Below the pieces are notes generated by a model. That model searched no databases. It saw only the letters and a program-made list of their open reading frames with translations, and was not told the origin of the DNA. Source: Opitutaceae bacterium (GTDB taxonomy: Bacteria; Verrucomicrobiota; Verrucomicrobiia; Opitutales; Opitutaceae). Taken from it: a stretch of 64,000 nucleotides of DNA. Positions 1-64,000 of this stretch are shown one piece after another. The number at the start of each line of letters is the position of its first letter. The first letter of the stretch is position 1. The DNA lies in NCBI GenBank assembly GCA_027490995.1, contig JAIXWY010000003.1:124001-188000 (forward strand), in the 5' to 3' direction. A program made the translations under genes and the position numbers.

Positions 1-1
1 G

Positions 2-2794
2 GCCCAGACGGCAGCGCGGTCGGGTCGCTGGGCTCACGAGACGAGCCGCCTGACCCCGGATCCCGCGGTGGTTTGGGGTCGGTTGGAGAACGGCTTTCGG
101 TACGCGCTGCGTCCCCATACTGGCGTCCCTGGCCGGGTGGTGCTGCAGCTGGTCGTGCTGTCCGGCTCGCTGGACGAACGGCCGGACGAGCGAGGGATGG
201 CGCATTATCTGGAGCATCTGGCCTTTGGTGGGACCGCGGATTTCCTGCCGGGACAGATGGTCCTGCTCTTCCAGCGGCTCGGCATGGAATACGGCAGCGA
301 CGTCAATGCGCAGACGACCTTTGATTCAACCGTCTACCGATTGGATTACCGGACGGCCGACCCGCTGCTGTTGCGCGACGGGTTGAGACTCTTTCGGGGC
401 TTCGCGGATGGCCTGTCGCTCGACCCGCAGGTGATCGAGCGGGAGCGGCGGGTGGTGTTGGCCGAGTTGCGGCTCCGCAACACGTTGGCCGGCCGTCGGG
501 AGTTGGCCTCCCTGCCCGTGGTGTTTCGCGGTCTGACCTTCCCCGACCGCAGCCCGGGTGGGAGTGAGGAGCAGATCGCGCGGTTCACGCGGGAACAGTT
601 CGAGGCGTTTTACCGCCGCAATTACCGACCGGACCTGATGGTCTTGGTGGTGACGGGAGACGTCGCGGTGCCGGAGCTGGAGGCGGAGATTCGGGCGCGC
701 TTTGGTGGCATGGCCCGTCCGGCGGGCCCGCCGCCCGTGCGGGAGGAGGGCCGCCTGAATGCGCGATCCCTGCGCGCCGGCGTCCTTCCGTTGGCGGGAA
801 TGTCGGCGGCGGCGGTGGAAGCCGCGACCGTGGTGACGCGGCCCAGCGCGGCGGAGACGCAAGCGCAGCGGGAAGAAGAGCAGAAGCGCGACTTTGTCAT
901 GCGCCTCTTTGCGGCTCGATTGGAGGCGGAAGGTGCCGGTGAAGCCGGAGTAGAGGCGGGGTACAGCGAATTGCTCGGGCAAGGCGTCGCGACGGTGCGG
1001 GCGATGGTCCCGGCACCGGCTTGGGCGGGCGGCCTGACTGCGATCGACACGAGCGTCCGCCGAGCGCTGGAGCAGGGCTTCGAGGTGACCGAACTGGCGG
1101 AGGCGCGTCGGGAGGAACTGCGCCGGATCGGCCTTTTGCGGGAGCAGTTGGCGACGCTGGATCCATCCGTCTTGGCAGACGCCTTGGTAGAATCGATTAC
1201 CGAGCACCGCGTCTTCGTTGGGTTGGAGCAGTCGCTGGCGTGGCGCACCGCGTGGCTGGAGACTTTTGGCCCGGCCGAGGCGCAGCAGGTGTTCCGGCGC
1301 CTCTGGCTGCCGGGGACGATGGCCTTTCATGTTTCGGGTGGAGTGGGAGTGGAGTTGAAGCCGCAGAGGGTGCTGGATGAGGTGGCCAAGGCCCGGCGCG
1401 GCCGCGTCGCCGCGCTGCCCCCGAGGCCCCCGGAAGAACGCATCCCCTATCGCTTGCCGAACTGGGGACCGGACGGTGACGTGGTGGTGCGAACGGAGCT
1501 GCCGACGTTGGGGGCGGCGCTGCTCCGCTTCCGCAATGAGGTCCGCCTGAACGTGGTGTCGCGACGGCAGGAGCCCGGCCTCGTCCACCTCGTGGTGAGG
1601 GTAGGTTCCGGCCTTCTGGAGATGCCGGGTACGCGACCGGCGTTGAAGGAATTCGGCCTCAACACGGTGCTCGCCAGTGGCACCGAGCATCTCCGCGGGG
1701 AGACCCTTCGGGCGCTGGTCGGACAGCGCTTTCTTGAGTTCAGCTTCGATGTGGCAGACCGAGACGCGTTCGCGTTTCGAGCCACGGTGCCGGTGGATGA
1801 GGTGTCGACCTTCCTCGGCGTGGTGGCGGACATCCTCTACCGCCCGCGCTTCAGCAGCCTTGCCCACGCCGAGCAGCGCATGAACGCGGCGATGGGCCGC
1901 ATGGCGGGGAGCGCGGGTATGGGTGATGGCATGCGCGCGCTGAACGATCGCCTCTTCCGCGGTGACGCGCGTTTCACGTCGGGCTCGCCGCTCGATTACA
2001 TCGCCATGAGCGCAGAGGACGTGCGGCGCTGGATGGAGCCGTCGCTTGCTCGTGGTTACGTGGAGGCCACGGTCGTCGGTGACATCTCAGAGGCTGCCGC
2101 CGTCGCGGCGGTGGCTCGGACCCTCGGTGCGCTTCCCCCGCGGGCGGCGGAGAAGACCACGACGGGCCCGGTCAAGCCGGTGCAAGTGACCGCTCGGCCG
2201 GGCTTTGAGCGGATCGAGTTCACCGGTGAACAGAACACCGGATTGGTCATCGGCACCTGGCCCACCAACGACCTCCGTGAGGTCAGGGATCAGGCGGCAC
2301 TGGAGATTCTCACGAAGATTCTCGAACTCCGCGTCCGCGCCGAAGTGCGCGAGCGGCTCGGGTTGGCCTATTCACCCTCCGCGAGCCTGACGGCCTTCGA
2401 TGGATTTCCTGGCTTCGCGTTGCTGCAGACCCAGATCGACTGTGACCCTGCGGATACCGAACGCGTGGCTCGACTGGTCGAGCAGATTGGAGCCGAACTC
2501 GCTTCCGGCGGGATCGACGAGGGTGAATTCATCGGTTCCCGAGGCATTCTGAAAAGCCAACTGCAGCGCTCTTTCCGCGAGAACGGATTCCTCGTCAACC
2601 TGCTCAGCCGGGCCCAAGAACGCCCTGAGGAAAGGGAGCAGATCCTTGGGTTGGCGGAGGGCCTGATCGATGGTGTCGAGCGGGCTGACGTGGAGCGCTG
2701 GGCGGCTGCCCTCCTCAAGCCCGGGAACTGCCGAGCGGCCGCCGTGGTACCGAAGGCGTTCATCGGCGTCTACCAACTCTCCGAGCAGCCTTAG
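2..2794 (+). CDS. M16 (pitrilysin-type) zinc metallopeptidase, 5'-truncated by window edge
   Basis: Zinc-dependent peptidase of family M16, probably periplasmic or outer-membrane associated as for PqqL-like relatives. The inverted zinc motif HYLEH is visible about 70 residues into the visible part, and a downstream acidic ligand lies in the segment ending VVLAE, some 80 residues later. The remaining ~750 residues have the two-fold M16 repeat organisation, including the substrate-binding half with R/Y-rich segments near the end (LGLAYSPSA). Only the first half carries HxxEH, as expected. A GTG at 68 is possible as a start, but the frame stays open to base 2 and reads a plausible N-terminal extension (ending DPAVVWGRLENG), so the true start, and probably a signal peptide, lies outside the window. 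Alone and convergent with the gene at 3225-6254. Confidence 0.88.
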   Translation, partial: AQTAARSGRWAHETSRLTPDPAVVWGRLENGFRYALRPHTGVPGRVVLQLVVLSGSLDERPDERGMAHYLEHLAFGGTADFLPGQMVLLFQRLGMEYGSDVNAQTTFDSTVYRLDYRTADPLLLRDGLRLFRGFADGLSLDPQVIERERRVVLAELRLRNTLAGRRELASLPVVFRGLTFPDRSPGGSEEQIARFTREQFEAFYRRNYRPDLMVLVVTGDVAVPELEAEIRARFGGMARPAGPPPVREEGRLNARSLRAGVLPLAGMSAAAVEAATVVTRPSAAETQAQREEEQKRDFVMRLFAARLEAEGAGEAGVEAGYSELLGQGVATVRAMVPAPAWAGGLTAIDTSVRRALEQGFEVTELAEARREELRRIGLLREQLATLDPSVLADALVESITEHRVFVGLEQSLAWRTAWLETFGPAEAQQVFRRLWLPGTMAFHVSGGVGVELKPQRVLDEVAKARRGRVAALPPRPPEERIPYRLPNWGPDGDVVVRTELPTLGAALLRFRNEVRLNVVSRRQEPGLVHLVVRVGSGLLEMPGTRPALKEFGLNTVLASGTEHLRGETLRALVGQRFLEFSFDVADRDAFAFRATVPVDEVSTFLGVVADILYRPRFSSLAHAEQRMNAAMGRMAGSAGMGDGMRALNDRLFRGDARFTSGSPLDYIAMSAEDVRRWMEPSLARGYVEATVVGDISEAAAVAAVARTLGALPPRAAEKTTTGPVKPVQVTARPGFERIEFTGEQNTGLVIGTWPTNDLREVRDQAALEILTKILELRVRAEVRERLGLAYSPSASLTAFDGFPGFALLQTQIDCDPADTERVARLVEQIGAELASGGIDEGEFIGSRGILKSQLQRSFRENGFLVNLLSRAQERPEEREQILGLAEGLIDGVERADVERWAAALLKPGNCRAAAVVPKAFIGVYQLSEQP

Positions 2795-3224
2795 GCTGAG
2801 GGAGTACAGCCCTGATTTGGTAGTGTTTTTATCACCACGCGTGAGGTGAGGACCGCAGCGACCTGGGCATTTTTCCCGGAAAAAATGCAGGCTGCTTCGG
2901 CGGCGGGGTGAGGGAGTAGCGCGCACGATGGGCGATCCGACGGATCGCCAAGCCCATGTTAACGAATGGGTTTCACTCTGTTACACCGCGCCAGAGCGAG
3001 GAGATCGGGCAGCCCGACGCCTGCAACGTATCCATTTTTAGGAGTGCCGCATCAGTTCTAGTCGGACCCGCCGCCGCCTCCCGGTGGGTGAGGGGCGGCC
3101 CCGTGGGTCGAGGCAGAATCGCGGTGGCGCGGCGTGGTGCGTCGCGCAGCGCCGCGGCGGGAATTGGCCGCGGCACCGACCTAAGCGGTGCCGTAGAAAC
3201 GGCGTGGACCGGGCGTGCGTCGGT
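2795..3224. other. Convergent intergenic region (430 bases)
   Basis: No credible gene is seen here. It separates the M16 peptidase (plus) from the multi-thioredoxin gene (minus), which both end into it. The only structure I can support is the inverted repeat at 2928-2957. The remainder is GC-rich sequence without recognisable repeats or RNA-gene signatures. Confidence 0.6.
2928..2957. terminator. Inverted repeat, possible bidirectional terminator
   Basis: GGCGATCC (2931-2938) and GGATCGCC (2942-2949) form a perfect 8-bp stem with a 3-base loop. An alternative outer pairing joins ATGGGC (2928-2933) to GCCCAT (2952-2957). It lies between two convergent genes. There is no T-tract, so intrinsic termination is inferred from position and stem strength only. 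Confidence 0.35.
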
Positions 3225-6200
3225 TCAGTTGCCGCGCATCGCGTTGCGACGCTTCACGTCCTCAGCGCCCTTGGCGACGATCTCGGGGGCGACCTTGATG
3301 CCGGCCTTGGCGAGGGCGGCGTCGAGGATGACCTCGCCCTCCATATAGCCCGTGACGATCTCGACGATCTTGCCCTCGCGATCGATGACGAACTGGCACG
3401 GAATACCGCCTACCCCGTAGAGCGTGCGGGAGATATTTTTGTCTCCGCGTTCCGCTTTGTCATGGCTCCAGAGAATGTCGGGGTACTTGGCCTGATTGGC
3501 GCGTACCCAGCGCTCGAAGGCGCCGCGAGTATCGCTGGTGCAGGAGCCGAGGACGACGACGCCCTGGTCCTTGTACTGAGCGGCGACCTTCTGCGTATGC
3601 GGCATGGCAGCCATGCAGGGGCCGCACCACGTGGCCCAGAAATCGAGGATGACGACCTTGCCCTTGAAGTCAGAAAGACGGACATCCTTGCCGGCGAGAT
3701 CCTGGGTGGTGAAGTCCGGGGCGGTCGCGCCGACTTTGAGCATCTCGCGGCGGGGGGGCGGCGGGGCATCCTTGGATTCTTCGCGGGTGAAGACACGCGT
3801 CGGCTGATCCTCGGCGGCAAGCGTGATGCCGGCGCGGAGGAGAAGATTGCCGAGGGACTCCTTGATGCGAGGACCGGTGCCGACGCAGAACCCGACCACG
3901 CGACCTTGAGCGTCGATCACGATCGTGTGCGGCAAAGGGGCCATCATGCCGCCGGCGAGCTTCATCGGGACCACCTTGTCCATGTGGGCGCGTTGAACTG
4001 CCGAGAAAGCTTTCTTTTCCTCGTCTGTCATTGCGTTGAAGTCCTTGTCGGGCCGCGGACCGGAGCCAGCAGGATCGTAGACAATGGGGAACGCCACGCT
4101 GGCGGCGCTAGCGGCCCGCCAAGCGAGGTAGCCGTCCCGGTTGCCGTAAGCGGCGAGACCGAGGACCTGGAAGGGCTGGTCAGCGTAGCGCTTGGTGTAG
4201 CCGTTGAGGAACGTGATCGCATCTTCGCCGGGGCCCTGCGTGGCGCCCCAGACGGTGATCACGGTGACCTTGCCCGCGGTGACGCTGCTGAGGGAGACGG
4301 GTTTCCCGTCGGCGTTCTCGACCGTGACCTCGGGCAGAGTTTGGCCGTTGGCCGTGCGGAGGTAGCTCTCGCGGAACTGCGGCTTCTTGGCGGCCTCGAT
4401 CGCGGCGGCCGCACGCTCCTTCTCGGCGTCGGCGGCGTCGGCGAGTTGCTGCCGACCGCGCGCGACGATGGCGGGGTCGACCTTGACGCCGACGGAGGCG
4501 AGGGCGGCCTCGGCGCGGGCGTCGTCCTTGCCGTTGTTGCCTACGAGAGCGGCGGCGATCTTGCCGTCGCGGCCGATGACGAACTGCGTCGGAATGCCGG
4601 TCACGCCGTAGAGGCTGGCGGAGGCACGCTGCTCAAAGTTCGGGGTGTTGCGCGCGTTGGGATCGAAGACGAATTGGAGATTCGGGTATTTCGGCTGGTT
4701 CTTCGGAATCCATTGCTTGAACGCCTCGATCGTGTCGCTGGTGCCCGACGCGAGTAGAACCACATCCTGGTCCTTGTAGCGGGCCGCGATCTCCTGAGCG
4801 TGCGGGAACGACGCGATGCAGGGTCCGCACCACGTGGCCCAGAAGTCGAGGATGACGACCTTGCCCTTGAAGTCGGAAAGGCGGACCTCGCGGCCGGTGA
4901 CATCCTGCATGACGAAATCGGGGGCGACTGCGCCGGGAGCGAGCAGCGCGGGGCGCGGGGAGGTGGCCGCGGCGGTGGACGGAGCGCCGGCGGGTGGAGC
5001 CATGATTGCGGCGGCGGGTCGGGTAGTGGCATTCCCGGCGGCGGCTTTTTCCTGTTCGGCGTGGAAGGTGTCGAGCACGCCGCGGAGAAGGGTGGCGTCG
5101 GCCTCGGTCAGGCGGATCCCGGCGCGGGCGATCGGTTCGCGGAGCCAGCCGGAGACCTTCGGACCGGCGCCGACGATGCCGCCCACGAGAGAGCCGTCCT
5201 TGCGAACGACCGCATAGGCGGGGAAGAGGCCGATGCCGAACTGGGTGTTGGCGGCGCTTTCGAGGAAGGCTTTGCCGGCGGGATCCCAGGACGCGGTGAA
5301 GCCAGCGTTGGCGATCTTTTCCCGATCGTACCAGGCATCAAACTCGGCCTTCTCGGTCGCGACGTTGATCGCCCAGACCTTCAGGCCTTGGTCGGCGTAG
5401 GCTGCCTGAATCGCGGCGACATCGGCGACGGGCGAGCGGGCGCCAGTCCAGAACGCGATGAAGACCGGTGAATCCTTGAAGCTGGAGAGGCGGATCTCTT
5501 TCCCATCACGGCCCTGGACGGCGAAGTCCGGGACGACGTCGCCGGACGACAAACGGCCGATGCGGGCGGTCGGCAGGGTCCGAGCACGTGTCGCCATGGT
5601 CTTGCCCATGGCCGGAATGACCTTCGGGCGGGCATCGGCGGCGACCTCGGGCGGCAGGTGAGACGTATCGATGGGTAGCCCGGCCTTCGCGAGGAGACGG
5701 GTGACGTGGGGGTTTTCGCCCGCGCCGCCGCCCGTGGTCGTTCCGATGATGCGGCCGTCCTTTCCGATCATGAACAGCGAGGGAAAGCCGGAGACGTGGT
5801 ATTGAGTATTGAAGACTGATTTAGCCCAACCATCGCGCCCGGCCGGGTCGAAGGCTGTGCGGAACGCATACTTGGCGCCGTTGCGCTTCACCCAGCCGTC
5901 ATAGGCCTCCGGCGAGTCGTTTGCGCACACGGCAAGGAGCACGAAGTCATTGGCCGCAAACTTCTTTGCGAGTTCGTGGTGGTGCGGCATGGCGGCGACG
6001 CACGGACCGCACCAGGTCGCCCAGATATCGAGCAGCACGAGCTTACCCCGCAGGTCTGACAGGCGGAGCGTCTGTCCGTCGGGCGTACGCACGGCGAAGT
6101 CAGGGGCGAGATCGCCTGGCTGTAGGCGTGGCGGCATGGCCGATGGGGCGGCCACGGCCGGGGCGGGCTGGGCCAGCCCGGCGAGCGGCGCGAGGAGCAG

Positions 6201-6254
6201 CCCGAAGGCAAGCAGCGCAGTGAGAGGGCGGAATGGGCTGAGGAGACGTTGCAT
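3225..6254 (-). CDS. Exported protein with five tandem thioredoxin-like (TlpA/redoxin) domains, alternating intact and degenerate active sites
   Basis: A 1009-residue protein with a signal peptide (hydrophobic LTALLAFGLLL, cleavage after GLAQ). Five TlpA/AhpC-like modules follow, each with a PDF segment, a strand ending in FW or similar, and a cis-Pro/FVIGxDG segment. Modules 1, 3 and 5 carry WCGPC (C82/C85, C476/C479, C877/C880). In modules 2 and 4 the CGPC is replaced by RSPV (273-276) and QGPG (673-676). Ala/Pro-rich linkers join modules. The family reduces or isomerises periplasmic disulfides, so thiol-disulfide exchange in the periplasm is likely, with DsbD (7785-10100) as a possible electron donor. 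The ATG at 6254 is preferred because it begins an ideal signal peptide; a TTG ten codons upstream is possible. Divergent from the cysteine synthase gene. Confidence 0.87.
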   Translation of the reverse strand: MQRLLSPFRPLTALLAFGLLLAPLAGLAQPAPAVAAPSAMPPRLQPGDLAPDFAVRTPDGQTLRLSDLRGKLVLLDIWATWCGPCVAAMPHHHELAKKFAANDFVLLAVCANDSPEAYDGWVKRNGAKYAFRTAFDPAGRDGWAKSVFNTQYHVSGFPSLFMIGKDGRIIGTTTGGGAGENPHVTRLLAKAGLPIDTSHLPPEVAADARPKVIPAMGKTMATRARTLPTARIGRLSSGDVVPDFAVQGRDGKEIRLSSFKDSPVFIAFWTGARSPVADVAAIQAAYADQGLKVWAINVATEKAEFDAWYDREKIANAGFTASWDPAGKAFLESAANTQFGIGLFPAYAVVRKDGSLVGGIVGAGPKVSGWLREPIARAGIRLTEADATLLRGVLDTFHAEQEKAAAGNATTRPAAAIMAPPAGAPSTAAATSPRPALLAPGAVAPDFVMQDVTGREVRLSDFKGKVVILDFWATWCGPCIASFPHAQEIAARYKDQDVVLLASGTSDTIEAFKQWIPKNQPKYPNLQFVFDPNARNTPNFEQRASASLYGVTGIPTQFVIGRDGKIAAALVGNNGKDDARAEAALASVGVKVDPAIVARGRQQLADAADAEKERAAAAIEAAKKPQFRESYLRTANGQTLPEVTVENADGKPVSLSSVTAGKVTVITVWGATQGPGEDAITFLNGYTKRYADQPFQVLGLAAYGNRDGYLAWRAASAASVAFPIVYDPAGSGPRPDKDFNAMTDEEKKAFSAVQRAHMDKVVPMKLAGGMMAPLPHTIVIDAQGRVVGFCVGTGPRIKESLGNLLLRAGITLAAEDQPTRVFTREESKDAPPPPRREMLKVGATAPDFTTQDLAGKDVRLSDFKGKVVILDFWATWCGPCMAAMPHTQKVAAQYKDQGVVVLGSCTSDTRGAFERWVRANQAKYPDILWSHDKAERGDKNISRTLYGVGGIPCQFVIDREGKIVEIVTGYMEGEVILDAALAKAGIKVAPEIVAKGAEDVKRRNAMRGN

Positions 6255-6566
6255 GAGCCGGAAGAGGATAAAGTGAGAAGACAAAGGCGGTGCGCCGGGG
6301 AGCCAGACGTCGGGCGATACCGTCCGTCGGGCGGGGATCGTGAGTGCGAGGGAAAGCGCGCTGCGATGCGCGTTGGGTTGACGGAAGAAGGAGGGTCGGT
6401 GGCGGAGGGCTTAAAGTCGACCTCGTAAATTCGGGGTTCCGACGGGCCGCCACATTGGCGCAGGACGCGCGACGGGGAGTTTTTCTCTAGAGCGTTCTGG
6501 AAAAAAGTTTCGAGAGGATGGATCGGGGTTGGCTCACGGCATTCGGTGGCTGAGGATGAGTCCCGC
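6255..6566. promoter_or_regulatory. Divergent intergenic region between the multi-thioredoxin and cysteine synthase genes
   Basis: About 310 bases that must hold promoters in both directions. I find no convincing -35/-10 pair. One A/T-rich imperfect inverted repeat stands out at 6480-6505: TTTTTC and GAAAAA arms around an inner AGA/TCT pairing. Its role as an operator or terminator is unproven. Confidence 0.35.
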
Positions 6567-7544
6567 ATGGCTTCCCGAGGTTCCGCACCGTCTCCCGCCC
6601 GCGCCGCCCCCGCCCGCCCGCGCGCTCATCCGGTGCTGTCCCTGATTGGGAACACGCCCCTGATTCCGCTCCGGTTCGAGCCGGAGGGCGTCACGTTGCA
6701 CGCGAAGTGCGAGTTCATGAACCCCAGCGGATCGATCAAAGATCGTCTGGCCCTCACGATCCTGAGCGATGCGCGGCGACGGGGCTGGTTGCGGCCGGGC
6801 ACCACGATCCTTGAGTGCACCAGTGGCAATACGGGCATCGCGCTCGCGATGGTCGGGGCCGTTTACGGGGTACCCGTCAGGATTCTGATGTCGGATACCG
6901 CCAGCGTCGAACGGCGTCACCTCATGCGGCACTTCGGGGCTGAGTTGCAGCTCTTCAAGGCGGACCGTGGCTACGTCACCGGCATCGAACTCGCTGAAGA
7001 GATGGCGCGAAAGGACCCCCGTTACTTTCTGCCGCGTCAGTTCGCCAACCCGCTCAACGCCGTCGATCATCTCCGACACACCGGCCGCGAAATTCTCGCG
7101 CAAATGCAGGGCCGGGTCGACGCCTTCGTCAGCGGCTACGGCACGGGCGGGACGCTCAACGGCGTCAGCCGGGCGTTGCGCCGGGTGTGTCCGAAGGTAC
7201 GGATCGTGGCGATGGAGCCGGCGGAAGCGGCCATGCTTTCCGGCGAATCTCCCTGCTGCCACAGCATCGAGGGTGTCGCGGGTGGTTATCTCCCGCCGCT
7301 GCTCCAAACGGCCCGGGTGGATGCGCAGGAGAAGGTTCCGAGCGCGGAAGCGCTGGCCATGACCCAACGCCTGGCGCGGGAGTTTGGTTTGCTCGTCGGT
7401 ACGTCGTCGGGCGCGAACGTGATCGCCGCTCTGCGCACGGCGCAGGGCCTGCGGCGGGGGGCGCGGGTGGTGACGATCCTCTGTGACCGGGCGGAGCGCT
7501 ACTACTCGACCCGTCTTTTTACGGGCGGGGGAGCGGTGGCTTGA
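6567..7544 (+). CDS. cysK: PLP-dependent cysteine synthase family protein
   Basis: Cytosolic PLP enzyme of the O-acetylserine sulfhydrylase / cystathionine beta-synthase fold, expected to make cysteine from O-acetylserine and sulfide. The PLP lysine lies in PSGSIKDR, the substrate loop is TSGNTG, and the phosphate-binding loop is GYGTGGT. Length (~325 residues) fits CysK/CysM. A Ser in GTSSGAN near the C-terminus matches the PLP-N1 contact of the family. The ATG at 6567 has GAGGA ten bases upstream; an in-frame GTG at 6546 would add seven residues. CysK, CysM and related beta-replacing enzymes cannot be separated from these motifs, so the symbol is provisional. Next downstream on the strand is dsbD. 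Confidence 0.82.
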   Translation: MASRGSAPSPARAAPARPRAHPVLSLIGNTPLIPLRFEPEGVTLHAKCEFMNPSGSIKDRLALTILSDARRRGWLRPGTTILECTSGNTGIALAMVGAVYGVPVRILMSDTASVERRHLMRHFGAELQLFKADRGYVTGIELAEEMARKDPRYFLPRQFANPLNAVDHLRHTGREILAQMQGRVDAFVSGYGTGGTLNGVSRALRRVCPKVRIVAMEPAEAAMLSGESPCCHSIEGVAGGYLPPLLQTARVDAQEKVPSAEALAMTQRLAREFGLLVGTSSGANVIAALRTAQGLRRGARVVTILCDRAERYYSTRLFTGGGAVA

Positions 7545-7698
7545 TCGTCCGGGCGAACTCTGCCGGCAGTGGGAGGGTGAGCCGACGGCTGCGAAAAGGT
7601 CGGAACCCGGCAATGCTCGGCGGGGTCTCCGAAACCCTCACCCCGACGCCGACGCGGGATCCATGCGTGATGGGCCATCGTCTCCGTCGTTGTTGCCG

Positions 7699-7715
7699 GG
7701 CTGGGTGACCCAGCC
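7699..7715. terminator. Strong hairpin after cysteine synthase gene
   Basis: GGCTGGG and CCCAGCC form a perfect 7-bp stem with a TGA loop, 155 bases after the cysteine synthase stop and 70 bases before dsbD. There is no following T-run, so this may be a terminator or a leader structure of dsbD. Confidence 0.35.
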
Positions 7716-7784
7716 GCCCGCTCAAATCCCTGGGGTCCGCGCTTCAGCTCTTTGCTTCCGCCCCTGAAACCCTTACGTTGCCTC

Positions 7785-10100
7785 ATGATCCCGCTTCGCC
7801 GCCTTACGTCGCTGCTGTTGTCCGTCTTCGCCGCTCTTGTCGTGAGTGGCGGGGTGTGGGGCGGCCTCCTGCAGGCCGGCCCGGTGCGCAACGGCGCGGT
7901 GCAGGTCGAATTGGTGGCACGGCAGGCTGCAGTGCAGCCTGGTCAGCCTTTCTGGGTCGCGCTGCGCGTGCAGCACGACGCACCGTGGCATACCTATTGG
8001 CTGAATGCGGGCACGGGTTATCCCACCTCGCTCGCGTGGACCCTCCCGGAGGGCTTCTCGGCTGGCCCGATTGTTTGGCCTGCGCCGCACACGGTGAAAG
8101 ACACGGCGGGGAACGTGACCGGGAATGGCTACGAGGGAACGGTCCATCTCTTCGTGCAGATCACGCCACCAGCGACCTTGGCGGTGGGCTCGACGGTGCA
8201 GCTCCGGGCGGCGGCGGAATGGCTCATGTGCGCGGAGTCGTGCATGCCGGGTGATGCCAAGGTGGCGTTGAACTTGCCGGTTGCGTCAGATCCCGGTGCG
8301 GAGAATGCGTCGGTGGCGAAAGCCTTCGCGGACCTTCCCCGCGATCCGGCGCCGTGGGCAGTGAGCGCACGGCGAGAAGGAACCAAGGTGTTTCTGACCG
8401 TTGCCGCGCCGAAGGGTGCCGCGCTGACACACGTTCCGGAAGGCCTCCACTTTTTCGAGGAGCAGGCGCTGATCGACTATGCGGCGCCGCAGACCGTGAC
8501 GGCCGCAGGTGGCACCTGGTCATTGGAGCTGACCACGGTGGCAGACGCGCCGGCGGATGCGGCTCGCCTCAAGGGATTGCTCGTGGCCAAAAACGGCTGG
8601 GCTGCGGGTGAAGGCTATGCGGGGCTCGTGGTGGACGTACCCCTGGCGGCCGCGAAGGCGGCGAGTGGAGCGGCGGGCTCGGCGGTCGGCGCCCAGAAGG
8701 GCGGCGCGACGGATGGGAGTGCGTCCACGACGGGCGGCGCGGGCAGTGGCGCGGTGGGCGGAAGCTCGCTGTCGAGTGCGAACGCCGGCGCCGCAGTGGC
8801 TCCGGGGTCGGGCTCAGCCTCGGTCGCGGGCGCGAGCACGGGTCTGCTGGGTACCCTGCTCCTGGCGTTTCTCGGGGGGGTGGTGCTGAACCTGATGCCC
8901 TGCGTGTTTCCGGTCCTGGGCATCAAGGTGCTCGGCTTCGTGAATCAGGCCGGCAGCGATCGCGGTAAAGTCGTGCTGCACGGCTTGGTCTTCGCGGCGG
9001 GTGTGCTGGTTTCGTTCTGGGCCCTGGCGGGTGCGCTGCTGGCCCTGCGGGCGGGAGGCGAGCAACTCGGCTGGGGCTTCCAACTGCAGTCGCCGGCGTT
9101 CGTTTACGGCATGGCGATCTTCATGTTCGTCTTCGCGCTGAACCTCAGCGGACTCTTTGAGGTCGGCCTGTCGGCGACCGGCGCCGGAGCGGGGCTGCAG
9201 AGCCAGGAGGGACTCGGCGGTTCGTTCTTTACGGGCATGCTCGCGACGCTGGTGGCGACACCGTGCAGTGCGCCTTTTCTCGCGCCGGCGCTCGGCGCGG
9301 CCCTGGCGCTTTCGGCAGTCGAGTCGCTCCTCGTCTTCACGGCCATCGCGGTGGGCCTATCGGCACCTTACCTGCTCCTTTCGCTCTTCCCGAGTGCCGT
9401 GAAGCTGTTGCCGCGGCCGGGCGCGTGGATGGAGACCTTCAAGCAACTGATGGCGTTCCCACTTTATGCCACCGTGGGCTGGCTGTTGTGGGTGCTCGCC
9501 GCGCAGACCGCGGGAGACGATTACGGGCTTCTGATGATTCTGTTCGCCTTCGTGCTCGTGGCGATGGCGGCGTGGGCCTACGGCCGTTTTGGCCAGGCAC
9601 ACGGCAAGCCGGCGCGGCAGCGCTGGGGCACGGTTTCGGCGCTGGTGCTCCTCGCGGGCGGTGTGGCTTTGGGTTGGCCGCAGCCGCCGCCCGCCATCGG
9701 GGCTTCGGCCACAGGAGCCGACGGAGCATCGGGCAAGGGTGCGTATGTGGTCAGTTGGCAGCCTTGGAGCCCAGAGGCGGTGGCGGCGGCGCAGGCCGCT
9801 GGTCGGACGATCTACGTGGATTTCACCGCCCGGTGGTGCGCGACGTGTCAGACGAACAAGGCGGCAGTGTTCTCGTCGTCCGAGGTGCTCGCGGAACTGG
9901 CGCGGCGCGATGTGCTGCTGCTCAAAGCCGACTGGACCAACAAGGACGCACGGATCACCCAAGAACTGGCGAAATTCCAGCGCTCGGCGGTGCCGTTCAA
10001 CCTGATCTACCATCCCGGCCAAGCCGCGCCGCGGGTACTGCCGGAGTTGCTGACGCCGGGCATCGTCCTTGACGTGCTGCGGACAGCCGGCGGACGTTGA
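7785..10100 (+). CDS. dsbD: Thiol:disulfide interchange protein DsbD
   Basis: Carries electrons from cytosolic thioredoxin across the inner membrane to periplasmic thiol proteins. Order of parts: signal peptide (MIPLRRLTSLLL...), a periplasmic DsbD-alpha-type immunoglobulin-like domain with the cysteine pair CAESC, a long Ala/Gly/Ser-rich linker (roughly residues 290-355), a membrane domain of about eight helices with the two signature cysteines in NLMPCVFP and ATPCSAPF, and a C-terminal thioredoxin domain with WCATC. The predicted length, 771 residues, is longer than E. coli DsbD (565) because of the linker and N-domain. The ATG at 7785 starts the signal peptide; a TTG at 7752 would add eleven unneeded residues. 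Convergent with the oxidoreductase gene at 10258. Confidence 0.92.
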   Translation: MIPLRRLTSLLLSVFAALVVSGGVWGGLLQAGPVRNGAVQVELVARQAAVQPGQPFWVALRVQHDAPWHTYWLNAGTGYPTSLAWTLPEGFSAGPIVWPAPHTVKDTAGNVTGNGYEGTVHLFVQITPPATLAVGSTVQLRAAAEWLMCAESCMPGDAKVALNLPVASDPGAENASVAKAFADLPRDPAPWAVSARREGTKVFLTVAAPKGAALTHVPEGLHFFEEQALIDYAAPQTVTAAGGTWSLELTTVADAPADAARLKGLLVAKNGWAAGEGYAGLVVDVPLAAAKAASGAAGSAVGAQKGGATDGSASTTGGAGSGAVGGSSLSSANAGAAVAPGSGSASVAGASTGLLGTLLLAFLGGVVLNLMPCVFPVLGIKVLGFVNQAGSDRGKVVLHGLVFAAGVLVSFWALAGALLALRAGGEQLGWGFQLQSPAFVYGMAIFMFVFALNLSGLFEVGLSATGAGAGLQSQEGLGGSFFTGMLATLVATPCSAPFLAPALGAALALSAVESLLVFTAIAVGLSAPYLLLSLFPSAVKLLPRPGAWMETFKQLMAFPLYATVGWLLWVLAAQTAGDDYGLLMILFAFVLVAMAAWAYGRFGQAHGKPARQRWGTVSALVLLAGGVALGWPQPPPAIGASATGADGASGKGAYVVSWQPWSPEAVAAAQAAGRTIYVDFTARWCATCQTNKAAVFSSSEVLAELARRDVLLLKADWTNKDARITQELAKFQRSAVPFNLIYHPGQAAPRVLPELLTPGIVLDVLRTAGGR

Positions 10101-10169
10101 GGCCAAAGGCGGCGTGAAGCACGTTCCGGCCCCGAGGCCCGAATGTTCCCGCCGCGCCCCTTGATCCTC

Positions 10170-10196
10170 CTCCGTCGCCCGCACTCAGCGACGGAG
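10170..10196. terminator. Hairpin terminator candidate downstream of dsbD
   Basis: CTCCGTCGC (10170-10178) and GCGACGGAG (10188-10196) form a perfect 9-bp GC-rich stem with a 9-base loop, 70 bases past the dsbD stop in a convergent gap. No T-tract follows on either strand. Confidence 0.45.
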
Positions 10197-10209
10197 ATCG
10201 GCGCGATTC

Positions 10210-10247
10210 CGAGGCAGCGGGCGAGGATTTTCTCCTCCGTTGCCTCG
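10210..10247. terminator. Second hairpin, downstream of the OYE gene
   Basis: CGAGGCA (10210-10216) pairs with TGCCTCG (10241-10247), with an inner GAGGA/TCCTC stem (10223-10227, 10233-10237) around a TTTTC loop. It lies 10 bases past the stop of the minus-strand reductase gene, so each of the two convergent genes has its own hairpin. Confidence 0.42.
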
Positions 10248-10257
10248 CGCCGGTCCG

Positions 10258-11334
10258 CTATCGCGATCCCTGAGAGAGCGTCGGGTAATCAGTGTATCCG
10301 ACTTCAGGATTCACGCCAGCGGCGCCGTAGAAGGTCTCCGGCACGGGCGTGTTCAGGGGGGCGCGGGACCGTAGCCGTTCAGCGAGGTCTGGGTTGGCGA
10401 TGAAAAGCCGCCCCCAGGCGACCGCGTCGGCGTGGCCCGCGTCGAGTTCGGCCTGAGCGGTTTCTGCAGTGAAACCCTGGTTGGCGATCAGTGGCCCCCC
10501 AAAAGCGGTCTTGATCGCCGGCGTCAGGCGCCCCTCTCCGAGTCCCTCGCGCGTGCAGAGAAAGGCCAGCTTCCGACGCCCGAGCTCGCGCGCGAACGAA
10601 ACAAATGTCTCGGCCGGCGTGGCGTCGCTCATGTTGTGGCTATCCTGCGCCGGGGCGAGGTGGTAACCCACGCGGTCGGCGGGCCAGACGGAGAGCACCG
10701 CATCGGTCACCTCGAGCGGGAAGCGAGCACGGTTGGCGACCGAGCCACCGTAGGCGTCGGTGCGCTGGTTGGTGGAGGACTGGAGAAACTGATCGAGCAG
10801 GTAGCCATTGGCGCCATGGATCTCGACCCCGTCGAAGCCAGCCTCGCGGGCGAGAAGCGCCCCGCGGCGGTAGGAGTCGGCCACGCCGGGCAGTTCCTCG
10901 GTGGCGAGGGCGCGCGGCGTGACGAAGGGTCGGGCGGGGCGGAGCAGGCTCACCTTGCCAGCCGGAGCGATGGCGCTCGGAGCGACCGGCAGGGCGCCTC
11001 CGAGGTAGTGCGGGTCGGAGATGCGGCCGACGTGCCAGAGTTGGAGAACGATGCGGCCGCCGGCGGCGTGGACGGCGTCGGTCACGAGCCGCCAGCCGGC
11101 GGCCTGTTCCTCGTTCCAGATTCCTGGCGTGTCCGGATAACCGACTCCCATCGGATCGACGGCGGTGGCCTCGGCGATGATCAGTCCTGCGGAGGCGCGC
11201 TGCGCGTAGTAGCGTGCGTTCAAGGAGCACGGCACGCGACCCGCGCCCGCGCGACAGCGGGTGAGCGGCGCCATTACGATGCGGTTCGGCAAATCGAGGG
11301 CGCCGAGGCGGACAGGATCGAAGAGGGAAGGCAT
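10258..11334 (-). CDS. Old yellow enzyme family NADH:flavin oxidoreductase (alkene reductase)
   Basis: FMN-dependent TIM-barrel reductase of the NemA / OYE group, which reduces activated C=C bonds or nitro groups with NAD(P)H. N-terminal LPNRIVMAPLTRCRA is the classic OYE start. HGANGYLLDQF contains the substrate-binding His-x-x-Asn, and TDAYGGS precedes the conserved Arg segment. The C-terminal phosphate-binding region (DAVAWGRLFIANPDL) is intact. Length of 358 residues is normal. ATG start at 11334 directly before the diagnostic SLFDP motif. Same strand as the downstream-facing symporter gene 55 bases upstream; co-transcription is possible. Confidence 0.9.
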   Translation of the reverse strand: MPSLFDPVRLGALDLPNRIVMAPLTRCRAGAGRVPCSLNARYYAQRASAGLIIAEATAVDPMGVGYPDTPGIWNEEQAAGWRLVTDAVHAAGGRIVLQLWHVGRISDPHYLGGALPVAPSAIAPAGKVSLLRPARPFVTPRALATEELPGVADSYRRGALLAREAGFDGVEIHGANGYLLDQFLQSSTNQRTDAYGGSVANRARFPLEVTDAVLSVWPADRVGYHLAPAQDSHNMSDATPAETFVSFARELGRRKLAFLCTREGLGEGRLTPAIKTAFGGPLIANQGFTAETAQAELDAGHADAVAWGRLFIANPDLAERLRSRAPLNTPVPETFYGAAGVNPEVGYTDYPTLSQGSR

Positions 11335-11389
11335 GGACCGCCGAGCCTGCCGCCGGGTACGCGGGGCGGCAAGCCGGCGCGCGCTGTGA

Positions 11390-12355
11390 TCAGAGCGGAC
11401 GCTGGGACCAACGGTCGACCAGCCACGCGCAGAGCACTAACTGGAGCTGGTGATAGATCATGATCGGCAGCAAAATCACGCCTAGCCCTGGGTGAGCGCC
11501 AAAAATCAGCGATGCCATCGGGACACCCGACGCGAGGGTCTTCTTCGAGCCGCAGAGGATCGCGGCGATCCGATCCTCCGTCGAGAAACCGAGCCTGCGG
11601 CAGACTCGGTTCACCAAGGCAGCAACGCCTACGAACAGGACTACGGCCCCGACGGAGAGGCCCGCGAGCAGCGCGAACCCATGCTCGGACCACACGCCCT
11701 GCTGAAAGGAATCGGCGAACGACGTGTACACCAGCAGCAGGATGGTGGCGCGGTCGATCAACCCGATCCGACGGCGGTGCGCGGTGATGAATGAGCCGAT
11801 GATGGGCCGCGCGGCCTGGCCGAGGGCGAGCGGGAGGAGTAGCCAGAGGGCGAGATCGCCGATGACGCGACCCAGCGGGAGCGCGTGACCGGCCGTGGTG
11901 AGCAGCAGCCCGATCCACAGCGGCGTGAGGAAGACGCCGAGCAGGCCCGACAGTGTGGCGTTGAAGACCGCGGAGGGAACGTTGCCCCGCGCCGCCGCGG
12001 TGAACGCGATCGACGACGAGACGGTGGACGGCAGCGCGCAGAGATAAAACACGCCGAGTCGCAGGTCGGAACTGAGCAGTGGACCTGTCAGAGCGAGAAT
12101 CAGCAGGCCCAGCAACGGAAAGACGATGAAGGTGGTAACCTGGATCACCACGTGCAGCGGCCAGCGCAGCGTGCCCGCCTTGAGAGCAGAGAGCGGCAGG
12201 GCGGCGCCATGGAGAAAAAAGATCAGCGCGACCCCCGCCTTGGTGAGGATCTCCGGCTGGAGCCAACCGCCGCGGGCCCCCGGCTCCGGGAAGAGCCACG
12301 CCAGCCCGAGCACGAGGAGCATCGCGAGCATGAAACCATCGGGGGTACGCTTCAT
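11390..12355 (-). CDS. Bile acid:sodium symporter family (SBF-like) membrane protein
   Basis: An inner-membrane protein of 321 residues with about nine or ten hydrophobic segments, matching the SBF-like group of the BASS superfamily. Diagnostic segments are CALPSTVSSSIAFT with the following AARGN, and near the C-terminus CGSKKTLASGVPMA and LPIMIYHQLQL. Members transport organic anions with sodium; the substrate of this bacterial subgroup is generally unknown, so no substrate is claimed. ATG start. Located between murJ and the OYE gene on the same strand, with 107 bases to murJ. Confidence 0.85.
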   Translation of the reverse strand: MKRTPDGFMLAMLLVLGLAWLFPEPGARGGWLQPEILTKAGVALIFFLHGAALPLSALKAGTLRWPLHVVIQVTTFIVFPLLGLLILALTGPLLSSDLRLGVFYLCALPSTVSSSIAFTAAARGNVPSAVFNATLSGLLGVFLTPLWIGLLLTTAGHALPLGRVIGDLALWLLLPLALGQAARPIIGSFITAHRRRIGLIDRATILLLVYTSFADSFQQGVWSEHGFALLAGLSVGAVVLFVGVAALVNRVCRRLGFSTEDRIAAILCGSKKTLASGVPMASLIFGAHPGLGVILLPIMIYHQLQLVLCAWLVDRWSQRPL

Positions 12356-12462
12356 CGGAGGAAGAACCGGCTTCGGTCAGGAGGAGCGGCGAGGGCGTCG
12401 GGTGGGCGGATGCGACCCAAGGTGGCGGTGGAGCCAGGGCGGAGTGGGTGGATGCCGCGCGC

Positions 12463-14052
12463 TCAGCGCGAGCGCCGCCGGGCGAGTGCGGCGCGAAGGG
12501 TCTCGACCGCTTCCGTGCGACCCTCAAATCGCAGCATCCAGAGCAGCGCGCCGTAGAGAGGCACCGCCGTACCGATCGCGATGACGCTAAGCCGCAGGTC
12601 AGCCTCAAGGGAACCGGTCGCCGGAAGCACCCGCTGTAGGCCTAGGACCACGAGGCCCATCAGACCGGAGGCGATGACGATGCGGGCGGCATCGGCGATT
12701 AAGTGCTGAAAGGCCAGGCCGGGCTGCAGGCGGGTCAGCCGCGACTGCAGAAACCACGCCTGCACTCCGGTTGAGACGGTCCCGGCGATGGCGAGACCGA
12801 GCGTGCCCGCCGGTTCCATCAACGCGAGGCAAAGGACCAGATTCACGGCGAAACTCAGCAGCGCCGCGCGAACCGGCGTACGCGTGTCCTTTTGTGCGTA
12901 GAAGGCGCGGAGGGCGAGATTGACGAACGAGAGGAACGGGAGTCCGGCAGCGAAGACCGCGAGCACCGGGGCCATGGCAGCGGTGTCGGCGGCCGAGAAG
13001 GCGCCCCGCTGGAAGAGCATCCGGATGATCGGGCTGGCGAGGAGCGCCAGCCCCACCGCGGCGGGAATGTTGACCGCGAGGATCAATCGCATCCCGCGAC
13101 GGTACGCGCGGGCGAGGTCATCCCATTCGCCGGCGGCCGCGTGCCGAGCGATGAGCGGGAAGATGACGGTGGTCACCGCCACCGCGAAGACCCCGATGGG
13201 CAACTCCATCAACCGGGTGGCGAGATTAAGCAGCGTCACCGATGCGTCGTCGAGGGACAGCCCGACCAGCCGGGAGACTGCGAGATTGATCAGGTAGATT
13301 GCGGAACCGAACACCGTGGGCCCCATCAGGCCGATGATCGCGCGAACGCGGGGGCTCGCACTCAGGTCCAGGCGAGGTTGCCAGCCGAGGCGGCGCAGCG
13401 CGAGCGCGGGGACTAGCATCTGCAGAAATCCCCCGATCAGCACGCCGCCGCAGAGCCACCGCATGTGCTCGATCGGCGCGGCATCGGCATGGCGCGTGGC
13501 GGAAAAGGCGAGTAGCCCGATCATCGCGCAGTTCAGCCAGATCGGTGACAGGGCCGGCTCGAGGAAGCGGTTGAAGGTCTGCAGGGCCGCGCTAAAGGCG
13601 GCGGCGAGGCAGACGAAGATAAGGTAAGGAAAGAGCCAGACTGCGAGCTCGGCGGCGAGCAGCCAGCGGGCCGCGGTCTCGCTTGCGGGGCCGTGGCTGC
13701 CGGCCACGCTCAAGACCTGCGGCGCGAGCATGAGCAGACCCATCGCCACGGCGACGATCAGACCGGTCGCGGCCAGTAACCAGCTGGCCACCTGACTGAC
13801 CAGCCGGTGCGCCTGGGCTAGGCCGCCGGCCTTCGCCTCCTCCGTCAGGACGGGGATGAAGGCAGCCGTGAGGGCTCCTTCGCCCAGCAGACGTCGGAAC
13901 AGATTGGGTAGCGTGAACGCGGTGTAGAAGGCGCTCGCCAGCGCGCTCGCGCCAAACACCGCGGCCGTGAGCGAGTCCCGCACCAGCCCGAGCACGCGCG
14001 AGACCATAGTCGCGGCGGAAACGACGCTGATGTTCTTGAGACTCGACGACAC
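12463..14052 (-). CDS. murJ: Lipid II flippase MurJ (MviN)
   Basis: Polytopic membrane protein of the MOP exporter superfamily that moves lipid II to the periplasmic side during peptidoglycan synthesis. 529 residues with about 14 hydrophobic segments. Family signatures are the N-terminal SRVLGLVRDSL, then FRRLLGEGALTAAFIPVL, and the central RLMELPIGVFAVAV. The start is a GTG at 14052, just ahead of SSSLKNISVVSAATM; no clear ribosome binding site. Its presence argues that this organism does export lipid-linked peptidoglycan precursor, which matters for interpreting the odd mur genes at 38-43 kb. Divergent from pta. Confidence 0.95.
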   Translation of the reverse strand: MSSSLKNISVVSAATMVSRVLGLVRDSLTAAVFGASALASAFYTAFTLPNLFRRLLGEGALTAAFIPVLTEEAKAGGLAQAHRLVSQVASWLLAATGLIVAVAMGLLMLAPQVLSVAGSHGPASETAARWLLAAELAVWLFPYLIFVCLAAAFSAALQTFNRFLEPALSPIWLNCAMIGLLAFSATRHADAAPIEHMRWLCGGVLIGGFLQMLVPALALRRLGWQPRLDLSASPRVRAIIGLMGPTVFGSAIYLINLAVSRLVGLSLDDASVTLLNLATRLMELPIGVFAVAVTTVIFPLIARHAAAGEWDDLARAYRRGMRLILAVNIPAAVGLALLASPIIRMLFQRGAFSAADTAAMAPVLAVFAAGLPFLSFVNLALRAFYAQKDTRTPVRAALLSFAVNLVLCLALMEPAGTLGLAIAGTVSTGVQAWFLQSRLTRLQPGLAFQHLIADAARIVIASGLMGLVVLGLQRVLPATGSLEADLRLSVIAIGTAVPLYGALLWMLRFEGRTEAVETLRAALARRRSR

Positions 14053-14312
14053 GGAGGATGGTTCTCGGGCTCGGGCGCGCGGTTAGCAAGAACGGAGGCA
14101 GGGTCTGCCGCGGCCGTCCTGACCGGAGCCCACGTCCCCGGTCGTCACCCCTCCGGGCATTGGCGGCCGTCTTGGCCTGGCAGCGCGGAGCGGATGGCGC
14201 GCCGCCGCGCCGCGGGTGGCGACCCCGTCGGAGACGGCCCGGAGCCGGCGGTGGCGGCATGGTTGACGACCGCGGAGTCCCGGACGATGCTCCGCGGCCG
14301 CCCGACTTTTCC

Positions 14313-15344
14313 ATGCCGCTGGTTCCACTCCTCGTTGATCGCGTCCAGAGACACCCCAAGCGCGTGGTGTTCCCCGAAGGCGCGGACCCCCGCGTCCTGC
14401 AGGCCGCGCGCCAGTGGGTGACGCGCCGAATGGGGGCGCCAGTCCTGCTCGGAGATCGCGGCGTGATCAAGGAGACGGCAGCGCGGCTCGACCTGAACCT
14501 GCAGGGCATGCGCCTGATCGATCCCGCCCGCAGCGAGGACGCGGAGACCTTCGCGCTGCAACTGGAGGAGATTCGCCGGGCGAAGGGTCTCTCGCTCGCC
14601 GAGGCCCGGGAGGCGGTTCGCGATCCCAACACCTATGCCACGCTCATGCTGGCGGCTGGACAGGCGGATGCCCTCGTTTCCGGGGCCACCGTGAGCGCGT
14701 CGAGCGCTCTGCGACCCCTGTTCCAGGTGATTCCCCGACTGCAGCACGTGCAGACCGCCTCCTCGCTGATGATCCTGGATTTTGAGGAGAAGGTCGTGGG
14801 GACGGAGGGCGTGCTCTTTCTGGCCGACTGTGGCGTGATTCCGGAGCCCACGGCGGAGCAACTGGCGGACATCGCGGTGTCGACGGCGATGATCGCGCGG
14901 CACCTGACCAATGTGCTGCCGCGCGTGGCGATGCTCAGTTGGGCGTCGAAGACCGACCGGCCCCATCCGGCGGTCGCGCGGGTGCAGCAGGCCACCGAAC
15001 TGGCGCGGGCCAAGGCGAAAGCGGCGGCGTTGCCGATGGAGATTGACGGTGAAATGCAGGCGGATGCTGCGCTGGACGCGGCGGTGGCCTCGACCAAACG
15101 CGTGGGCGGCCCCGTGGCGGGGCGGGCGAACGTCCTGATCTTCCCCGACCTAAATTCCGGCAATATCGCCTTCAAGCTCGTGCATGCGTTGGCGGGTGGA
15201 AACGCCTATGGCCAGATCCTGACCGGCCTCAGCCGTCCGGCCGCGGAAATCAGCCGCGGCGCGAGCGCCCACGACGTCTTTGGCGCCGCCGCCGTGGTGG
15301 CGTGCCAAGCCATCGACCGCCGCCTGCTCTATGGAGACGCCTGA
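14313..15344 (+). CDS. pta: Phosphate acetyltransferase, catalytic domain only
   Basis: Interconverts acetyl-CoA and acetyl phosphate (acetate overflow and assimilation, with AckA, which is not in this window). The 343-residue protein is the PTA_PTB catalytic domain: VVFPEGADPRVLQAA at the N-terminus, ADALVSGA, and the C-terminal segment LIFPDLNSGNIAFKLV followed by GPxxxGLSRP-like ILTGLSRPAAEISRG. It lacks the N-terminal P-loop and DRTGG regions of long enterobacterial Pta; those are encoded by the next gene. The ATG at 14313 begins MPLVPLL, typical for short Pta; an ATG at 14259 and one at 14058 are in frame but give low-complexity extensions. It ends one base before the next start, so the two genes are clearly co-translated. 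Confidence 0.92.
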   Translation: MPLVPLLVDRVQRHPKRVVFPEGADPRVLQAARQWVTRRMGAPVLLGDRGVIKETAARLDLNLQGMRLIDPARSEDAETFALQLEEIRRAKGLSLAEAREAVRDPNTYATLMLAAGQADALVSGATVSASSALRPLFQVIPRLQHVQTASSLMILDFEEKVVGTEGVLFLADCGVIPEPTAEQLADIAVSTAMIARHLTNVLPRVAMLSWASKTDRPHPAVARVQQATELARAKAKAAALPMEIDGEMQADAALDAAVASTKRVGGPVAGRANVLIFPDLNSGNIAFKLVHALAGGNAYGQILTGLSRPAAEISRGASAHDVFGAAAVVACQAIDRRLLYGDA

Positions 15345-15345
15345 G

Positions 15346-16515
15346 ATGTCGTCCGACCTCCCCGTCAACCCCTTCTCCGCCCCCGCGTTTCCGCTCCAGG
15401 CGGCCCCGACCAACCGCGTGACCAAGCGACTGTTCGTCGCGGCCACGCGGATGAACGACGGCAAGACCACCACCTGCCTCGGTCTTTACGCCGCGATGCG
15501 CGCCATGTATCCGAGAGTTGGATTCATTAAGCCCATCGGACAGCGCTTCGTGGAGGTGCGCGGGCAGAAAATCGACGAGGATTCGGTGCTGCTGGACACG
15601 CTCTTCGACGTGCATGTGCCCATCGAGAGCATGAGCCCGGTGGCGGTGGACGGTACCTTTACGCGGCGGTTCCTGACGGCGCCGGGGCCGATGCTGGCGG
15701 AGCTGACCGACCGCATCTGCCGGGCCTTCGACCGCGTGTCGTGGGAGAAGGATTTCACGCTGATTGAGGGCACGGGTCATGCGGGGGTGGGCAGCGTCTT
15801 CGAGTTGTCCAACGCGCGGGTGGCGAAATTGCTCGGCGCGAAAGCGCTCCTCGTGTCGCCGGGCGGCATCGGGCGGCCGATCGATGAGATCGCGCTCAAC
15901 AAGGCGCTCTTCGACAAGGAGGGCGTGGAAGTGGTGGGTGTCATCCTGAACAAGGTCGAGGAGGACAAGGTCGAGCAGATCCGTGACTATGCGGGCCGGG
16001 GGCTGGCCCGCTTCGGCGTGCCGCTGCTCGGAGTGCTGCCGCGGCAAAATCTCCTCTCTTCGCCCAATCTCTCCCAGGTCGTGGAGGAAATCGGCGGCCG
16101 CTGGATGAGCCTTCCGGCCGGCCAGGCCCTTCGGCGGGTGCGGCACGTGATGGTGGGTGCCGGCACGGCCCGCGGCGTTGCCGGAAGCCTGCGCCCGGGG
16201 ACCTTGCTGATCACGCCCGGGGACCGCGATGACATCATGGCTGCGGCTTTGACCGGCGCAGGAGAGCGGCGCGGGCGCGACCGCATCGTCGGTCTTGTGC
16301 TCACGGACGGGATTGCACCGCCCGCGGCGCTGGCGGCTCAGCTCGCCGCTGCGGATATTCCCGTCATCACCGCCGAGGCAGAATGCTACACCATCACCTC
16401 ACGCATTCACGGGATGACGGTGAAGACGTCGCCGCAGGACACGGACAAATTCCCGGTGATCAAGCAGCTCATTCTTGAGCACGTCGATCTCGGGCGGCTT
16501 CTCGGCGCGGTCTAA
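15346..16515 (+). CDS. Phosphotransacetylase-associated P-loop / DRTGG-domain protein (detached Pta N-terminal half)
   Basis: 389 residues. The N-terminal half is a BioD/CobB-like P-loop domain (RMNDGKTTT; EGTGHAGVGSV; VSPGGIGRPIDEI). The C-terminal half matches the DRTGG domain (GTLLITPGDRDDIMAAAL; VGLVLTDG; ITAEAECYT; KTSPQDTDKFP). In long Pta enzymes these parts precede the catalytic domain and modulate its activity. Here they form a separate protein encoded after the catalytic gene. ATG at 15346 with GGAG nine bases upstream; an ATG at 15331 would overlap pta. 343 + 389 residues together roughly equal full-length Pta (about 714). Likely partner or regulator of the preceding enzyme; this is inference. 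Confidence 0.85.
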   Translation: MSSDLPVNPFSAPAFPLQAAPTNRVTKRLFVAATRMNDGKTTTCLGLYAAMRAMYPRVGFIKPIGQRFVEVRGQKIDEDSVLLDTLFDVHVPIESMSPVAVDGTFTRRFLTAPGPMLAELTDRICRAFDRVSWEKDFTLIEGTGHAGVGSVFELSNARVAKLLGAKALLVSPGGIGRPIDEIALNKALFDKEGVEVVGVILNKVEEDKVEQIRDYAGRGLARFGVPLLGVLPRQNLLSSPNLSQVVEEIGGRWMSLPAGQALRRVRHVMVGAGTARGVAGSLRPGTLLITPGDRDDIMAAALTGAGERRGRDRIVGLVLTDGIAPPAALAAQLAAADIPVITAEAECYTITSRIHGMTVKTSPQDTDKFPVIKQLILEHVDLGRLLGAV

Positions 16516-16563
16516 GCGCGGACCCGGGAGAGCGCGGGCTTCGGGGAGCCGCGATGGACGCGA

Positions 16564-17220
16564 TCAGGGGATCGTGATCGTGAGGAAATCGCCCTCAACC
16601 GCGGCGCGACTGACGCGATTCCAGCTGGCGAGCACATCCTCGGGCACGAGCGGCTGGCGCGAGACGCGGGTGAGAAGCCAGCGATGGACATTCGGGAAGC
16701 GATGGACGGCGAGGGAGCCGAAGTAGGTCTCGCGCGGTTCGAACCGGAGTCCCGCCTCGGTGGCGATGAAGCCCCCTCGACTCTGCAACACTCCCCCCAG
16801 CTTCCGACCGAGCACCGTCACCGTTGTCGGCGTCGATACCTGAAGCATGCCGTCGTGGACTCGGAAATTGAGCCGGCCGGTGCTGATGAGGGGATCCACC
16901 GGATTTTCCGCCGGATCCGGCGAGGAGTTCGACCATGCGTTGAGCTCCGTATCAGTGAACGCCAGTTGTCCACTCTGGCCTTCCATGAAGGCCTGCTGCT
17001 TGCGCTCCCAATTACGATTGCCGGGCTCTGTCGACTCTCCCGCCACGAAAGGAACCGGATTGATCCGCGCGCCTTCGACCGGCGGATTATCAATGGCCGC
17101 CCCACTGTTAATCAACCACAGCAAGGCGAGTGCGACGCCTAGAAGGAGGCTGGCGAGGGCACCAAAAAGGATTTCGAAAATTCCGGGCCCGATCAGGCCG
17201 CGCTGAAGGTACTTTTCCAT
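16564..17220 (-). CDS. Hypothetical single-pass membrane protein
   Basis: 218 residues, no family recognised. One transmembrane helix near the N-terminus (GIFEILFGALASLLLGVALA), then a mainly beta-rich soluble part that probably lies outside the cytoplasm. It carries Pro/Asn-rich segments, one FTDTELNAWSNS stretch and a threonine-rich strand (LQVSTPTTVTVLG). No cysteines or catalytic motifs are evident. It follows the DUF4013-like gene by 13 bases, so the two are probably co-transcribed. It is convergent with the Pta-associated gene. ATG start with no competing upstream start. Confidence 0.7.
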   Translation of the reverse strand: MEKYLQRGLIGPGIFEILFGALASLLLGVALALLWLINSGAAIDNPPVEGARINPVPFVAGESTEPGNRNWERKQQAFMEGQSGQLAFTDTELNAWSNSSPDPAENPVDPLISTGRLNFRVHDGMLQVSTPTTVTVLGRKLGGVLQSRGGFIATEAGLRFEPRETYFGSLAVHRFPNVHRWLLTRVSRQPLVPEDVLASWNRVSRAAVEGDFLTITIP

Positions 17221-17233
17221 GACGCAGCCTCGA

Positions 17234-17854
17234 TTAAGACGATTTTAGCCGACCTTTGCGAGCCTCTTCCACGTATCGGAAATAAGATGCATAGTAGGTC
17301 CAACTGGCTGCGAGACCGAGGAATACGGTGAAGGTCATCAGTGGATACCCCACGACGAGGAACCCGATCAAGGCGAAGGTCGGGACCCAGAACCGCGCGC
17401 GACTGGACCGTAGCATCGCACCCAGTACGTAAATGCGGAAGGCATCGCGCCACTCCTCGCGTTTCTGGTACTGGTAGATCCCGGCGGCGGTGAGGGGGCC
17501 GGCCAGCATGATCGCCGGGAGCAGCGGTAAGTAAACGACAACGCCGTACGAAAGGAGCCGGAGTGGCCAAGTGAGGAGCCACGCGATCAGGATCGGCGTG
17601 AGCCCGAGCAGCACGAACAGCACGAACGCGGTGACTCCGCGGGAAAAGAGCCGTCCCCAGTCCTCCCAAGGGGGGAGTCCGCCATTCTCGCCCCGCCGCG
17701 CACGGTTGATTAGCTCGTAAAAATAACCAAAGGCAAAAAAGTGGGCGACGGGTACGACGAGGAGGACGGCGCCCACAAGGCTGCGAACCAGCCACGCGGA
17801 GTCGCCGAAAAGGCGTTTGCAAACCGATTCGAGCGTCGGCATCTCGGCGTTCAC
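17234..17854 (-). CDS. DUF4013-like integral membrane protein
   Basis: 206 residues with four to five hydrophobic helices. The segment around RRGENGGLPPWEDWGRLFSRG resembles the conserved cytoplasmic motif of DUF4013 membrane proteins (G-x-LPxWxDWxxLFxxG), whose function is unknown. The second half contains an EWRDAF motif between helices. GTG start at 17854 with GGAGAG upstream, or ATG at 17842. It is divergent from the polyprenyl synthase gene with only 23 bases between starts, so control elements must overlap coding sequence. Confidence 0.72.
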   Translation of the reverse strand: MNAEMPTLESVCKRLFGDSAWLVRSLVGAVLLVVPVAHFFAFGYFYELINRARRGENGGLPPWEDWGRLFSRGVTAFVLFVLLGLTPILIAWLLTWPLRLLSYGVVVYLPLLPAIMLAGPLTAAGIYQYQKREEWRDAFRIYVLGAMLRSSRARFWVPTFALIGFLVVGYPLMTFTVFLGLAASWTYYASYFRYVEEARKGRLKSS

Positions 17855-17877
17855 GGTGGGTCACTCTCCGCCGGCTC

Positions 17878-18765
17878 ATGGACTTCTCAACCAAATTCAA
17901 CGCCCACCTCCGCCGGATCGAATCCGGTCTCGGCACCTGGTTGCCGCCGGCGGATGCGCGTCCGGGGCGGATCCATGCGGCCATGCGCTATAGCGTCGAG
18001 GCGGGGGGCAAGCGGATCCGGCCCGTGATCGTACTGGCGGCGGCCGAGGCCCTGGACCCGGCAGGACGTCGCGATGCAGTCCCGGCCGCCGTCGCGGTGG
18101 AGTGCTTGCACACCTATTCGCTGATCCATGATGACCTCCCCTGCATGGATGACGATGACCTGCGGCGGGGGCGGCCGACGCTGCACCGGGCCTTCGATGA
18201 GGCAACCGCCCTGCTGGCCGGTGATGCGTTGCTCACCCACGCGCTGGGTCTGGTGGTGACCTCCTACGCCGCCGAGCCGGCGCTGGCGGTCGCGTTGGCG
18301 GCCGATATGGCGGACGCAGCGGGTAGTCGCCGCCTCATCGGGGGGCAGGTCGAGGACCTTGCCGCCGAGGGACGCACCGATCTCTCGGCTGCCGATTTGG
18401 AATTCATCCATCTGAACAAGACGGCGGCGATGCTGGAGCTCTCTTTCTCGCTGGGCGCGCGCATCGGCGGCGCGACTGAGGCCGAGCGCATCGCGCTGGT
18501 GCGCACGGGTCGCGAACTGGGACTGGCGTTTCAGATTGTCGATGACGTGTTGGACGCCACGGCGGAGACCGCGGTGCTCGGGAAGACGGCCGGCAAGGAC
18601 GCCCAAGCGGGTAAGGTGACCTCCGTCAGTCTCTACGGCATCGACGCCTCGCGCCGCCGGGCCGCGGCGCATGCAGCCGCCGCGCGTGACAGCCTTGCGG
18701 ACGTGCGCGGCGGGGATGCGTTTCTGGCTGCCCTGATTGACTCCCTGACGGAGCGGAAGCGCTAG
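17878..18765 (+). CDS. ispA: Polyprenyl (farnesyl/geranyl) diphosphate synthase
   Basis: Trans-isoprenyl diphosphate synthase, condensing isopentenyl diphosphate with allylic diphosphates to supply farnesyl diphosphate for undecaprenol, quinones and carotenoids. The first aspartate-rich motif is DDLPCMDDDDLRRGRPT with the two-residue insertion typical of short-chain bacterial FPP synthases. The second is DDVLD. GGKRIRP is the IPP-binding start, and GGQVEDL and KTAAMLE are present. 295 residues, normal for IspA. ATG start at 17878; no Shine-Dalgarno is visible. Monocistronic-looking, with 140 bases to the next gene. Product chain length cannot be fixed from sequence alone. Confidence 0.9.
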   Translation: MDFSTKFNAHLRRIESGLGTWLPPADARPGRIHAAMRYSVEAGGKRIRPVIVLAAAEALDPAGRRDAVPAAVAVECLHTYSLIHDDLPCMDDDDLRRGRPTLHRAFDEATALLAGDALLTHALGLVVTSYAAEPALAVALAADMADAAGSRRLIGGQVEDLAAEGRTDLSAADLEFIHLNKTAAMLELSFSLGARIGGATEAERIALVRTGRELGLAFQIVDDVLDATAETAVLGKTAGKDAQAGKVTSVSLYGIDASRRRAAAHAAAARDSLADVRGGDAFLAALIDSLTERKR

Positions 18766-18905
18766 GCGAAGGGTGGGCGCGACCGCGCGGCGAGGGCGCC
18801 CGTGATCGCTGGACTGCGGAGCCTCTCGCGTGCGACCCACCGTCGTTCGGACCGCGGGCTCTTCGCATTGGACAAGGGGCGGTTGGGTGGATTCCTTGGG
18901 TACTC

Positions 18906-19715
18906 ATGTCAGACGCGTCGCCTGAGCTTCCCCCGGATGTTGGACTCGAAGTCCGGACGTACTTCGTGCGTTCGCGCAACGTGTTGCTTGCGCGCGCGGA
19001 ATTCAGCGCGCTCTACGTCGATTACTACCTGCACCTTGCGGATCAGGGTCTGCGTCCTGAACCGGAACATGATGGGGTCTTCAAGCGGGCCCTCGCGGGG
19101 TTCGTCCTGCACGCCGCCTCCCGGCCATGGAATGAGCATCTCGCGTGGACCCTCAATCTGCAGGACCCTCGGGTGAACCTTTTCCTCGTGGGGGACAACG
19201 AGACCGGGGATGTCGCCGGGCGGATCTTCACCGAGAATGTCCGCGAGGGAGAGCGCTCGCTGTTCTACAGCGATGTCGTGCGCGGCCGGGCGCCCAAACG
19301 CCGCAGTGCGGTCGAGTTTACCGGGAATGATCCGTTGGTCGCGGCCGAGGCTTTCTATTCCCAGAGCGAGCAGCGGCTGGGTCGGTTTTTTCAGCCGGCG
19401 GAGGAGGAGTTCTTGCTCGCGATGGAGCATCCCGACTGCGATCTCGCGTGGCTGCGGGGTCTCGACGTGGAGCGCGTCCGTGCCCTCGATGCTGAGGAGA
19501 CCGTGGTGTTGCTGGAGCGTCGGATCGTCCGCTGGCGCTGTGGATGTAGCCAGGCCCGGATGCTCGACGTGCTGGCACCGGTGTTTCGGACGGATCCGGA
19601 AGAACTCTTCGGCGAGGAGCAGCGGCTCGAGATTCGCTGCCCCCGCTGTGCGCGGCGGCACGTCGTGACGCGTGAGGCGTTGGAGGCGCACGTCGCGCAA
19701 CCACCGTCGGCCTGA
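18906..19715 (+). CDS. hslO: Hsp33-like redox-regulated chaperone
   Basis: 269 residues. The C-terminus has the Hsp33 zinc switch C-x-C-x30-C-x2-C (C212, C214, C245, C248), within the reported 27-32 spacing. In Hsp33 zinc release and disulfide formation activate holdase function under oxidative stress. Upstream, FYSQSEQRLGRFF corresponds to the YFxxSEQ element of Hsp33. The first 130 residues are quite divergent from E. coli Hsp33, so the client-binding face may differ. ATG at 18906. It is followed after 22 bases by pnuC, so it may lead that operon. Confidence 0.82.
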   Translation: MSDASPELPPDVGLEVRTYFVRSRNVLLARAEFSALYVDYYLHLADQGLRPEPEHDGVFKRALAGFVLHAASRPWNEHLAWTLNLQDPRVNLFLVGDNETGDVAGRIFTENVREGERSLFYSDVVRGRAPKRRSAVEFTGNDPLVAAEAFYSQSEQRLGRFFQPAEEEFLLAMEHPDCDLAWLRGLDVERVRALDAEETVVLLERRIVRWRCGCSQARMLDVLAPVFRTDPEELFGEEQRLEIRCPRCARRHVVTREALEAHVAQPPSA

Positions 19716-19737
19716 TGGCCTGCGGCAAGCTTGGGTG

Positions 19738-20445
19738 ATGGATCCCCTGGAAATCAGTGGTGCGGTGATCGGTATCGTCGGCGTGTGGCTGATGATCCGC
19801 CAGCGCGTTGCCGCGTGGCCGGTGGGTTTGGTGCAGGTGGTGCTGTACGCTTGGATCTTCTTCCAGGCGCGCGTCTATTCCTCCGCGCTCCTGCAGGGTG
19901 TCTTTTTTGTCGTCCTGCTATACGGCTGGTGGCTGTGGTGGCGTGGGGCGCGGGCGAGAACCACTGGGGACATCGTGAGTGGCACCGCCGCAGAAGCCGA
20001 CTCTGGAGCGCGCGTGTGTGCGGCCACCGACACGGACTGCAAGACCGATGGAGGACGTTCCGTGTCCTCGCCCGTGGCTGCGTCGAGGGCCGCCGTCGGA
20101 GAACTGCCCGTCACCCGCCTCCGGGCCGGGGCATGGCTGGGCGCGATGGCGGCAGGCATAGCGGTCACCGTCGGCTGGGGCGCCTTCCTCGCGCGAAGCT
20201 CGGACGCTGTGCTGCCCTATTGGGACGCGGGTATTCTCGGATTCAGTCTGGTGGCTCAGTGGCTGCAGGCGCGCAAGAAACGCGAAAATTGGCTGTTCTG
20301 GATGGGAGTGAATGCGTCGGCGATGGGGCTCTATTTCTCGCAGGGCCTGCAAGTGACCGCGGCCCTGTACGCGGTCTTTCTTGGCCTCGCGGTGATGGGA
20401 TGGCGCGCGTGGCGTGGTCCGCATGGATCGGAGGGCCGACGATGA
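19738..20445 (+). CDS. pnuC: Nicotinamide riboside transporter PnuC family protein with a hydrophilic insertion
   Basis: 235 residues, hydrophobic. The N-terminal helices include VGIWxxxRxxVxxWPxG-like VGVWLMIRQRVAAWPVG, and the C-terminal half has W-F-x-x-G-V-N features and a short-helix pattern typical of PnuC. Between about residues 70 and 127 there is a hydrophilic, Ala/Ser/Thr/Asp-rich insertion separating the second/third helices from the rest, not expected in PnuC. The ATG at 19738 is chosen since it starts directly before the first helix. Its stop overlaps the next start (ATGA at 20442-20445), coupling it to a NadR-type kinase, which supports a role in NAD-precursor uptake. Confidence 0.85.
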   Translation: MDPLEISGAVIGIVGVWLMIRQRVAAWPVGLVQVVLYAWIFFQARVYSSALLQGVFFVVLLYGWWLWWRGARARTTGDIVSGTAAEADSGARVCAATDTDCKTDGGRSVSSPVAASRAAVGELPVTRLRAGAWLGAMAAGIAVTVGWGAFLARSSDAVLPYWDAGILGFSLVAQWLQARKKRENWLFWMGVNASAMGLYFSQGLQVTAALYAVFLGLAVMGWRAWRGPHGSEGRR

Positions 20446-21017
20446 GCGCCAGCCCGGTTCCCTTGCGCGTGGTCGTGTTCGGGCCTGAGTCGACGGGAAA
20501 GACGTGGCTGGCCGAGCGGCTGGCGCGGGAGTTTGACGAGCCTTGGGCGCCGGAGTTTGTCCGGGAATTCTGGGAGCGCCGGGCCGGACGCATCGTGGCG
20601 GGCGACCTCGAGGAGATCGCGTGCGGTCAGCGTGACGGCGAGGAGCGCGCGGCGGCGCGGGCACGCCGCGTGGTGTTCTGCGACACCGATTTACTCACCA
20701 ACGTGCTGTGGGCCGACTTACTCTTCCCCGGATCTTGTCCGCAGGCCGTGCGGGCGCAGGCCGAGGCGCGCAGCCGTGGCTATGCCCTTTACCTCCTGTG
20801 CCAGTCGGATCTCCCCTTCACGCCCGACCCACAGCGGTGCTTTCCGGATGAGGCAGGGCGTGCGATGGGCGCGCGCCTTTGGCGGAGCACGCTGGCGGAG
20901 CGCGGATTGCCCATGGCGGACGTGAGTGGCCAGGGGGACGCGCGGCTGCAGTCGGCGCTGGCGGTGCTGCGCCAGCGGCTCGATCTGGTGCCGCCGGGAC
21001 GGGAGGGCGCACGGTGA
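20442..21017 (+). CDS. NadR-type ribosylnicotinamide kinase-like ATPase
   Basis: 191 residues, cytosolic P-loop protein. Walker A FGPESTGKTWLAERLA, followed by EFVREFWE and CDTDLLTN, matches the kinase domain of NadR (AAA_28-type). This domain phosphorylates nicotinamide riboside as it enters through PnuC. The NMN adenylyltransferase and HTH domains of enterobacterial NadR are absent. It begins inside the pnuC stop (ATGA) and ends inside the next start (GTGA at 21014-21017), so translation is coupled on both sides. Function is inferred from domain plus the pnuC coupling. Confidence 0.84.
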   Translation: MSASPVPLRVVVFGPESTGKTWLAERLAREFDEPWAPEFVREFWERRAGRIVAGDLEEIACGQRDGEERAAARARRVVFCDTDLLTNVLWADLLFPGSCPQAVRAQAEARSRGYALYLLCQSDLPFTPDPQRCFPDEAGRAMGARLWRSTLAERGLPMADVSGQGDARLQSALAVLRQRLDLVPPGREGAR

Positions 21018-21814
21018 GTACGGCCCCGGATGCACGCTTCGGCGGGGTCGAGCGTCTCCTCGGACGCGACGCGGTCGCGCGTCTGCGCGCGGCGCACGTG
21101 GCCATCGTCGGCCTGGGTGGGGTGGGTTCGTGGACCGTCGAAGCGTTGGCGCGAAGCGGCGTAGGTCGATTGACCCTGATCGATCTGGACGACGTGTGCG
21201 TGACGAACACCAATCGGCAACTCCCGGCCCTCGTCGACACGGTGGGGCAGCTGAAGGTCACGGTTTTGGCCGAGCGGGTGCGTCGGATCAACCCAGCCTG
21301 TGACGTGCAGGAGGTCGCGGAGTTTTTCAGTGAATCGAACGCCGAGCGGCTCCTTGCGCCTGCCTATGACTGCGTCGTGGACGCGATCGATGTCCTCAGC
21401 AACAAGGCGCGCCTGATCGCGGCGGCGGTGGCGTACCGTCGACCGATCGTGACGATCGGCGGGGCGGGAGGGCGTCGCGATGCGAGCCGCGTCCGCGCGG
21501 GAGATCTGGGCGATGCGTTTGGCGATGAGCTCCTGCGCTTGGTGCGCAAGAAGCTCCGGCGCGATCATGGGTTCGCGCCGGGCCTGCATACCGGCAAAGT
21601 CCGCTTCGGGGTGCGCTGCGTCTGGTCGAGCGAGCAGCAAGTCTACCCGCGCCCGGATGGCACCTGTTCGCTGGAGCCGGTGGAAGGCGCGGGTGGGCGG
21701 ATGGACTGCGAAGCCGGCTTCGGAGCCGCGGCGTGGGTGACAGGAACCTTTGGACTCGTGGCGGCGCAGCAGGCCGTGGAAGCGATTCTCGCCGGGCCGG
21801 CGGGAGCGGCGTGA
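21014..21814 (+). CDS. tcdA: tRNA threonylcarbamoyladenosine dehydratase TcdA (ThiF/E1 family)
   Basis: 266 residues. ATP-dependent E1-like enzyme that cyclises t6A to ct6A at position 37 of ANN-decoding tRNAs. N-terminal RFGGVERLLGRDAVARL then VAIVGLGGVGSW (nucleotide-binding) and LIDLDDVCVTNTNRQ are characteristic of TcdA/CsdL. VDAIDVLSNKARLI and the later YPRPDG and GSAAWVTGTFG-like GAAAWVTGTFG complete the family pattern. GTG start at 21014 overlapping the preceding stop. A second tRNA/rRNA-modifying gene (rlmN) follows with a 4-base overlap. Confidence 0.92.
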   Translation: MSTAPDARFGGVERLLGRDAVARLRAAHVAIVGLGGVGSWTVEALARSGVGRLTLIDLDDVCVTNTNRQLPALVDTVGQLKVTVLAERVRRINPACDVQEVAEFFSESNAERLLAPAYDCVVDAIDVLSNKARLIAAAVAYRRPIVTIGGAGGRRDASRVRAGDLGDAFGDELLRLVRKKLRRDHGFAPGLHTGKVRFGVRCVWSSEQQVYPRPDGTCSLEPVEGAGGRMDCEAGFGAAAWVTGTFGLVAAQQAVEAILAGPAGAA

Positions 21815-22992
21815 GCACGGAGGCTCCACTCTCTCCGGCGGCAAACGGCGTCGCTGACGGATCGGCGTCGGCTTTCGCCGATCCCGCGGCGATGCGGTCC
21901 GCCCCGTCGTTGCCGTTGGAGCCCTGCGTGCTCTCGGAGGCCACGATCGAAACCCTAGCGGAGCGCGTGCGCACCTGGGGCTGCAAGGCGTCGCATGCGG
22001 CGCCGCTGCTGCGGAGCTTCTATGCCCGTGACGGCGAGGCGTCCCTTCCGGCGGGATTGTGGCCGGAGGAACTCCGGCGGCGTTGGCCAATCGAGTGCGT
22101 CGCGGGCACCTCCTTACCAGGTCTCCGGCAGGCCTCGGCCGATGGCACGGTGAAGCTGCTGCGGCGCCTCAGCGACGGACGATCAGTCGAGTGTGTGCTC
22201 ATGCCGGATCACCGGGCAGACCGTGCGGCTGGATGCGTGTCTTCCCAAGTGGGGTGCGCCATGGGCTGCGACTTCTGTGCGACGACCAAAACGGGCTTCG
22301 AGCGCAACCTCTCTAGTGGCGAAATCGTCGAACAGTTCCTCGCGCTGCGCCGCGAGGCGCGCGCGGCCGGGCGCCGATTGCAGACACTTGTGTTCATGGG
22401 CATGGGTGAACCGATGCTCAATCTGGATGCCGTGCTGGCGGCGGTGGAGCGCATCGCGGCGAACGGCCTCGGCGGTCTCGGCTGGCGTCAGGTCACGATC
22501 TCGACCGTGGGCGTAATCGCCGGGATCGAACGGCTCGCTGACTCCGGTCTGGGCGTGCATCTCGCGATTTCGTTGCACGCGCCGGATGACACCACCCGGG
22601 CGGCCTTGCTCCCCGTCGGGCGGCGGCAGCGACTCGAGGACATCATGGCGGCGGCGGACGCGTATCAGGCGAGGACCGGCCGGCCCGTCACCCTCCAATA
22701 CTGCCTGCTCCGCGGCGTGAATGATTCGGATGACCACGCGGCGGCGCTGGCGGCGCTGGTGGGTCGCCGCCGCATGCACGTCAACCTCCTCCGCTATAAC
22801 CCCACGGGACCGAGCCTGCTCGGGCGGCATTATGAGCCTACTCCAGTGGACGTGGAGAATCGCTTCGTCGCGCAGCTGCGCGCGGCCGCGGTGGTCGCGC
22901 ACATCCGCCGTTCCCGCGGTCCGGAAATTGACGCGGCGTGCGGACAACTCCGCCGCCGCACTCTGCCCAGTGCCACCACTGCGGCGGGATAA
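21811..22992 (+). CDS. rlmN: RlmN dual-specificity 23S rRNA / tRNA adenine C2-methyltransferase
   Basis: Radical SAM enzyme that methylates C2 of A2503 in 23S rRNA and A37 in tRNAs. The [4Fe-4S]/SAM motif is C-x3-C-x2-C in GCAMGCDFCATT; GMGEPMLN is the SAM-binding GEP-type segment. A conserved cysteine near the C-terminus (DAACGQLR) is the methyl-carrying residue position of the family. 393 residues, with an N-terminal ~40-residue low-complexity extension. GTG at 21811 overlaps the tcdA stop (GTGA). It ends five bases from the convergent transporter gene, leaving no room for an ordinary terminator. Confidence 0.94.
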   Translation: MSTEAPLSPAANGVADGSASAFADPAAMRSAPSLPLEPCVLSEATIETLAERVRTWGCKASHAAPLLRSFYARDGEASLPAGLWPEELRRRWPIECVAGTSLPGLRQASADGTVKLLRRLSDGRSVECVLMPDHRADRAAGCVSSQVGCAMGCDFCATTKTGFERNLSSGEIVEQFLALRREARAAGRRLQTLVFMGMGEPMLNLDAVLAAVERIAANGLGGLGWRQVTISTVGVIAGIERLADSGLGVHLAISLHAPDDTTRAALLPVGRRQRLEDIMAAADAYQARTGRPVTLQYCLLRGVNDSDDHAAALAALVGRRRMHVNLLRYNPTGPSLLGRHYEPTPVDVENRFVAQLRAAAVVAHIRRSRGPEIDAACGQLRRRTLPSATTAAG

Positions 22993-22997
22993 ACGCG

Positions 22998-23864
22998 TCA
23001 GGCGTGGCGGCCGCCCTCGCTCGCGCGGCGTCCGTCGAGGATCCGCTGGCGGGCGCGCAGCGTGACGGCCGACAGGACGAGGGCGCCGCCGACGAGGGCG
23101 AGGGCACTCGGTTTCTCGCCGATAAAGAGCAGCACCCAAACGGGACTCAGGAGCGGTTCAAGGACTGGGATCAGGACCGCCTCGAGGGCGGTGACATGAC
23201 GGATGGCACGCGCGTAGAGCCAGTAGGATACGCCCAGTTGCACGGTGCCCAGAATAAGGAGCGCGCTCCAGCTGATGGCCGGCAGGCTCGGCGCGGCAAT
23301 GATCTCGGGGAGGCCGATGAGGAACGCGAGCACGTTGCCGAGGATGATCGACTCCACGGGCGAGCCGTCCTTTTGGTGGCGCAGGGCCAGCGTCATAATC
23401 GCGAAGCACACTCCAGAAGCGGCGCCGATGAGATTGCCCGTGAGGCTGGTCAGCCGCAGACCGTCGGCGACAAAGAGAGCCATCCCGGCCAGAACCGCTC
23501 CGATGGTGAACCAGTCGGCGCGGTTGGCCCGCTCACCGAGGAACCACGCGCCGAGGAGCGCGATCCAGACCGGGGCGGTGTACTGGAGCAGGATGGCGTT
23601 GGCCGCCGTCGTCATCTTGGTGGCGGTGACGAGCGTGACTGTGCAGGCCGCGTATGACACTGCGCCGAGCACTTGCATGCCGGAGAAATGAAACCGCAGT
23701 GGCCGGCTGACCACGATGAGGAAGACGGCGGCGACAATGCCGCGTCCCCCGGCGACGGCGAGCGGCGGCCAGTCGACCGACTTGATCAGCAGCCCCCCGA
23801 GACTCCAGCACAGCGCGGCGAGGAGCAGTTGAGAAACGGCGCGGGAATGAGCGGAAACGGCCAT
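22998..23864 (-). CDS. EamA/DMT superfamily transporter
   Basis: 288 residues with about ten hydrophobic helices in two EamA repeats, the drug/metabolite transporter layout. Repeat 1 ends with LLQYTAPVWIALLGAWFLGE, and repeat 2 with the parallel segment VLIPVLEPLLSPVWVLLFIGE, both typical EamA signatures. Substrate unknown. ATG start at 23864. It lies 106 bases downstream of the RND efflux operon on the same strand and could be its last cistron. C-terminus is short and basic. Confidence 0.86.
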   Translation of the reverse strand: MAVSAHSRAVSQLLLAALCWSLGGLLIKSVDWPPLAVAGGRGIVAAVFLIVVSRPLRFHFSGMQVLGAVSYAACTVTLVTATKMTTAANAILLQYTAPVWIALLGAWFLGERANRADWFTIGAVLAGMALFVADGLRLTSLTGNLIGAASGVCFAIMTLALRHQKDGSPVESIILGNVLAFLIGLPEIIAAPSLPAISWSALLILGTVQLGVSYWLYARAIRHVTALEAVLIPVLEPLLSPVWVLLFIGEKPSALALVGGALVLSAVTLRARQRILDGRRASEGGRHA

Positions 23865-23970
23865 GGCGGAAAGGAGAACGGTCAGTCGCAGTAGCGCTGC
23901 AGGTGAACCCTGACAGAGGCAGTGGCCGGGGCGAACCGGAAAGCGCGCCGTCTGGGGGGCCTCGCTCCGC

Positions 23971-26900
23971 TCACGAAGCGAGTGCGGGGGCCGGCGTCTT
24001 TGGGCGGCGTCCCCGCAGGCGGTCGATCCACAGGTAGACCACCGGCACGGAGAACAGGGTGAGAATCTGGCTGACCACGAGGCCGCCGGCGATCGTCAAC
24101 CCCAGCGGACGCCGCAGTTCGACACCCTCCCCGGCGGCGAAGATCAGCGGCAGGGCCCCGAGAATCGCCGCGAGATTGGTCATCAGGATCGGCCGTAGCC
24201 GTACGAGTGCGGCCTCGCGGATTGCCGCCCTCGCGCTGAGTCTGCCGTTCCGCTCGCGGTCGAGCGCCACGTCGATCATCAGGATCGCGTTCTTCATCAC
24301 GATCCCGATCAGGAGGAACAGGCCGAGCAACGCGATCAGCGTGAACTCGGTCCCGGTGAGGCGCAGTGCCAGCAGCGCGCCGAGTCCGGCCGACGGGAGG
24401 GTGGAAAGGATCGTCAGGGGATGCAGCGTGCTCTCGTACAAGATCCCGAGGACGAGGTAGACGGCCACCAGGACGCCGAGGATGAGCAAGGGCTGGCTCT
24501 GCTGGGAGCGCTGGAACGTCTGGGCGGAGCCCCCGAGGCGGGCTTGGACCTCGGTCGGAAGAAGAATCCGGGCCAGCGCTCCGTCGATCGCGGTCAGGGC
24601 CTGTTCAAGGGAGACCTCTGGAGCGAGCGAGAATCCAACCCCTTCCGATGCGAACTGTGCGGTGTGTCGGACGCGATCGTCGATCAAGGCAAAGTCGTAG
24701 CGGGCGAAAGCGGAGAGCGGTACGCGGCGCCCGCCGGCGCCGATCACTTGGACCTGATCCAGCACCGTGGGATCCTGCGTGTACTGCGGCTCCAGCTCCA
24801 TCACGACCCGGTACTGATTGAGGCGATCGTAGAGGGTCGAGACCTGCCGCTGGCTGAACGAGCTGTTCAGCACCTGAGTGACCATCCGCATGTCCACGCC
24901 CAGCCGCTGGGCGGCCTCCCGGTCGATGTGCAGCCGCACCTGCTGCGTCCCGGCGTCCGACGGGGCGTCGACGTCCACCAACTCGGGCAATTCAAGCAGG
25001 GCGCGGGAGACGCGCGGCGACCACCGGCGCAGAGTATCGAGTTCCGCCGAGAGCAGGTTGATCTCATAGGATCCGCCATCGGACATCCGCGGCGCATCGA
25101 GATCTTGGGCGACGCTCAGCCACATCATGCCGCCGGGAACGTTCGGGAGCTGTGCTCGGATGCGATTGACGACCTCGCTGGCGGACACCCCTCGCTCCGC
25201 CAGCGGCTTGAGCCGGATCATGATGCGCGAGTTGCTCGTGCCGGATTGGCCCCCGCTGAAGCCGATCACGTCGGCCACCGCAGGGTCGGACAAGATGAGC
25301 TTCCGGTACGACTCGATCTTTGGCTGCATCAGCTGGTACGAGAACGCATCATCGCCCCGGATGAACCCTTGGATCTGGCCGGTGTCCTGCTGCGGCAGAA
25401 ATCCCTTCGGGATGGTGACGTACAGCGAGATATTGAGCGCGATCGTCCCGACGAGGATGACCAAGGTGAGCGTGTCGTGGCGCAGCGTCCAGTCGAGGGC
25501 CTTGCCGTATCCGTTCTGCAATGACGCAAACGCAGAAGTCGTCGCCCGGGCGAGCGCGCTGGGCGGCTTCGCGTCGCGTCGTGGTAGCCAGCGCGCGCAG
25601 AGGCTGGGGGTGAGCGTGAGTGAGACGACGAGGGAGACCAGCATGGCCGCGGCCAAGGTGATGGAGAACTCGCGGAACAGCCGTTCGACCAAGCCGCCCA
25701 TGAACAGGATCGAGACGAACACCACGACCAGCGAGAGATTCATCGCGAGGAGGGTGAATCCGACCTCGCGGGCGCCGCGGTAGGTGGCGCGCAGGGGCGA
25801 GTCGCCCCGCTCGATCCGGCGCGAGATCGTCTCCAGCACCACGATGGCGTCGTCGACCACCAGTCCGGCGGCGACGACCAGCGCCATCAGCGAGAGATTG
25901 TTCAGCGAGAACCCATACAGGTACATGATCCCGAACGTGCCGATCAGGGAGACGGGGATGGCCAGACTCGGAATCACCGCGGCGCGAGCGCTGCCGAGGA
26001 ACAGGAAGACGACGAGCATCACCAGCCCCGCCGAGAGAATCAGGGTGGTGCGGGCCTCGGCGAGCGAGGCACGGATCCCAGGTGAGCGGTCCATCACGAC
26101 CGCGAGCGACGCATCGGCCGGCACGAGCGCCCGCAGGTAGGGGAGTTGGGCGTTGATCGCGTCGATCGTGGCTACGATGTTCGCGCCCGGCTGGCGACTG
26201 ACCATCAGTACGACGGCGGGCTGGTCGTTGTGAAATCCGCTGCTGTAACGATCCTCGACGGAATCGGTGACGCGGGCGACGTCGCCCAGCCGCACGGCGG
26301 CCCCGTCGCGGTACCGGATGATCAGAGGCAGGTAATCCGCGGCGCGCCGCAGCTGGCCGCTGGTTTGAATCTGCCAGCGCCGGTCGTCCGACTCAATGCT
26401 GCCGCGAGGGGTGACGGCGTTGGTGGCGCTGATGGCGCGGCGCACTTCGTCGAGGGCGATCCCGTGGTGGGCGAGGGCGTTGGGGTTGAGTTGGACCCGG
26501 ACGGCGGGGAGGGAGCTGCCGCCGACGGAGACCTCGCCGACTCCGGGGATCTGCGAGAGCTTCTGGGCGAGGAGGGTGGCCGCGAGGTCGTACAGCTTCC
26601 CCGGGGCTAAATTGGGCGAGCTCAAGGCCAGCGCCATGATGGGCGCCTGCGACGGGTTGACTTTGCGGAAGCTCGGATTGCCCGGCATCCCGGCGGGCAG
26701 TTGCCCGCGGGCGGCGTTGATCGCGGCCTGCACGTCACGCGCGGCGTCGTCGATGTTTCGGTTGAGCGCGAATTCCAGCGTGATGCCGGTGGAGCCCTGC
26801 CGGCTGCTCGAAGAAATAGCCGTGACGCCCGCGATGCTACCGAGCGCGCGTTCCAGTGGCGTAGCCACGCTCGCCGCGATCGTCTCCGGGCTCGCGCCCG

Positions 26901-27054
26901 GCAGCGAAGCGTTCACCTGGATCGTTGGGAAATCGACCTGCGGTAGCGGCGCCACCGGCAGCAGGCCATACGCGAGCGCCCCCGCGAGCACCAAGGCGGT
27001 GGCGAGCAGGGCGCTCGCCACGGGCCGACGGATGAACGGTCGGGAAAGGTTCAT
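23971..27054 (-). CDS. mdtC: RND efflux permease, MdtC-like
   Basis: Inner-membrane proton-driven multidrug efflux permease of the HAE1/AcrB family, 1027 residues. Twelve helices and two large periplasmic loops are apparent; starts MNLSRPFIRRPVASALL, and carries GLVVDDAIVVLE in helix 4 with the two adjacent proton-relay aspartates. LVLGILYESTLHPLTIL precedes the C-terminal helix bundle, and GIVMKNAILMIDVA is the conserved second-half motif. It follows the MdtB-like gene by nine bases. Two non-identical permeases behind one adaptor is the mdtABC arrangement, in which B and C form a mixed trimer; assignment of B versus C is by order. Confidence 0.9.
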   Translation of the reverse strand: MNLSRPFIRRPVASALLATALVLAGALAYGLLPVAPLPQVDFPTIQVNASLPGASPETIAASVATPLERALGSIAGVTAISSSSRQGSTGITLEFALNRNIDDAARDVQAAINAARGQLPAGMPGNPSFRKVNPSQAPIMALALSSPNLAPGKLYDLAATLLAQKLSQIPGVGEVSVGGSSLPAVRVQLNPNALAHHGIALDEVRRAISATNAVTPRGSIESDDRRWQIQTSGQLRRAADYLPLIIRYRDGAAVRLGDVARVTDSVEDRYSSGFHNDQPAVVLMVSRQPGANIVATIDAINAQLPYLRALVPADASLAVVMDRSPGIRASLAEARTTLILSAGLVMLVVFLFLGSARAAVIPSLAIPVSLIGTFGIMYLYGFSLNNLSLMALVVAAGLVVDDAIVVLETISRRIERGDSPLRATYRGAREVGFTLLAMNLSLVVVFVSILFMGGLVERLFREFSITLAAAMLVSLVVSLTLTPSLCARWLPRRDAKPPSALARATTSAFASLQNGYGKALDWTLRHDTLTLVILVGTIALNISLYVTIPKGFLPQQDTGQIQGFIRGDDAFSYQLMQPKIESYRKLILSDPAVADVIGFSGGQSGTSNSRIMIRLKPLAERGVSASEVVNRIRAQLPNVPGGMMWLSVAQDLDAPRMSDGGSYEINLLSAELDTLRRWSPRVSRALLELPELVDVDAPSDAGTQQVRLHIDREAAQRLGVDMRMVTQVLNSSFSQRQVSTLYDRLNQYRVVMELEPQYTQDPTVLDQVQVIGAGGRRVPLSAFARYDFALIDDRVRHTAQFASEGVGFSLAPEVSLEQALTAIDGALARILLPTEVQARLGGSAQTFQRSQQSQPLLILGVLVAVYLVLGILYESTLHPLTILSTLPSAGLGALLALRLTGTEFTLIALLGLFLLIGIVMKNAILMIDVALDRERNGRLSARAAIREAALVRLRPILMTNLAAILGALPLIFAAGEGVELRRPLGLTIAGGLVVSQILTLFSVPVVYLWIDRLRGRRPKTPAPALAS

Positions 27055-27063
27055 CGGGGTCGA

Positions 27064-30000
27064 TCAGACCGGCGTGGCCGTGGCGGCCGCGGCCCGCTGG
27101 CGCGGCCGACGGCGCTGGGTCAGCCGGTCGAACGCGAGGTAAACGACTGGCGTGGTGAACAAGGTGAGCACTTGGCTGACGACCAAGCCACCCACCATCA
27201 CCAAGCCGAGCGGCTGGCGCAGTTCGGCGCCCGAGCCCGACGCGAACATCAGCGGCAGCGCGCCGAAGAGCGCCGCGAGCGTAGTCATGAGGATCGGCCG
27301 GAAACGCAGCCGGGCCGCCTCCCGGATGGCTTCGCGCGGCGATAGACCCTGGTGCCGCTCGGCCTCAAGCGCGAAGTCCACCATCATGATGCCGTTCTTC
27401 TTCACGAGGCCGATGAGCAGGATGATTCCGATCACGGCGATCATGTCCAACGGACGACCCGTGAGGTGCAGCGCGAGCAGCGCTCCAACGGCTGCCGAGG
27501 GCAGGGTGGAAAGGATCGTGATCGGATGAATCGTGCTCTCGTAGAGTACCCCCAGCACGAGGTACATGGTCACCACGGCGGCGAGCACGAGAAAGAGCGT
27601 GCTGGAGAGCGACGACCGGAAGGCGTGTGCCGCACCCTGAAACGTGAGCTCGATCGCTGGCGGCAACGGCGCGGCGGCGGCCGTGCGCTCGATCGCCTCC
27701 ACCGCCGCACCCAGCGCCACCCCGGGGGCAAGGTTGAACGAGACGGTGATCGCCGGGAACTGCCCGACGTGGTTGATCACCAGCGTGGCGGACCCCTCGC
27801 GCACCTGCGCGACACTCGCGAGCGGAACCGGCTTCCCGGCGCTGCTATTGACGTAGAGCTGTTCCAGCGCTGCGGGGCCCTGGGCAAGCCGCGGATCCAC
27901 CTCCAGCACCACCCGGTACTGGCTCGCCTGCGTGAAGAGCGTCGAAATCTGCCGCTGCCCGTAAGCATTGTAGAGCGCATCACCGATGTCGGCCACGCTG
28001 ACCCCGAGGCGGCTCGCCGCATCGCGGTCGATCTCGACGAAGGCCTGCAGCCCTCGCGTCTGTTGATCGCTCGCCACGTCAGCCAGCTCCGGCTGCGCTT
28101 GCAGGAGGGAGATGAACTCGGGTACCCACGACTCCAGCAACGCACCATCCGGCGAGGTGAGCGTGAATTGGAACTGCGTCCGGCTCACCCGGTCCTCGAT
28201 CGATAGCTCCTGCACCGGCTGGAGGTACAGCGTGATGCCCGGCACGCTCCGCGCCGAGTCCAGCAGCCGCGCGATGATCGCCGGAGCCCGCTCCCGCCGT
28301 TCTCCGTGCGGGCGGAGGTTGATCAGCATGCGTCCGCTATTGAGCGTGGTGTTGGTGCCGTCGACGCCGATGAACGAGGACAGGCTCACCACGGCGGGAT
28401 CCGCCAGGATCCGCTCCGCCAGCGCCTGCTGCCGCTCGGCCATCGCGGCGAACGAGACGGTCTGCGGCGCCTCCGTCACGGCTTGCAGCACCGCGTTGTC
28501 CTGCACGGGGAAGAAGCCCTTCGGCGTCGTAACGTAAAGCGCTGCGGTGAGCAGCAACGTCCCCACCGTCACCGCCAGCGTCATCCTCTGGCGGTCCAGC
28601 ACCCAGTCGAGCCCACGCAGGTACTGCGCGATCACGCGATCGAGGAAACCGGGCGCCCCGTGCCCGTGGCCCTTCGCGGCCGGCGGCGGCAGCAGACGGG
28701 CGCCCATCATCGGCGTCAGCGTGAGCGACACCACCAACGAGATCATGATCGCAACTGCGAGCGTGATCGCGAACTCGTGGAAGAGCCGGCCGACGACGTC
28801 GCCCATGAAGAGCAGCGGGATCAGCACCGCGATGAGCGAGATGGTCAGCGACACCAGCGTGAAGCCGATCTGCGAAGCGCCGCGCAGGGCCGCGTCCATC
28901 GGCGCGAGACCCTCCTCGCGGTAACGCGCGATGTTCTCCAGCATCACGATCGCATCGTCCACCACGAAGCCGGTCGCGATGGTGAGCGCCATCAGCGTGA
29001 GCAGGTTCAGCGAGAAACCGGCGAGATGCATCACGCCGAACGTGCCCACGAGCGACAGCGGCACGACGATGGAGGGAATGAGCGTCGCAGCGGGATCGCG
29101 CAGGAAGAGGAACGTCACCAGGACCACGAGCCCAATCGCGAAGAGCAGCTCATGCTGCACATCGCGGACGGAGGCGCGGATGCTCTGCGTGCGGTCGGTG
29201 AGCACGGTGAGTTCGACCGCCGCGGGCAGGCTCGATTCCAGCTGCGGCAAGAGCGCGCGCACGCGGTCGACCACCTCGATCACGTTCGCGCCTGGCTGAC
29301 GCTGCACGTTGATCAGCACCGCGGGCAGACGGTCCGCCCAGGCGGCGAGCCGACGGTCCTCGGCCGCGTTGATCACCTGGGCGACGTCGCCCAGCCGCAG
29401 CGGCGCGCCGTCGCGCCAGGCGATGATCAGCTGGCGGTACTCCTCGACGGAGCGCAGCTGGTCGTTCGCGTCCATCAGGATGCTGCGCGTCGGACCGTCG
29501 AAGTTACCCTTTGGCTGGTTGACGCTGGCGGCGTTGATCGCGGCGCGGATGTCGGCGAGTTCAAGGCCGCGGGCGGCGAGTTCGGACGGATTGACCTGCA
29601 CCCGCACGGCCGGCCGCTGGCCGCCCGCGAGGCTCACCATGCCCACGCCGGGAACCTGGGCGAGTTTCTGGGCGACGCGCGTATCGACGAGATCGTGCAC
29701 CTCGGGTAGCGGCAGGCTGGCCGAAGTGACCGCGAGGGTGATGATCGGCGTGTCGGCGGGATTAACCTTTCGGTAGATGGGGGGAGCCGGCAGATCGTTC
29801 GGCAGCAGATTGCTCGCGGCATTGATCGCAGCCTGCACCTCCTGTTCCGCCACGCCGAGCGAGACTTCGAGGGAAAACTGCAGCGTGATGACCGAGGCGC
29901 CGCTCGCACTCGTAGAGGACATTTGGTTCACCCCGGGGATCTGCCCGAGCCGCCGCTCGAGCGGGGCGGTGATCGCGCTGGAGGTGACCTCCGGACTGGC

Positions 30001-30159
30001 GCCCGGGTAAAACGTGAAGACTTGGATCGTCGGGTAATCCACCTCGGGCAGCGCCGCGACCGGCAGTAGCCGGTACGCGAGAATACCCGACAACAGGAGG
30101 GCCACCATCAGCAGCGTGGTGGCGACGGGGCGGAGGATGAATGGCCGCGACGGATTCAT
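27064..30159 (-). CDS. mdtB: RND efflux permease, MdtB-like
   Basis: 1031-residue HAE1/AcrB-type permease. N-terminal [18 protein letters not shown] with [12 protein letters not shown], helix 4 [14 protein letters not shown] with the paired Asp residues, and the second-half motif [14 protein letters not shown]. The lysine pair in that last motif is typical of MdtB-type subunits. The first four bases overlap the adaptor stop (ATGA at 30156-30159 read on the minus strand), so translation is coupled. Forms, with the adaptor and the next permease, a tripartite efflux pump; the outer-membrane channel is not in this window. Confidence 0.9.
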
Positions 30160-31394
30160 CGGCCCTTGTTTCCAGGGCGGCCGCCGGGGCTGGACTTCGT
30201 GGCGGGTTCGCCCGCGGGAGCGGTCGGCGCCGACTCGTCGACCAACGTGACCAAGCGGCCGTCGCGTAGACGATCGAGTCCCTCCAGCACGACCCGCTCT
30301 CCTGCCTGGATGCCAGACGTGATGGTTTGCAGCGCGGCGTTGGCGGGTCCGAGGACCACGTCGCGGACCTTGGCCTCGCTGCGCTCATTGACGACGTAGA
30401 CGTAGGTGCCACGCGAACCGAACTGGACGGCGGCGGACGGAATGACGATTGCGCCGGGCAACGTCAGCACGCGCAGCCGCACGTTGACGAACTGGTTCGG
30501 GAAGAGCCGGTCGTCGGCGTTGGCGAACTCGGCGCGGAGTCGGAGCGTGCCTGTCGCGACGTTGATCTGGTTGTCGACCGTGCGTAGCGACCCCGTCGCG
30601 AGGAGGCTGCGCTCGTTGCGGTCCCACGCCTCGACCACGAGTGCGTGGCCCGCGCGCAGGCCGTCGAGCACCTGCTGGAGATCGGTTTCCGGGACCGTGA
30701 ATAGGACAGAGATCGGCGCGGTCTGCGTGATCACGACCAGCCCGTTCGAGTCGCCGGCGCGGATAAGGTTGCCCGGGTCGACCTGGCGGAGGCCGAGCCG
30801 GCCCGAGATGGGGGCTTCGATCCGCGTGTAGCTCAATTCGAGCCGGGCGGTTTCGACCTGAGCTTGAGTGGCCGCAAGGGCACCTTCGCGAGACGCCACG
30901 AGGGCCTGCTGCAACTCGAGTTCCTGACGCGTGATGAGATTCTGGGCGAAGAGCTGCTCGAAGCGCTGCAGATCGCTGCGCGCCGTCTGCACTTGGGCGG
31001 CGTTCTGCTGCTGCTGCCCCTCGGTCTGCGCAAGCCGGATCCGGTAGGGTGCCGGATCAATCTCGGCGAGCAGGTCGCCGCGCTCGACCCGCTGCCCCTC
31101 GGCAAACGCGATCCGCTGCAGTTGGCCGTCGACGCGGCTGCGTACCGTGACCGTGTTGAGCGGCGTGACCGTGCCGATGGACTTCAGGTAGACGGCGAAC
31201 GCCTCTTGGCGCGCCGCCTCCGCGCGGACCGGGACGGCCTGATTGCCCGCCTTTACGTTCCAACGATTGCGGTTGCCGGCGGACTGGGCTGGTCCGCGGG
31301 AGGCGGCGTACCAGACGCCGAGAGCAAGCATGAGAGCCACCGATCCGTAGATCAGCCAGCGACGGGAGGACGGGGGAGGGGAGGAGACGGACAT
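30156..31394 (-). CDS. mdtA: RND efflux periplasmic adaptor (membrane fusion protein), MdtA-like
   Basis: 412 residues. An N-terminal membrane anchor ([18 protein letters not shown]), then the HlyD/AcrA pattern: barrel-sandwich half ([20 protein letters not shown]), a coiled-coil hairpin ([20 protein letters not shown] through ARLELSYT), lipoyl-like return [19 protein letters not shown], beta barrel, and membrane-proximal domain. TRIEAPISG is diagnostic for the family. A Pro/Ala/Gly-rich basic C-terminal tail is extra. The ATG at 31394 is selected because the anchor helix starts 12 residues later; the frame is open further upstream but non-coding in character. Divergent from the TonB-dependent receptor. 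Confidence 0.92.
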
Positions 31395-31668
31395 CGCGGA
31401 AAGAGGGTCAAAGCCCCGGGAGCGCACCGCTTCCCGGAACCCATCAGAAGAAGCGATGCAGCGTGGGAAACAAGGCAAGAGACGGAGGGATTTGGTGAAC
31501 AGTCTGAGACTAGAACGTGACGAATGCCGGCCTTGAGGCGGTGAGGACGGTGTGGGGAGGCGAACCCGTGGCCGGGGAGCGGGACGAGTCCAACCACGAC
31601 GGCGCCGCGACCACCGTCGTTGCTCGCGGGTTGAAACAGGGTGCGGCTGCCTCCAACGTACGGCTCTG

Positions 31669-33747
31669 ATGAACCGCGTGAGCCCCGCCCGGCTTTTTCC
31701 GTTGATCCTGCTGAGCATGATCCTGACCGACGGCACCGCGCGCGCGCAGGGGGAGCCGCCCGTTCGTCTTTCCGAAATCATCGTCACGCCCAGTCGCTTC
31801 GGGATCAGCGACGCCGTCGGCGCGCCGGCCGCCACGCTGACGGCGCAGGAACTGGCGGCGCGGCCGCAGGTCGGGGAGGACCTCTTCCGTGTGATTGCGC
31901 GGCTCCCCGGATTGGCGGCGGACGACTTCACGGCGCGCTTCTGGGTCCGCGGAGCCCCCAACGGGCAAGTCGCGGTACGACTCGATGGCCTCGATCTCGT
32001 GGAGCCCTTCCATCTTAAGGACATCGATGGCGCCCTCTCCATCGTCGACCTTCCGACCGTGCGTCGCCTCGACCTCTACACGGGTGGTTTCACGGCGGAC
32101 TACGGGGACCGGCTGGCCGGGGTGCTGGCGCTGGAGACGGCCACCGCTCCGACAGGTCCGGAGCGGACCTCCCTGGGCGTGAGCGCGACCAGCCTGCGGG
32201 TCTCGCACGCCGGACGAACGTCGGACGGCCGAGCGGAGTGGCGTCTGACGGCGCGGCGCGGCTACCCCGACCTCGCGTTGCGGTTGCGTGGCCGCGAGGA
32301 CGACATCTTTCCCCGCTACCACGACCTTGCGGTCAAGGCGGAGTGGGCGCTTGCACCCGGACAGCGCCTCTCGGTGCACGCCCTCCATGCCCTCGACACC
32401 CTGCGCTTCCAGGAGACGGGCGAACCCGCGCTTAACAGCCGCTACCGGAGTGACTCCGGGTGGATCCGCTGGCGCGGCGAGTGGAGCAGCGGACTCGTGG
32501 GCGAGACGGTGCTTGGGGCCTCGCGCCTCGGGTGGAACAGGCAGGGCGACGGATTCTTTGATCAGCGTCTGCGGCTCCTGCTGAACGACGATCGAGGCCT
32601 CACCCTCGGTATCCTGCGCAGCGATTGGTCCCGGCCCCTCTCGGAGCGAGTGTTCCTCCGTGCCGGCGCGGCCTTGCAGCGAGGAACGTCCGACTACGCG
32701 TACGGCCTCCTCAGGGAGGAGACCGTGATTCGTGAGGCGGCGCTGGTGACTGAGCGGAGGACGGAACAGGTGCGCCTGTCGCGGTCCGGCACGGGAGCCG
32801 CCCTCTTTGTGTCGCCCCGCGTGGCGCTCGCGCCCGGCTGGATCGCGGAAGCTGGATTGCGCGCGGAGTCCGCACCTGCGCGCCCCGGAGAGTGGGAGGC
32901 TCTCCCTCGCTTTAACCTCGCATGGAATGCCGCACCGCACACGACGCTCCGCGCCGCCTGGGGGCGGCATGCGCAGGCCCAGGGCCTGCATGAGCTCTCG
33001 GTGCCCGATGGCGAGCGCACCTTCGCGTCCGCCGAGCGGGCGGAGCATCGCGTGCTCGGCTTGGAACAGCGTCTCCCGAAAGGCCTGTTGCTGCGTGCTG
33101 AAATGTATCAGCGCAAAGGATACCAAAGGCGTCCGCGATGGGAGAACTTGGTCAGCCTCTATAACGTGTTCCCCGAAGTGCAGACCGATCGGATCCGCGT
33201 GGATCCTCAGGGGGACGATGCGCGCGGCCTCGAACTGCTGCTGGAAAGACGGGCTGGGGCCGACGTGGCCTGGGGGTGGTCGGCGGGCTATGCCTGGGCG
33301 CGGGCGGTGGAGCGCGTCGGCAATCGCGAGGTTCCGCGTGCCCGGGATCAGCGTCACACGCTGCAGATCGAACTGAATTATGCGCCGAACCCGCGGTGGA
33401 ACTGGAGTGCGGCGTGGCGGTATCACACGGGTTGGCCCACCACGGACGTGAGTTACGTCCTGGTGCCCCTAGCCAACGGCCGACGTGCCGTCCAACGCGT
33501 GCTCGGCGCACCCTACGCCGCGCGCCTGCCCGCGTACCACCGCCTGGACCTCCGCGTCACCCGGCGTTGGGCGCCGCGCTGGGGCGAGGTACGCGCGTTT
33601 CTCGATGTCTTTAACGCCTACGACCGCGTTAACCTGCTGGGCTACAACACCTCCCCGGTGGTGAGAGGGACCCAAGTGGAGGCCCGGCGCGAGGCCAAGG
33701 ACCTCCTCCCCTTTTTGCCCAGCGCGGGCATCGAGGTGAGTTTCTAG
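31669..33747 (+). CDS. TonB-dependent outer-membrane receptor
   Basis: 692 residues. Signal peptide with hydrophobic LFPLILLSMILTDGTARA. Plug domain follows: a VRLSEIIVTPSRFG TonB-box-like segment, then FRVIARLPGLAADD, FWVRGAPNGQVAVRLDGLDL and a YTGGFTADYGDRLAGVL strand. The rest is an aromatic-rich beta barrel ending in the outer-membrane signature ...GIEVSF with terminal Phe. Takes up a large or scarce ligand with TonB energy; the ligand cannot be read from sequence. The ATG at 31669 starts the signal peptide. It is divergent from the MdtABC-type pump (274 bases between starts) and stands alone; no TonB/ExbBD is nearby. Confidence 0.88.
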   Translation: MNRVSPARLFPLILLSMILTDGTARAQGEPPVRLSEIIVTPSRFGISDAVGAPAATLTAQELAARPQVGEDLFRVIARLPGLAADDFTARFWVRGAPNGQVAVRLDGLDLVEPFHLKDIDGALSIVDLPTVRRLDLYTGGFTADYGDRLAGVLALETATAPTGPERTSLGVSATSLRVSHAGRTSDGRAEWRLTARRGYPDLALRLRGREDDIFPRYHDLAVKAEWALAPGQRLSVHALHALDTLRFQETGEPALNSRYRSDSGWIRWRGEWSSGLVGETVLGASRLGWNRQGDGFFDQRLRLLLNDDRGLTLGILRSDWSRPLSERVFLRAGAALQRGTSDYAYGLLREETVIREAALVTERRTEQVRLSRSGTGAALFVSPRVALAPGWIAEAGLRAESAPARPGEWEALPRFNLAWNAAPHTTLRAAWGRHAQAQGLHELSVPDGERTFASAERAEHRVLGLEQRLPKGLLLRAEMYQRKGYQRRPRWENLVSLYNVFPEVQTDRIRVDPQGDDARGLELLLERRAGADVAWGWSAGYAWARAVERVGNREVPRARDQRHTLQIELNYAPNPRWNWSAAWRYHTGWPTTDVSYVLVPLANGRRAVQRVLGAPYAARLPAYHRLDLRVTRRWAPRWGEVRAFLDVFNAYDRVNLLGYNTSPVVRGTQVEARREAKDLLPFLPSAGIEVSF

Positions 33748-34278
33748 ACATCGGGGCACGCTGGAGTGATCCAACGCCCCGGCCCGGGGGAGGACGGGGG
33801 GGCGCGGCGGCCGAGCAGGACCCGTTGGCTAGTCCCCCCCCGGCCAACCCAGCCGGCCGCGCTGGCGTCGGTCGCGCGCGGTCCACAGAGTGTCCTAGAC
33901 GGCCCTTGAATGGCCTCGCTGACGCGAATCGCTGCTCATTGACCACACATAAGATTCATTATCACAGCGTATTGCGATCTAATGCGTTTTGATAGCGATA
34001 ATGCCGCGAGCGGGCGTATGCCGAGTCCCTGCGGCTGCGCTTACTGACCCTGGATTGCGGCGCGTTTGTCCGGCGAAGACCGGGTGAACGAGACAGATTC
34101 TGGAGAAGGGAGACTACGGTGACGGTGGGCCAGGCGTGGCGGGGCGTGGGGGGACGGGCGGCGGGGTGGCCGCGCTCGCGGGTGGCGGAGTGCGTGGAGC
34201 CACGGCTGGCGTCCCCGTGTGGTGAATAACGTGTGGGCAATTTCCCTGCCCAAACGCCGCCTCTGGCCTTGACCATGG
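33748..34278. other. Non-coding region upstream of the dcw cluster
   Basis: No credible gene. It contains a hairpin just after the receptor gene (33752-33781), a G/C-homopolymer-rich stretch (about 33776-33830), and an unusually A/T-rich patch (about 33940-34010) with a GATAAT hexamer at 33997-34002 that could be a distal promoter element. There is also an inverted repeat TGGGCA / TGCCCA at 34234-34252. The mraZ promoter and operator begin at its right end. An RNA gene cannot be excluded but is not recognisable. Confidence 0.5.
33752..33781 (+). terminator. Hairpin after the TonB-dependent receptor gene
   Basis: CGGGGC (33752-33757) pairs with GCCCCG (33776-33781), and TGGA pairs with TCCA inside it, four bases past the stop codon. 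No T-tract follows. Confidence 0.38.
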
Positions 34279-34298
34279 TGGGGCGGAATGGGTTTAAA
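34269..34298 (+). promoter_or_regulatory. Possible mraZ promoter
   Basis: TTGACC (34269-34274) and TTTAAA (34293-34298) are separated by 18 bases. The -10 match is imperfect (four of six). If real, transcription would begin near 34305, and the MraZ boxes at 34279-34313 would cover the core promoter. Confidence 0.33.
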
Positions 34299-34313
34299 TG
34301 GGGCGTTGTGGGA
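34279..34313 (+). promoter_or_regulatory. MraZ operator: four TGGGN boxes with 10-bp period
   Basis: TGGGG (34279-34283), TGGGT (34289-34293), TGGGG (34299-34303) and TGGGA (34309-34313) are each separated by exactly five bases. Tandem TGGGN boxes with 5-base spacers upstream of mraZ are the known binding site of the MraZ repressor of the dcw operon. The array ends 19 bases before the mraZ ATG. This strongly suggests autorepression of the whole division cluster. Confidence 0.85.
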
Positions 34314-34332
34314 CGGATCTCCCGTCCCGGCT

Positions 34333-34785
34333 ATGTCTTCGCCGGCTAAACCTTTCTACACGGGCCTCTTCAGGCACGCCTTGGACGACAAGAATCGCTT
34401 GACGATTCCGTCGGCGTGGCGGGCTGCGCACGTGGAGGGCGAGGTGTTCCTCGCGACGCCGCATCCGGATGGATACATTGCCGTGTTGCCGCCGGCGGAA
34501 GTGGAGAAGTTGCACGCGAAGATTGCGGCGATGGCGCTGTCGGATGGCGCGGCGCAGGACTTTGCGGCGCGGTTTTTTGCGGAGACGCAGACGCTGGCTT
34601 TCGACAAGGCGGGCCGCGTGATGGTGAACGCGGACTTGCTCGCGCGGGCTGGCATCGTGAAGGACGCGGTGCTTGTGGGATCGCTGACGAAGTTCAGCTT
34701 CTACAGCCCGGAGCGTTGGGAGCGGGTGAAGGATCGCACGGCGGGAGACAACTTCGGCGATCTCATGCGCCGTCTGGGAATCTGA
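34333..34785 (+). CDS. mraZ: Transcriptional regulator MraZ
   Basis: 150 residues, a double AbrB-like protein and first gene of the dcw cluster. It binds TGGGN repeats upstream of its own gene and represses the operon. Both conserved DxxxR motifs are seen: [13 protein letters not shown] near the N-terminus and [13 protein letters not shown] in the second half. The C-terminus has the typical W-x-R segment ([10 protein letters not shown]). The ATG at 34333 is chosen over an in-frame ATG at 34288, because the upstream one lies inside the operator boxes and would add a non-conserved leader. No Shine-Dalgarno precedes it. One base separates its stop from the rsmH start. Confidence 0.95.
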
Positions 34786-34786
34786 C

Positions 34787-35749
34787 ATGGTTGCGGAGGC
34801 TCCCCAGAAAACCCTGCGCGCCATGGCGACCGGCCACCTTTCCGTCCTGCTGCGCGAGACCTTGGAGTTGCTCGCTCCGCGCGCGGGCGGGCGTTACCTC
34901 GACTGTACGTTCGGCGGTGGGGGGCACGCTGCGGCACTGCTCGAGGCGGCAGCGGACATCACGGTGGTGGCCCTCGATCGTGATCCCGCAGCGGCGCCGC
35001 GGGCGGCGGAGTTGGAGGCGCGCTTTCCCGGCCGGTTCCGTCTCGTGGACCTCGACTTTGGGCGCCTCGCGGAATTGCCGGACTCGGGCTTCGATGGCGT
35101 GCTCTTCGATCTGGGCGTTTCGTCGTTTCAACTCGATGAGGCCGAGCGAGGTTTCTCTTTCCGCGTCGATGCACCGGCGGACATGCGCATGGATCCGCGC
35201 GCGGGCGTGCCGGCATGGCGTTGGCTGGAGACGGCCACGGAGGAGATGCTGGTCCGTGCCGTGCGCGACTTCGGTGAGGAACAGTCGTGGCGGCGAGTGG
35301 TGCGGGCGATTGTCGCGGCTCGCGGTACGGGTGCGCTGCAGCGGACATCCTCGCTGGCGACGCTGATTGCGGAGGCGATTCCGCCGCGGGAGCGGCATGC
35401 CTCGCGCATCCATCCGGCGACGCGCGCGTTTCAGGGCATCCGCATCGCGGTCAACGACGAGTTGGGCGCGCTGGAGCGCGCACTGCCCGTGGCGTTCGCG
35501 AAACTCCGGGCCGGCGGAGTGCTCGCGGTGATCTCGTTCCATTCGCTCGAGGATCGTCCGGTCAAGCAGGCCTTCCGCCGGCTCTGCGGCCAGCCGGAGA
35601 GTGCGGACGACGCGCGTCCGCAGGATGAGCGCGCCTTGACGCAGGTCGCTGAGCCGCTCACCCGCCGCCCGGTCGTCCCCGATGTCGCCGAGATCGAGCG
35701 TAACCCGCGCAGCCGCTCCGCGAAGCTCCGCGCTATCCGCAAACGCTGA
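34787..35749 (+). CDS. rsmH: 16S rRNA m4C1402 methyltransferase RsmH (MraW)
   Basis: 320 residues. SAM-dependent N4-methylation of C1402 in the ribosomal P site. Family signatures: [13 protein letters not shown] at the N-terminus, [14 protein letters not shown] (SAM-binding), [11 protein letters not shown], and the C-terminal [18 protein letters not shown]. The segment DMRMDP matches the normal M-R-M-D. ATG at 34787 gives a 12-residue leader; another ATG at 34823 ([10 protein letters not shown]) is possible. Second gene of the dcw cluster, one base after mraZ. Confidence 0.96.
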
Positions 35750-35813
35750 TCCAGCTGCTGCCTCCCTTTCGTCATCCACCCTTTTTCCGCCACCGCCTGT
35801 CCGCCCCTCCCCC

Positions 35814-36224
35814 ATGCGTCCCTTTGGCAACCGCGCCTTCGTCAATCAACTCCTGGTCTACACGCTCGTAATGATCTCGCTCACGGGCTCGATCGGCCTC
35901 GGCACCGTGTGGCTGCGGCACCAGATTTCGGTGACGGCCAACTCGACTCGCGTGCTGGAGGCGAGCGTCGCCGAAGTGGAGCGCAGCATGGCGGAGACCA
36001 CCATCCACGTGGCGGCGGAGGAAACGTTGGAGGCGCTGACGCGACGGAACGCTGAGTGGAAGCTGGGGCTGATGCCACCGCTGGAAAGCCAAGTGCATCG
36101 CGTTGCGATGTCCCCCGAGCGTCGGCTGGCGGCGCTGCGCAATCAGGAAGTCTTTTCGGATCGCCCGGCCGATGGCTCGGGCGTGGTGATCTTCCGCGTG
36201 GGAGGCGGGGTCGAGCGGCGCTAA
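35814..36224 (+). CDS. ftsL: FtsL-like cell division protein
   Basis: 136 residues, in the invariant ftsL position between rsmH and ftsI. One transmembrane helix (LLVYTLVMISLTGSIGLGTVW) and a following helical, potentially coiled-coil stretch (VLEASVAEVERSM...) give the bitopic FtsL/FtsB-type layout that joins FtsQ and FtsW/FtsI at the septum. Sequence conservation in FtsL is minimal, so the call rests on topology and position. The ATG at 35814 follows a pyrimidine-only leader with no Shine-Dalgarno. The C-terminal half is longer and less helical than in E. coli FtsL. Confidence 0.72.
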   Translation: MRPFGNRAFVNQLLVYTLVMISLTGSIGLGTVWLRHQISVTANSTRVLEASVAEVERSMAETTIHVAAEETLEALTRRNAEWKLGLMPPLESQVHRVAMSPERRLAALRNQEVFSDRPADGSGVVIFRVGGGVERR

Positions 36225-36258
36225 GGCCCCGCCACCTCCAACGATTCTCCCCTTGACC

Positions 36259-38127
36259 ATGGCGCGGGGCTTCGCCTCCAACTATCGCATCGTGCTCGTG
36301 GCGGCGACCGTGATGGTCTCGCTCGCCGGCATCGCGCTGCGCCTCGTGCATCTGCACGTCATCGACCGTGAGCGCCTGACCAGCTTCGTCGAAAAGGTCC
36401 GCCGCCAGATCGTGGTCGAGCCAGCGCGGCGTGGTGACATTTTGGATGCGCGCGGTAAGTTCCTCGCGACGTCCCGATCGCAGATCACGCTCGGCGTCGA
36501 CCCGCAGGTGCTCCGAGCGGAGGACGAATCGAAGTGGCCTGAGCTGGCCCGCCTTCTTGGGATGCCGCTGCGCGACCTCGAAACGGTGTTCCGCACCAAG
36601 GTGCGCCCCGCCTCGGCGGTGCCGACCGTGGGCGACGCCGGGGGGCCGATCGATCTCGATCCCGCGGATGCGGAGCCGGATGGCGGACGGCGGATTCGCT
36701 GGGCGAAGCTGGGTGAGGGCATTGAAGAGGAAACGTACGAACGCATTGTGAAGCTCGGCGTGCGCGGTGTTTACGCGCCCCCGCGGGTGTTCACCCGGGC
36801 TTACCCCAGCAACGATCTTGCGGCACACGTGGTCGGCTTCGTGAACGACGAGGGAGTGCCGGTGCAGGGCATCGAGCGCTGGGCGGATTTTTATCTGCGC
36901 GGGCAGGATGGCTGGCGTGAGTCGGAGAAGGACGGCAAGCGCCAGGAGCTCGCGCAGTTCCGCGTGCGGGAGATTCCGGCGACGCGCGGCTACGACGTCG
37001 TGCTGTCGATTGACTCCGTCATCCAGCACAAGGTGGAAGAGGAACTGGCGCGGGTGGTGGCGGCCTCGAAGCCGGAGAAAGCGACGATCATCGTGAGCGA
37101 TGCGCGCACGGGATTCCTGTTGGCCTTGGCGAACTGGCCCTCGTTCAATCTCAACGAGTATCGCAGCATTCCGGCGACCGAGATGCGCCGCCTGCGCAAC
37201 ATTGCGGTCGCGGACGTGCTTGAGCCGGGATCGACGTTCAAGATCGTGCCGGCCGCTGGAGCGTTGCAGGAAGGTCTCGTCTCGATCCGCGATTCCTTCG
37301 ACTGCTCGCTTGATCGCATCGAGTACAAGGGGCGGATGCGCGAGTTGCCGCGTGAGGATCACCGCTTCACGCACCCACTCACGCTCTCGGAGATCATCTC
37401 GCATTCCTCCAACAAGGGCGCGGCGCAGCTCGGCATGCTCCTTCAGGAAAAGCGCCTTCATGATTATGCGCGGGCTTTCGGTTTCGGCGAACCCACCGGG
37501 CTCGCTTCGATCTACCCGGAGGCAGGCGGCCTGTTCGCACACTTTTCCAAATGGAGCGGGTCCGACATCACGCGCATTCCGATGGGACACACGGTGGCCG
37601 CGACGCCGCTGCAGATTCACTATGCGATGGGCGTGATCGCGAGTGGCGGCGAATTGCTCCGCCCTCAGGTCGTGCGAGAAATCCGGAATGCTCAGGGCGA
37701 GACGGTGTACCGCTTCGCACCCGTGACGCGCCGCCGGGTGATCTCGGACGGTACCGCCAAGGCCATGACCACCATGCTGGCGCGCGTGACCGTGCAGGGC
37801 GAGGGCACGGCTCCCGTCGCCGCGATTGCCGGCTACGAAATCGCCGGCAAGACGGGTACGACTCAGAAGCTGATCAACGGACGCTACTCGAGCCAGCATC
37901 ACATCGCCTCGTTCGTCGGCTTCTTTCCGGCCAGCCGGCCCGAGCTCGTGATCTCCGTGATCGTGGACGATGGCCATGGCCCGAACGGCGGCACGGGCTA
38001 CGGATCGACGGTGGCGGCCCCCAGCTTTAAGCGCATCGCCGAACAGCTCATCCAGTACCTCGACATCAAGCCGGGTGGGGCGGCGTTGGCCCGTCCGTTG
38101 TTTGCATTGGAGGGCGGTCGGCCATGA
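36259..38127 (+). CDS. ftsI: Peptidoglycan transpeptidase FtsI (PBP3-type, class B)
   Basis: 622 residues, septal D,D-transpeptidase. N-terminal anchor helix (IVLVAATVMVSLAGIAL), PBP dimerisation domain with RRGDILDARG, and a transpeptidase domain with all three active-site motifs: STFK (about 325-328, catalytic Ser), SSN (383-385) and KTG (531-533, in AGKTGTTQK). No PASTA domains. The intact active site argues for real cross-linked peptidoglycan. ATG at 36259, with a TTG two codons before it. The last four bases overlap the murE start (ATGA), so translation is coupled. Confidence 0.95.
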   Translation: MARGFASNYRIVLVAATVMVSLAGIALRLVHLHVIDRERLTSFVEKVRRQIVVEPARRGDILDARGKFLATSRSQITLGVDPQVLRAEDESKWPELARLLGMPLRDLETVFRTKVRPASAVPTVGDAGGPIDLDPADAEPDGGRRIRWAKLGEGIEEETYERIVKLGVRGVYAPPRVFTRAYPSNDLAAHVVGFVNDEGVPVQGIERWADFYLRGQDGWRESEKDGKRQELAQFRVREIPATRGYDVVLSIDSVIQHKVEEELARVVAASKPEKATIIVSDARTGFLLALANWPSFNLNEYRSIPATEMRRLRNIAVADVLEPGSTFKIVPAAGALQEGLVSIRDSFDCSLDRIEYKGRMRELPREDHRFTHPLTLSEIISHSSNKGAAQLGMLLQEKRLHDYARAFGFGEPTGLASIYPEAGGLFAHFSKWSGSDITRIPMGHTVAATPLQIHYAMGVIASGGELLRPQVVREIRNAQGETVYRFAPVTRRRVISDGTAKAMTTMLARVTVQGEGTAPVAAIAGYEIAGKTGTTQKLINGRYSSQHHIASFVGFFPASRPELVISVIVDDGHGPNGGTGYGSTVAAPSFKRIAEQLIQYLDIKPGGAALARPLFALEGGRP

Positions 38128-39719
38128 TCAGTTATCTGGTTTCCCCCTCCCGGGCCCGTCGGCTCCCGCGTGACACGGCGGGTCGTTCCCGGGTGTCATC
38201 GGCCTGGACCGGCCCGGTGCTCGGCGCGCGTGTGCGGTTGGCGGACCTGCTCCGGGTCGACGAGATGCTCGCGGTCCGAGGTTCTCTTGCTCGGCCGGTC
38301 TCGGGGTTGGCGATCGACAGCCGCCGGGTGGCGCCAGGCGACGTTTTTTTTGCGTTGCCCGGGCGTCGAGCCGATGGGTCGGACTTCGTGGATGAGGCGG
38401 TGGCGCGTGGCGCCGTGGCCGTGGTGTCTGCGCGGCTCCCGAAGGCCATGCCGTCGCGGGTCACGGCGTTGCAGGTCGCGGATGCCCGCGAACTGCTGGC
38501 GCGGGTAGCGCAGCGTTTCTATGGGTTTCCGGACCGGGCGCTGGGAGTAATCGGCGTGACGGGGAGCCGGGGTAAGACATCCGTGGCGCATCTGCTGCGG
38601 CATCTCCTCGGGCAGCCCGGCGGACAGCGAGTGGGGCTGATCAGTTCGATTCACTACGACCTCGGAGCGCGCACCGTCCCGGCCTACCTGACGACCCCGG
38701 AGGCGTTGGACACCTTCGGCCTGCTCGCGCAGATGCGCGACTCCGGTTGCCGCGAGGCGGTGGTGGAAGTGAGCGCGCAGGGCATTGATCAACAGCGGGT
38801 CTTGGGTGTGCGTTTTGGCGCGGTGGTGTTCACCCACCTGGCGGAGGAGGCGGCGGAGTGTCGTCGGGACCTGGCCTCCTGCTTTGATCTGAAATCGCGG
38901 CTCTTCACGGGTGAACTCGGAGTGCAGCCCGGGGTGGCGGTCGTAAATCTCGATGATCTGCAGGGTACGACCCTGCGGGAGCGTATTCCGGCGGGCGTGC
39001 GGGTGGTGACGTTCGGTGAATCGCCGGCGGCGGAGGTGCGAGCGGAGGCGGTGGAGTGCGACGCATCGGGTGCGCGCTTCCGCCTGGTCTGGCCCGGTGG
39101 ACACGCGTGGGTGTCGTCGCCCCTGATCGGCCGGCCGAATGTCAGCAATCTCCTCGCGGCGGTGGCGACCCTCTGGGCGCTCGGCCGTGATCCAGCGGCG
39201 GTGGTGGCGGCGGTCCCGACTCTGGCGGCCGTCCCGGGGCGGATGGAACCAGTCGAGGCGGGGCAGCGTTGCCACGTCGTCGTGGACGCGGCGAATGCGG
39301 CCGGTCCGTTGGAAACGGCGCTGGCGACGGTGCGCGCTGGAACTGCGGGACGCGTCATTGTTGTTGTCGGAGCGGCCGGCGACCGGGAACGCTCGGGGCG
39401 TGCGGCGTTGCTTGCCGCGGCCCAGCGTGGCGCGGACTTCGTCATTGCGACCGCTGACAACCCGCGCACGGAAGGAGTCTGCCGGGTCTTTGCCGATCTC
39501 GAACGTGGCGTCACCGAACCCGCGCGCGTTGCGTGGATTGAGGATCGCCGGCGTGCGATTGCGCTCGCGCTCGACATGGCTGGGCCGGCCGATGCGGTGT
39601 TGATCGCCGGCCGCGGGCATGACGGTTACCAAGAGATGGCGGATACGATCGTGCCCTTTGATGATCGGCAGGTCGCGCGGACCCTGCTCGCAATGCGCGG
39701 AGCACGGGGGGGAAGCTAA
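38124..39719 (+). CDS. murE: MurE-family Mur ligase (UDP-MurNAc-tripeptide synthetase) with eroded signature motifs
   Basis: 531 residues in the murE slot, overlapping ftsI by ATGA. Expected to add meso-diaminopimelate to UDP-MurNAc-L-Ala-D-Glu. Three Mur-ligase domains are present. P-loop TGSRGKTS (146-153), carbamylatable Lys257, the DAP-recognition motif DNPR (445-448) and a terminal PFDDRQVA are retained. Several otherwise conserved motifs are altered: SSHAL reads SAQGI (217-221), TNLxxDHLDYH reads THLAEEAAECR (237-247), DYAHTPDAL reads DAANAAGPL, and GKGHE reads GRGHD (496-500). There is also an N-terminal extension of about 37 residues. Either a lineage-specific divergent MurE or one with reduced activity; family identity is certain, activity is not. 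Confidence 0.88.
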   Translation: MISYLVSPSRARRLPRDTAGRSRVSSAWTGPVLGARVRLADLLRVDEMLAVRGSLARPVSGLAIDSRRVAPGDVFFALPGRRADGSDFVDEAVARGAVAVVSARLPKAMPSRVTALQVADARELLARVAQRFYGFPDRALGVIGVTGSRGKTSVAHLLRHLLGQPGGQRVGLISSIHYDLGARTVPAYLTTPEALDTFGLLAQMRDSGCREAVVEVSAQGIDQQRVLGVRFGAVVFTHLAEEAAECRRDLASCFDLKSRLFTGELGVQPGVAVVNLDDLQGTTLRERIPAGVRVVTFGESPAAEVRAEAVECDASGARFRLVWPGGHAWVSSPLIGRPNVSNLLAAVATLWALGRDPAAVVAAVPTLAAVPGRMEPVEAGQRCHVVVDAANAAGPLETALATVRAGTAGRVIVVVGAAGDRERSGRAALLAAAQRGADFVIATADNPRTEGVCRVFADLERGVTEPARVAWIEDRRRAIALALDMAGPADAVLIAGRGHDGYQEMADTIVPFDDRQVARTLLAMRGARGGS

Positions 39720-39727
39720 CGCGGACC

Positions 39728-41101
39728 ATGCCTACCTTCAGCCCAGAATTTCTGGCCCGGGCAACGGGCGGTGAGTGGACGCGGCGGCCGGAGCGCGGCT
39801 TGACCGGCTTCACGCAGGACACCCGGGCTCTGCAGCCCGGCGACGTCTTCGTTGCGTTGCGGACGGAGCGTCGGGACGGCCATGCCTTTCTGGGTGAAGC
39901 GCGGGCGAAGGGAGCATCGGCGGCGCTGGTGGCGCGGATAGATCCGGCGGAGTCCCTGCCGCAGTTGGTCGTCGCTGACCCCCTGTTGGCCCTACAAGCG
40001 GCGGCGCGCGAGCATCGCCGCCGTTTTCGCGGACCGGTGATCGGGATTTCGGGCAGTGCGGGAAAGACCTCGACGAAGAACCTGCTGGCGGAGCTCCTTG
40101 GCGGCGAACCGCGCGTGTTGGCCACGCGGGGCAATCTGAATAACCATCTCGGAGTGCCGCTCACGCTGCTGCGGCTGGATCCGCAGGAACACGCGTACGC
40201 CGTGGTGGAAGCCGGGATCAGTGTTCCCGGCGACATGCCGCCGCTGGCGGCGATGATCGAGCCGGATATTGGAGTGATCACGATGGTCGGTCCGGCTCAC
40301 CTTGAGGCGCTGGGATCGTTGGCGGGCGTGGCGCGTGAGAAAGCCGAGCTGCCACGGGCCGCGCGTCTGGCGGTGTTTCCGACATCGTGCCTCGACTACA
40401 CCGCGTTCCGTGACTTGACCGTGCCGACGCTGAAGGTGGAGCGCGTGGAGGCCCCGGCGGCCCTGCGGGAGCCGCTCGGGGCCGATCGGGCGCGGTACAC
40501 GCTTGAGCGGAGTACGGTGACGACGGAGCTCCGGCTGTCGGCCGCACCGGACATCGCGTTCACGATGGGTTTCGTGTCGGATGGCTTGGCGCAGAACGCA
40601 GCACTCGCGTTGGTGGTGGCGCTGCGCCTCGGTCTACCGACCGATTCCCTGCGGCAGCGGCTGGCGGCGTGGCGGCCGGGTGACCTGCGTGCGGAAGTGC
40701 GTCGCGTGGGAGATCGCTTGGTTTACGTGGATTGCTACAACGCCAACCCCGCTTCGATGAACGACGCGCTGGATGCCTTCCTCCGCGTCGCGCCGGAAGC
40801 GCAGCCGAGGCTGCTCCTGCTCGGGGCGATGGAGGAACTCGGGACGGAGGCGGAGCGTCATCACCGTGAGCTCGGCCGCCGTTTGCCGCTGCGGTCGGGT
40901 GACGCGTGCTGCTTTGTGGGAGGGTACGGTGACGCGGTGCGGGCGGGAGCGCGCGAGGCTGGACTCGCGCCGGAGCGCATCGAACTCGTGCCCGATGCCG
41001 CGAGTCTGGCCGGCCGCGTCGCGGCCTTCCGCGGATCCGTCTTTGTGAAGGGCAGCCGTCGGCATGCGCTTGAGCGCGCGCTGGGGGAGGCCGGGCACTG
41101 A
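39728..41101 (+). CDS. murF: UDP-MurNAc-tripeptide:D-Ala-D-Ala ligase MurF
   Basis: 457 residues. Adds D-Ala-D-Ala to complete the UDP-MurNAc-pentapeptide. In contrast with the murE and murD genes in this cluster its motifs are close to canonical: P-loop ISGSAGKTSTK, GNLNNHLGVPLTLL, VGPAHLEALGS followed by AREKAEL, DCYNANPASMNDAL, LGAMEELG and the C-terminal VFVKGSR. ATG at 39728, eight bases after murE. Starts 13 bases before mraY after its stop. Normal length. Confidence 0.95.
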   Translation: MPTFSPEFLARATGGEWTRRPERGLTGFTQDTRALQPGDVFVALRTERRDGHAFLGEARAKGASAALVARIDPAESLPQLVVADPLLALQAAAREHRRRFRGPVIGISGSAGKTSTKNLLAELLGGEPRVLATRGNLNNHLGVPLTLLRLDPQEHAYAVVEAGISVPGDMPPLAAMIEPDIGVITMVGPAHLEALGSLAGVAREKAELPRAARLAVFPTSCLDYTAFRDLTVPTLKVERVEAPAALREPLGADRARYTLERSTVTTELRLSAAPDIAFTMGFVSDGLAQNAALALVVALRLGLPTDSLRQRLAAWRPGDLRAEVRRVGDRLVYVDCYNANPASMNDALDAFLRVAPEAQPRLLLLGAMEELGTEAERHHRELGRRLPLRSGDACCFVGGYGDAVRAGAREAGLAPERIELVPDAASLAGRVAAFRGSVFVKGSRRHALERALGEAGH

Positions 41102-41114
41102 GCCCTGTGATGCC

Positions 41115-42233
41115 ATGCTGAGCTACCTCTCCGAACTCGAAGAACTCTTCGGCCCCCTGCGCCTGCTGCGATTCATCACGCTGCGCACGCTGCTGGCGGC
41201 CATGACTGCGCTGGTGATCGGATTTGTCATCGGCCCGATGCTGATCGCGTGGCTGCGACGGCTGAAGTTCGGGCCGAGCTATGACGATGATCGCACGGGC
41301 GACCTCGCTCAGCGCTTCGACAAGAAGCACACCCCGACGATGGGCGGGTTGATGATCTTCGCTGCGGTGACGGTGAGCACGCTGCTCTGGGCGGAGCCGA
41401 ACATTTGGGTACTGGTGGCGCTGGGCGTGTACGCCTCGCTGACGGCCGTGGGCTTCCGGGATGACTACCTGAAGGTACGTCGGGGCAACCGCTCCGGCAT
41501 CTCGTCCCGCGAGAAGATCATCTGGCAGACCCTAGTGACCCTCGCGGCTCTCGTGGCGCTGGCGTGGCATCCCGTGAGTGCTGAGCCGATTCGCGAGCTG
41601 TGGGTCCCTTTCCTGAAAGTGCCGCTGTGGGTGGGGATGCCCGTCGTGGCTCTCTTCATCCTGATGTTCCTGTGGATCGTCGGATTCTCGAATGCGATCA
41701 ACCTGACCGACGGCCTCGATGGCCTCGCGATTGGCTGCACCATCACCGTGGCGCTGGTTTACGGACTGATGGCCTATGCTGCGGGCAACGCGCGGATCGC
41801 GGAGTACCTGCTGATCGGCTACGTCCCGGGCACGGGTGAGTTGGCGGTCGTGTGCGGCGCGCTTGTCGGTGCGGGCATGGCTTTCCTCTGGTTCAATTCG
41901 CATCCCGCTGAAGTGTTCATGGGCGACACCGGGTCTCTGGCCCTGGGCGGACTGATCGGCGTGATCGCCTTCATGGTACAGCAGCCCCTCACGCTCGCGA
42001 TCGTCGGAGGGGTATTCGTGGCCGAGGCGCTCTCCGTCATCATCCAAGTCGGCGTCTTCAAGTGGACGAAACGCCGCAGTCCCACCGGGGAGGGTCGGCG
42101 CTTCTTCCTCATGGCCCCGCTGCACCATCACTTCCAGAAGAAGGGCTGGCCGGAGACGAAAGTCGTGCTCCGGTTTTGGATCATTTCACTCCTGTGTGCC
42201 CTCATTGGGCTGGGGACGCTCAAGCTCCGCTGA
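41115..42233 (+). CDS. mraY: Phospho-MurNAc-pentapeptide transferase MraY
   Basis: 372 residues, about ten transmembrane helices. Transfers phospho-MurNAc-pentapeptide to undecaprenyl phosphate, making lipid I. Catalytic features are intact: FRDDYLKV with the Asp pair, NLTDGLDGLA with the key Asp, and the HHHFQKKGWPE loop that marks MraY. Also HTPTMGGLMI and GDTGSLALGG. ATG at 41115 (MLSYLSELEELF). Together with MurF, MurG, MurJ, FtsW and FtsI this shows a functional lipid-linked stage. Confidence 0.97.
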   Translation: MLSYLSELEELFGPLRLLRFITLRTLLAAMTALVIGFVIGPMLIAWLRRLKFGPSYDDDRTGDLAQRFDKKHTPTMGGLMIFAAVTVSTLLWAEPNIWVLVALGVYASLTAVGFRDDYLKVRRGNRSGISSREKIIWQTLVTLAALVALAWHPVSAEPIRELWVPFLKVPLWVGMPVVALFILMFLWIVGFSNAINLTDGLDGLAIGCTITVALVYGLMAYAAGNARIAEYLLIGYVPGTGELAVVCGALVGAGMAFLWFNSHPAEVFMGDTGSLALGGLIGVIAFMVQQPLTLAIVGGVFVAEALSVIIQVGVFKWTKRRSPTGEGRRFFLMAPLHHHFQKKGWPETKVVLRFWIISLLCALIGLGTLKLR

Positions 42234-42239
42234 TCGACC

Positions 42240-43082
42240 ATGCTTCAGCCTCCGCCCTTCCTGACTTCGCTGCTCTCCCGACCCGTCGTGGTGGTGGGTT
42301 CAGAACCCGCTGCGGCCGGCGTGACATCGTTGCTTTCAGGCTTGGGCGTTGAAGTGTGGCGGCATGACCATCTGAGCGCGGCGGCGGGCGATCCCGCGCC
42401 TGGACTCGCGGTGCTTGCGGCGGGGGCGGATCTTGATGGCCAGCCCGAGGGTGTGGCGTCGGGTCGTCCGTCCGGCTGGGTGGTGTTGCGCGAGAATGAC
42501 CTCGCCCCGCTCCTGTGGCGTGGGCGTCTCCTCGTGGTGACCGGTACCCGTGGCAAAACGCGGCTCGTGCGTTTGCTGACCGAAGCGCTGCACCTGGCCG
42601 GCAAGGACGTGGTCGGCGCGGAGCGAGCAGACGGCGGATTGGCCGGCGTGGTGGCGGCGCGGCGCGGTGGTGCGCCGGACTCTATTTTGGTGAGCCGGAT
42701 GGATGCGGGCGAATCCCTGGCCCTGCGGCATCTCCGGGCAGATGCCGTGATCTGGACTAACCTGCTTGAGGAGGAAGCCGCGCGGCACGGCTCGATGGAG
42801 GCGGCCTTTGCGGCGGGTTGGCGCATGTTCGAGCGGGCGGTGGGCGGAGACGTGTTTGCCGGAGAGACGGTCCAGCGCTGGGCGGATCGTCTGGGCCAGA
42901 CCTTGCCGCCGGACTCGCGCGTGGCGACGGACGATGCGTCGGGCGACGTGCTCCTCCGTCACACCTTGTTCGAGGCGGAGCCGGCGCATGAAACCTTCCT
43001 CCTTGCTGCGGCCTGGTGGCGGGCCGCTGGCTTGCGCGAGAGCGTGCTTTACGCGGCGGCCCAAGGGGCGGTTGCACGCTGA
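42240..43082 (+). CDS. murD: Degenerate, C-terminally truncated MurD homologue
   Basis: 280 residues in the murD slot between mraY and ftsW; MurD is normally about 450. N-terminal UDP-binding-like domain (1-97), then a central Mur-ligase domain with TGTRGKTR (101-108), where the usual last Thr is Arg. The segment TNLLEEEAARHGSMEAAFAAGWRMF (173-197) aligns with the MurD motif TN..DHLDRHGSMEAY..AK..IF, but DHLD has become EEEA and the carbamylated lysine is Gly193. The protein ends where the C-terminal domain should begin, and the 54 bases after the stop hold no remnant. Open frame and codon character are normal, so it is probably expressed as a non-catalytic protein. Genuine D-Glu ligase activity looks impossible. 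Confidence 0.8.
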   Translation: MLQPPPFLTSLLSRPVVVVGSEPAAAGVTSLLSGLGVEVWRHDHLSAAAGDPAPGLAVLAAGADLDGQPEGVASGRPSGWVVLRENDLAPLLWRGRLLVVTGTRGKTRLVRLLTEALHLAGKDVVGAERADGGLAGVVAARRGGAPDSILVSRMDAGESLALRHLRADAVIWTNLLEEEAARHGSMEAAFAAGWRMFERAVGGDVFAGETVQRWADRLGQTLPPDSRVATDDASGDVLLRHTLFEAEPAHETFLLAAAWWRAAGLRESVLYAAAQGAVAR

Positions 43083-43136
43083 ATCCACCGACCTTTCGCA
43101 TAGCTTCGATTCCTCTTTGAGCTTATCCTTTCGATC

Positions 43137-44207
43137 ATGAAAATCCTCCACATCTTCGGCGTCGTGGTCGCGGTCCATCTCGGGGTTTTCCTCGTGATTT
43201 TCGCGGTGCCCGGCTGCCGTACGACGGCGCGCAAGACGCCGCCGACTCCGGCTGACACGCTCGCGGCCGCTCCTGCGGCGGAGTCCTCCGATGTCCTCGC
43301 CGCCGCGCCCCTCGCGGAGTCGGGCTCGCCGCTCGCGGCGGCACCGGAGGCCCCGACTTCATCCGCGCCGGTCGATGCGACGGTCCGCTTCAGTCCGACC
43401 CGCCCGGGCACGCCGGCGGCAGGTGCGGTGGCACCGGCGACCGTCGACGGTGTCACTCCTGCCCGTACGCATACGGTGGTGCGAGGTGACAGCCTGTGGA
43501 CCGTGGCGAAGCGCTACAACCTGACCGTCGCCGAGGTCGCGGCGGCCAATCAACTCTCGCAGACGTCCTCCTTGAAGATTGGCCAGAAGCTGATCATCAG
43601 CGCGGCGAAGCCGGTGACCGCAGCGGCGGGTGGAGTGACCGGAGCGGCGGCCGCGAACGACGATGCAACGGTGCACGTGGTGAAGGGCGGCGACACGCTT
43701 GGCACCATCGCGCGGCAGCATGGCACCACGATCGCCACGCTGAAGCGGCTGAACAATCTGAAGTCCGACATCGTGCGTGTCGGCCAGCGGTTGGTGGTGC
43801 CGGAGCGAGGGTCGGCCCTGCCGGAGGCCGGAGCGACGAAGCCGGCGGCCCCGGCGGCGATCACGAATGCGAACGGTGCCTTGGTGCACATCGTGAAGTC
43901 GGGCGAGAGTCTCGATTCGATTCGCAAACGCTACGGTATCTCGGTGGGTGCGCTGGCGACGGCGAACAACATTGCCGATCCCTCGAAGATTCGTCCGGGT
44001 CAGGAACTCATTATCCCCGGTAAGAAGGCGGATGCGGCTGCACCGGTGACGGCCCCCGCGGCGGCGGCGCCGGTGGCGACGCCTGAGGCGGCCAGCCCGT
44101 TTCTCCCGGTCGTGGCGCCCGAGAGTGAATCGCCGCTGACCCCAGCGCCGGAGGTTCCGATCATCCGGGTTGAGGAGACACCCAAGGGCGGTGACGTGGC
44201 CCCGTGA
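43137..44207 (+). CDS. LysM-repeat lipoprotein in the dcw cluster
   Basis: 356 residues. N-terminal hydrophobic segment with a lipobox-like end (AVPGC, Cys27), then an Ala/Pro-rich linker and three LysM peptidoglycan-binding modules at about 112-155 (HTVVRGDSLWTVAKRYN), 179-222 (VHVVKGGDTLGTIARQHG) and 250-295 (VHIVKSGESLDSIRKRYG), followed by an Ala/Pro-rich tail with VAPESESPLTPAPEVP. No hydrolase domain, so probably a structural or recruiting factor at the cell wall. Placed between the murD remnant and ftsW, and not a usual dcw member. ATG at 43137, after a T/C-rich leader. Confidence 0.86.
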   Translation: MKILHIFGVVVAVHLGVFLVIFAVPGCRTTARKTPPTPADTLAAAPAAESSDVLAAAPLAESGSPLAAAPEAPTSSAPVDATVRFSPTRPGTPAAGAVAPATVDGVTPARTHTVVRGDSLWTVAKRYNLTVAEVAAANQLSQTSSLKIGQKLIISAAKPVTAAAGGVTGAAAANDDATVHVVKGGDTLGTIARQHGTTIATLKRLNNLKSDIVRVGQRLVVPERGSALPEAGATKPAAPAAITNANGALVHIVKSGESLDSIRKRYGISVGALATANNIADPSKIRPGQELIIPGKKADAAAPVTAPAAAAPVATPEAASPFLPVVAPESESPLTPAPEVPIIRVEETPKGGDVAP

Positions 44208-44273
44208 GCCCACTGAGTGGTCCCTTGATCGAACTGAAACTCCATCCCTAACCCTGCGTCCCCGCTTTCGGCG

Positions 44274-45440
44274 ATGACCCATTCCGCAGTGACGACCGAT
44301 TCCGTGCGACCGCGGCTCAGCCTGAGCCCGGTGGCGGTCATCGTCGTCTGTGCGGTCGCGCTGACCTTCCTTGGAATCACGATTCTCTTCAGTGCGAGTG
44401 CGGCGTTTAAGCAGGGTCCGCTGTTCTACGTTTCGAAGCAACTTGTCGGGGTGGTTCTGGCGACCGTCGTTGCTTGGGTGGTGAGCCGCGTCGATCTCGA
44501 GCTCGCGCGGCGGTACATCTGGGTGGTGGGAGGGGTGGCAGCGCTGCTGCTGGTCTTGGTGCTGATCCCAGGGCTAGGAATCTCCGTGAAGGGCAGCCGC
44601 CGCTGGCTCGGGTTTGGTGGGCTCCGGTTCCAAGTGTCGGAGATCGGCAAGTTGGCGATGGTGTTTTGTGTCGCCCATTACCTCGCGGCGAATCAGACGC
44701 GGCTGGCCGACTTCTGGCGCGGCTTCGCGCAGCCTCTGCTGATCATCGTCAGCTTCGCGGCGTTGATTGTTCTGGAGCCCGACTTCGGGACGGCGGCCCT
44801 GACCTTTGCGGTGGGGGTGAGCCTGATGTTCCTCGCGGGAGCGCGTTGGCGGTACATCCTTCCGGCGGTCATGTCGGCGGTGGTGGCCTTTGCCGTGTTG
44901 GTGATCCACAACCCGAATCGACTCCGGCGCTTCACCGCTTTTCTAGACGTGGAGGGGAACAAGCAGGGCGGTACCTACCAGCTGTACCAATCGCTCGCGG
45001 CGTTCGCGGTGGGTGGCACGGAGGGAGCTGGCCTGGGGCAAGGGCGGCAGCAGATGAACTTCTTACCCGAGGCGCACACGGACTTTGTCTTCGCGGTGGT
45101 GGGTGAGGAACTGGGTCTCTGGTTTACACTCGGCGTCGTGATCGTCTTCCTGATCATGTTCATCGCCGGACTCGTGCACCTGCGGCGCGCGCCGAACCTT
45201 TTCCATTACCTGCTCGTGGCGGGATGTCTGCTCCTGATGCTGCTGCAGGCGGTGATCAACCTCGGGGTGGTGACCGGCATCCTGCCGACGAAGGGCATGT
45301 CGCTGCCCTTCATCAGCGCGGGCCTCTCCAACCTCATTCTCATGGGCATGATCCTCGGCATTCTGGTGAACACCCAGCGTTCGTGGGGTAAACCCGGGGC
45401 CGGTCTGTCGGCGCGTGGACTCGAAGAGGTGACTGCATGA
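44274..45440 (+). CDS. ftsW: Septal peptidoglycan glycosyltransferase FtsW (SEDS family)
   Basis: 388 residues with about ten helices. Polymerises lipid II at the septum together with FtsI. SEDS hallmarks: LGIxILFSASA-like LGITILFSASAAF, KGSRRWLGFGGLRFQVSE, LVLEPDFGTAAL-like IVLEPDFGTAALTF (catalytic Asp region), NFLPEAHTDFVFAVVGEELG and the final GMSLPFISAGLSNLI, where the usual GGSS is AGLS. ATG at 44274 after a pyrimidine-rich leader without Shine-Dalgarno. Its stop overlaps the murG start by four bases (ATGA at 45437-45440). Confidence 0.95.
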   Translation: MTHSAVTTDSVRPRLSLSPVAVIVVCAVALTFLGITILFSASAAFKQGPLFYVSKQLVGVVLATVVAWVVSRVDLELARRYIWVVGGVAALLLVLVLIPGLGISVKGSRRWLGFGGLRFQVSEIGKLAMVFCVAHYLAANQTRLADFWRGFAQPLLIIVSFAALIVLEPDFGTAALTFAVGVSLMFLAGARWRYILPAVMSAVVAFAVLVIHNPNRLRRFTAFLDVEGNKQGGTYQLYQSLAAFAVGGTEGAGLGQGRQQMNFLPEAHTDFVFAVVGEELGLWFTLGVVIVFLIMFIAGLVHLRRAPNLFHYLLVAGCLLLMLLQAVINLGVVTGILPTKGMSLPFISAGLSNLILMGMILGILVNTQRSWGKPGAGLSARGLEEVTA

Positions 45441-46567
45441 GCCGCTTCCTGATTTCATGCGGAGGGACGGGCGGACACCTTGCGCCTGGCATTGCCCTCG
45501 CGGAGGAGCTGCAGCGGCGCGGGCATGCAGTCCGTCTCCTGATCAGCCGCAAGCAAGTGGACGCGCGATTGGCGGAGAAATATCCGCAGCTTGAGTTTGA
45601 AGCCGTCGCTTCGGCGGGTCTCGAGGGTGGCGTGGCGGGGGTGATCCGATTCGCTCTTGGACAGATGCGCGCGCTCGTGACGAGTTGGCGGAGAGTGCGT
45701 CGGGAACGTCCTGTGGCGGTGATTGGCTTTGGCGGCTTTACGTCGGTTGGGCCGGCGGTGGCGGCGTGGCTGTTGGGTGTACCGGTGGTGTTGCACGAGG
45801 CGAATCGCGTGCCCGGCCGCGCGGTCCGCGTCCTCGGGCGGATTGCCCGGCGCGTGTACCTGCCGCCGGGCGTAGCGCTGGCCGCGGCGCGGCGCGGCGC
45901 GGTGCGGGAGTCGGGCCTGCCCGTGCGGCGTGAGTTTCGGCGCGAGCCGGCCGATGCAGCGCGCCAGTCTCTGGGGCTTCTCGTGGATCGGCCTGTGGTG
46001 GTGGTGCTCGGGGGAAGCCAAGGCGCATCCGCGCTCAACACGTGGTCGCGGGACGCGGCGGCCGAGCTCGCCGAGAATGGAATTCAGCTGTATTGCCTGA
46101 CCGGTCTCGGCAAGGGCACCGAGGAAGTGCGTCGTTTGCGTGATCGCGACGGCGCGGAGGTCCGCGCGATTACGGTGCCGTTTTCGGACCGCATGGCGAC
46201 CGTCCTGTCGGCTGCCGATCTCGCGGTGTCGCGGGCGGGCGCGGGGACGATCGCCGAATTGGTGCGCACGGAGACGCCGGCCGTTCTCGTGCCTTATCCT
46301 CAGGCCGCGGACAACCATCAGGCGGCGAACGCGGCCGCCTTTGTGCGCAACGGAGGAGGGCGACTGTTGCCGCAGGGCCGGCTGGTCGAGCTCACCGCGG
46401 TCGTTCGCTCCCTCGTTTCCGACCCCGCTGCACTGGCGGCCCACCGCGCGGCGCTCCGTTCGGAGCAGGCCGTCGATGCTGCGGTGATGCTGGCGAATGA
46501 CTTGGAGTCGCTCGCGCTGCCCGGGCGAGAGGCGTCGTTGCGTTCAACGAAGGAGCAGGCCGTATGA
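45437..46567 (+). CDS. murG: UDP-GlcNAc:lipid I N-acetylglucosaminyltransferase MurG
   Basis: 376 residues, peripheral membrane GT28 enzyme that converts lipid I to lipid II. Motifs: SCGGTGGHLAPGIALAEEL at the N-terminus, FGGFTSVGPAVAAWLLGVPVVLHEAN, LGGSQGASALN, SRAGAGTIAEL and PYPQAADNHQAANA. All are canonical. Overlaps ftsW at its start and murB at its end (ATGA, 46564-46567). In most bacteria murC follows murG; here it is absent. Confidence 0.96.
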   Translation: MSRFLISCGGTGGHLAPGIALAEELQRRGHAVRLLISRKQVDARLAEKYPQLEFEAVASAGLEGGVAGVIRFALGQMRALVTSWRRVRRERPVAVIGFGGFTSVGPAVAAWLLGVPVVLHEANRVPGRAVRVLGRIARRVYLPPGVALAAARRGAVRESGLPVRREFRREPADAARQSLGLLVDRPVVVVLGGSQGASALNTWSRDAAAELAENGIQLYCLTGLGKGTEEVRRLRDRDGAEVRAITVPFSDRMATVLSAADLAVSRAGAGTIAELVRTETPAVLVPYPQAADNHQAANAAAFVRNGGGRLLPQGRLVELTAVVRSLVSDPAALAAHRAALRSEQAVDAAVMLANDLESLALPGREASLRSTKEQAV

Positions 46568-47523
46568 GCACCGGACTGCACATCGATTGGGAGTCACTCG
46601 CCGCATCCCTGCGCGCTGCCCTTTCTGTGGAGTCGGGCCTGCGGCGCGAAGAACCTCTGGCGACGCGAACGACCCTGCGCGTCGGGGGAGCGGCACGGAT
46701 TCTGGCCGAACCGGCCTCGGAGGCCGATCTCGCGTCGGTCTTGCAACGCACCACCGCCGCCGGCGTCCCCGTGATCATGCTGGGACGCGGCTCGAATCTC
46801 CTCGTGCCCGATTCCGGGGTCGATGCGGTGGTGATCAGTCTGGGTCATCCTGCGTGGCAGCGCTTCGTTCCTGAGGCAGACGGCCGGGTTCGCGTCGGAG
46901 CCGGGCTGCGCTTGAAGAACCTCTGCGGGCTGGCGAGCAAGGCGGGCTTGGTCGGCTTCGAATTTCTCGAGGGCATTCCCGGCAACGTTGGCGGCGCCCT
47001 GCGGATGAATGCGGGTGCCATGGGTGGCTGGATGTTCGATGTCGTCGAGGAAGTCCGTGTGATGTCGCGCGATGGCGCCGTGCGGACTTACCGTAAGGCG
47101 GAGATGAAGGTCGATTACCGCCACTGCGCGGAGCTTGAGACGGCCATTGCCTTGGAGGCGGTGTTGCGGCCGGCGCGCGTGGCACCGGGTGGCGATGAAG
47201 CGATCCGGCGGCAGATCGACGCGTACCGCGACAAGCGCCACCAGTCCCAGCCGCGGGAGCCGAGTGCGGGGTGTATGTTCAAGAACCCGCCGGGAGACTC
47301 GGCGGGTCGCCTGATCGATGCGGCGGGACTCAAGGGAGAGCGGGTCGGCGGGGCCGAGGTGTCGACCGTGCATGCGAACTTTATCATCAATCGTGGGGGC
47401 GCCACCTCGGCGGACGTGATCGCGCTCGTGCGGCGCGTGCGGGAGCGCGTGCAGGGTGTGAGTGGCGTGACGCTGGAACCGGAGGTTCTGCTTTACGGCG
47501 GTGATTGGCGGAAAGAACTTTGA
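46564..47523 (+). CDS. murB: UDP-N-acetylenolpyruvoylglucosamine reductase MurB
   Basis: 319 residues, FAD-dependent reductase that makes UDP-MurNAc. FAD-binding segments RVGGAARIL, LGRGSNLLV and GIPGNVGGALRMNAGAMGGWM are intact. The catalytic proton donor position in AGCMFKNPPGDSAGRLIDAAGLKG is Cys rather than the usual Ser of GSxFKNP. Cysteine there is chemically able to substitute. C-terminal HANFIINRGGATSADV matches type II MurB. Start overlaps murG by ATGA; the ddl ATG lies four bases after its stop. Confidence 0.95.
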   Translation: MSTGLHIDWESLAASLRAALSVESGLRREEPLATRTTLRVGGAARILAEPASEADLASVLQRTTAAGVPVIMLGRGSNLLVPDSGVDAVVISLGHPAWQRFVPEADGRVRVGAGLRLKNLCGLASKAGLVGFEFLEGIPGNVGGALRMNAGAMGGWMFDVVEEVRVMSRDGAVRTYRKAEMKVDYRHCAELETAIALEAVLRPARVAPGGDEAIRRQIDAYRDKRHQSQPREPSAGCMFKNPPGDSAGRLIDAAGLKGERVGGAEVSTVHANFIINRGGATSADVIALVRRVRERVQGVSGVTLEPEVLLYGGDWRKEL

Positions 47524-47527
47524 ACCG

Positions 47528-48457
47528 ATGACAACACCCTCCCCGACGATCGTGGTCCTGTGTGGCGGAGTCTCGGCCGAGCGCGAGGTCTCGCTGGGCT
47601 CCGGCCGCGCGAGCGCGCTGGCGCTGGCGCGGAGCTTCCCCACGCGACTCGTGGACGTCCGCGAGGCACGACTGCCGGCGGGGCTGGATCCGGCGCGGGA
47701 TGTGATCTTCTCCACGCTTCACGGCACCTTCGGAGAAGACGGCGCGATGCAGTCGCTGTTGGACGCGGCGGGCGTGCACTACGCGGGCTGTGATGCGGCG
47801 TCGAGCGCGCTGACCTTTGACAAGGAGCGGACCAAGCAAGCCGTGGCGGCCGCCGGCGTGCAGGTGGCGGCGGGGGTGAGCTTCCCGGCATCGCGCCGGC
47901 CGACCACGGCGGAACTGGTGGCGCGGTTGGGGCCGGAGGTTGTGCTGAAGCCCCGGGCTTCGGGCAGCAGCGTCGGTCTCGCGGTGTGTGACGACCCAGC
48001 GGGTCTTGAGCGTGCGCTGGCCGGCTTGGCGGACGGTGAGTGGTTGGCGGAGCAGCGGATTCGCGGTCGGGAACTCACGGTGGGCCTGCTCAACGGCAAG
48101 GCCATGGGCGTGGTGGAAATCCTGCCGCAAGGCGGTACCTTTGATTACACTTCCAAGTACACCAAAGGCCTCACGCAATACCTCGCGCCGGCGCCGTTGC
48201 CGGCCGCGGTGACGGCGGCCGCGCAGGCCGCGGCGGAGCGTGCCTTCGCCGCCTGCGGTTGCCGTGATTATGCGCGAATCGACTTCATGCTCTCGCCGCG
48301 CGACGAGCTGTTTTTGCTCGAAATCAACACGCTCCCCGGCATGAAGGACACGAGCCTGCTGCCCATGAGCGCTCGCTGCGCGGGATTAGATTTTACCCAG
48401 TTGGTGAGGGAGTTGGTCAGCCCGGCGTTGCGGCGTTTCCGCGGCGGGATCTGCTGA
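47528..48457 (+). CDS. ddl: D-alanine--D-alanine ligase
   Basis: 309 residues, ATP-grasp enzyme producing the D-Ala-D-Ala used by MurF. CGGVSAEREVSLGSGR (N-terminal), HGTFGEDGAMQ, KPRASGSSVGL, EILPQGGTFDYTSKYTKG and LEINTLPGMKDTSLLPMSA are the family signatures. The ATG at 47528 is chosen, since an in-frame GTG at 47501 overlaps murB and adds a non-conserved leader. FtsQ starts two bases after its stop codon. Presence of ddl and murF implies a D-Ala-D-Ala terminated stem peptide. Confidence 0.95.
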   Translation: MTTPSPTIVVLCGGVSAEREVSLGSGRASALALARSFPTRLVDVREARLPAGLDPARDVIFSTLHGTFGEDGAMQSLLDAAGVHYAGCDAASSALTFDKERTKQAVAAAGVQVAAGVSFPASRRPTTAELVARLGPEVVLKPRASGSSVGLAVCDDPAGLERALAGLADGEWLAEQRIRGRELTVGLLNGKAMGVVEILPQGGTFDYTSKYTKGLTQYLAPAPLPAAVTAAAQAAAERAFAACGCRDYARIDFMLSPRDELFLLEINTLPGMKDTSLLPMSARCAGLDFTQLVRELVSPALRRFRGGIC

Positions 48458-48458
48458 G

Positions 48459-49511
48459 ATGAACAAGCCTTCCAGCCTCGCTTCCTCCGCCCGCTCGTGG
48501 CGCGACATCCCCCAGGTGGTTGCACCCCGGTCGATGTCGCGCGAGGGGCGGCGGCGTTTGACGATGGGCTTCGTGAAGGTGGGTCTGGGCTTGTTGACCT
48601 TCGCCTTGATCGCGTGGGCCGGGTGGGAGCTGCTGCGGCTCTGGCAGCATGATCCGATGCGCTTGGCCGCGCCGGTGAAGTCCGATCCCCTGCGCACGAT
48701 CAAGCTGACCACCAACGGTGTCCTCGATGAGGAGTGGGTTGTGGAAAAGCTGGCACTGCCGCGCGGGGTGGCACTCATGGAGCTCAACTTGGATGCGCTC
48801 CAGACCCAGTTGCTGGCCGACCGGCAAGTCCGGACCGCGGTGCTGACGCGGAAATTCCCGGACACCCTTCTGGTCACGCTGCAGGAGCGCAGCCCGGTTG
48901 TGCGACTCCGGATCGCGGACCGCTCCGGACAGGCGAGCGATCTTTTCGTTGCCCGCGACGGCATGGTGTTTCCCGGGGTGAATTTCGCGCCCGAGATGGT
49001 GGCGGCGCTCCCTTGGCTGGACGGCGTGACGCTTGCTCCGCTGAAAGCGGGTGGATTCACCCCGGTGGCCGGCCTCGAAACGGTGGCTGATCTGCTCGAG
49101 ACTGCGCAGATCAACGTCCCCAACCTCCGCCGAACGTGGCGGGTGATCGGCATGGAGCGCTTCGCGACCTACGGCGAGATTCTCGTGCGGACAGAGCAGG
49201 TGAAGGAAATCACGTTTGGCCTGCGCGATGACTTCCTGACCCAAGTGGCCTTGCTCGACGCGGTGCTGGCCGAGACGCGGGAGCGTCCCGTCAGCACGAT
49301 CAACCTGTCGCTCGGCAAGAAGCAGGTGCCCGTGGTGTTCGCGCCCGAAGGAGCTGCCAGTGCCCTCGCACCCGCTCCCGTGGCGAGCCCGAGCCCTGCC
49401 GCGTTGCGGGATACCCCGCGCGCGGGATCCAACGGCAAGGCCGCTGGCGCGACGGCAGTGAATGGTGCCCCCCGCTTTATCGTGAGTATTTCCCCGAACC
49501 CGGAGAGCTGA
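48459..49511 (+). CDS. ftsQ: Cell division protein FtsQ
   Basis: 350 residues, bitopic divisome protein that recruits FtsL/FtsB. A cytoplasmic basic N-terminus (MSREGRRRL), one helix (VKVGLGLLTFALIAWAGWELL), then a POTRA-like domain (DEEWVVEKLALPRGVALMEL ... LLADRQVRTAVLTRKFPDTL) with VTLQERSPVVRL, and the FtsQ beta domain. An Ala/Pro/Ser-rich tail of about 50 residues extends the C-terminus. ATG at 48459. The ftsA GTG starts one base after its stop codon. Confidence 0.9.
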   Translation: MNKPSSLASSARSWRDIPQVVAPRSMSREGRRRLTMGFVKVGLGLLTFALIAWAGWELLRLWQHDPMRLAAPVKSDPLRTIKLTTNGVLDEEWVVEKLALPRGVALMELNLDALQTQLLADRQVRTAVLTRKFPDTLLVTLQERSPVVRLRIADRSGQASDLFVARDGMVFPGVNFAPEMVAALPWLDGVTLAPLKAGGFTPVAGLETVADLLETAQINVPNLRRTWRVIGMERFATYGEILVRTEQVKEITFGLRDDFLTQVALLDAVLAETRERPVSTINLSLGKKQVPVVFAPEGAASALAPAPVASPSPAALRDTPRAGSNGKAAGATAVNGAPRFIVSISPNPES

Positions 49512-49512
49512 C

Positions 49513-50715
49513 GTGATTTCCCGAACAAAATATATTGGTGCCGTTGAGATCGGAACCGGAAAGGTGAGCGTGCTCATCGGCGAAGTGACCAATGGTCGCA
49601 GCCTGAGCATCGTGGGCATGGGCGAGTGCGCCTCCCGCGGCGTCATCAAGGGCTCGGTCTTCGACTTCAAGAAGGCGAGCGATGCCGCGCACAGCGCGCT
49701 GCTTGAGGCGGAGCGCAGCGCGGGAGTGCGGGTTGATGAGGTCTATCTTGCCCAGACGGGAGCTCACCTCGACGGTTTCTCCAGCGACGCCTCCGTGCAG
49801 GTGTCCGCCGCCAACAACATGGTGAGCGAGTTCGACATCTCCGCGGTGTGCAACACCGCCCGCTCCAAGCAACTTCCGGAAGGCCGAATGGTGGTGCAGC
49901 GCCTGCGCCGGCCCTTCCGTCTCGACGGTCGCCTGGTGCCCGATCCCGATAGCCTCGTCGGCCGTGAGTTACAGGTCAGCTACTACGTGGTGCATGGCCA
50001 GGAAAGCCGCATCGCCGACAACATCCATGTCATCCGTGGCTTCAATGTCCGGGTTTCTGAGTTAATCCTCTCCAGCCTCGCTTCCGGCGCGATCGTGACG
50101 GCGCCGGACGAGCGTCAGCACGGGGTACTGGTGCTCGACATCGGGGCGGGTACGACGGACTACGTGCTGTATCGCGACGGGATGCCGCAGGTCGCTGGCG
50201 CGGTTCCGGTCGGCGGTTCGCATCTGACCAACGATCTGGCGCTGGGACTACGCTTGACCGAGGGCCAAGCGGAGAAACTGAAACTTCGGTGCGCCCGAGC
50301 CACCACGGTGACAAAGAGCCGCGACGACAAGGTCTGGCTGAACGGCGACTTTGCGATCGGCGACCGCCAGTTTCCGCGTCTCACCATCGAGCAAATCACT
50401 GCGGCACGGGTCTGGGAGCTATTTGAAGTGGTGAAGAAGAAGCTTGGCCCCGCCTTCGCCCCGGAACGCCTCGGTGCGGGCGTGGTGCTGACCGGCGGCT
50501 CCAGCAAGCTCCCCGGCATCGCCGAGGCAGCGGGCAAGGTCTTCGGGGTGTCAGCCCACCTCAGCGAGGCTCCCGCATGGGTGAGCGAGAATCTCCGTGA
50601 CCCCAGCTTTTCGACCGTGCTCGGCCTGCTTCACTACGGCCTCAGTTCCCGTCCAGAGGTGCCGACGGCGCGCAGCCGAAGCACCGGATTGCTCAAGAAA
50701 CTTTTTGCCTCCTGA
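49513..50715 (+). CDS. ftsA: Cell division protein FtsA
   Basis: 400 residues, actin-like membrane anchor for FtsZ. N-terminal IGAVEIGTGKVSVLIGEV is phosphate-1; an SHS2/1C region follows (GSVFDFKKASDAAHSALLEAER), then LDIGAGTTDYVLY (phosphate-2) and VVLTGGSSKLPGI (adenosine loop). The C-terminal amphipathic membrane-targeting helix is visible as STGLLKKLFAS. GTG start at 49513 with GGAG upstream. 17 bases to ftsZ. Confidence 0.95.
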   Translation: MISRTKYIGAVEIGTGKVSVLIGEVTNGRSLSIVGMGECASRGVIKGSVFDFKKASDAAHSALLEAERSAGVRVDEVYLAQTGAHLDGFSSDASVQVSAANNMVSEFDISAVCNTARSKQLPEGRMVVQRLRRPFRLDGRLVPDPDSLVGRELQVSYYVVHGQESRIADNIHVIRGFNVRVSELILSSLASGAIVTAPDERQHGVLVLDIGAGTTDYVLYRDGMPQVAGAVPVGGSHLTNDLALGLRLTEGQAEKLKLRCARATTVTKSRDDKVWLNGDFAIGDRQFPRLTIEQITAARVWELFEVVKKKLGPAFAPERLGAGVVLTGGSSKLPGIAEAAGKVFGVSAHLSEAPAWVSENLRDPSFSTVLGLLHYGLSSRPEVPTARSRSTGLLKKLFAS

Positions 50716-50732
50716 GCCCACGCTCCGTCCCC

Positions 50733-52046
50733 ATGCAGGCGAACGAACTTCCCCTCGAACATAGCGCCCTGACCGACCGCAGCGTCGCGATGAAGGTGAT
50801 CGGCATCGGTGGTGCCGGCGCCAACTCCGTCGATCGGCTCAAGATGGAGAACTTGGAGCGCCTCGCGCTCACGGTCATCAACACCGACCATCAGGCGCTC
50901 TCCAGCTCGCCGGTGCAGGAAAAGATCCTGATCGGCGCGAGCGTGACCCGCGGCTTGGGCGCGGGCGCGGACCCGGAGCTTGGGCGCGAGGCGGCCGAGA
51001 CCGATCGAGAGAAACTGCAGGCCGCCGTGGCGAACTGCGACCTCGTCTTTCTCGTGGCGGGCATGGGTGGCGGCACCGGTAGCGGGGCCGCGCCGGTCCT
51101 CGCCGAACTCGCTTCGGAGGCCGGAGCGCTGGTGATCGCGTTTGTCACCATGCCGTTCGCCTTCGAGGGCGGCCGCCGCCTGCGTCAGGCAGAGGAGGGA
51201 CTCCAGGCTTTGCGCAAGGTGTGCGATGCGGTCATTCCGCTACCCAACGACGTGCTCCTGCAGGAAGCGGCGGAGAACGAGACGGTCCTCGACTCGTTCG
51301 CCCGCGCCGATGAGTGGATCGGCCGTGGCGTAAAGTCGATCTGGGCAATGCTTCACCGCACGGGTCTGATCAACCTCGACTTCGCCACCCTCCGGCAGGC
51401 CTTCGTCGCCCGCGGCGGCAAGACGTTGTTCGGTCTCGGCTCGGGGCAGGGCGAGTGCGCGGTGCCCGAGGCGATCGAGAGCCTCAAGCTCTGCCCGTTG
51501 CTCGCCACGCCCGAGTTCTCCCGCAAGGCCGAGCGCCTGCTCGTGAACATCACCGGAGGGCCAGACCTCACGCTGCCCAAGGTCAACGAAATCATGACCG
51601 CCGTCACCGAGCAGTTCGGTCGCGACTCCCACGTCATCATGGGCGCAGTCATCGATGAGACCATGTCCGGTCGGGTGGAGGTTTGCGTGCTCGGCACCAC
51701 CGACATCGGCAGCCGCGTCAATACCCGCCGCGTCATCGCGCCGGCACGTCCGCGGCCCGTGGCCTCCCCGTCGCCGGCCACGACCGAGAGCGAGGCGACG
51801 GCGCCAACCGTACCCAGCGAGATGCCGATCACCGCGCCGACCAAGGCCGCCGCCAAGGGCGTCAAGAGCGCGGGCACCCCACAGCTATCCTTGGAGCTTT
51901 CGGCCGTCCCCACCCAGCAGAACGAATTCTCGTTCAACGAGCTCGAGAGCCGCGGCTATTTCGACAAGACGGACCGCAATCTCTTCGAGGGGCAGGACCT
52001 CGACGTGCCTACCTATCTGCGCAAGGGCGTGAAGATCGTGCTCTGA
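50733..52046 (+). CDS. ftsZ: Cell division GTPase FtsZ with altered T7 catalytic loop
   Basis: 437 residues, forms the Z-ring. Tubulin signature GGGTGSG (112-118), VIGIGGAGANSVDRL and the ribose/nucleotide segments are normal. The T7 loop, which completes the GTPase site of the neighbouring subunit, reads NLDFAT (214-219) instead of NxDFAD: the first Asp (D216) is kept but the second catalytic Asp (D212 in E. coli) is Thr219. A Pro/Ala/Thr-rich linker (about 335-395) leads to a C-terminal tail with LDVPTYLRKGVKIVL, matching the FtsA-binding DxPxFLR peptide. Last gene of the dcw cluster. ATG at 50733. Confidence 0.95.
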   Translation: MQANELPLEHSALTDRSVAMKVIGIGGAGANSVDRLKMENLERLALTVINTDHQALSSSPVQEKILIGASVTRGLGAGADPELGREAAETDREKLQAAVANCDLVFLVAGMGGGTGSGAAPVLAELASEAGALVIAFVTMPFAFEGGRRLRQAEEGLQALRKVCDAVIPLPNDVLLQEAAENETVLDSFARADEWIGRGVKSIWAMLHRTGLINLDFATLRQAFVARGGKTLFGLGSGQGECAVPEAIESLKLCPLLATPEFSRKAERLLVNITGGPDLTLPKVNEIMTAVTEQFGRDSHVIMGAVIDETMSGRVEVCVLGTTDIGSRVNTRRVIAPARPRPVASPSPATTESEATAPTVPSEMPITAPTKAAAKGVKSAGTPQLSLELSAVPTQQNEFSFNELESRGYFDKTDRNLFEGQDLDVPTYLRKGVKIVL

Positions 52047-53571
<1,525 letters not shown>

Positions 53572-53604
53572 AGCGGAGGCCACGGCGTGACGTAGTGAAG
53601 CTAC

Positions 53605-54123
53605 ATGTCACCCGAGAATCGCGCGCTGCTCATGCGGGCTAATCGCCTCATGGGCGCCTCCCTCGTCGAGGCCAACCTCGTCAAGATCGACGACCTCGAA
53701 AAGGCCAACGAAAAGCTTTTCGAGATCATCGCCGCGCAGAATGCCCGGCAAAGCACGCTGCTCGGCGTACTGTGCAATCAGATGAAGGTCCTCAACGAGG
53801 ACGATGTAATCGCTTATGTCACTGACAAAGAGCCGGTTGGTCTAATCGATCTCCGCTCGTACGATGTGTCGGAGGACCTGCGCAAGACATTGGATACAGC
53901 GGCGTGTTGGGCGACTTGGACGGTGCCGTTTGATCGGGAGGATGATTTCTACTCGGTGGCGACAGCCTACTACCTGAGCGCGGCGGTGCGGAAGCACTGG
54001 GAGAAGGTCCTCGGTGGCCCGATCATCTGGTACGCGACCACGCTGGAGATGCTGGCGGACTACCTGGAGAAGTGGGACGCAGAGCGAGCGGCCATGCCCA
54101 TGTTGTCACGGTCCGGCTCTTAA
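53605..54123 (+). CDS. Stand-alone GspE-N / MshEN-like domain protein
   Basis: 172 residues, cytosolic, no membrane segment or cysteine motif. MGASLVEANLVKIDDLEKANEKLFE and LLGVLCNQMKVLNEDDVIAYV follow the pattern of the N-terminal domain of type II secretion / type IV pilus ATPases (LGxxLVExGxIxxxxLxxAL ... LGxxLxxxGxIxxxDL). The ATPase domains are missing. The next gene, 27 bases on, is a full GspE/PilB-type ATPase, so this may be an accessory or regulatory partner. Family assignment is by pattern and is moderate. Confidence 0.68.
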   Translation: MSPENRALLMRANRLMGASLVEANLVKIDDLEKANEKLFEIIAAQNARQSTLLGVLCNQMKVLNEDDVIAYVTDKEPVGLIDLRSYDVSEDLRKTLDTAACWATWTVPFDREDDFYSVATAYYLSAAVRKHWEKVLGGPIIWYATTLEMLADYLEKWDAERAAMPMLSRSGS

Positions 54124-54150
54124 TCTGAACCCTCAGCACGGAATTCCCTC

Positions 54151-55854
54151 ATGCCTCTCGGAAAAGTTCAGACCCAAGTGGTGGCCAAGCTCGAAGAGTT
54201 TGGTCGGATCACCTCGGAGCAGCGTCAGGCGCTGGCGGCCCATCCCGACGAGTTGAGCGGCGAAGCGCTCGACAAGCTGCTCCAGGAAAACCATGGCATC
54301 ACGCCGTTCCAATTGCTCGTGGCCCGCGCCCAGGCCCTGGGTCTCGCGCCCTGCAATGTGACTCGTCACCGGGTGTCGGCCACGACGTTCGAACGTATCC
54401 CGCAAGAGTACTGTCAGGAGCACGTCGTGCTGCCGGTCGGGCAGGTCGGCGACTTCCTGCTCGTGGCGTTCGCCAATCCGTTCGAGGTCACCGTCCCGGC
54501 ACGTTTGCAGGAGATGACCGGGAAACGGATCATCCGCCTGCTCGGGCGCGAGAAGGACATCCGGGAGAAGTTTAGCAAGTCGAACGAGCGCGCCGGCTTC
54601 GATGAAGTGGTGCAGCAGATCGGCGCAGAGTTCGGCAAGACGGGCGAGGAGTCCGCCAGCGAGGAGGTCAACGAGGAGTCCGGACCGATCATCCAACTCT
54701 CGAACCGCGTCATCGAGGATGCCTATTACCTCGGTGCGTCCGACATTCATGTCGAGCCGCAGGAAAAGGAAATGGTGGTCCGTTACCGCATCGACGGGGT
54801 CTGCCAGGAAAAGCTACGTCTGCCGGCGCGAGTGGGCCCGGCTCTCGTCGCGCGCCTGAAGATCATGTGTAACCTCGACATCGCGGAGCGCCGCCTGCCG
54901 CAGGATGGCCGCATCGTGTTCAAGCAGTACACCAAGAAGGGAATGGACATCGACCTGCGCGTGTCGACCGCGCCGCTCAATCACGGCGAGGGCGTGGTGA
55001 TGCGTATTCTCGACAAACAAAAGTCGACGTTGCCGATGACCGCGCTCGGTTTCTCCGAGGAGAACTTGGTCCGCTACCGCGAGGTGATTCGCCAGCCGTA
55101 CGGGATGATCTTGCACTGCGGACCGACGGGCTCCGGTAAGTCGATGACGCTCTACTCTGCGCTCAACGAGATCAATTCGCCGGAACTGGTGATCCGCACC
55201 GCCGAGGATCCGATCGAGTACACGCTCAATGGCATCAACCAAATGCAGATGCACCGGCAGATCGGCCTCACGTTCGCCGCCGCGCTGCGTTCCTTCCTGC
55301 GCCAGGATCCCGACATCATTCTCGTCGGTGAGATCCGCGATAAGGAGACGGCGAACATCGCGGTCGAGGCCGCGCTCACGGGTCACTTGCTGATCTCTAC
55401 GCTGCACACCAACGATGCGCCTTCGACGGTGGCGCGGCTCACCGACATGGGGGTCGAGCCGTTCATGATTTCATCGTCGTTGCTCTGCGTCTGCGCCCAG
55501 CGTCTGATGCGCCGGGTCTGCAAGAGCTGCCGCTACCAAGCGGAGCCGCACGCGCGGGAGAAGGAAATCCTCGAGAAGGGCCTGGGCTGGAGCGGTCCGA
55601 TCTACAAGGCCAACCCGCGGGGCTGCCCGAAGTGCGGCAACTCGGGCTACAAGGGACGCGTGGGCATCCACGAGCTCATGATCACCAACGACGAATTGGT
55701 CGATGCGATCAACAAGGGGATGGAGGCCGCGGAGCTGAAGCGCATCGCGATGCGTGGGGGCATGAAGACGCTGCACCAGGACTCGTTGCTGAAGGTCCGC
55801 GAGGGAATCACCACGCTGGAGGAGGCGGTGGCAACGGTGCCGATCGACTTGTAG
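54151..55854 (+). CDS. GspE/PulE/PilB-type secretion ATPase
   Basis: 567 residues, hexameric traffic ATPase powering type II secretion or type IV pilus extension. GspE-N domain (about 1-140), then ASDIHVEP (196-203), Walker A GPTGSGKS (324-331), the Asp box with RTAEDPIEY, Walker B region [19 protein letters not shown] and the His box [14 protein letters not shown]. The zinc-binding C-terminal element is present as CKSC (about 479-482) and CPKC. PilB and GspE cannot be separated on sequence, and no pilin or secretin gene is nearby. ATG at 54151. Confidence 0.93.
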
Positions 55855-55979
55855 GCGGAGAAACCACGCGGGCGCAGGACTGACCCGGGGGGAGCGGGTT
55901 GCGCGTCCCCGAGTTGGGACAGGGCTGCTCTTTTTGGGTTTCATCGGTGCGCGGGGCCCCTAGCGTGGGGGCTCTTCCC

Positions 55980-56543
55980 ATGCCGATTTTTTCGTTCGCC
56001 GTTTCCGCCCGGTCTGCCGTTCGTGCTGCCGTCACCTCCGCCGCCGTCGCGGCCTTGGTTCTCGCCACTTCCGGTTGTGGCGCCGGAGACCGGGAGCCGG
56101 GCGCGCCCCGGACGGTGGACAAGCGAGTGGCGGCCGAGGCCGAGGGACACGCCAGCGAGGCCGCCTTCGCCGCCCAGATCCGGGACTACCCGCGCGCCGA
56201 GGCTTCGATGAAGAAGGCCATCGCGTTGCGCGATGATGTGCCCGAGTGGTGGTTCAGCATTGGCTTGGTCCACAACCGTCTCGGCAAGAAGGACGAGGCT
56301 CGCACCGCTTATCGGCGGGCGCTGGCTCTGCACGAGGACCGCTACGATGAAACGGCGGCGACGTCGGAGGTCATCTCCCAAGTCTACGTCCTCCTTGTCC
56401 TCAATCGCGAATCCGATGCCCGCAAGCTGCTGGAAAAGGCTTCGCGCAAGCACCCCGGGGATGCTCGTCTCGAGGAATTCGGCCGCTCTCAGGGGATCGA
56501 CCGCCTGCTCGCTGACCCCGAGGTCCGCGCGAACCAGCTTTAA
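55980..56543 (+). CDS. TPR-containing lipoprotein
   Basis: 187 residues. N-terminal signal with lipobox LATSGC (Cys about 35) followed by GAGDREPG, so an exported lipoprotein. About two tetratricopeptide-type helical pairs follow: AAFAAQIRDYPRAEASMKKA, then VPEWWFSIGLVHNRLGKKDE and YVLLVLNRESDARKLLEKA. Likely a periplasmic scaffold for protein-protein contacts. The ATG at 55980 starts the signal peptide; the frame extends 27 codons upstream but without a plausible signal. Encoded 125 bases after the traffic ATPase; a functional link is possible but unproven. Confidence 0.8.
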   Translation: MPIFSFAVSARSAVRAAVTSAAVAALVLATSGCGAGDREPGAPRTVDKRVAAEAEGHASEAAFAAQIRDYPRAEASMKKAIALRDDVPEWWFSIGLVHNRLGKKDEARTAYRRALALHEDRYDETAATSEVISQVYVLLVLNRESDARKLLEKASRKHPGDARLEEFGRSQGIDRLLADPEVRANQL

Positions 56544-56640
56544 GGCTTCGACCATGGCGGCACCCTACCGCATGCTCCCTCGGCGTTGCCGTCCGATTTG
56601 ATCCTGCTGCGCGGTCCGCTCCTCCCCTTGCCGGCATGCC

Positions 56641-57279
56641 ATGACGAGTCCGTTCGCTGAGTTCACCACGCTCGCCGTCTTGCACGCCCTCGCGGTGATC
56701 AGTCCCGGGCCCGATTTCGCGATCGTGCTCCGCCAGAGCGTGGTCCACGGCCGACGGGTCGCCCTCGCCACCAGTGCGGGAATCGGCAGCGGGATTGTGG
56801 TGCACGTGTTGTACAGCGTCCTCGGACTGGGCCTCCTACTGCGGACGTCGCCGCGCGTTCTCGAGGTAATCCAACTGGTCGGTGCCGCCTACCTCCTGTG
56901 GCTCGGCGTGCAGTCGCTCCGCGCTCGCCCGCGCTCCGACGTCGCGTCCGAGGCGAGTCCCATCGCCGACGCGGCCGGGGGCGGCGTCCGCCGCGCGTTC
57001 GTGACGGGGTTCATCACAAATGCGACGAACGTGAAGGCCACGTGGTTTTTTCTTTCGGTGTTCACCGTCGTGGTGAATCCACAGACGCCGCGTTGGTTGC
57101 AGGGAGCCTACGGGGCATGGATGGCTGTGGCGACCACGCTATGGTTCTCGCTCGTTTCCTTCGGGTTCAGTCAACCTGCCGTGCGCCGGGCGTTTCTCCG
57201 GCGCGGTCATTGGTTTGACCGGGCCATGGGCGTGATCCTGATCGCCCTTGCCCTCCGGTTGGCGCTGAGCCGCGGGTAG
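56641..57279 (+). CDS. LysE/RhtB family amino-acid exporter
   Basis: 212 residues with six hydrophobic helices. Family motif SPGPDFAIVLRQSVVHGRR near the N-terminus, with GIGSGIVVHVLYSVLGLG, then LWLGVQSLRAR and TGFITNATNVKATWFFLSVF. RhtB/LysE members export amino acids such as threonine, homoserine or leucine; the substrate is unspecified here. ATG at 56641, after a C/T-rich leader. Convergent with the large glycosyltransferase gene; the 76-base gap contains a small CGGTC/GACCG hairpin at 57294-57306. Confidence 0.88.
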   Translation: MTSPFAEFTTLAVLHALAVISPGPDFAIVLRQSVVHGRRVALATSAGIGSGIVVHVLYSVLGLGLLLRTSPRVLEVIQLVGAAYLLWLGVQSLRARPRSDVASEASPIADAAGGGVRRAFVTGFITNATNVKATWFFLSVFTVVVNPQTPRWLQGAYGAWMAVATTLWFSLVSFGFSQPAVRRAFLRRGHWFDRAMGVILIALALRLALSRG

Positions 57280-57355
57280 GTGCGAACGTTGACCGGTCGA
57301 GGACCGTCCGGTTGGCCCGCGATGCACTGCAGCGCTTCAGCGCGGCGAGGGCCGA

Positions 57356-60300
57356 CTACGGCGACCACACCCGCGGCGGCGCGGCGAGGCTGTAGTCGGT
57401 GAGCTCCAGGGAAAGGTTCGGATTGTAGGCTGGATCGTGGGCGATCACGTCCTTCCAGCGGGCAAGCATGATCTCGACCTCGCGGCGGAAGCGCTCGTGC
57501 TTCTCCGGAGTATCCTCCGCACCGCGGCTGGCGCTCTCGTGATGGTAGAGCTCAGCGAACGGCGTCCAGAGGTTACGTAGGCCCGTGGCACGCACGCGGA
57601 GGCAGAAATCAATGTCGTTGAAGGCCACCGCGAGCGACTCGTCGAGGCCGCCGACTTTCTCGAAGACGTCGCGCCGCACCACGAGGCACGCAGCGGTCAC
57701 GGCCGAGAAGTTCTGCGTCAATCGCGCCCGATTGCAGCGTCCGTCCGTGCCCCGCGGGAAATCGCGGAACAGGTGCCCGGCGACCCCACCCATACCGATG
57801 GCTACGCCGGCATGTTGGATCGTGTCGTTGGGATAGTAGAGGAGCGCACCGACGCAGCCGATCTCGGGCCGCACCGCTTGGCTCACCATCTCGTCGAGCC
57901 ACTCGCCGTGAATGATCTCCAAATCGTTGTTGAGGAGCGCGACGATGCTGCCGCGGGCGTGGCGGATGCCGTGGTTGTTGATCGCGGAGTAGTTGAACGG
58001 GGCGTCGTAGCGGAGCACGGCGATCCGGTCGGACTCGATTTGACGGAAGTAGTCCAGCGTAGCCGGCTCGTCCGAGCCGTTGTCGATGACAAGGATCTCG
58101 TAGTTCGGGTAGAGGGTCTTGGCGACGAGCGTGTCGATGCAGCGGGAGATCAGGTGGTGTCCGTTGCGGGTCGGGATGATGATCGAGACCAGTGGTGCCG
58201 GTTCCGGCCGAGGGCGGCGTGCGCGCCAGTGGTCGCCAGGGACTGGGATCAGCTCGACCGACTCGCCGAGGCGTTGGAAATGATCGGTCAGGGCACGCTT
58301 CGCGGCCTCCACCGGGTAGTTCTTCTCGCTCAGCATGAGCGCAGTGGAGCCGAGGATGGCGCGCCAGTGATAGAGCACCTTGGGGATGTGCCGAATGCGC
58401 TCGGGCGACGACCGCTCGATGACGCGGAGCGCAAGGTCCCAGTCCTGGCTGCCCTCATAGCCGGGCCGGAAACCGTCGACTGCGCGGAGCAACGACGTGC
58501 GATAGACCGAGAGGTGGGAAAGGTAATTCTGGCTCTTGAAGAGATCCGGCAGGTAGTCCGGCTTGAAGTATGGTTCGTGGCGACGGCCCTCCTCGTCGAT
58601 CTTGTCCTCGTCCGAGTACACGAGGTCTGTGTCCGGGTGGACATCGAGGAGCGAGGCGACCTCGTACAGCGCGTGGGGCGCGAGCTCGTCGTCGTGATCC
58701 AGCAAGGCGGTGAACTCGCCGGTGGCGAGCCCGAGGGCGGAGTTCGACGCGTGGGAGATGTGGCCGTTTCGCTCGCGGAACACGGCCTTGATCCGCGGAT
58801 CTTGGCGCATGAACTCCTCCAAGAGGGGACGGACATGGGGCGCGGGCGACGCGTCGTCGGCAAGGCACAGCTCCCAGTGCGGGTAGACCTGGTGGCGCAC
58901 GCTGTCGACGGCGCGGCGAAGCCAGCGTTCGTCGTCCGCGGAACGGTGATAGACGGGAACGAGGATTGAAATCAACGGCCGCTGTCTGAGCTGCGGGACC
59001 CGCGCGGCGAGGGCGGCGAGAGACTCGGGAGTGGGCCGATCGTAGGCGTCCACCCAGCGCTCATAGCTGGTCAGCTCCGGTGCCGCGAGGTGAGCTCCCA
59101 CGCGGACCGGTGAGCGAAAAAAAGGGTGCCAGATCCCGTGGGCATCGGCCACCTCCAGCACGATCTCGGAGTCGGCCTCCTCGAGTGCCACCTCGATTTT
59201 GAACCCGCTGTACTCGGCCTGCGGGGTGTCGCGCAGGGCGGCGAGGACGTCCATGCGTTTCAGGCCGTACACTCCGGAGTAGGTGCGGGCGCCGACGCGG
59301 GCTTGGATCTTCTTCAGGGAGAGGGTTGACCGGGAAAGGCACCAGCCGCGTACGACCACCTTGGCACCCGCAAAGGACCACGTCTGCGGGTAGTCGATGC
59401 TGTAGACGAAGGAGTTCGACACATCGGCGAAGTCATCCGGGCGAAACTCGAGGGTCGAGGCGCGCAGCGCGGGTTTGGCTCCGGCCGTCGATGTCGATCG
59501 TCGACGCAAGGGGTCGATGAGCCAGCGGCGCAGCGCGCGGAGCGGCGCGGTGATCTGCCATGAGAGGGAAGCCTGCATCGCATGGACCTTGCGCTCGCGG
59601 GCATCGAGGGCCTCCTCGCGATCGCGCAGGAGCTGGCGCAAGTGTTCGGACTCGGCTCGCGCGCGTTCACCGAGGGCGAGGGCGCTGGCTCGGGTATGGG
59701 CCAACTGGTAGGTAGCCTGGGCGAGGGAGGTATCCCGGCTGGCGATCCGACCGGCAAGCTCCGCGGCCATCCGTTCCCCGTCCGCGATCCGGCTCGCGAG
59801 CTCAGCCGCCATCCGCTCACCGTCGATGATCCGCTGGCGGGCCTCATCGAGAATCATCTCCTGTTCGGCGTGGCGGGCGCGGAGTTCCTCGATGAGCGCC
59901 TGGTTGCGCTCGTGCTGGATCAGCTCGCGTTCGTATGCCGCGGTTTGGCGGCGGGTGGACTTAAGGAGCACCTCCGCCTGATCGAGCCGGGCGCTCAGGC
60001 GGTGCACGTCCGCCTTCAGGGCGTTCGCGACCGTCTCGAGATTGTTCGCGTGGTTCTGCGTCGCAATGCGGGTCTCGTTGATGTTCTTCGCGTGCTGATC
60101 GGTGAGCTGCCACGCGCGCTGCCACTTGTCCCTCTCTTCCTCAAGGACGCGCCGCAGATCCGCCGTCGCGGCCTCGTGCCGGGCGTTCATCCACTCCAGA
60201 TCGTGGATCAGCCGCGCGAGGTCATCGGCGGACGCGATGATCTCTGACCAGCCTTCACCCCGGCTCTCCGGCCGGGATCCGAGCAGCGCGTGGAGACGCC

Positions 60301-61516
60301 GGGCCGCGAGGGAAACATCGGCGCCGGGTGCTGCGCCCTGCCACAGCGATGGCACGGGTCGAGCGAGTGTCTCCGCATAGAATGCTTCGAGGTCCCGGCC
60401 AAGGGTAGAAAGGTCAAAGTGCTTCCGGGCAAAGGCAAAGCCGCCGGCTCCGAGCCGGCTGGCGAGCGCCGCATCAGAGAAGAGGCGAATGCACGCCTCC
60501 GCGATCGCCGGCGCGTCTGCCAAGGGAAGGATGAGAGCGTTGACTCCGTCCTCAAGGAGTAGCCCGAGGTTGCTTGCCACCGTGACCACCGGTCTTCCGC
60601 TGGCGAGGAACTCGGGAAGCTTGGACGGGAGACGGTAGTCGTTGAAGGCGCCTGGCGCGCCGGGCTGCACCAGCACGTCGGCCATGGTCAGCAGTCCCGG
60701 CAGGCGGTTCTTCTCGATGAAACCGAGGTCGATCGTCCACTGGGCCCAGTCAGCGGGAAGCGAAGCGATGAAATCCGGGCTGCTGAATCCGGTGCGCACG
60801 AGGCGGGTCGGCCAGCCCGCCGCGTTCAGGCGCTGCACGGCGAGGAAAAGCTCACGGATCTCGGCCTCGTTGGCGAAGGTGTTGCTGCCCGTGTAGACGA
60901 TCACTCGCTCGTCCGGCCGGATCATCAGGTGCTCGCGGAGTCCGGCGTGGCTCGCGCCGGGATGGTATTGCGAGAGATCCACCCCGGGCGGGAGCGAGAG
61001 TACCGGGATTCCCTGCGGCACGAACTCACGCAGCGTTCCCACGATCACCGTCACGCCGTCCGCGAGGCGCAGGAGGTTACGGTGCCGCACGGGGTGGCAG
61101 AGCGCATCCGGGAGCGGCTTGGGATAGTCCAGCTGCGACTCCTCGCGCAGCAGGTCGAGATCACGCCCCATGTACGACTCCAAGAGGTGCTCCTCGTTGT
61201 CCTCGAGATGGATGATGACGCGGGATTGGGCGAGGCGCCGATACCCGATGAGGAAGCGCCGCACGCCTTCCCGCGGGGTCCACGCGTGGACGATGTCCGC
61301 CGGTCGGCCATTCTGAAAAAGCGCGGGATTCTTTAGCAGCTGCTCGTAGGACGCGGCCCGGAACTGCGGATTCGGAATGGCATTTAGCGAGTCGAGATTG
61401 CCTGGCACTGCCACCACGCAGTCATGGCCCGCCGCACGCAGGATCGCGGCGAAGCCGGCGATGTGATTGAGGCTGTTCGTGGTGAAGTCGCCGTAGTTGA
61501 CGAAGAGCAGATTCAC
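57356..61516 (-). CDS. Giant multidomain glycosyltransferase: GT4 - coiled coil - beta domain - GT2 - GT2
   Basis: 1386 residues. Residues 1-390 form a GT4/GT-B transferase (GSNTFANEAEIRELFL; ADVLVQPGAPGAFNDYRLPSKLPEFLASGRPVVT). Residues about 430-650 are a long coiled coil with an internal repeat of GERMAAELA (566-574 and 580-588). The SLSWQITAPLR motif (650-660) often sits before transferase domains in such proteins. About 690-805 is a beta-rich module (SFVYSIDYPQTWSFAGA). A first GT2 domain (848-1060) has DHDDE (940-944); a second (1109-1340) has LLNNDLE (1195-1200). No transmembrane helices. Probably acts in O-antigen, capsule or surface-glycan assembly, perhaps measuring chain length through the coiled coil; that role is inference. 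GTG start. Confidence 0.88.
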   Translation of the reverse strand: MNLLFVNYGDFTTNSLNHIAGFAAILRAAGHDCVVAVPGNLDSLNAIPNPQFRAASYEQLLKNPALFQNGRPADIVHAWTPREGVRRFLIGYRRLAQSRVIIHLEDNEEHLLESYMGRDLDLLREESQLDYPKPLPDALCHPVRHRNLLRLADGVTVIVGTLREFVPQGIPVLSLPPGVDLSQYHPGASHAGLREHLMIRPDERVIVYTGSNTFANEAEIRELFLAVQRLNAAGWPTRLVRTGFSSPDFIASLPADWAQWTIDLGFIEKNRLPGLLTMADVLVQPGAPGAFNDYRLPSKLPEFLASGRPVVTVASNLGLLLEDGVNALILPLADAPAIAEACIRLFSDAALASRLGAGGFAFARKHFDLSTLGRDLEAFYAETLARPVPSLWQGAAPGADVSLAARRLHALLGSRPESRGEGWSEIIASADDLARLIHDLEWMNARHEAATADLRRVLEEERDKWQRAWQLTDQHAKNINETRIATQNHANNLETVANALKADVHRLSARLDQAEVLLKSTRRQTAAYERELIQHERNQALIEELRARHAEQEMILDEARQRIIDGERMAAELASRIADGERMAAELAGRIASRDTSLAQATYQLAHTRASALALGERARAESEHLRQLLRDREEALDARERKVHAMQASLSWQITAPLRALRRWLIDPLRRRSTSTAGAKPALRASTLEFRPDDFADVSNSFVYSIDYPQTWSFAGAKVVVRGWCLSRSTLSLKKIQARVGARTYSGVYGLKRMDVLAALRDTPQAEYSGFKIEVALEEADSEIVLEVADAHGIWHPFFRSPVRVGAHLAAPELTSYERWVDAYDRPTPESLAALAARVPQLRQRPLISILVPVYHRSADDERWLRRAVDSVRHQVYPHWELCLADDASPAPHVRPLLEEFMRQDPRIKAVFRERNGHISHASNSALGLATGEFTALLDHDDELAPHALYEVASLLDVHPDTDLVYSDEDKIDEEGRRHEPYFKPDYLPDLFKSQNYLSHLSVYRTSLLRAVDGFRPGYEGSQDWDLALRVIERSSPERIRHIPKVLYHWRAILGSTALMLSEKNYPVEAAKRALTDHFQRLGESVELIPVPGDHWRARRPRPEPAPLVSIIIPTRNGHHLISRCIDTLVAKTLYPNYEILVIDNGSDEPATLDYFRQIESDRIAVLRYDAPFNYSAINNHGIRHARGSIVALLNNDLEIIHGEWLDEMVSQAVRPEIGCVGALLYYPNDTIQHAGVAIGMGGVAGHLFRDFPRGTDGRCNRARLTQNFSAVTAACLVVRRDVFEKVGGLDESLAVAFNDIDFCLRVRATGLRNLWTPFAELYHHESASRGAEDTPEKHERFRREVEIMLARWKDVIAHDPAYNPNLSLELTDYSLAAPPRVWSP

Positions 61517-61575
61517 GGGAAAGGAGGGAAGGGGTCAGGAAACTCGGGTAAGACCAAGCGCGGAGTCGCGGCCGG

Positions 61576-62295
61576 CTAGAGCTGGAAGCCGGCTTCGCGC
61601 GCATCGCGCGCGAACATCCTGACGGTGTCGAGAGACAGATCCGAAAGGTCCTGCCCGAGCATCGTCTGCGCCTTGGCCAAGATGTCGTGCGTCACGGTCA
61701 CGATGTCGCAACCGGTGGCGTCAGCCTGAAGGATGTTCAGTACTTCGCGGACCGAGGCCCAGAGCAGTTCGGCGCGGGGAAGGTGGGTGAGCACCGCACG
61801 GGCTTCCCGCATGATCGGCATGGGATCGACCCCGGTATCGGCAATGCGTCCCGCAAAGATCGAGACGACCGCCGGTACGTCAGGCTGCAGCACCGCCGCC
61901 ACGCCGCGCACCTGCGCCAGCGTGAGGATCGCGGTCACGTTGACCTTTACCCCGGCGCGAGTGAGGTCGGCGATGAGGGGGACGGAGCTTTCCCCCCGGG
62001 AGTTGGTGATGGGGATCTTCGTGTAGACGTTGGTGCCCCAGCCGGAAACCTTCAGCGCTTGCCGGCGCATTTCCGGGAAGTCATCCGCGAGGACTTCGAA
62101 GGACACCGGTTTGTCCGTGACGACCTGAAGGATGTCGCGCGCGAACGCCTCGTAGTCGGACACCCCAGCCTTCCGCATCAGCGTGGGATTGGTCGTCAGG
62201 CCGTGGATGAACGGTAGAGCGTGCAGGCGCAGGATGCCCGCACGGTCCGCTCCGTCGGCGTAAATCCTGATGCGGAGGCGGGAGAGCGAAGCCAT
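61576..62295 (-). CDS. Transaldolase / fructose-6-phosphate aldolase family protein
   Basis: 239 residues, TIM-barrel class I aldolase. The Schiff-base lysine is in NVYTKIPITNSRG, HGLTTNPTLMRKAGVSDYE is the family N-terminal signature, and SIFAGRIADTGVDP the second. Small (220-240) length fits TalC/FSA-like members rather than classical transaldolase. Acts on dihydroxyacetone and glyceraldehyde-3-phosphate type substrates in carbohydrate metabolism; which reaction is uncertain. The ATG at 62295 precedes MASLSRLRIRIYADGAD. Followed by the large glycosyltransferase gene after 59 bases, on the same strand. Confidence 0.87.
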   Translation of the reverse strand: MASLSRLRIRIYADGADRAGILRLHALPFIHGLTTNPTLMRKAGVSDYEAFARDILQVVTDKPVSFEVLADDFPEMRRQALKVSGWGTNVYTKIPITNSRGESSVPLIADLTRAGVKVNVTAILTLAQVRGVAAVLQPDVPAVVSIFAGRIADTGVDPMPIMREARAVLTHLPRAELLWASVREVLNILQADATGCDIVTVTHDILAKAQTMLGQDLSDLSLDTVRMFARDAREAGFQL

Positions 62296-62337
62296 AGGGT
62301 GCGAGGGAAGGCCCGACCCTAAGCGGTCCGAACGGGG

Positions 62338-62372
62338 CGGGGCAAGCCGCGCGAGTCCGCGATCTCGCCCCG
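62338..62372 (-). terminator. Hairpin after sufT
   Basis: CGGGGC (62338-62343) pairs with GCCCCG (62367-62372), with inner self-complementary CGCG elements, two bases past the sufT stop on the minus strand. It could end the SUF operon. No T-tract. Confidence 0.35.
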
Positions 62373-62374
62373 GC

Positions 62375-62923
62375 TCAAATCAGCCCCAGCTTCATCTTCC
62401 CTTCCTCGCTGATCATGGACTGGTTCCAGGGTGGTTCCCAGGTAATCCGGACATCGGCGGCGCTGACGCCCGGGACGAGAAGAATCTTGGACTTGGCGTC
62501 CTCCGCGATCGCCGGCCCCATGCCGCAACCCGGCGCGGTCAGGGTCATCGCGACGTTGACCTTGAAGCCTTCCTCCGGGGCGCTGAGGCGCTCCACGTCC
62601 ATGGAGTAGACAAGACCGAGGTCGACGATGTTCACCGGGATTTCCGGATCGTATACTTTCTTGAGCTGATCCCAAACGGTCGCCGGATCCGGGGCGCCAT
62701 CGGCGAGCGTGGCGGCTTGGACGGTGGATTCGACGACCTGCTCGCCGAGCGCGTCACCGTCGCGGCCGTCGATGCGGAACAGGCCGAAGTCGGTCTGGAC
62801 CGTGTAGCTGCCGCCGAGGGTCTGGTGGATGACGATGGCCGTGCCCACGGGCAGCACTTGCCGGTCTCCGCTGGGAATCTGGGTCGCGGTGACGTCGCGG
62901 GAGAGGATGCGGTCTCGGTTCAT
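62375..62923 (-). CDS. sufT: Iron-sulfur cluster assembly factor SufT (MIP18 / DUF59 family)
   Basis: 182 residues. The N-terminal part (VTATQIPSGDRQVLPVGTAIVIHQTLGGSYTVQTD) is the SufT-specific extension, followed by a MIP18-type domain with VYDPEIPVNIVDLGLVYS and the cluster-associated Cys in TLTAPGCGMGP. SufT acts as an accessory factor in Fe-S maturation. The ATG at 62923 is preferred because the open frame upstream overlaps sufD. It starts 10 bases after the sufD stop, so it belongs to the SUF operon. Confidence 0.92.
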   Translation of the reverse strand: MNRDRILSRDVTATQIPSGDRQVLPVGTAIVIHQTLGGSYTVQTDFGLFRIDGRDGDALGEQVVESTVQAATLADGAPDPATVWDQLKKVYDPEIPVNIVDLGLVYSMDVERLSAPEEGFKVNVAMTLTAPGCGMGPAIAEDAKSKILLVPGVSAADVRITWEPPWNQSMISEEGKMKLGLI

Positions 62924-62933
62924 GCGCGGGCGT

Positions 62934-64000
62934 TCAGTGGAAGCGGGTGGCGATGAGTTGGCGGAGCGATTCGTGCAGCCCTTCGTGCTGGAGACGATCC
63001 AGGACTTCCTCAAAGAAGCCGAAGACCAGCAGCTCTCGGGCTTTGGCGGGAGAGATGCCGCGGGCTTCGAGGTAGAACAACTGCTGCGGATCGATGCGGC
63101 TGCTCGTCGCCCCGTGGGTACAGCGGACGTCGTTCGCCTGAATCTCCAGACCCGGCAGGCTGTTTGCCTCGGCGTCGTCTGAGAGCATCAGGTTGCGGTT
63201 GCTCTGGTAAGCGTCGGTCTTCTGGGCGTCGGGATCGACGACGATCAATCCGGAGAACGTCGTGCGCGCGCGGTCGAGTAGCGCGTTCTTGTAGAGCAGA
63301 TCGCTCTTCGTGTGCGGGGCTTGGTGAATCTGGAGCGTGCGCTGGTCGAACTCCTGCGTGTCGCCCGCGACCGTGACGGCGAGCATCTCGGAGAAGGCTC
63401 CGGGGGCTTGCAGCTGGGAGAGCGACTCGTGCCGCGCCTGACGGCCGCCGAGGTGCAGGTTCAGCGACTGCACGCGGGCATCGCGGCGGACGACGGTCGA
63501 GTTGAGCTGGAAGGAGAGAGTGTCGAGTGACCAGCGCTGTGCGGCGACATAGGTCAGCTGGGCGCCGTGGCCGGCGTACAGGTCGTTGGCGCCGCAGGCG
63601 AAGGCCCCCGCCCGCGCTCCAACCGGGGTCGGGGCGTCGGGCGAAAGAAAGGCGTCTACCACGATCGCCCGGGCCTGTTCCTCGAGAATGACCAGCGTGT
63701 GCGGAAAGACTGCGGTGCCGGCGCCGCTGCTCGCGTGCGTCACCACGATCGGATCGCGCACCTCGACACCCTTGGGCACGAGGATGAACGCTCCGTCATT
63801 CACGAACGCCGCGTGGAGCGCGGCGAACTTCTCCGAACCCAGTTTCTGCGGCTGTGAAAGGAAGTGCTCGCGCAGCAGCTCGGGATGCGAGCGCAGGGCT
63901 TCTTGGAGGGTGCCCACCACGACACCGCGGGCGGCGAGATCTGCGGGCAGCGCCTGACGCGACACCAACCGGCCATCGCAGAAGGTCAGCGCTGCCGTCG
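62934..64000 (-). CDS. sufD: Iron-sulfur cluster assembly protein SufD, 5'-truncated by window edge
   Basis: Scaffold subunit of the SufBCD complex. The visible ~355 residues show the SufB/SufD beta-helix core: FVNDGAFILVPKGVEVRDPI, LHLGGRQARHESL, QIHQAPHTKSDLLYKNAL, KTDAYQSNRNLMLSDDAEA and LEIQANDVRCTHGATSSRID followed by YLEARGIS. A TTG/GTG pair at 63968 could start translation, but the frame is open to base 64000 and reads on as TFCDGRLVSRQAL, so the gene very likely starts beyond the right edge. sufB and sufC are expected outside the window. Confidence 0.93.
   Translation of the reverse strand, partial: TAALTFCDGRLVSRQALPADLAARGVVVGTLQEALRSHPELLREHFLSQPQKLGSEKFAALHAAFVNDGAFILVPKGVEVRDPIVVTHASSGAGTAVFPHTLVILEEQARAIVVDAFLSPDAPTPVGARAGAFACGANDLYAGHGAQLTYVAAQRWSLDTLSFQLNSTVVRRDARVQSLNLHLGGRQARHESLSQLQAPGAFSEMLAVTVAGDTQEFDQRTLQIHQAPHTKSDLLYKNALLDRARTTFSGLIVVDPDAQKTDAYQSNRNLMLSDDAEANSLPGLEIQANDVRCTHGATSSRIDPQQLFYLEARGISPAKARELLVFGFFEEVLDRLQHEGLHESLRQLIATRFH

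Follow-up and report, generated by a model that had tools for sequence, protein, structure and literature searches.

The window analysed here, i.e., the whole stretch of 64,000 nucleotides, stems from the genome of a freshwater bacterium (G000, 94.67% complete) and contains a dcw cluster. In the murD slot of this cluster, mraY is followed by a short gene on the + strand (42240..43082) and, after a gap of 54 bp (43083..43136), by a LysM protein gene starting at 43137. The short gene, a putative pseudo-murD, encodes 280 amino acids that cover the N-terminal and central domain regions of MurD, while the C-terminal ligase domain is absent. That is, it is located like a full-length murD between mraY and the LysM/ftsW genes but differs by the missing C-terminal domain and by the replacement of the active-site Glu, His and Lys. 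The LysM gene itself (43137-44207) shows the lowest identity between the window and the sister species G006 (73%) among the 12 genes compared.

With regard to its origin, the short protein shares descent with MurD: compared to six full-length MurD proteins of the genus encoded at the same locus, E-values range from 7.6e-69 to 2.2e-75 with identities of 45-49%. Profile models recognize it poorly, i.e., it reaches 21.7 bits for Mur_ligase_M (Pfam cut-off 24) and 18.7 bits for the MurD model (cut-off 211.95), and it does not show the three domains of a MurD since a Mur_ligase_C match is missing. The alignment with the six relatives reveals four replacements of conserved residues, namely Arg104 for the Asn of GTNGKT, Arg153 for the Glu of the CEVSS/CEISS motif, Glu179 for the His of DHLE/DHLD and Gly193 for the Lys of AKWRLF. 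The latter three sites presumably match the catalytic positions Glu157, His183 and Lys198 of E. coli MurD. In the available text of PMC3060825, Lys198 of MurD is described as carbamoylated. While the GKT of the P-loop is retained, the other catalytic residues are replaced, such that the short form shows the motifs GTRGKT, SRMDA, EEAA or EESG, and AGWRMF, compared to GTNGKT, CEVSS or CEISS, DHLE or DHLD, AKWRLF, and DSKATN in the full-length relatives. The preliminary description of the locus had already pointed to the altered DHLD element, to Gly193 at the carbamylated lysine position and to the Arg within the P-loop, all of which the alignment bears out, but it had missed Arg153. Its further statement that the gene stops after the central domain with no remnant in the following 54 bases also holds: 140-aa C-terminal queries from two relatives found no remnant within the 64 kb window (best E-value 3.4), while the same queries recovered the control at 6e-51 or better. 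Likewise, no C-terminal MurD remnant was found in the clusters of the sister species G006 and G008. A structure prediction of the short protein from three sequences reached a mean pLDDT of only 37.8.

The short-MurD query matches in all ten genomes of the genus group that includes the window genome. The same 280-aa form is found in G008 (94% identity) and G006 (84% identity), both of which share all four replacements; G006 differs at residues 180-181. Among the seven other relatives of the genus, six carry a full-length MurD with normal motifs in open frames of at least 426 aa, and in the seventh (G001) murD is spread over two frames, between which bases are undetermined.

To quantify selection, dN/dS was computed by NG86 (YN00 gave no estimate for many pairs); since NG86 shows a bias at high G+C and the frames, taken between stop codons, include some upstream codons that were not trimmed, we rely on between-gene comparisons of the values only. 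For the three species pairs, short murD shows dN/dS values of 0.081, 0.101 and 0.104, which compare to 0.103, 0.116 and 0.143 for murF and 0.079, 0.093 and 0.097 for mpl from the same pairs, as well as to 0.060-0.105 for full-length murD (four pairs). The differences within short murD are mainly found at third codon positions (42, 26, 150; 20, 8, 87; 38, 24, 147), and none of the three species shows a frameshift or stop, i.e., the frame is as clean as initially described. Along the protein, residues 121-160 show the greatest divergence between the window and G005 (11/40 identical, tied with residues 41-80), while 36/40 are identical between the window and G006. This is expected if the region was altered once and then held. 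With dN/dS of about 0.08-0.10, i.e., not near 1, the gene is maintained, and the earlier proposal of a retained protein is in accordance with the observed purifying selection. A non-catalytic role in complex assembly or sensing, also proposed there, fits this constraint, while the data do not discriminate between such roles.

The preliminary description considered the dcw cluster to be otherwise intact, which we cannot support. The gene for MurE (38124..39719, + strand, 531 aa) is full length and reaches 389.8 bits for the murE model (cut-off 257.3), but GTNGKT is changed to GSRGKT, RDHLDYH to EEAAECR, DYAHTDD to DAANAAG, and KGHESYQ to RGHDGYQ; DNPR is retained. In G006, MurE has lost DHLDYH, DYAHTDD, the Asn of GTNGKT and KGHESYQ, plus the Lys of VKSRLF, while the C-terminal 208 residues present on the G008 contig show the same DAANAAG change. 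Since the protein still scores above the model's cut-off, we infer its inactivity from the motif loss. This putative pseudo-murE shows a slightly higher evolutionary rate than active copies, with dN/dS values of 0.10-0.17 vs. 0.05-0.10.

MurC is affected as well. Within the genus, MurC and MurB come after murG in G001, G002, G003, G005, G007 and G009, where both form a single-frame fusion in five of the six genomes and are separated by a stop codon in G001; the contig of G004 ends ahead of the MurC place. In the window, G006 and G008, MurB remains and the MurC half is absent. No MurC remnant was found in the window, where the best match (E-value 0.11) is located at 53.7-53.9 kb of the opposite strand. 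Given the lost MurC and the lost MurE active site, the whole MurC-MurD-MurE segment is affected, i.e., judged by sequence, the de novo precursor pathway is broken.

The remaining genes are in place. All on the + strand, the cluster encodes MurF (39728..41101; 303.9 bits, cut-off 288.6) with motifs like those of relatives with a complete pathway, MraY (41064..42233; 348.8 bits, cut-off 192.05), MurG (45437..46567; 231 bits, slightly below the cut-off of 250.25), a free-standing MurB of 319 aa (46564..47523; 207.4 bits, cut-off 144.5) and the D-Ala-D-Ala ligase Ddl (47501..48457; 281.5 bits for NF002378, cut-off 243). A MurB-MurC fusion is described for Verrucomicrobia in the available text of PMC4803751 and PMC5303756 and is carried by relatives in the genus and the family, while in the window the MurB half alone survives. 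For three subdivision-4 Verrucomicrobia, including Lacunisphaera strain IG16b, the same part of PMC5303756 lists nearly all essential peptidoglycan genes with MurB and MurC as one protein, in accordance with what is seen in the MurC/MurD-bearing branch of the family.

We also searched G000 for the true MurD that was initially expected to lie elsewhere in the genome and found none: the four matches to the MurD model are all below its cut-off. Mur_ligase_M (PF08245, E<=10) matches at five places, i.e., in MurE, MurF, Mpl, a FolC-like protein (labelled from reading its sequence) and the short gene, and no stand-alone MurD C-terminal domain was detected in G000. At E<=0.001, the glutamate racemase MurI was matched in none of the ten genus genomes, MurD-bearing ones included. 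MurI is therefore uninformative as a marker of D-Glu use, and D-Glu may be made in some other way within the genus.

Beside MurE, MurF and the short gene, G000 encodes one MurC-like protein, which we predict to be Mpl. It reaches 384.1 bits for the Mpl model TIGR01081, just under the cut-off of 388.7 (as do the sisters' proteins with 385.3 and 386.4 bits), compared to 242.2 bits for the MurC model (cut-off 335.1). Its best PDB sequence match is the Psychrobacter Mpl 3hn7 with 302 bits, while the best MurC chain reaches 161. The motifs GTHGKTT, EGDEYD and FDHADIF are retained without a motif gap, and the protein is 94% and 87% identical to those of its sisters, such that Mpl looks intact in all three short-MurD species. 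Mpl-type matches were found in 10/10 genus genomes. Comparing 18 sequences from loss lineages with 7 from MurC/MurD-bearing ones (a second Mpl of G006 left out), no Mpl alignment column separates the two groups. This second G006 copy (L070, on contig C89 of 4205 bases) is 69% identical to the copy on contig C3 and is either a duplicate or a contaminant.

An AmpG-like permease is present in all three short-MurD species and in two of the seven other genus members (G004, G005); in the other five genomes none was found. In the three species it scores 195-198 bits for TIGR00901, below the curated cut-off of 350; even so, no NCBIfam model matches it better than this AmpG model, and it is surrounded by recycling genes. 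In the window genome, the respective cluster (L151, 3124-12760) comprises an M20 peptidase, AnmK, MurQ, GHL10, the AmpG-like permease, amidase_2, a GH3 enzyme similar to NagZ (200 bits, cut-off 207) and a dipeptide-epimerase-like protein of the enolase superfamily. The latter matches ten NCBIfam models, each below the curated cut-off. Most of these genes are also found in the AmpG stretches of G004, G015, G029, G048 and G081. As predicted from its gene content, the cluster is equipment for muropeptide import and breakdown to peptide.

To see how widespread the loss is, we screened a family sample of 250 genomes drawn evenly from a larger group, with up to seven candidates scored per genome. 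The MurD alignment is matched by 184 of them and 66 show no match. Among the latter, we re-tested the 16 that, out of 20 listed, reach at least 90% completeness (92-100%); one of them, G078, has a completeness rating of 100% and consists of one contig with a length of 4,150,783 bases. MurD is absent in 16/16: 12 genomes show a match of 64-82 bits, which falls within MurE in the 12 clusters read, and four show none at 1e-15, while MurD-bearing controls score 290 and 303. MurC was not found in any of the 16 either, and Mpl is present in 15 (all except G063). We read the dcw clusters of the 12 genomes other than G045, G062, G063 and G088; in these clusters, mraY is followed by the LysM gene and murG by a free-standing MurB. 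G045, G062, G063 and G088 are the four genomes that show no MurD-model match at 1e-15, unlike the other 12, which match via MurE. The window clade's degenerate MurE (3.1e-6) would also fail this threshold, i.e., MurE may be degenerate or lost in these four. Finally, G069, G185 and G196, from the genus group of the MurD-less G026 and G094, show weaker MurD matches (E-values about 1e-89) that may stem from shortened MurDs or from pieces at contig edges.

The two losses go together. Over 42 clusters, MurC is present in 25/25 MurD-bearing clusters that extend as far as the MurC position (all but G004 and G114) and absent in 15/15 clusters without a functional MurD. On a tree of the 42 genomes based on eight other cluster proteins, at least 8 changes are needed, all forced by well-supported branches, and a single clade of the 15 loss clusters is rejected (p-AU 7.8e-84). 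The tree results from a quick search and shows long branches for G046, G028 and G052; without these as well as G010 and G004, 7 changes remain under a mixture model. While the tree alone cannot discriminate loss from gain, the conserved place of MurC and MurD argues for loss. Among the clusters read, MurE is lost in the window clade only; the active-site motifs are retained in 12/12 other loss clusters, such that UDP-MurNAc-dipeptide probably still exists there. In these 12, either dipeptide is the substrate loaded by Mpl or there is a different reason for the retention of MurE. AmpG-like genes tend weakly to be more frequent in loss lineages, with relatedness left uncorrected in each comparison: 12/16 loss genomes vs. 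24/49 others (p=0.087), 15/19 vs. 26/56 with the window's genus added (p=0.017), and 11/16 vs. 14/49 at a 165-bit threshold picked after seeing the scores (p=0.007).

Taken together, we consider the window's bacterium probably to be a stem-peptide auxotroph that is fed via Mpl and retains MurD and MurE as pseudo-ligases without catalytic function. In this scenario, the lineage would have given up de novo UDP-MurNAc-tripeptide synthesis, and Mpl would attach a ready-made peptide in place of the MurC, MurD and MurE steps. D-Glu would arrive within this peptide, such that the initial expectation of a different D-Glu addition is likely to hold in this form. The reading is supported by the affected set, since MurC, MurD and MurE are the very enzymes bypassed by Mpl while MurB, Ddl and MurF, which Mpl does not replace, all remain, and also by the recurrent joint loss of MurC and MurD in the family. 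Further support comes from the scores and motifs of Mpl, the mere five places with a Mur_ligase_M match, the AmpG-like permease with its recycling neighbours, and the purifying selection on both short murD and murE. On the other hand, Mpl was not found in the MurD-less G063, AmpG-like genes are also found in non-loss lineages and the permease scores below the AmpG cut-off, which counts against it. Furthermore, MurE is dispensable under tripeptide feeding; its intact form in 12 loss clusters thus speaks against pure tripeptide feeding in those lineages, where dipeptide may be loaded instead. As, among the clusters read, MurE is lost in the window clade alone, the tripeptide reading is best supported there. 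The findings suggest that the bacterium feeds in part on pieces of cell wall that come from itself or from neighbouring bacteria. Since recycling of its own wall alone could presumably not sustain net growth, an outside supply would be required. With less confidence, we infer that the pseudo-ligases are kept as non-catalytic parts of the cytoplasmic precursor machinery, i.e., they may serve as docking or sensing subunits together with MurF, MraY, MurG or Mpl.

A wider scenario extends this to the family, which we regard as a tentative idea. Here, many parallel losses of MurC and MurD would have led to a peptide-first wall made via Mpl, in which lineages with intact MurE would load L-Ala-D-Glu, possibly from epimerised L-Ala-L-Glu, while the window clade would load tripeptide and its MurD and MurE would by now be conserved non-catalytic subunits. 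The peptide-first route by itself seems slightly less probable and thus unlikely: L-Ala-L-Glu would be made or imported, epimerised to L-Ala-D-Glu and loaded by Mpl, with MurE and MurF finishing the precursor, and tripeptide would again be loaded in the window clade. It is consistent with the MurE motifs kept in all 12 non-window loss clusters, with the epimerase-like gene that accompanies AmpG within the same stretch in G000, G006, G008 and the loss genomes G029, G048 and G081, and with the unmatched MurI in 10/10 genus genomes. However, the epimerase-like gene is also found in the MurD-bearing G004 and G015, the window's version stays below all its curated cut-offs, the MurI result covers the window's genus only, and a peptide-making enzyme was not identified. 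Furthermore, the recycling epimerase YcjG is described in the available part of PMC9928106 as converting L-Ala-D-Glu to L-Ala-L-Glu, and Psychrobacter Mpl, according to the accessible text of PMC3060825, handles L-Ala-D-Glu at 1.4 per min vs. 260 per min for the tripeptide, i.e., at about 0.5% of the tripeptide rate.

Somewhat more doubtful is an unrecognised or unassembled enzyme that supplies both MurC and MurD activity, with the short MurD as a by-product of gene replacement. Profile searches are blind to a non-homologous replacement and G000 is only 94.67% complete, but three sister species (94-97% complete) agree, as do the 16 further genomes without a MurC or MurD match, of which one is a single contig. 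We already disfavour, as quite improbable, the idea that the lineage is about to lose its wall and that short MurD and MurE are decaying leftovers. While the faster murE and the further residues lost in the MurE of G006 would fit, short murD shows dN/dS of 0.08-0.10 with third-position differences and an unbroken frame in three species, and ftsI (window, G006), ftsW, mraY, murG, murF and ddl are kept. Finally, a sequencing or assembly artefact that masks a full gene, as raised in the preliminary description, is very unlikely to the point of being negligible since, even with two relatives being metagenome assemblies, three assemblies of different species share the same 280-aa end, a gap of no more than 54 bp separates the short gene from the next one in the window, and no C-terminal remnant was found in the window or in the clusters of G006 and G008.

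We also compared the Mpl-fed reading with known systems, as far as the accessible portions of the cited sources describe them. The Mpl recycling route of Psychrobacter and E. coli (PMC3060825) uses the same enzyme type, and the window genome has AmpG-like, NagZ-like, amidase, AnmK and MurQ genes like that route; there, however, Mpl works beside MurC, MurD and MurE, while here it would be the sole route. Peptidoglycan auxotrophy is already known. Fidelibacter multiformis IA91, which is unable to synthesise MurNAc, D-Ala, D-Glu, DAP and lysine, meets it by exogenous muropeptides (PMC11652737), whereas in the window genome MurB, MurF and Ddl are kept and the first stem-peptide steps are lost. The MurNAc auxotroph Tannerella forsythia (PMC7670621, PMC5388701) likewise combines partial loss of the precursor pathway with AmpG-type uptake but misses the sugar steps MurA/MurB instead of the peptide steps. 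Within titles and abstract openings of the open-access literature, we found no precedent for a family that has repeatedly lost the peptide steps but retains MurB and MurF, nor one for dead MurD and MurE under selection.

Two dead Mur ligases under selection would offer a way to ask about roles of these enzymes besides catalysis. MurC and MurD are generally considered indispensable and attract interest as targets for antibiotics. Their repeated loss with the rest of the machinery kept would provide natural examples of cells that depend on a recycling enzyme, and such a family would make the exchange of wall peptides between bacteria directly testable.
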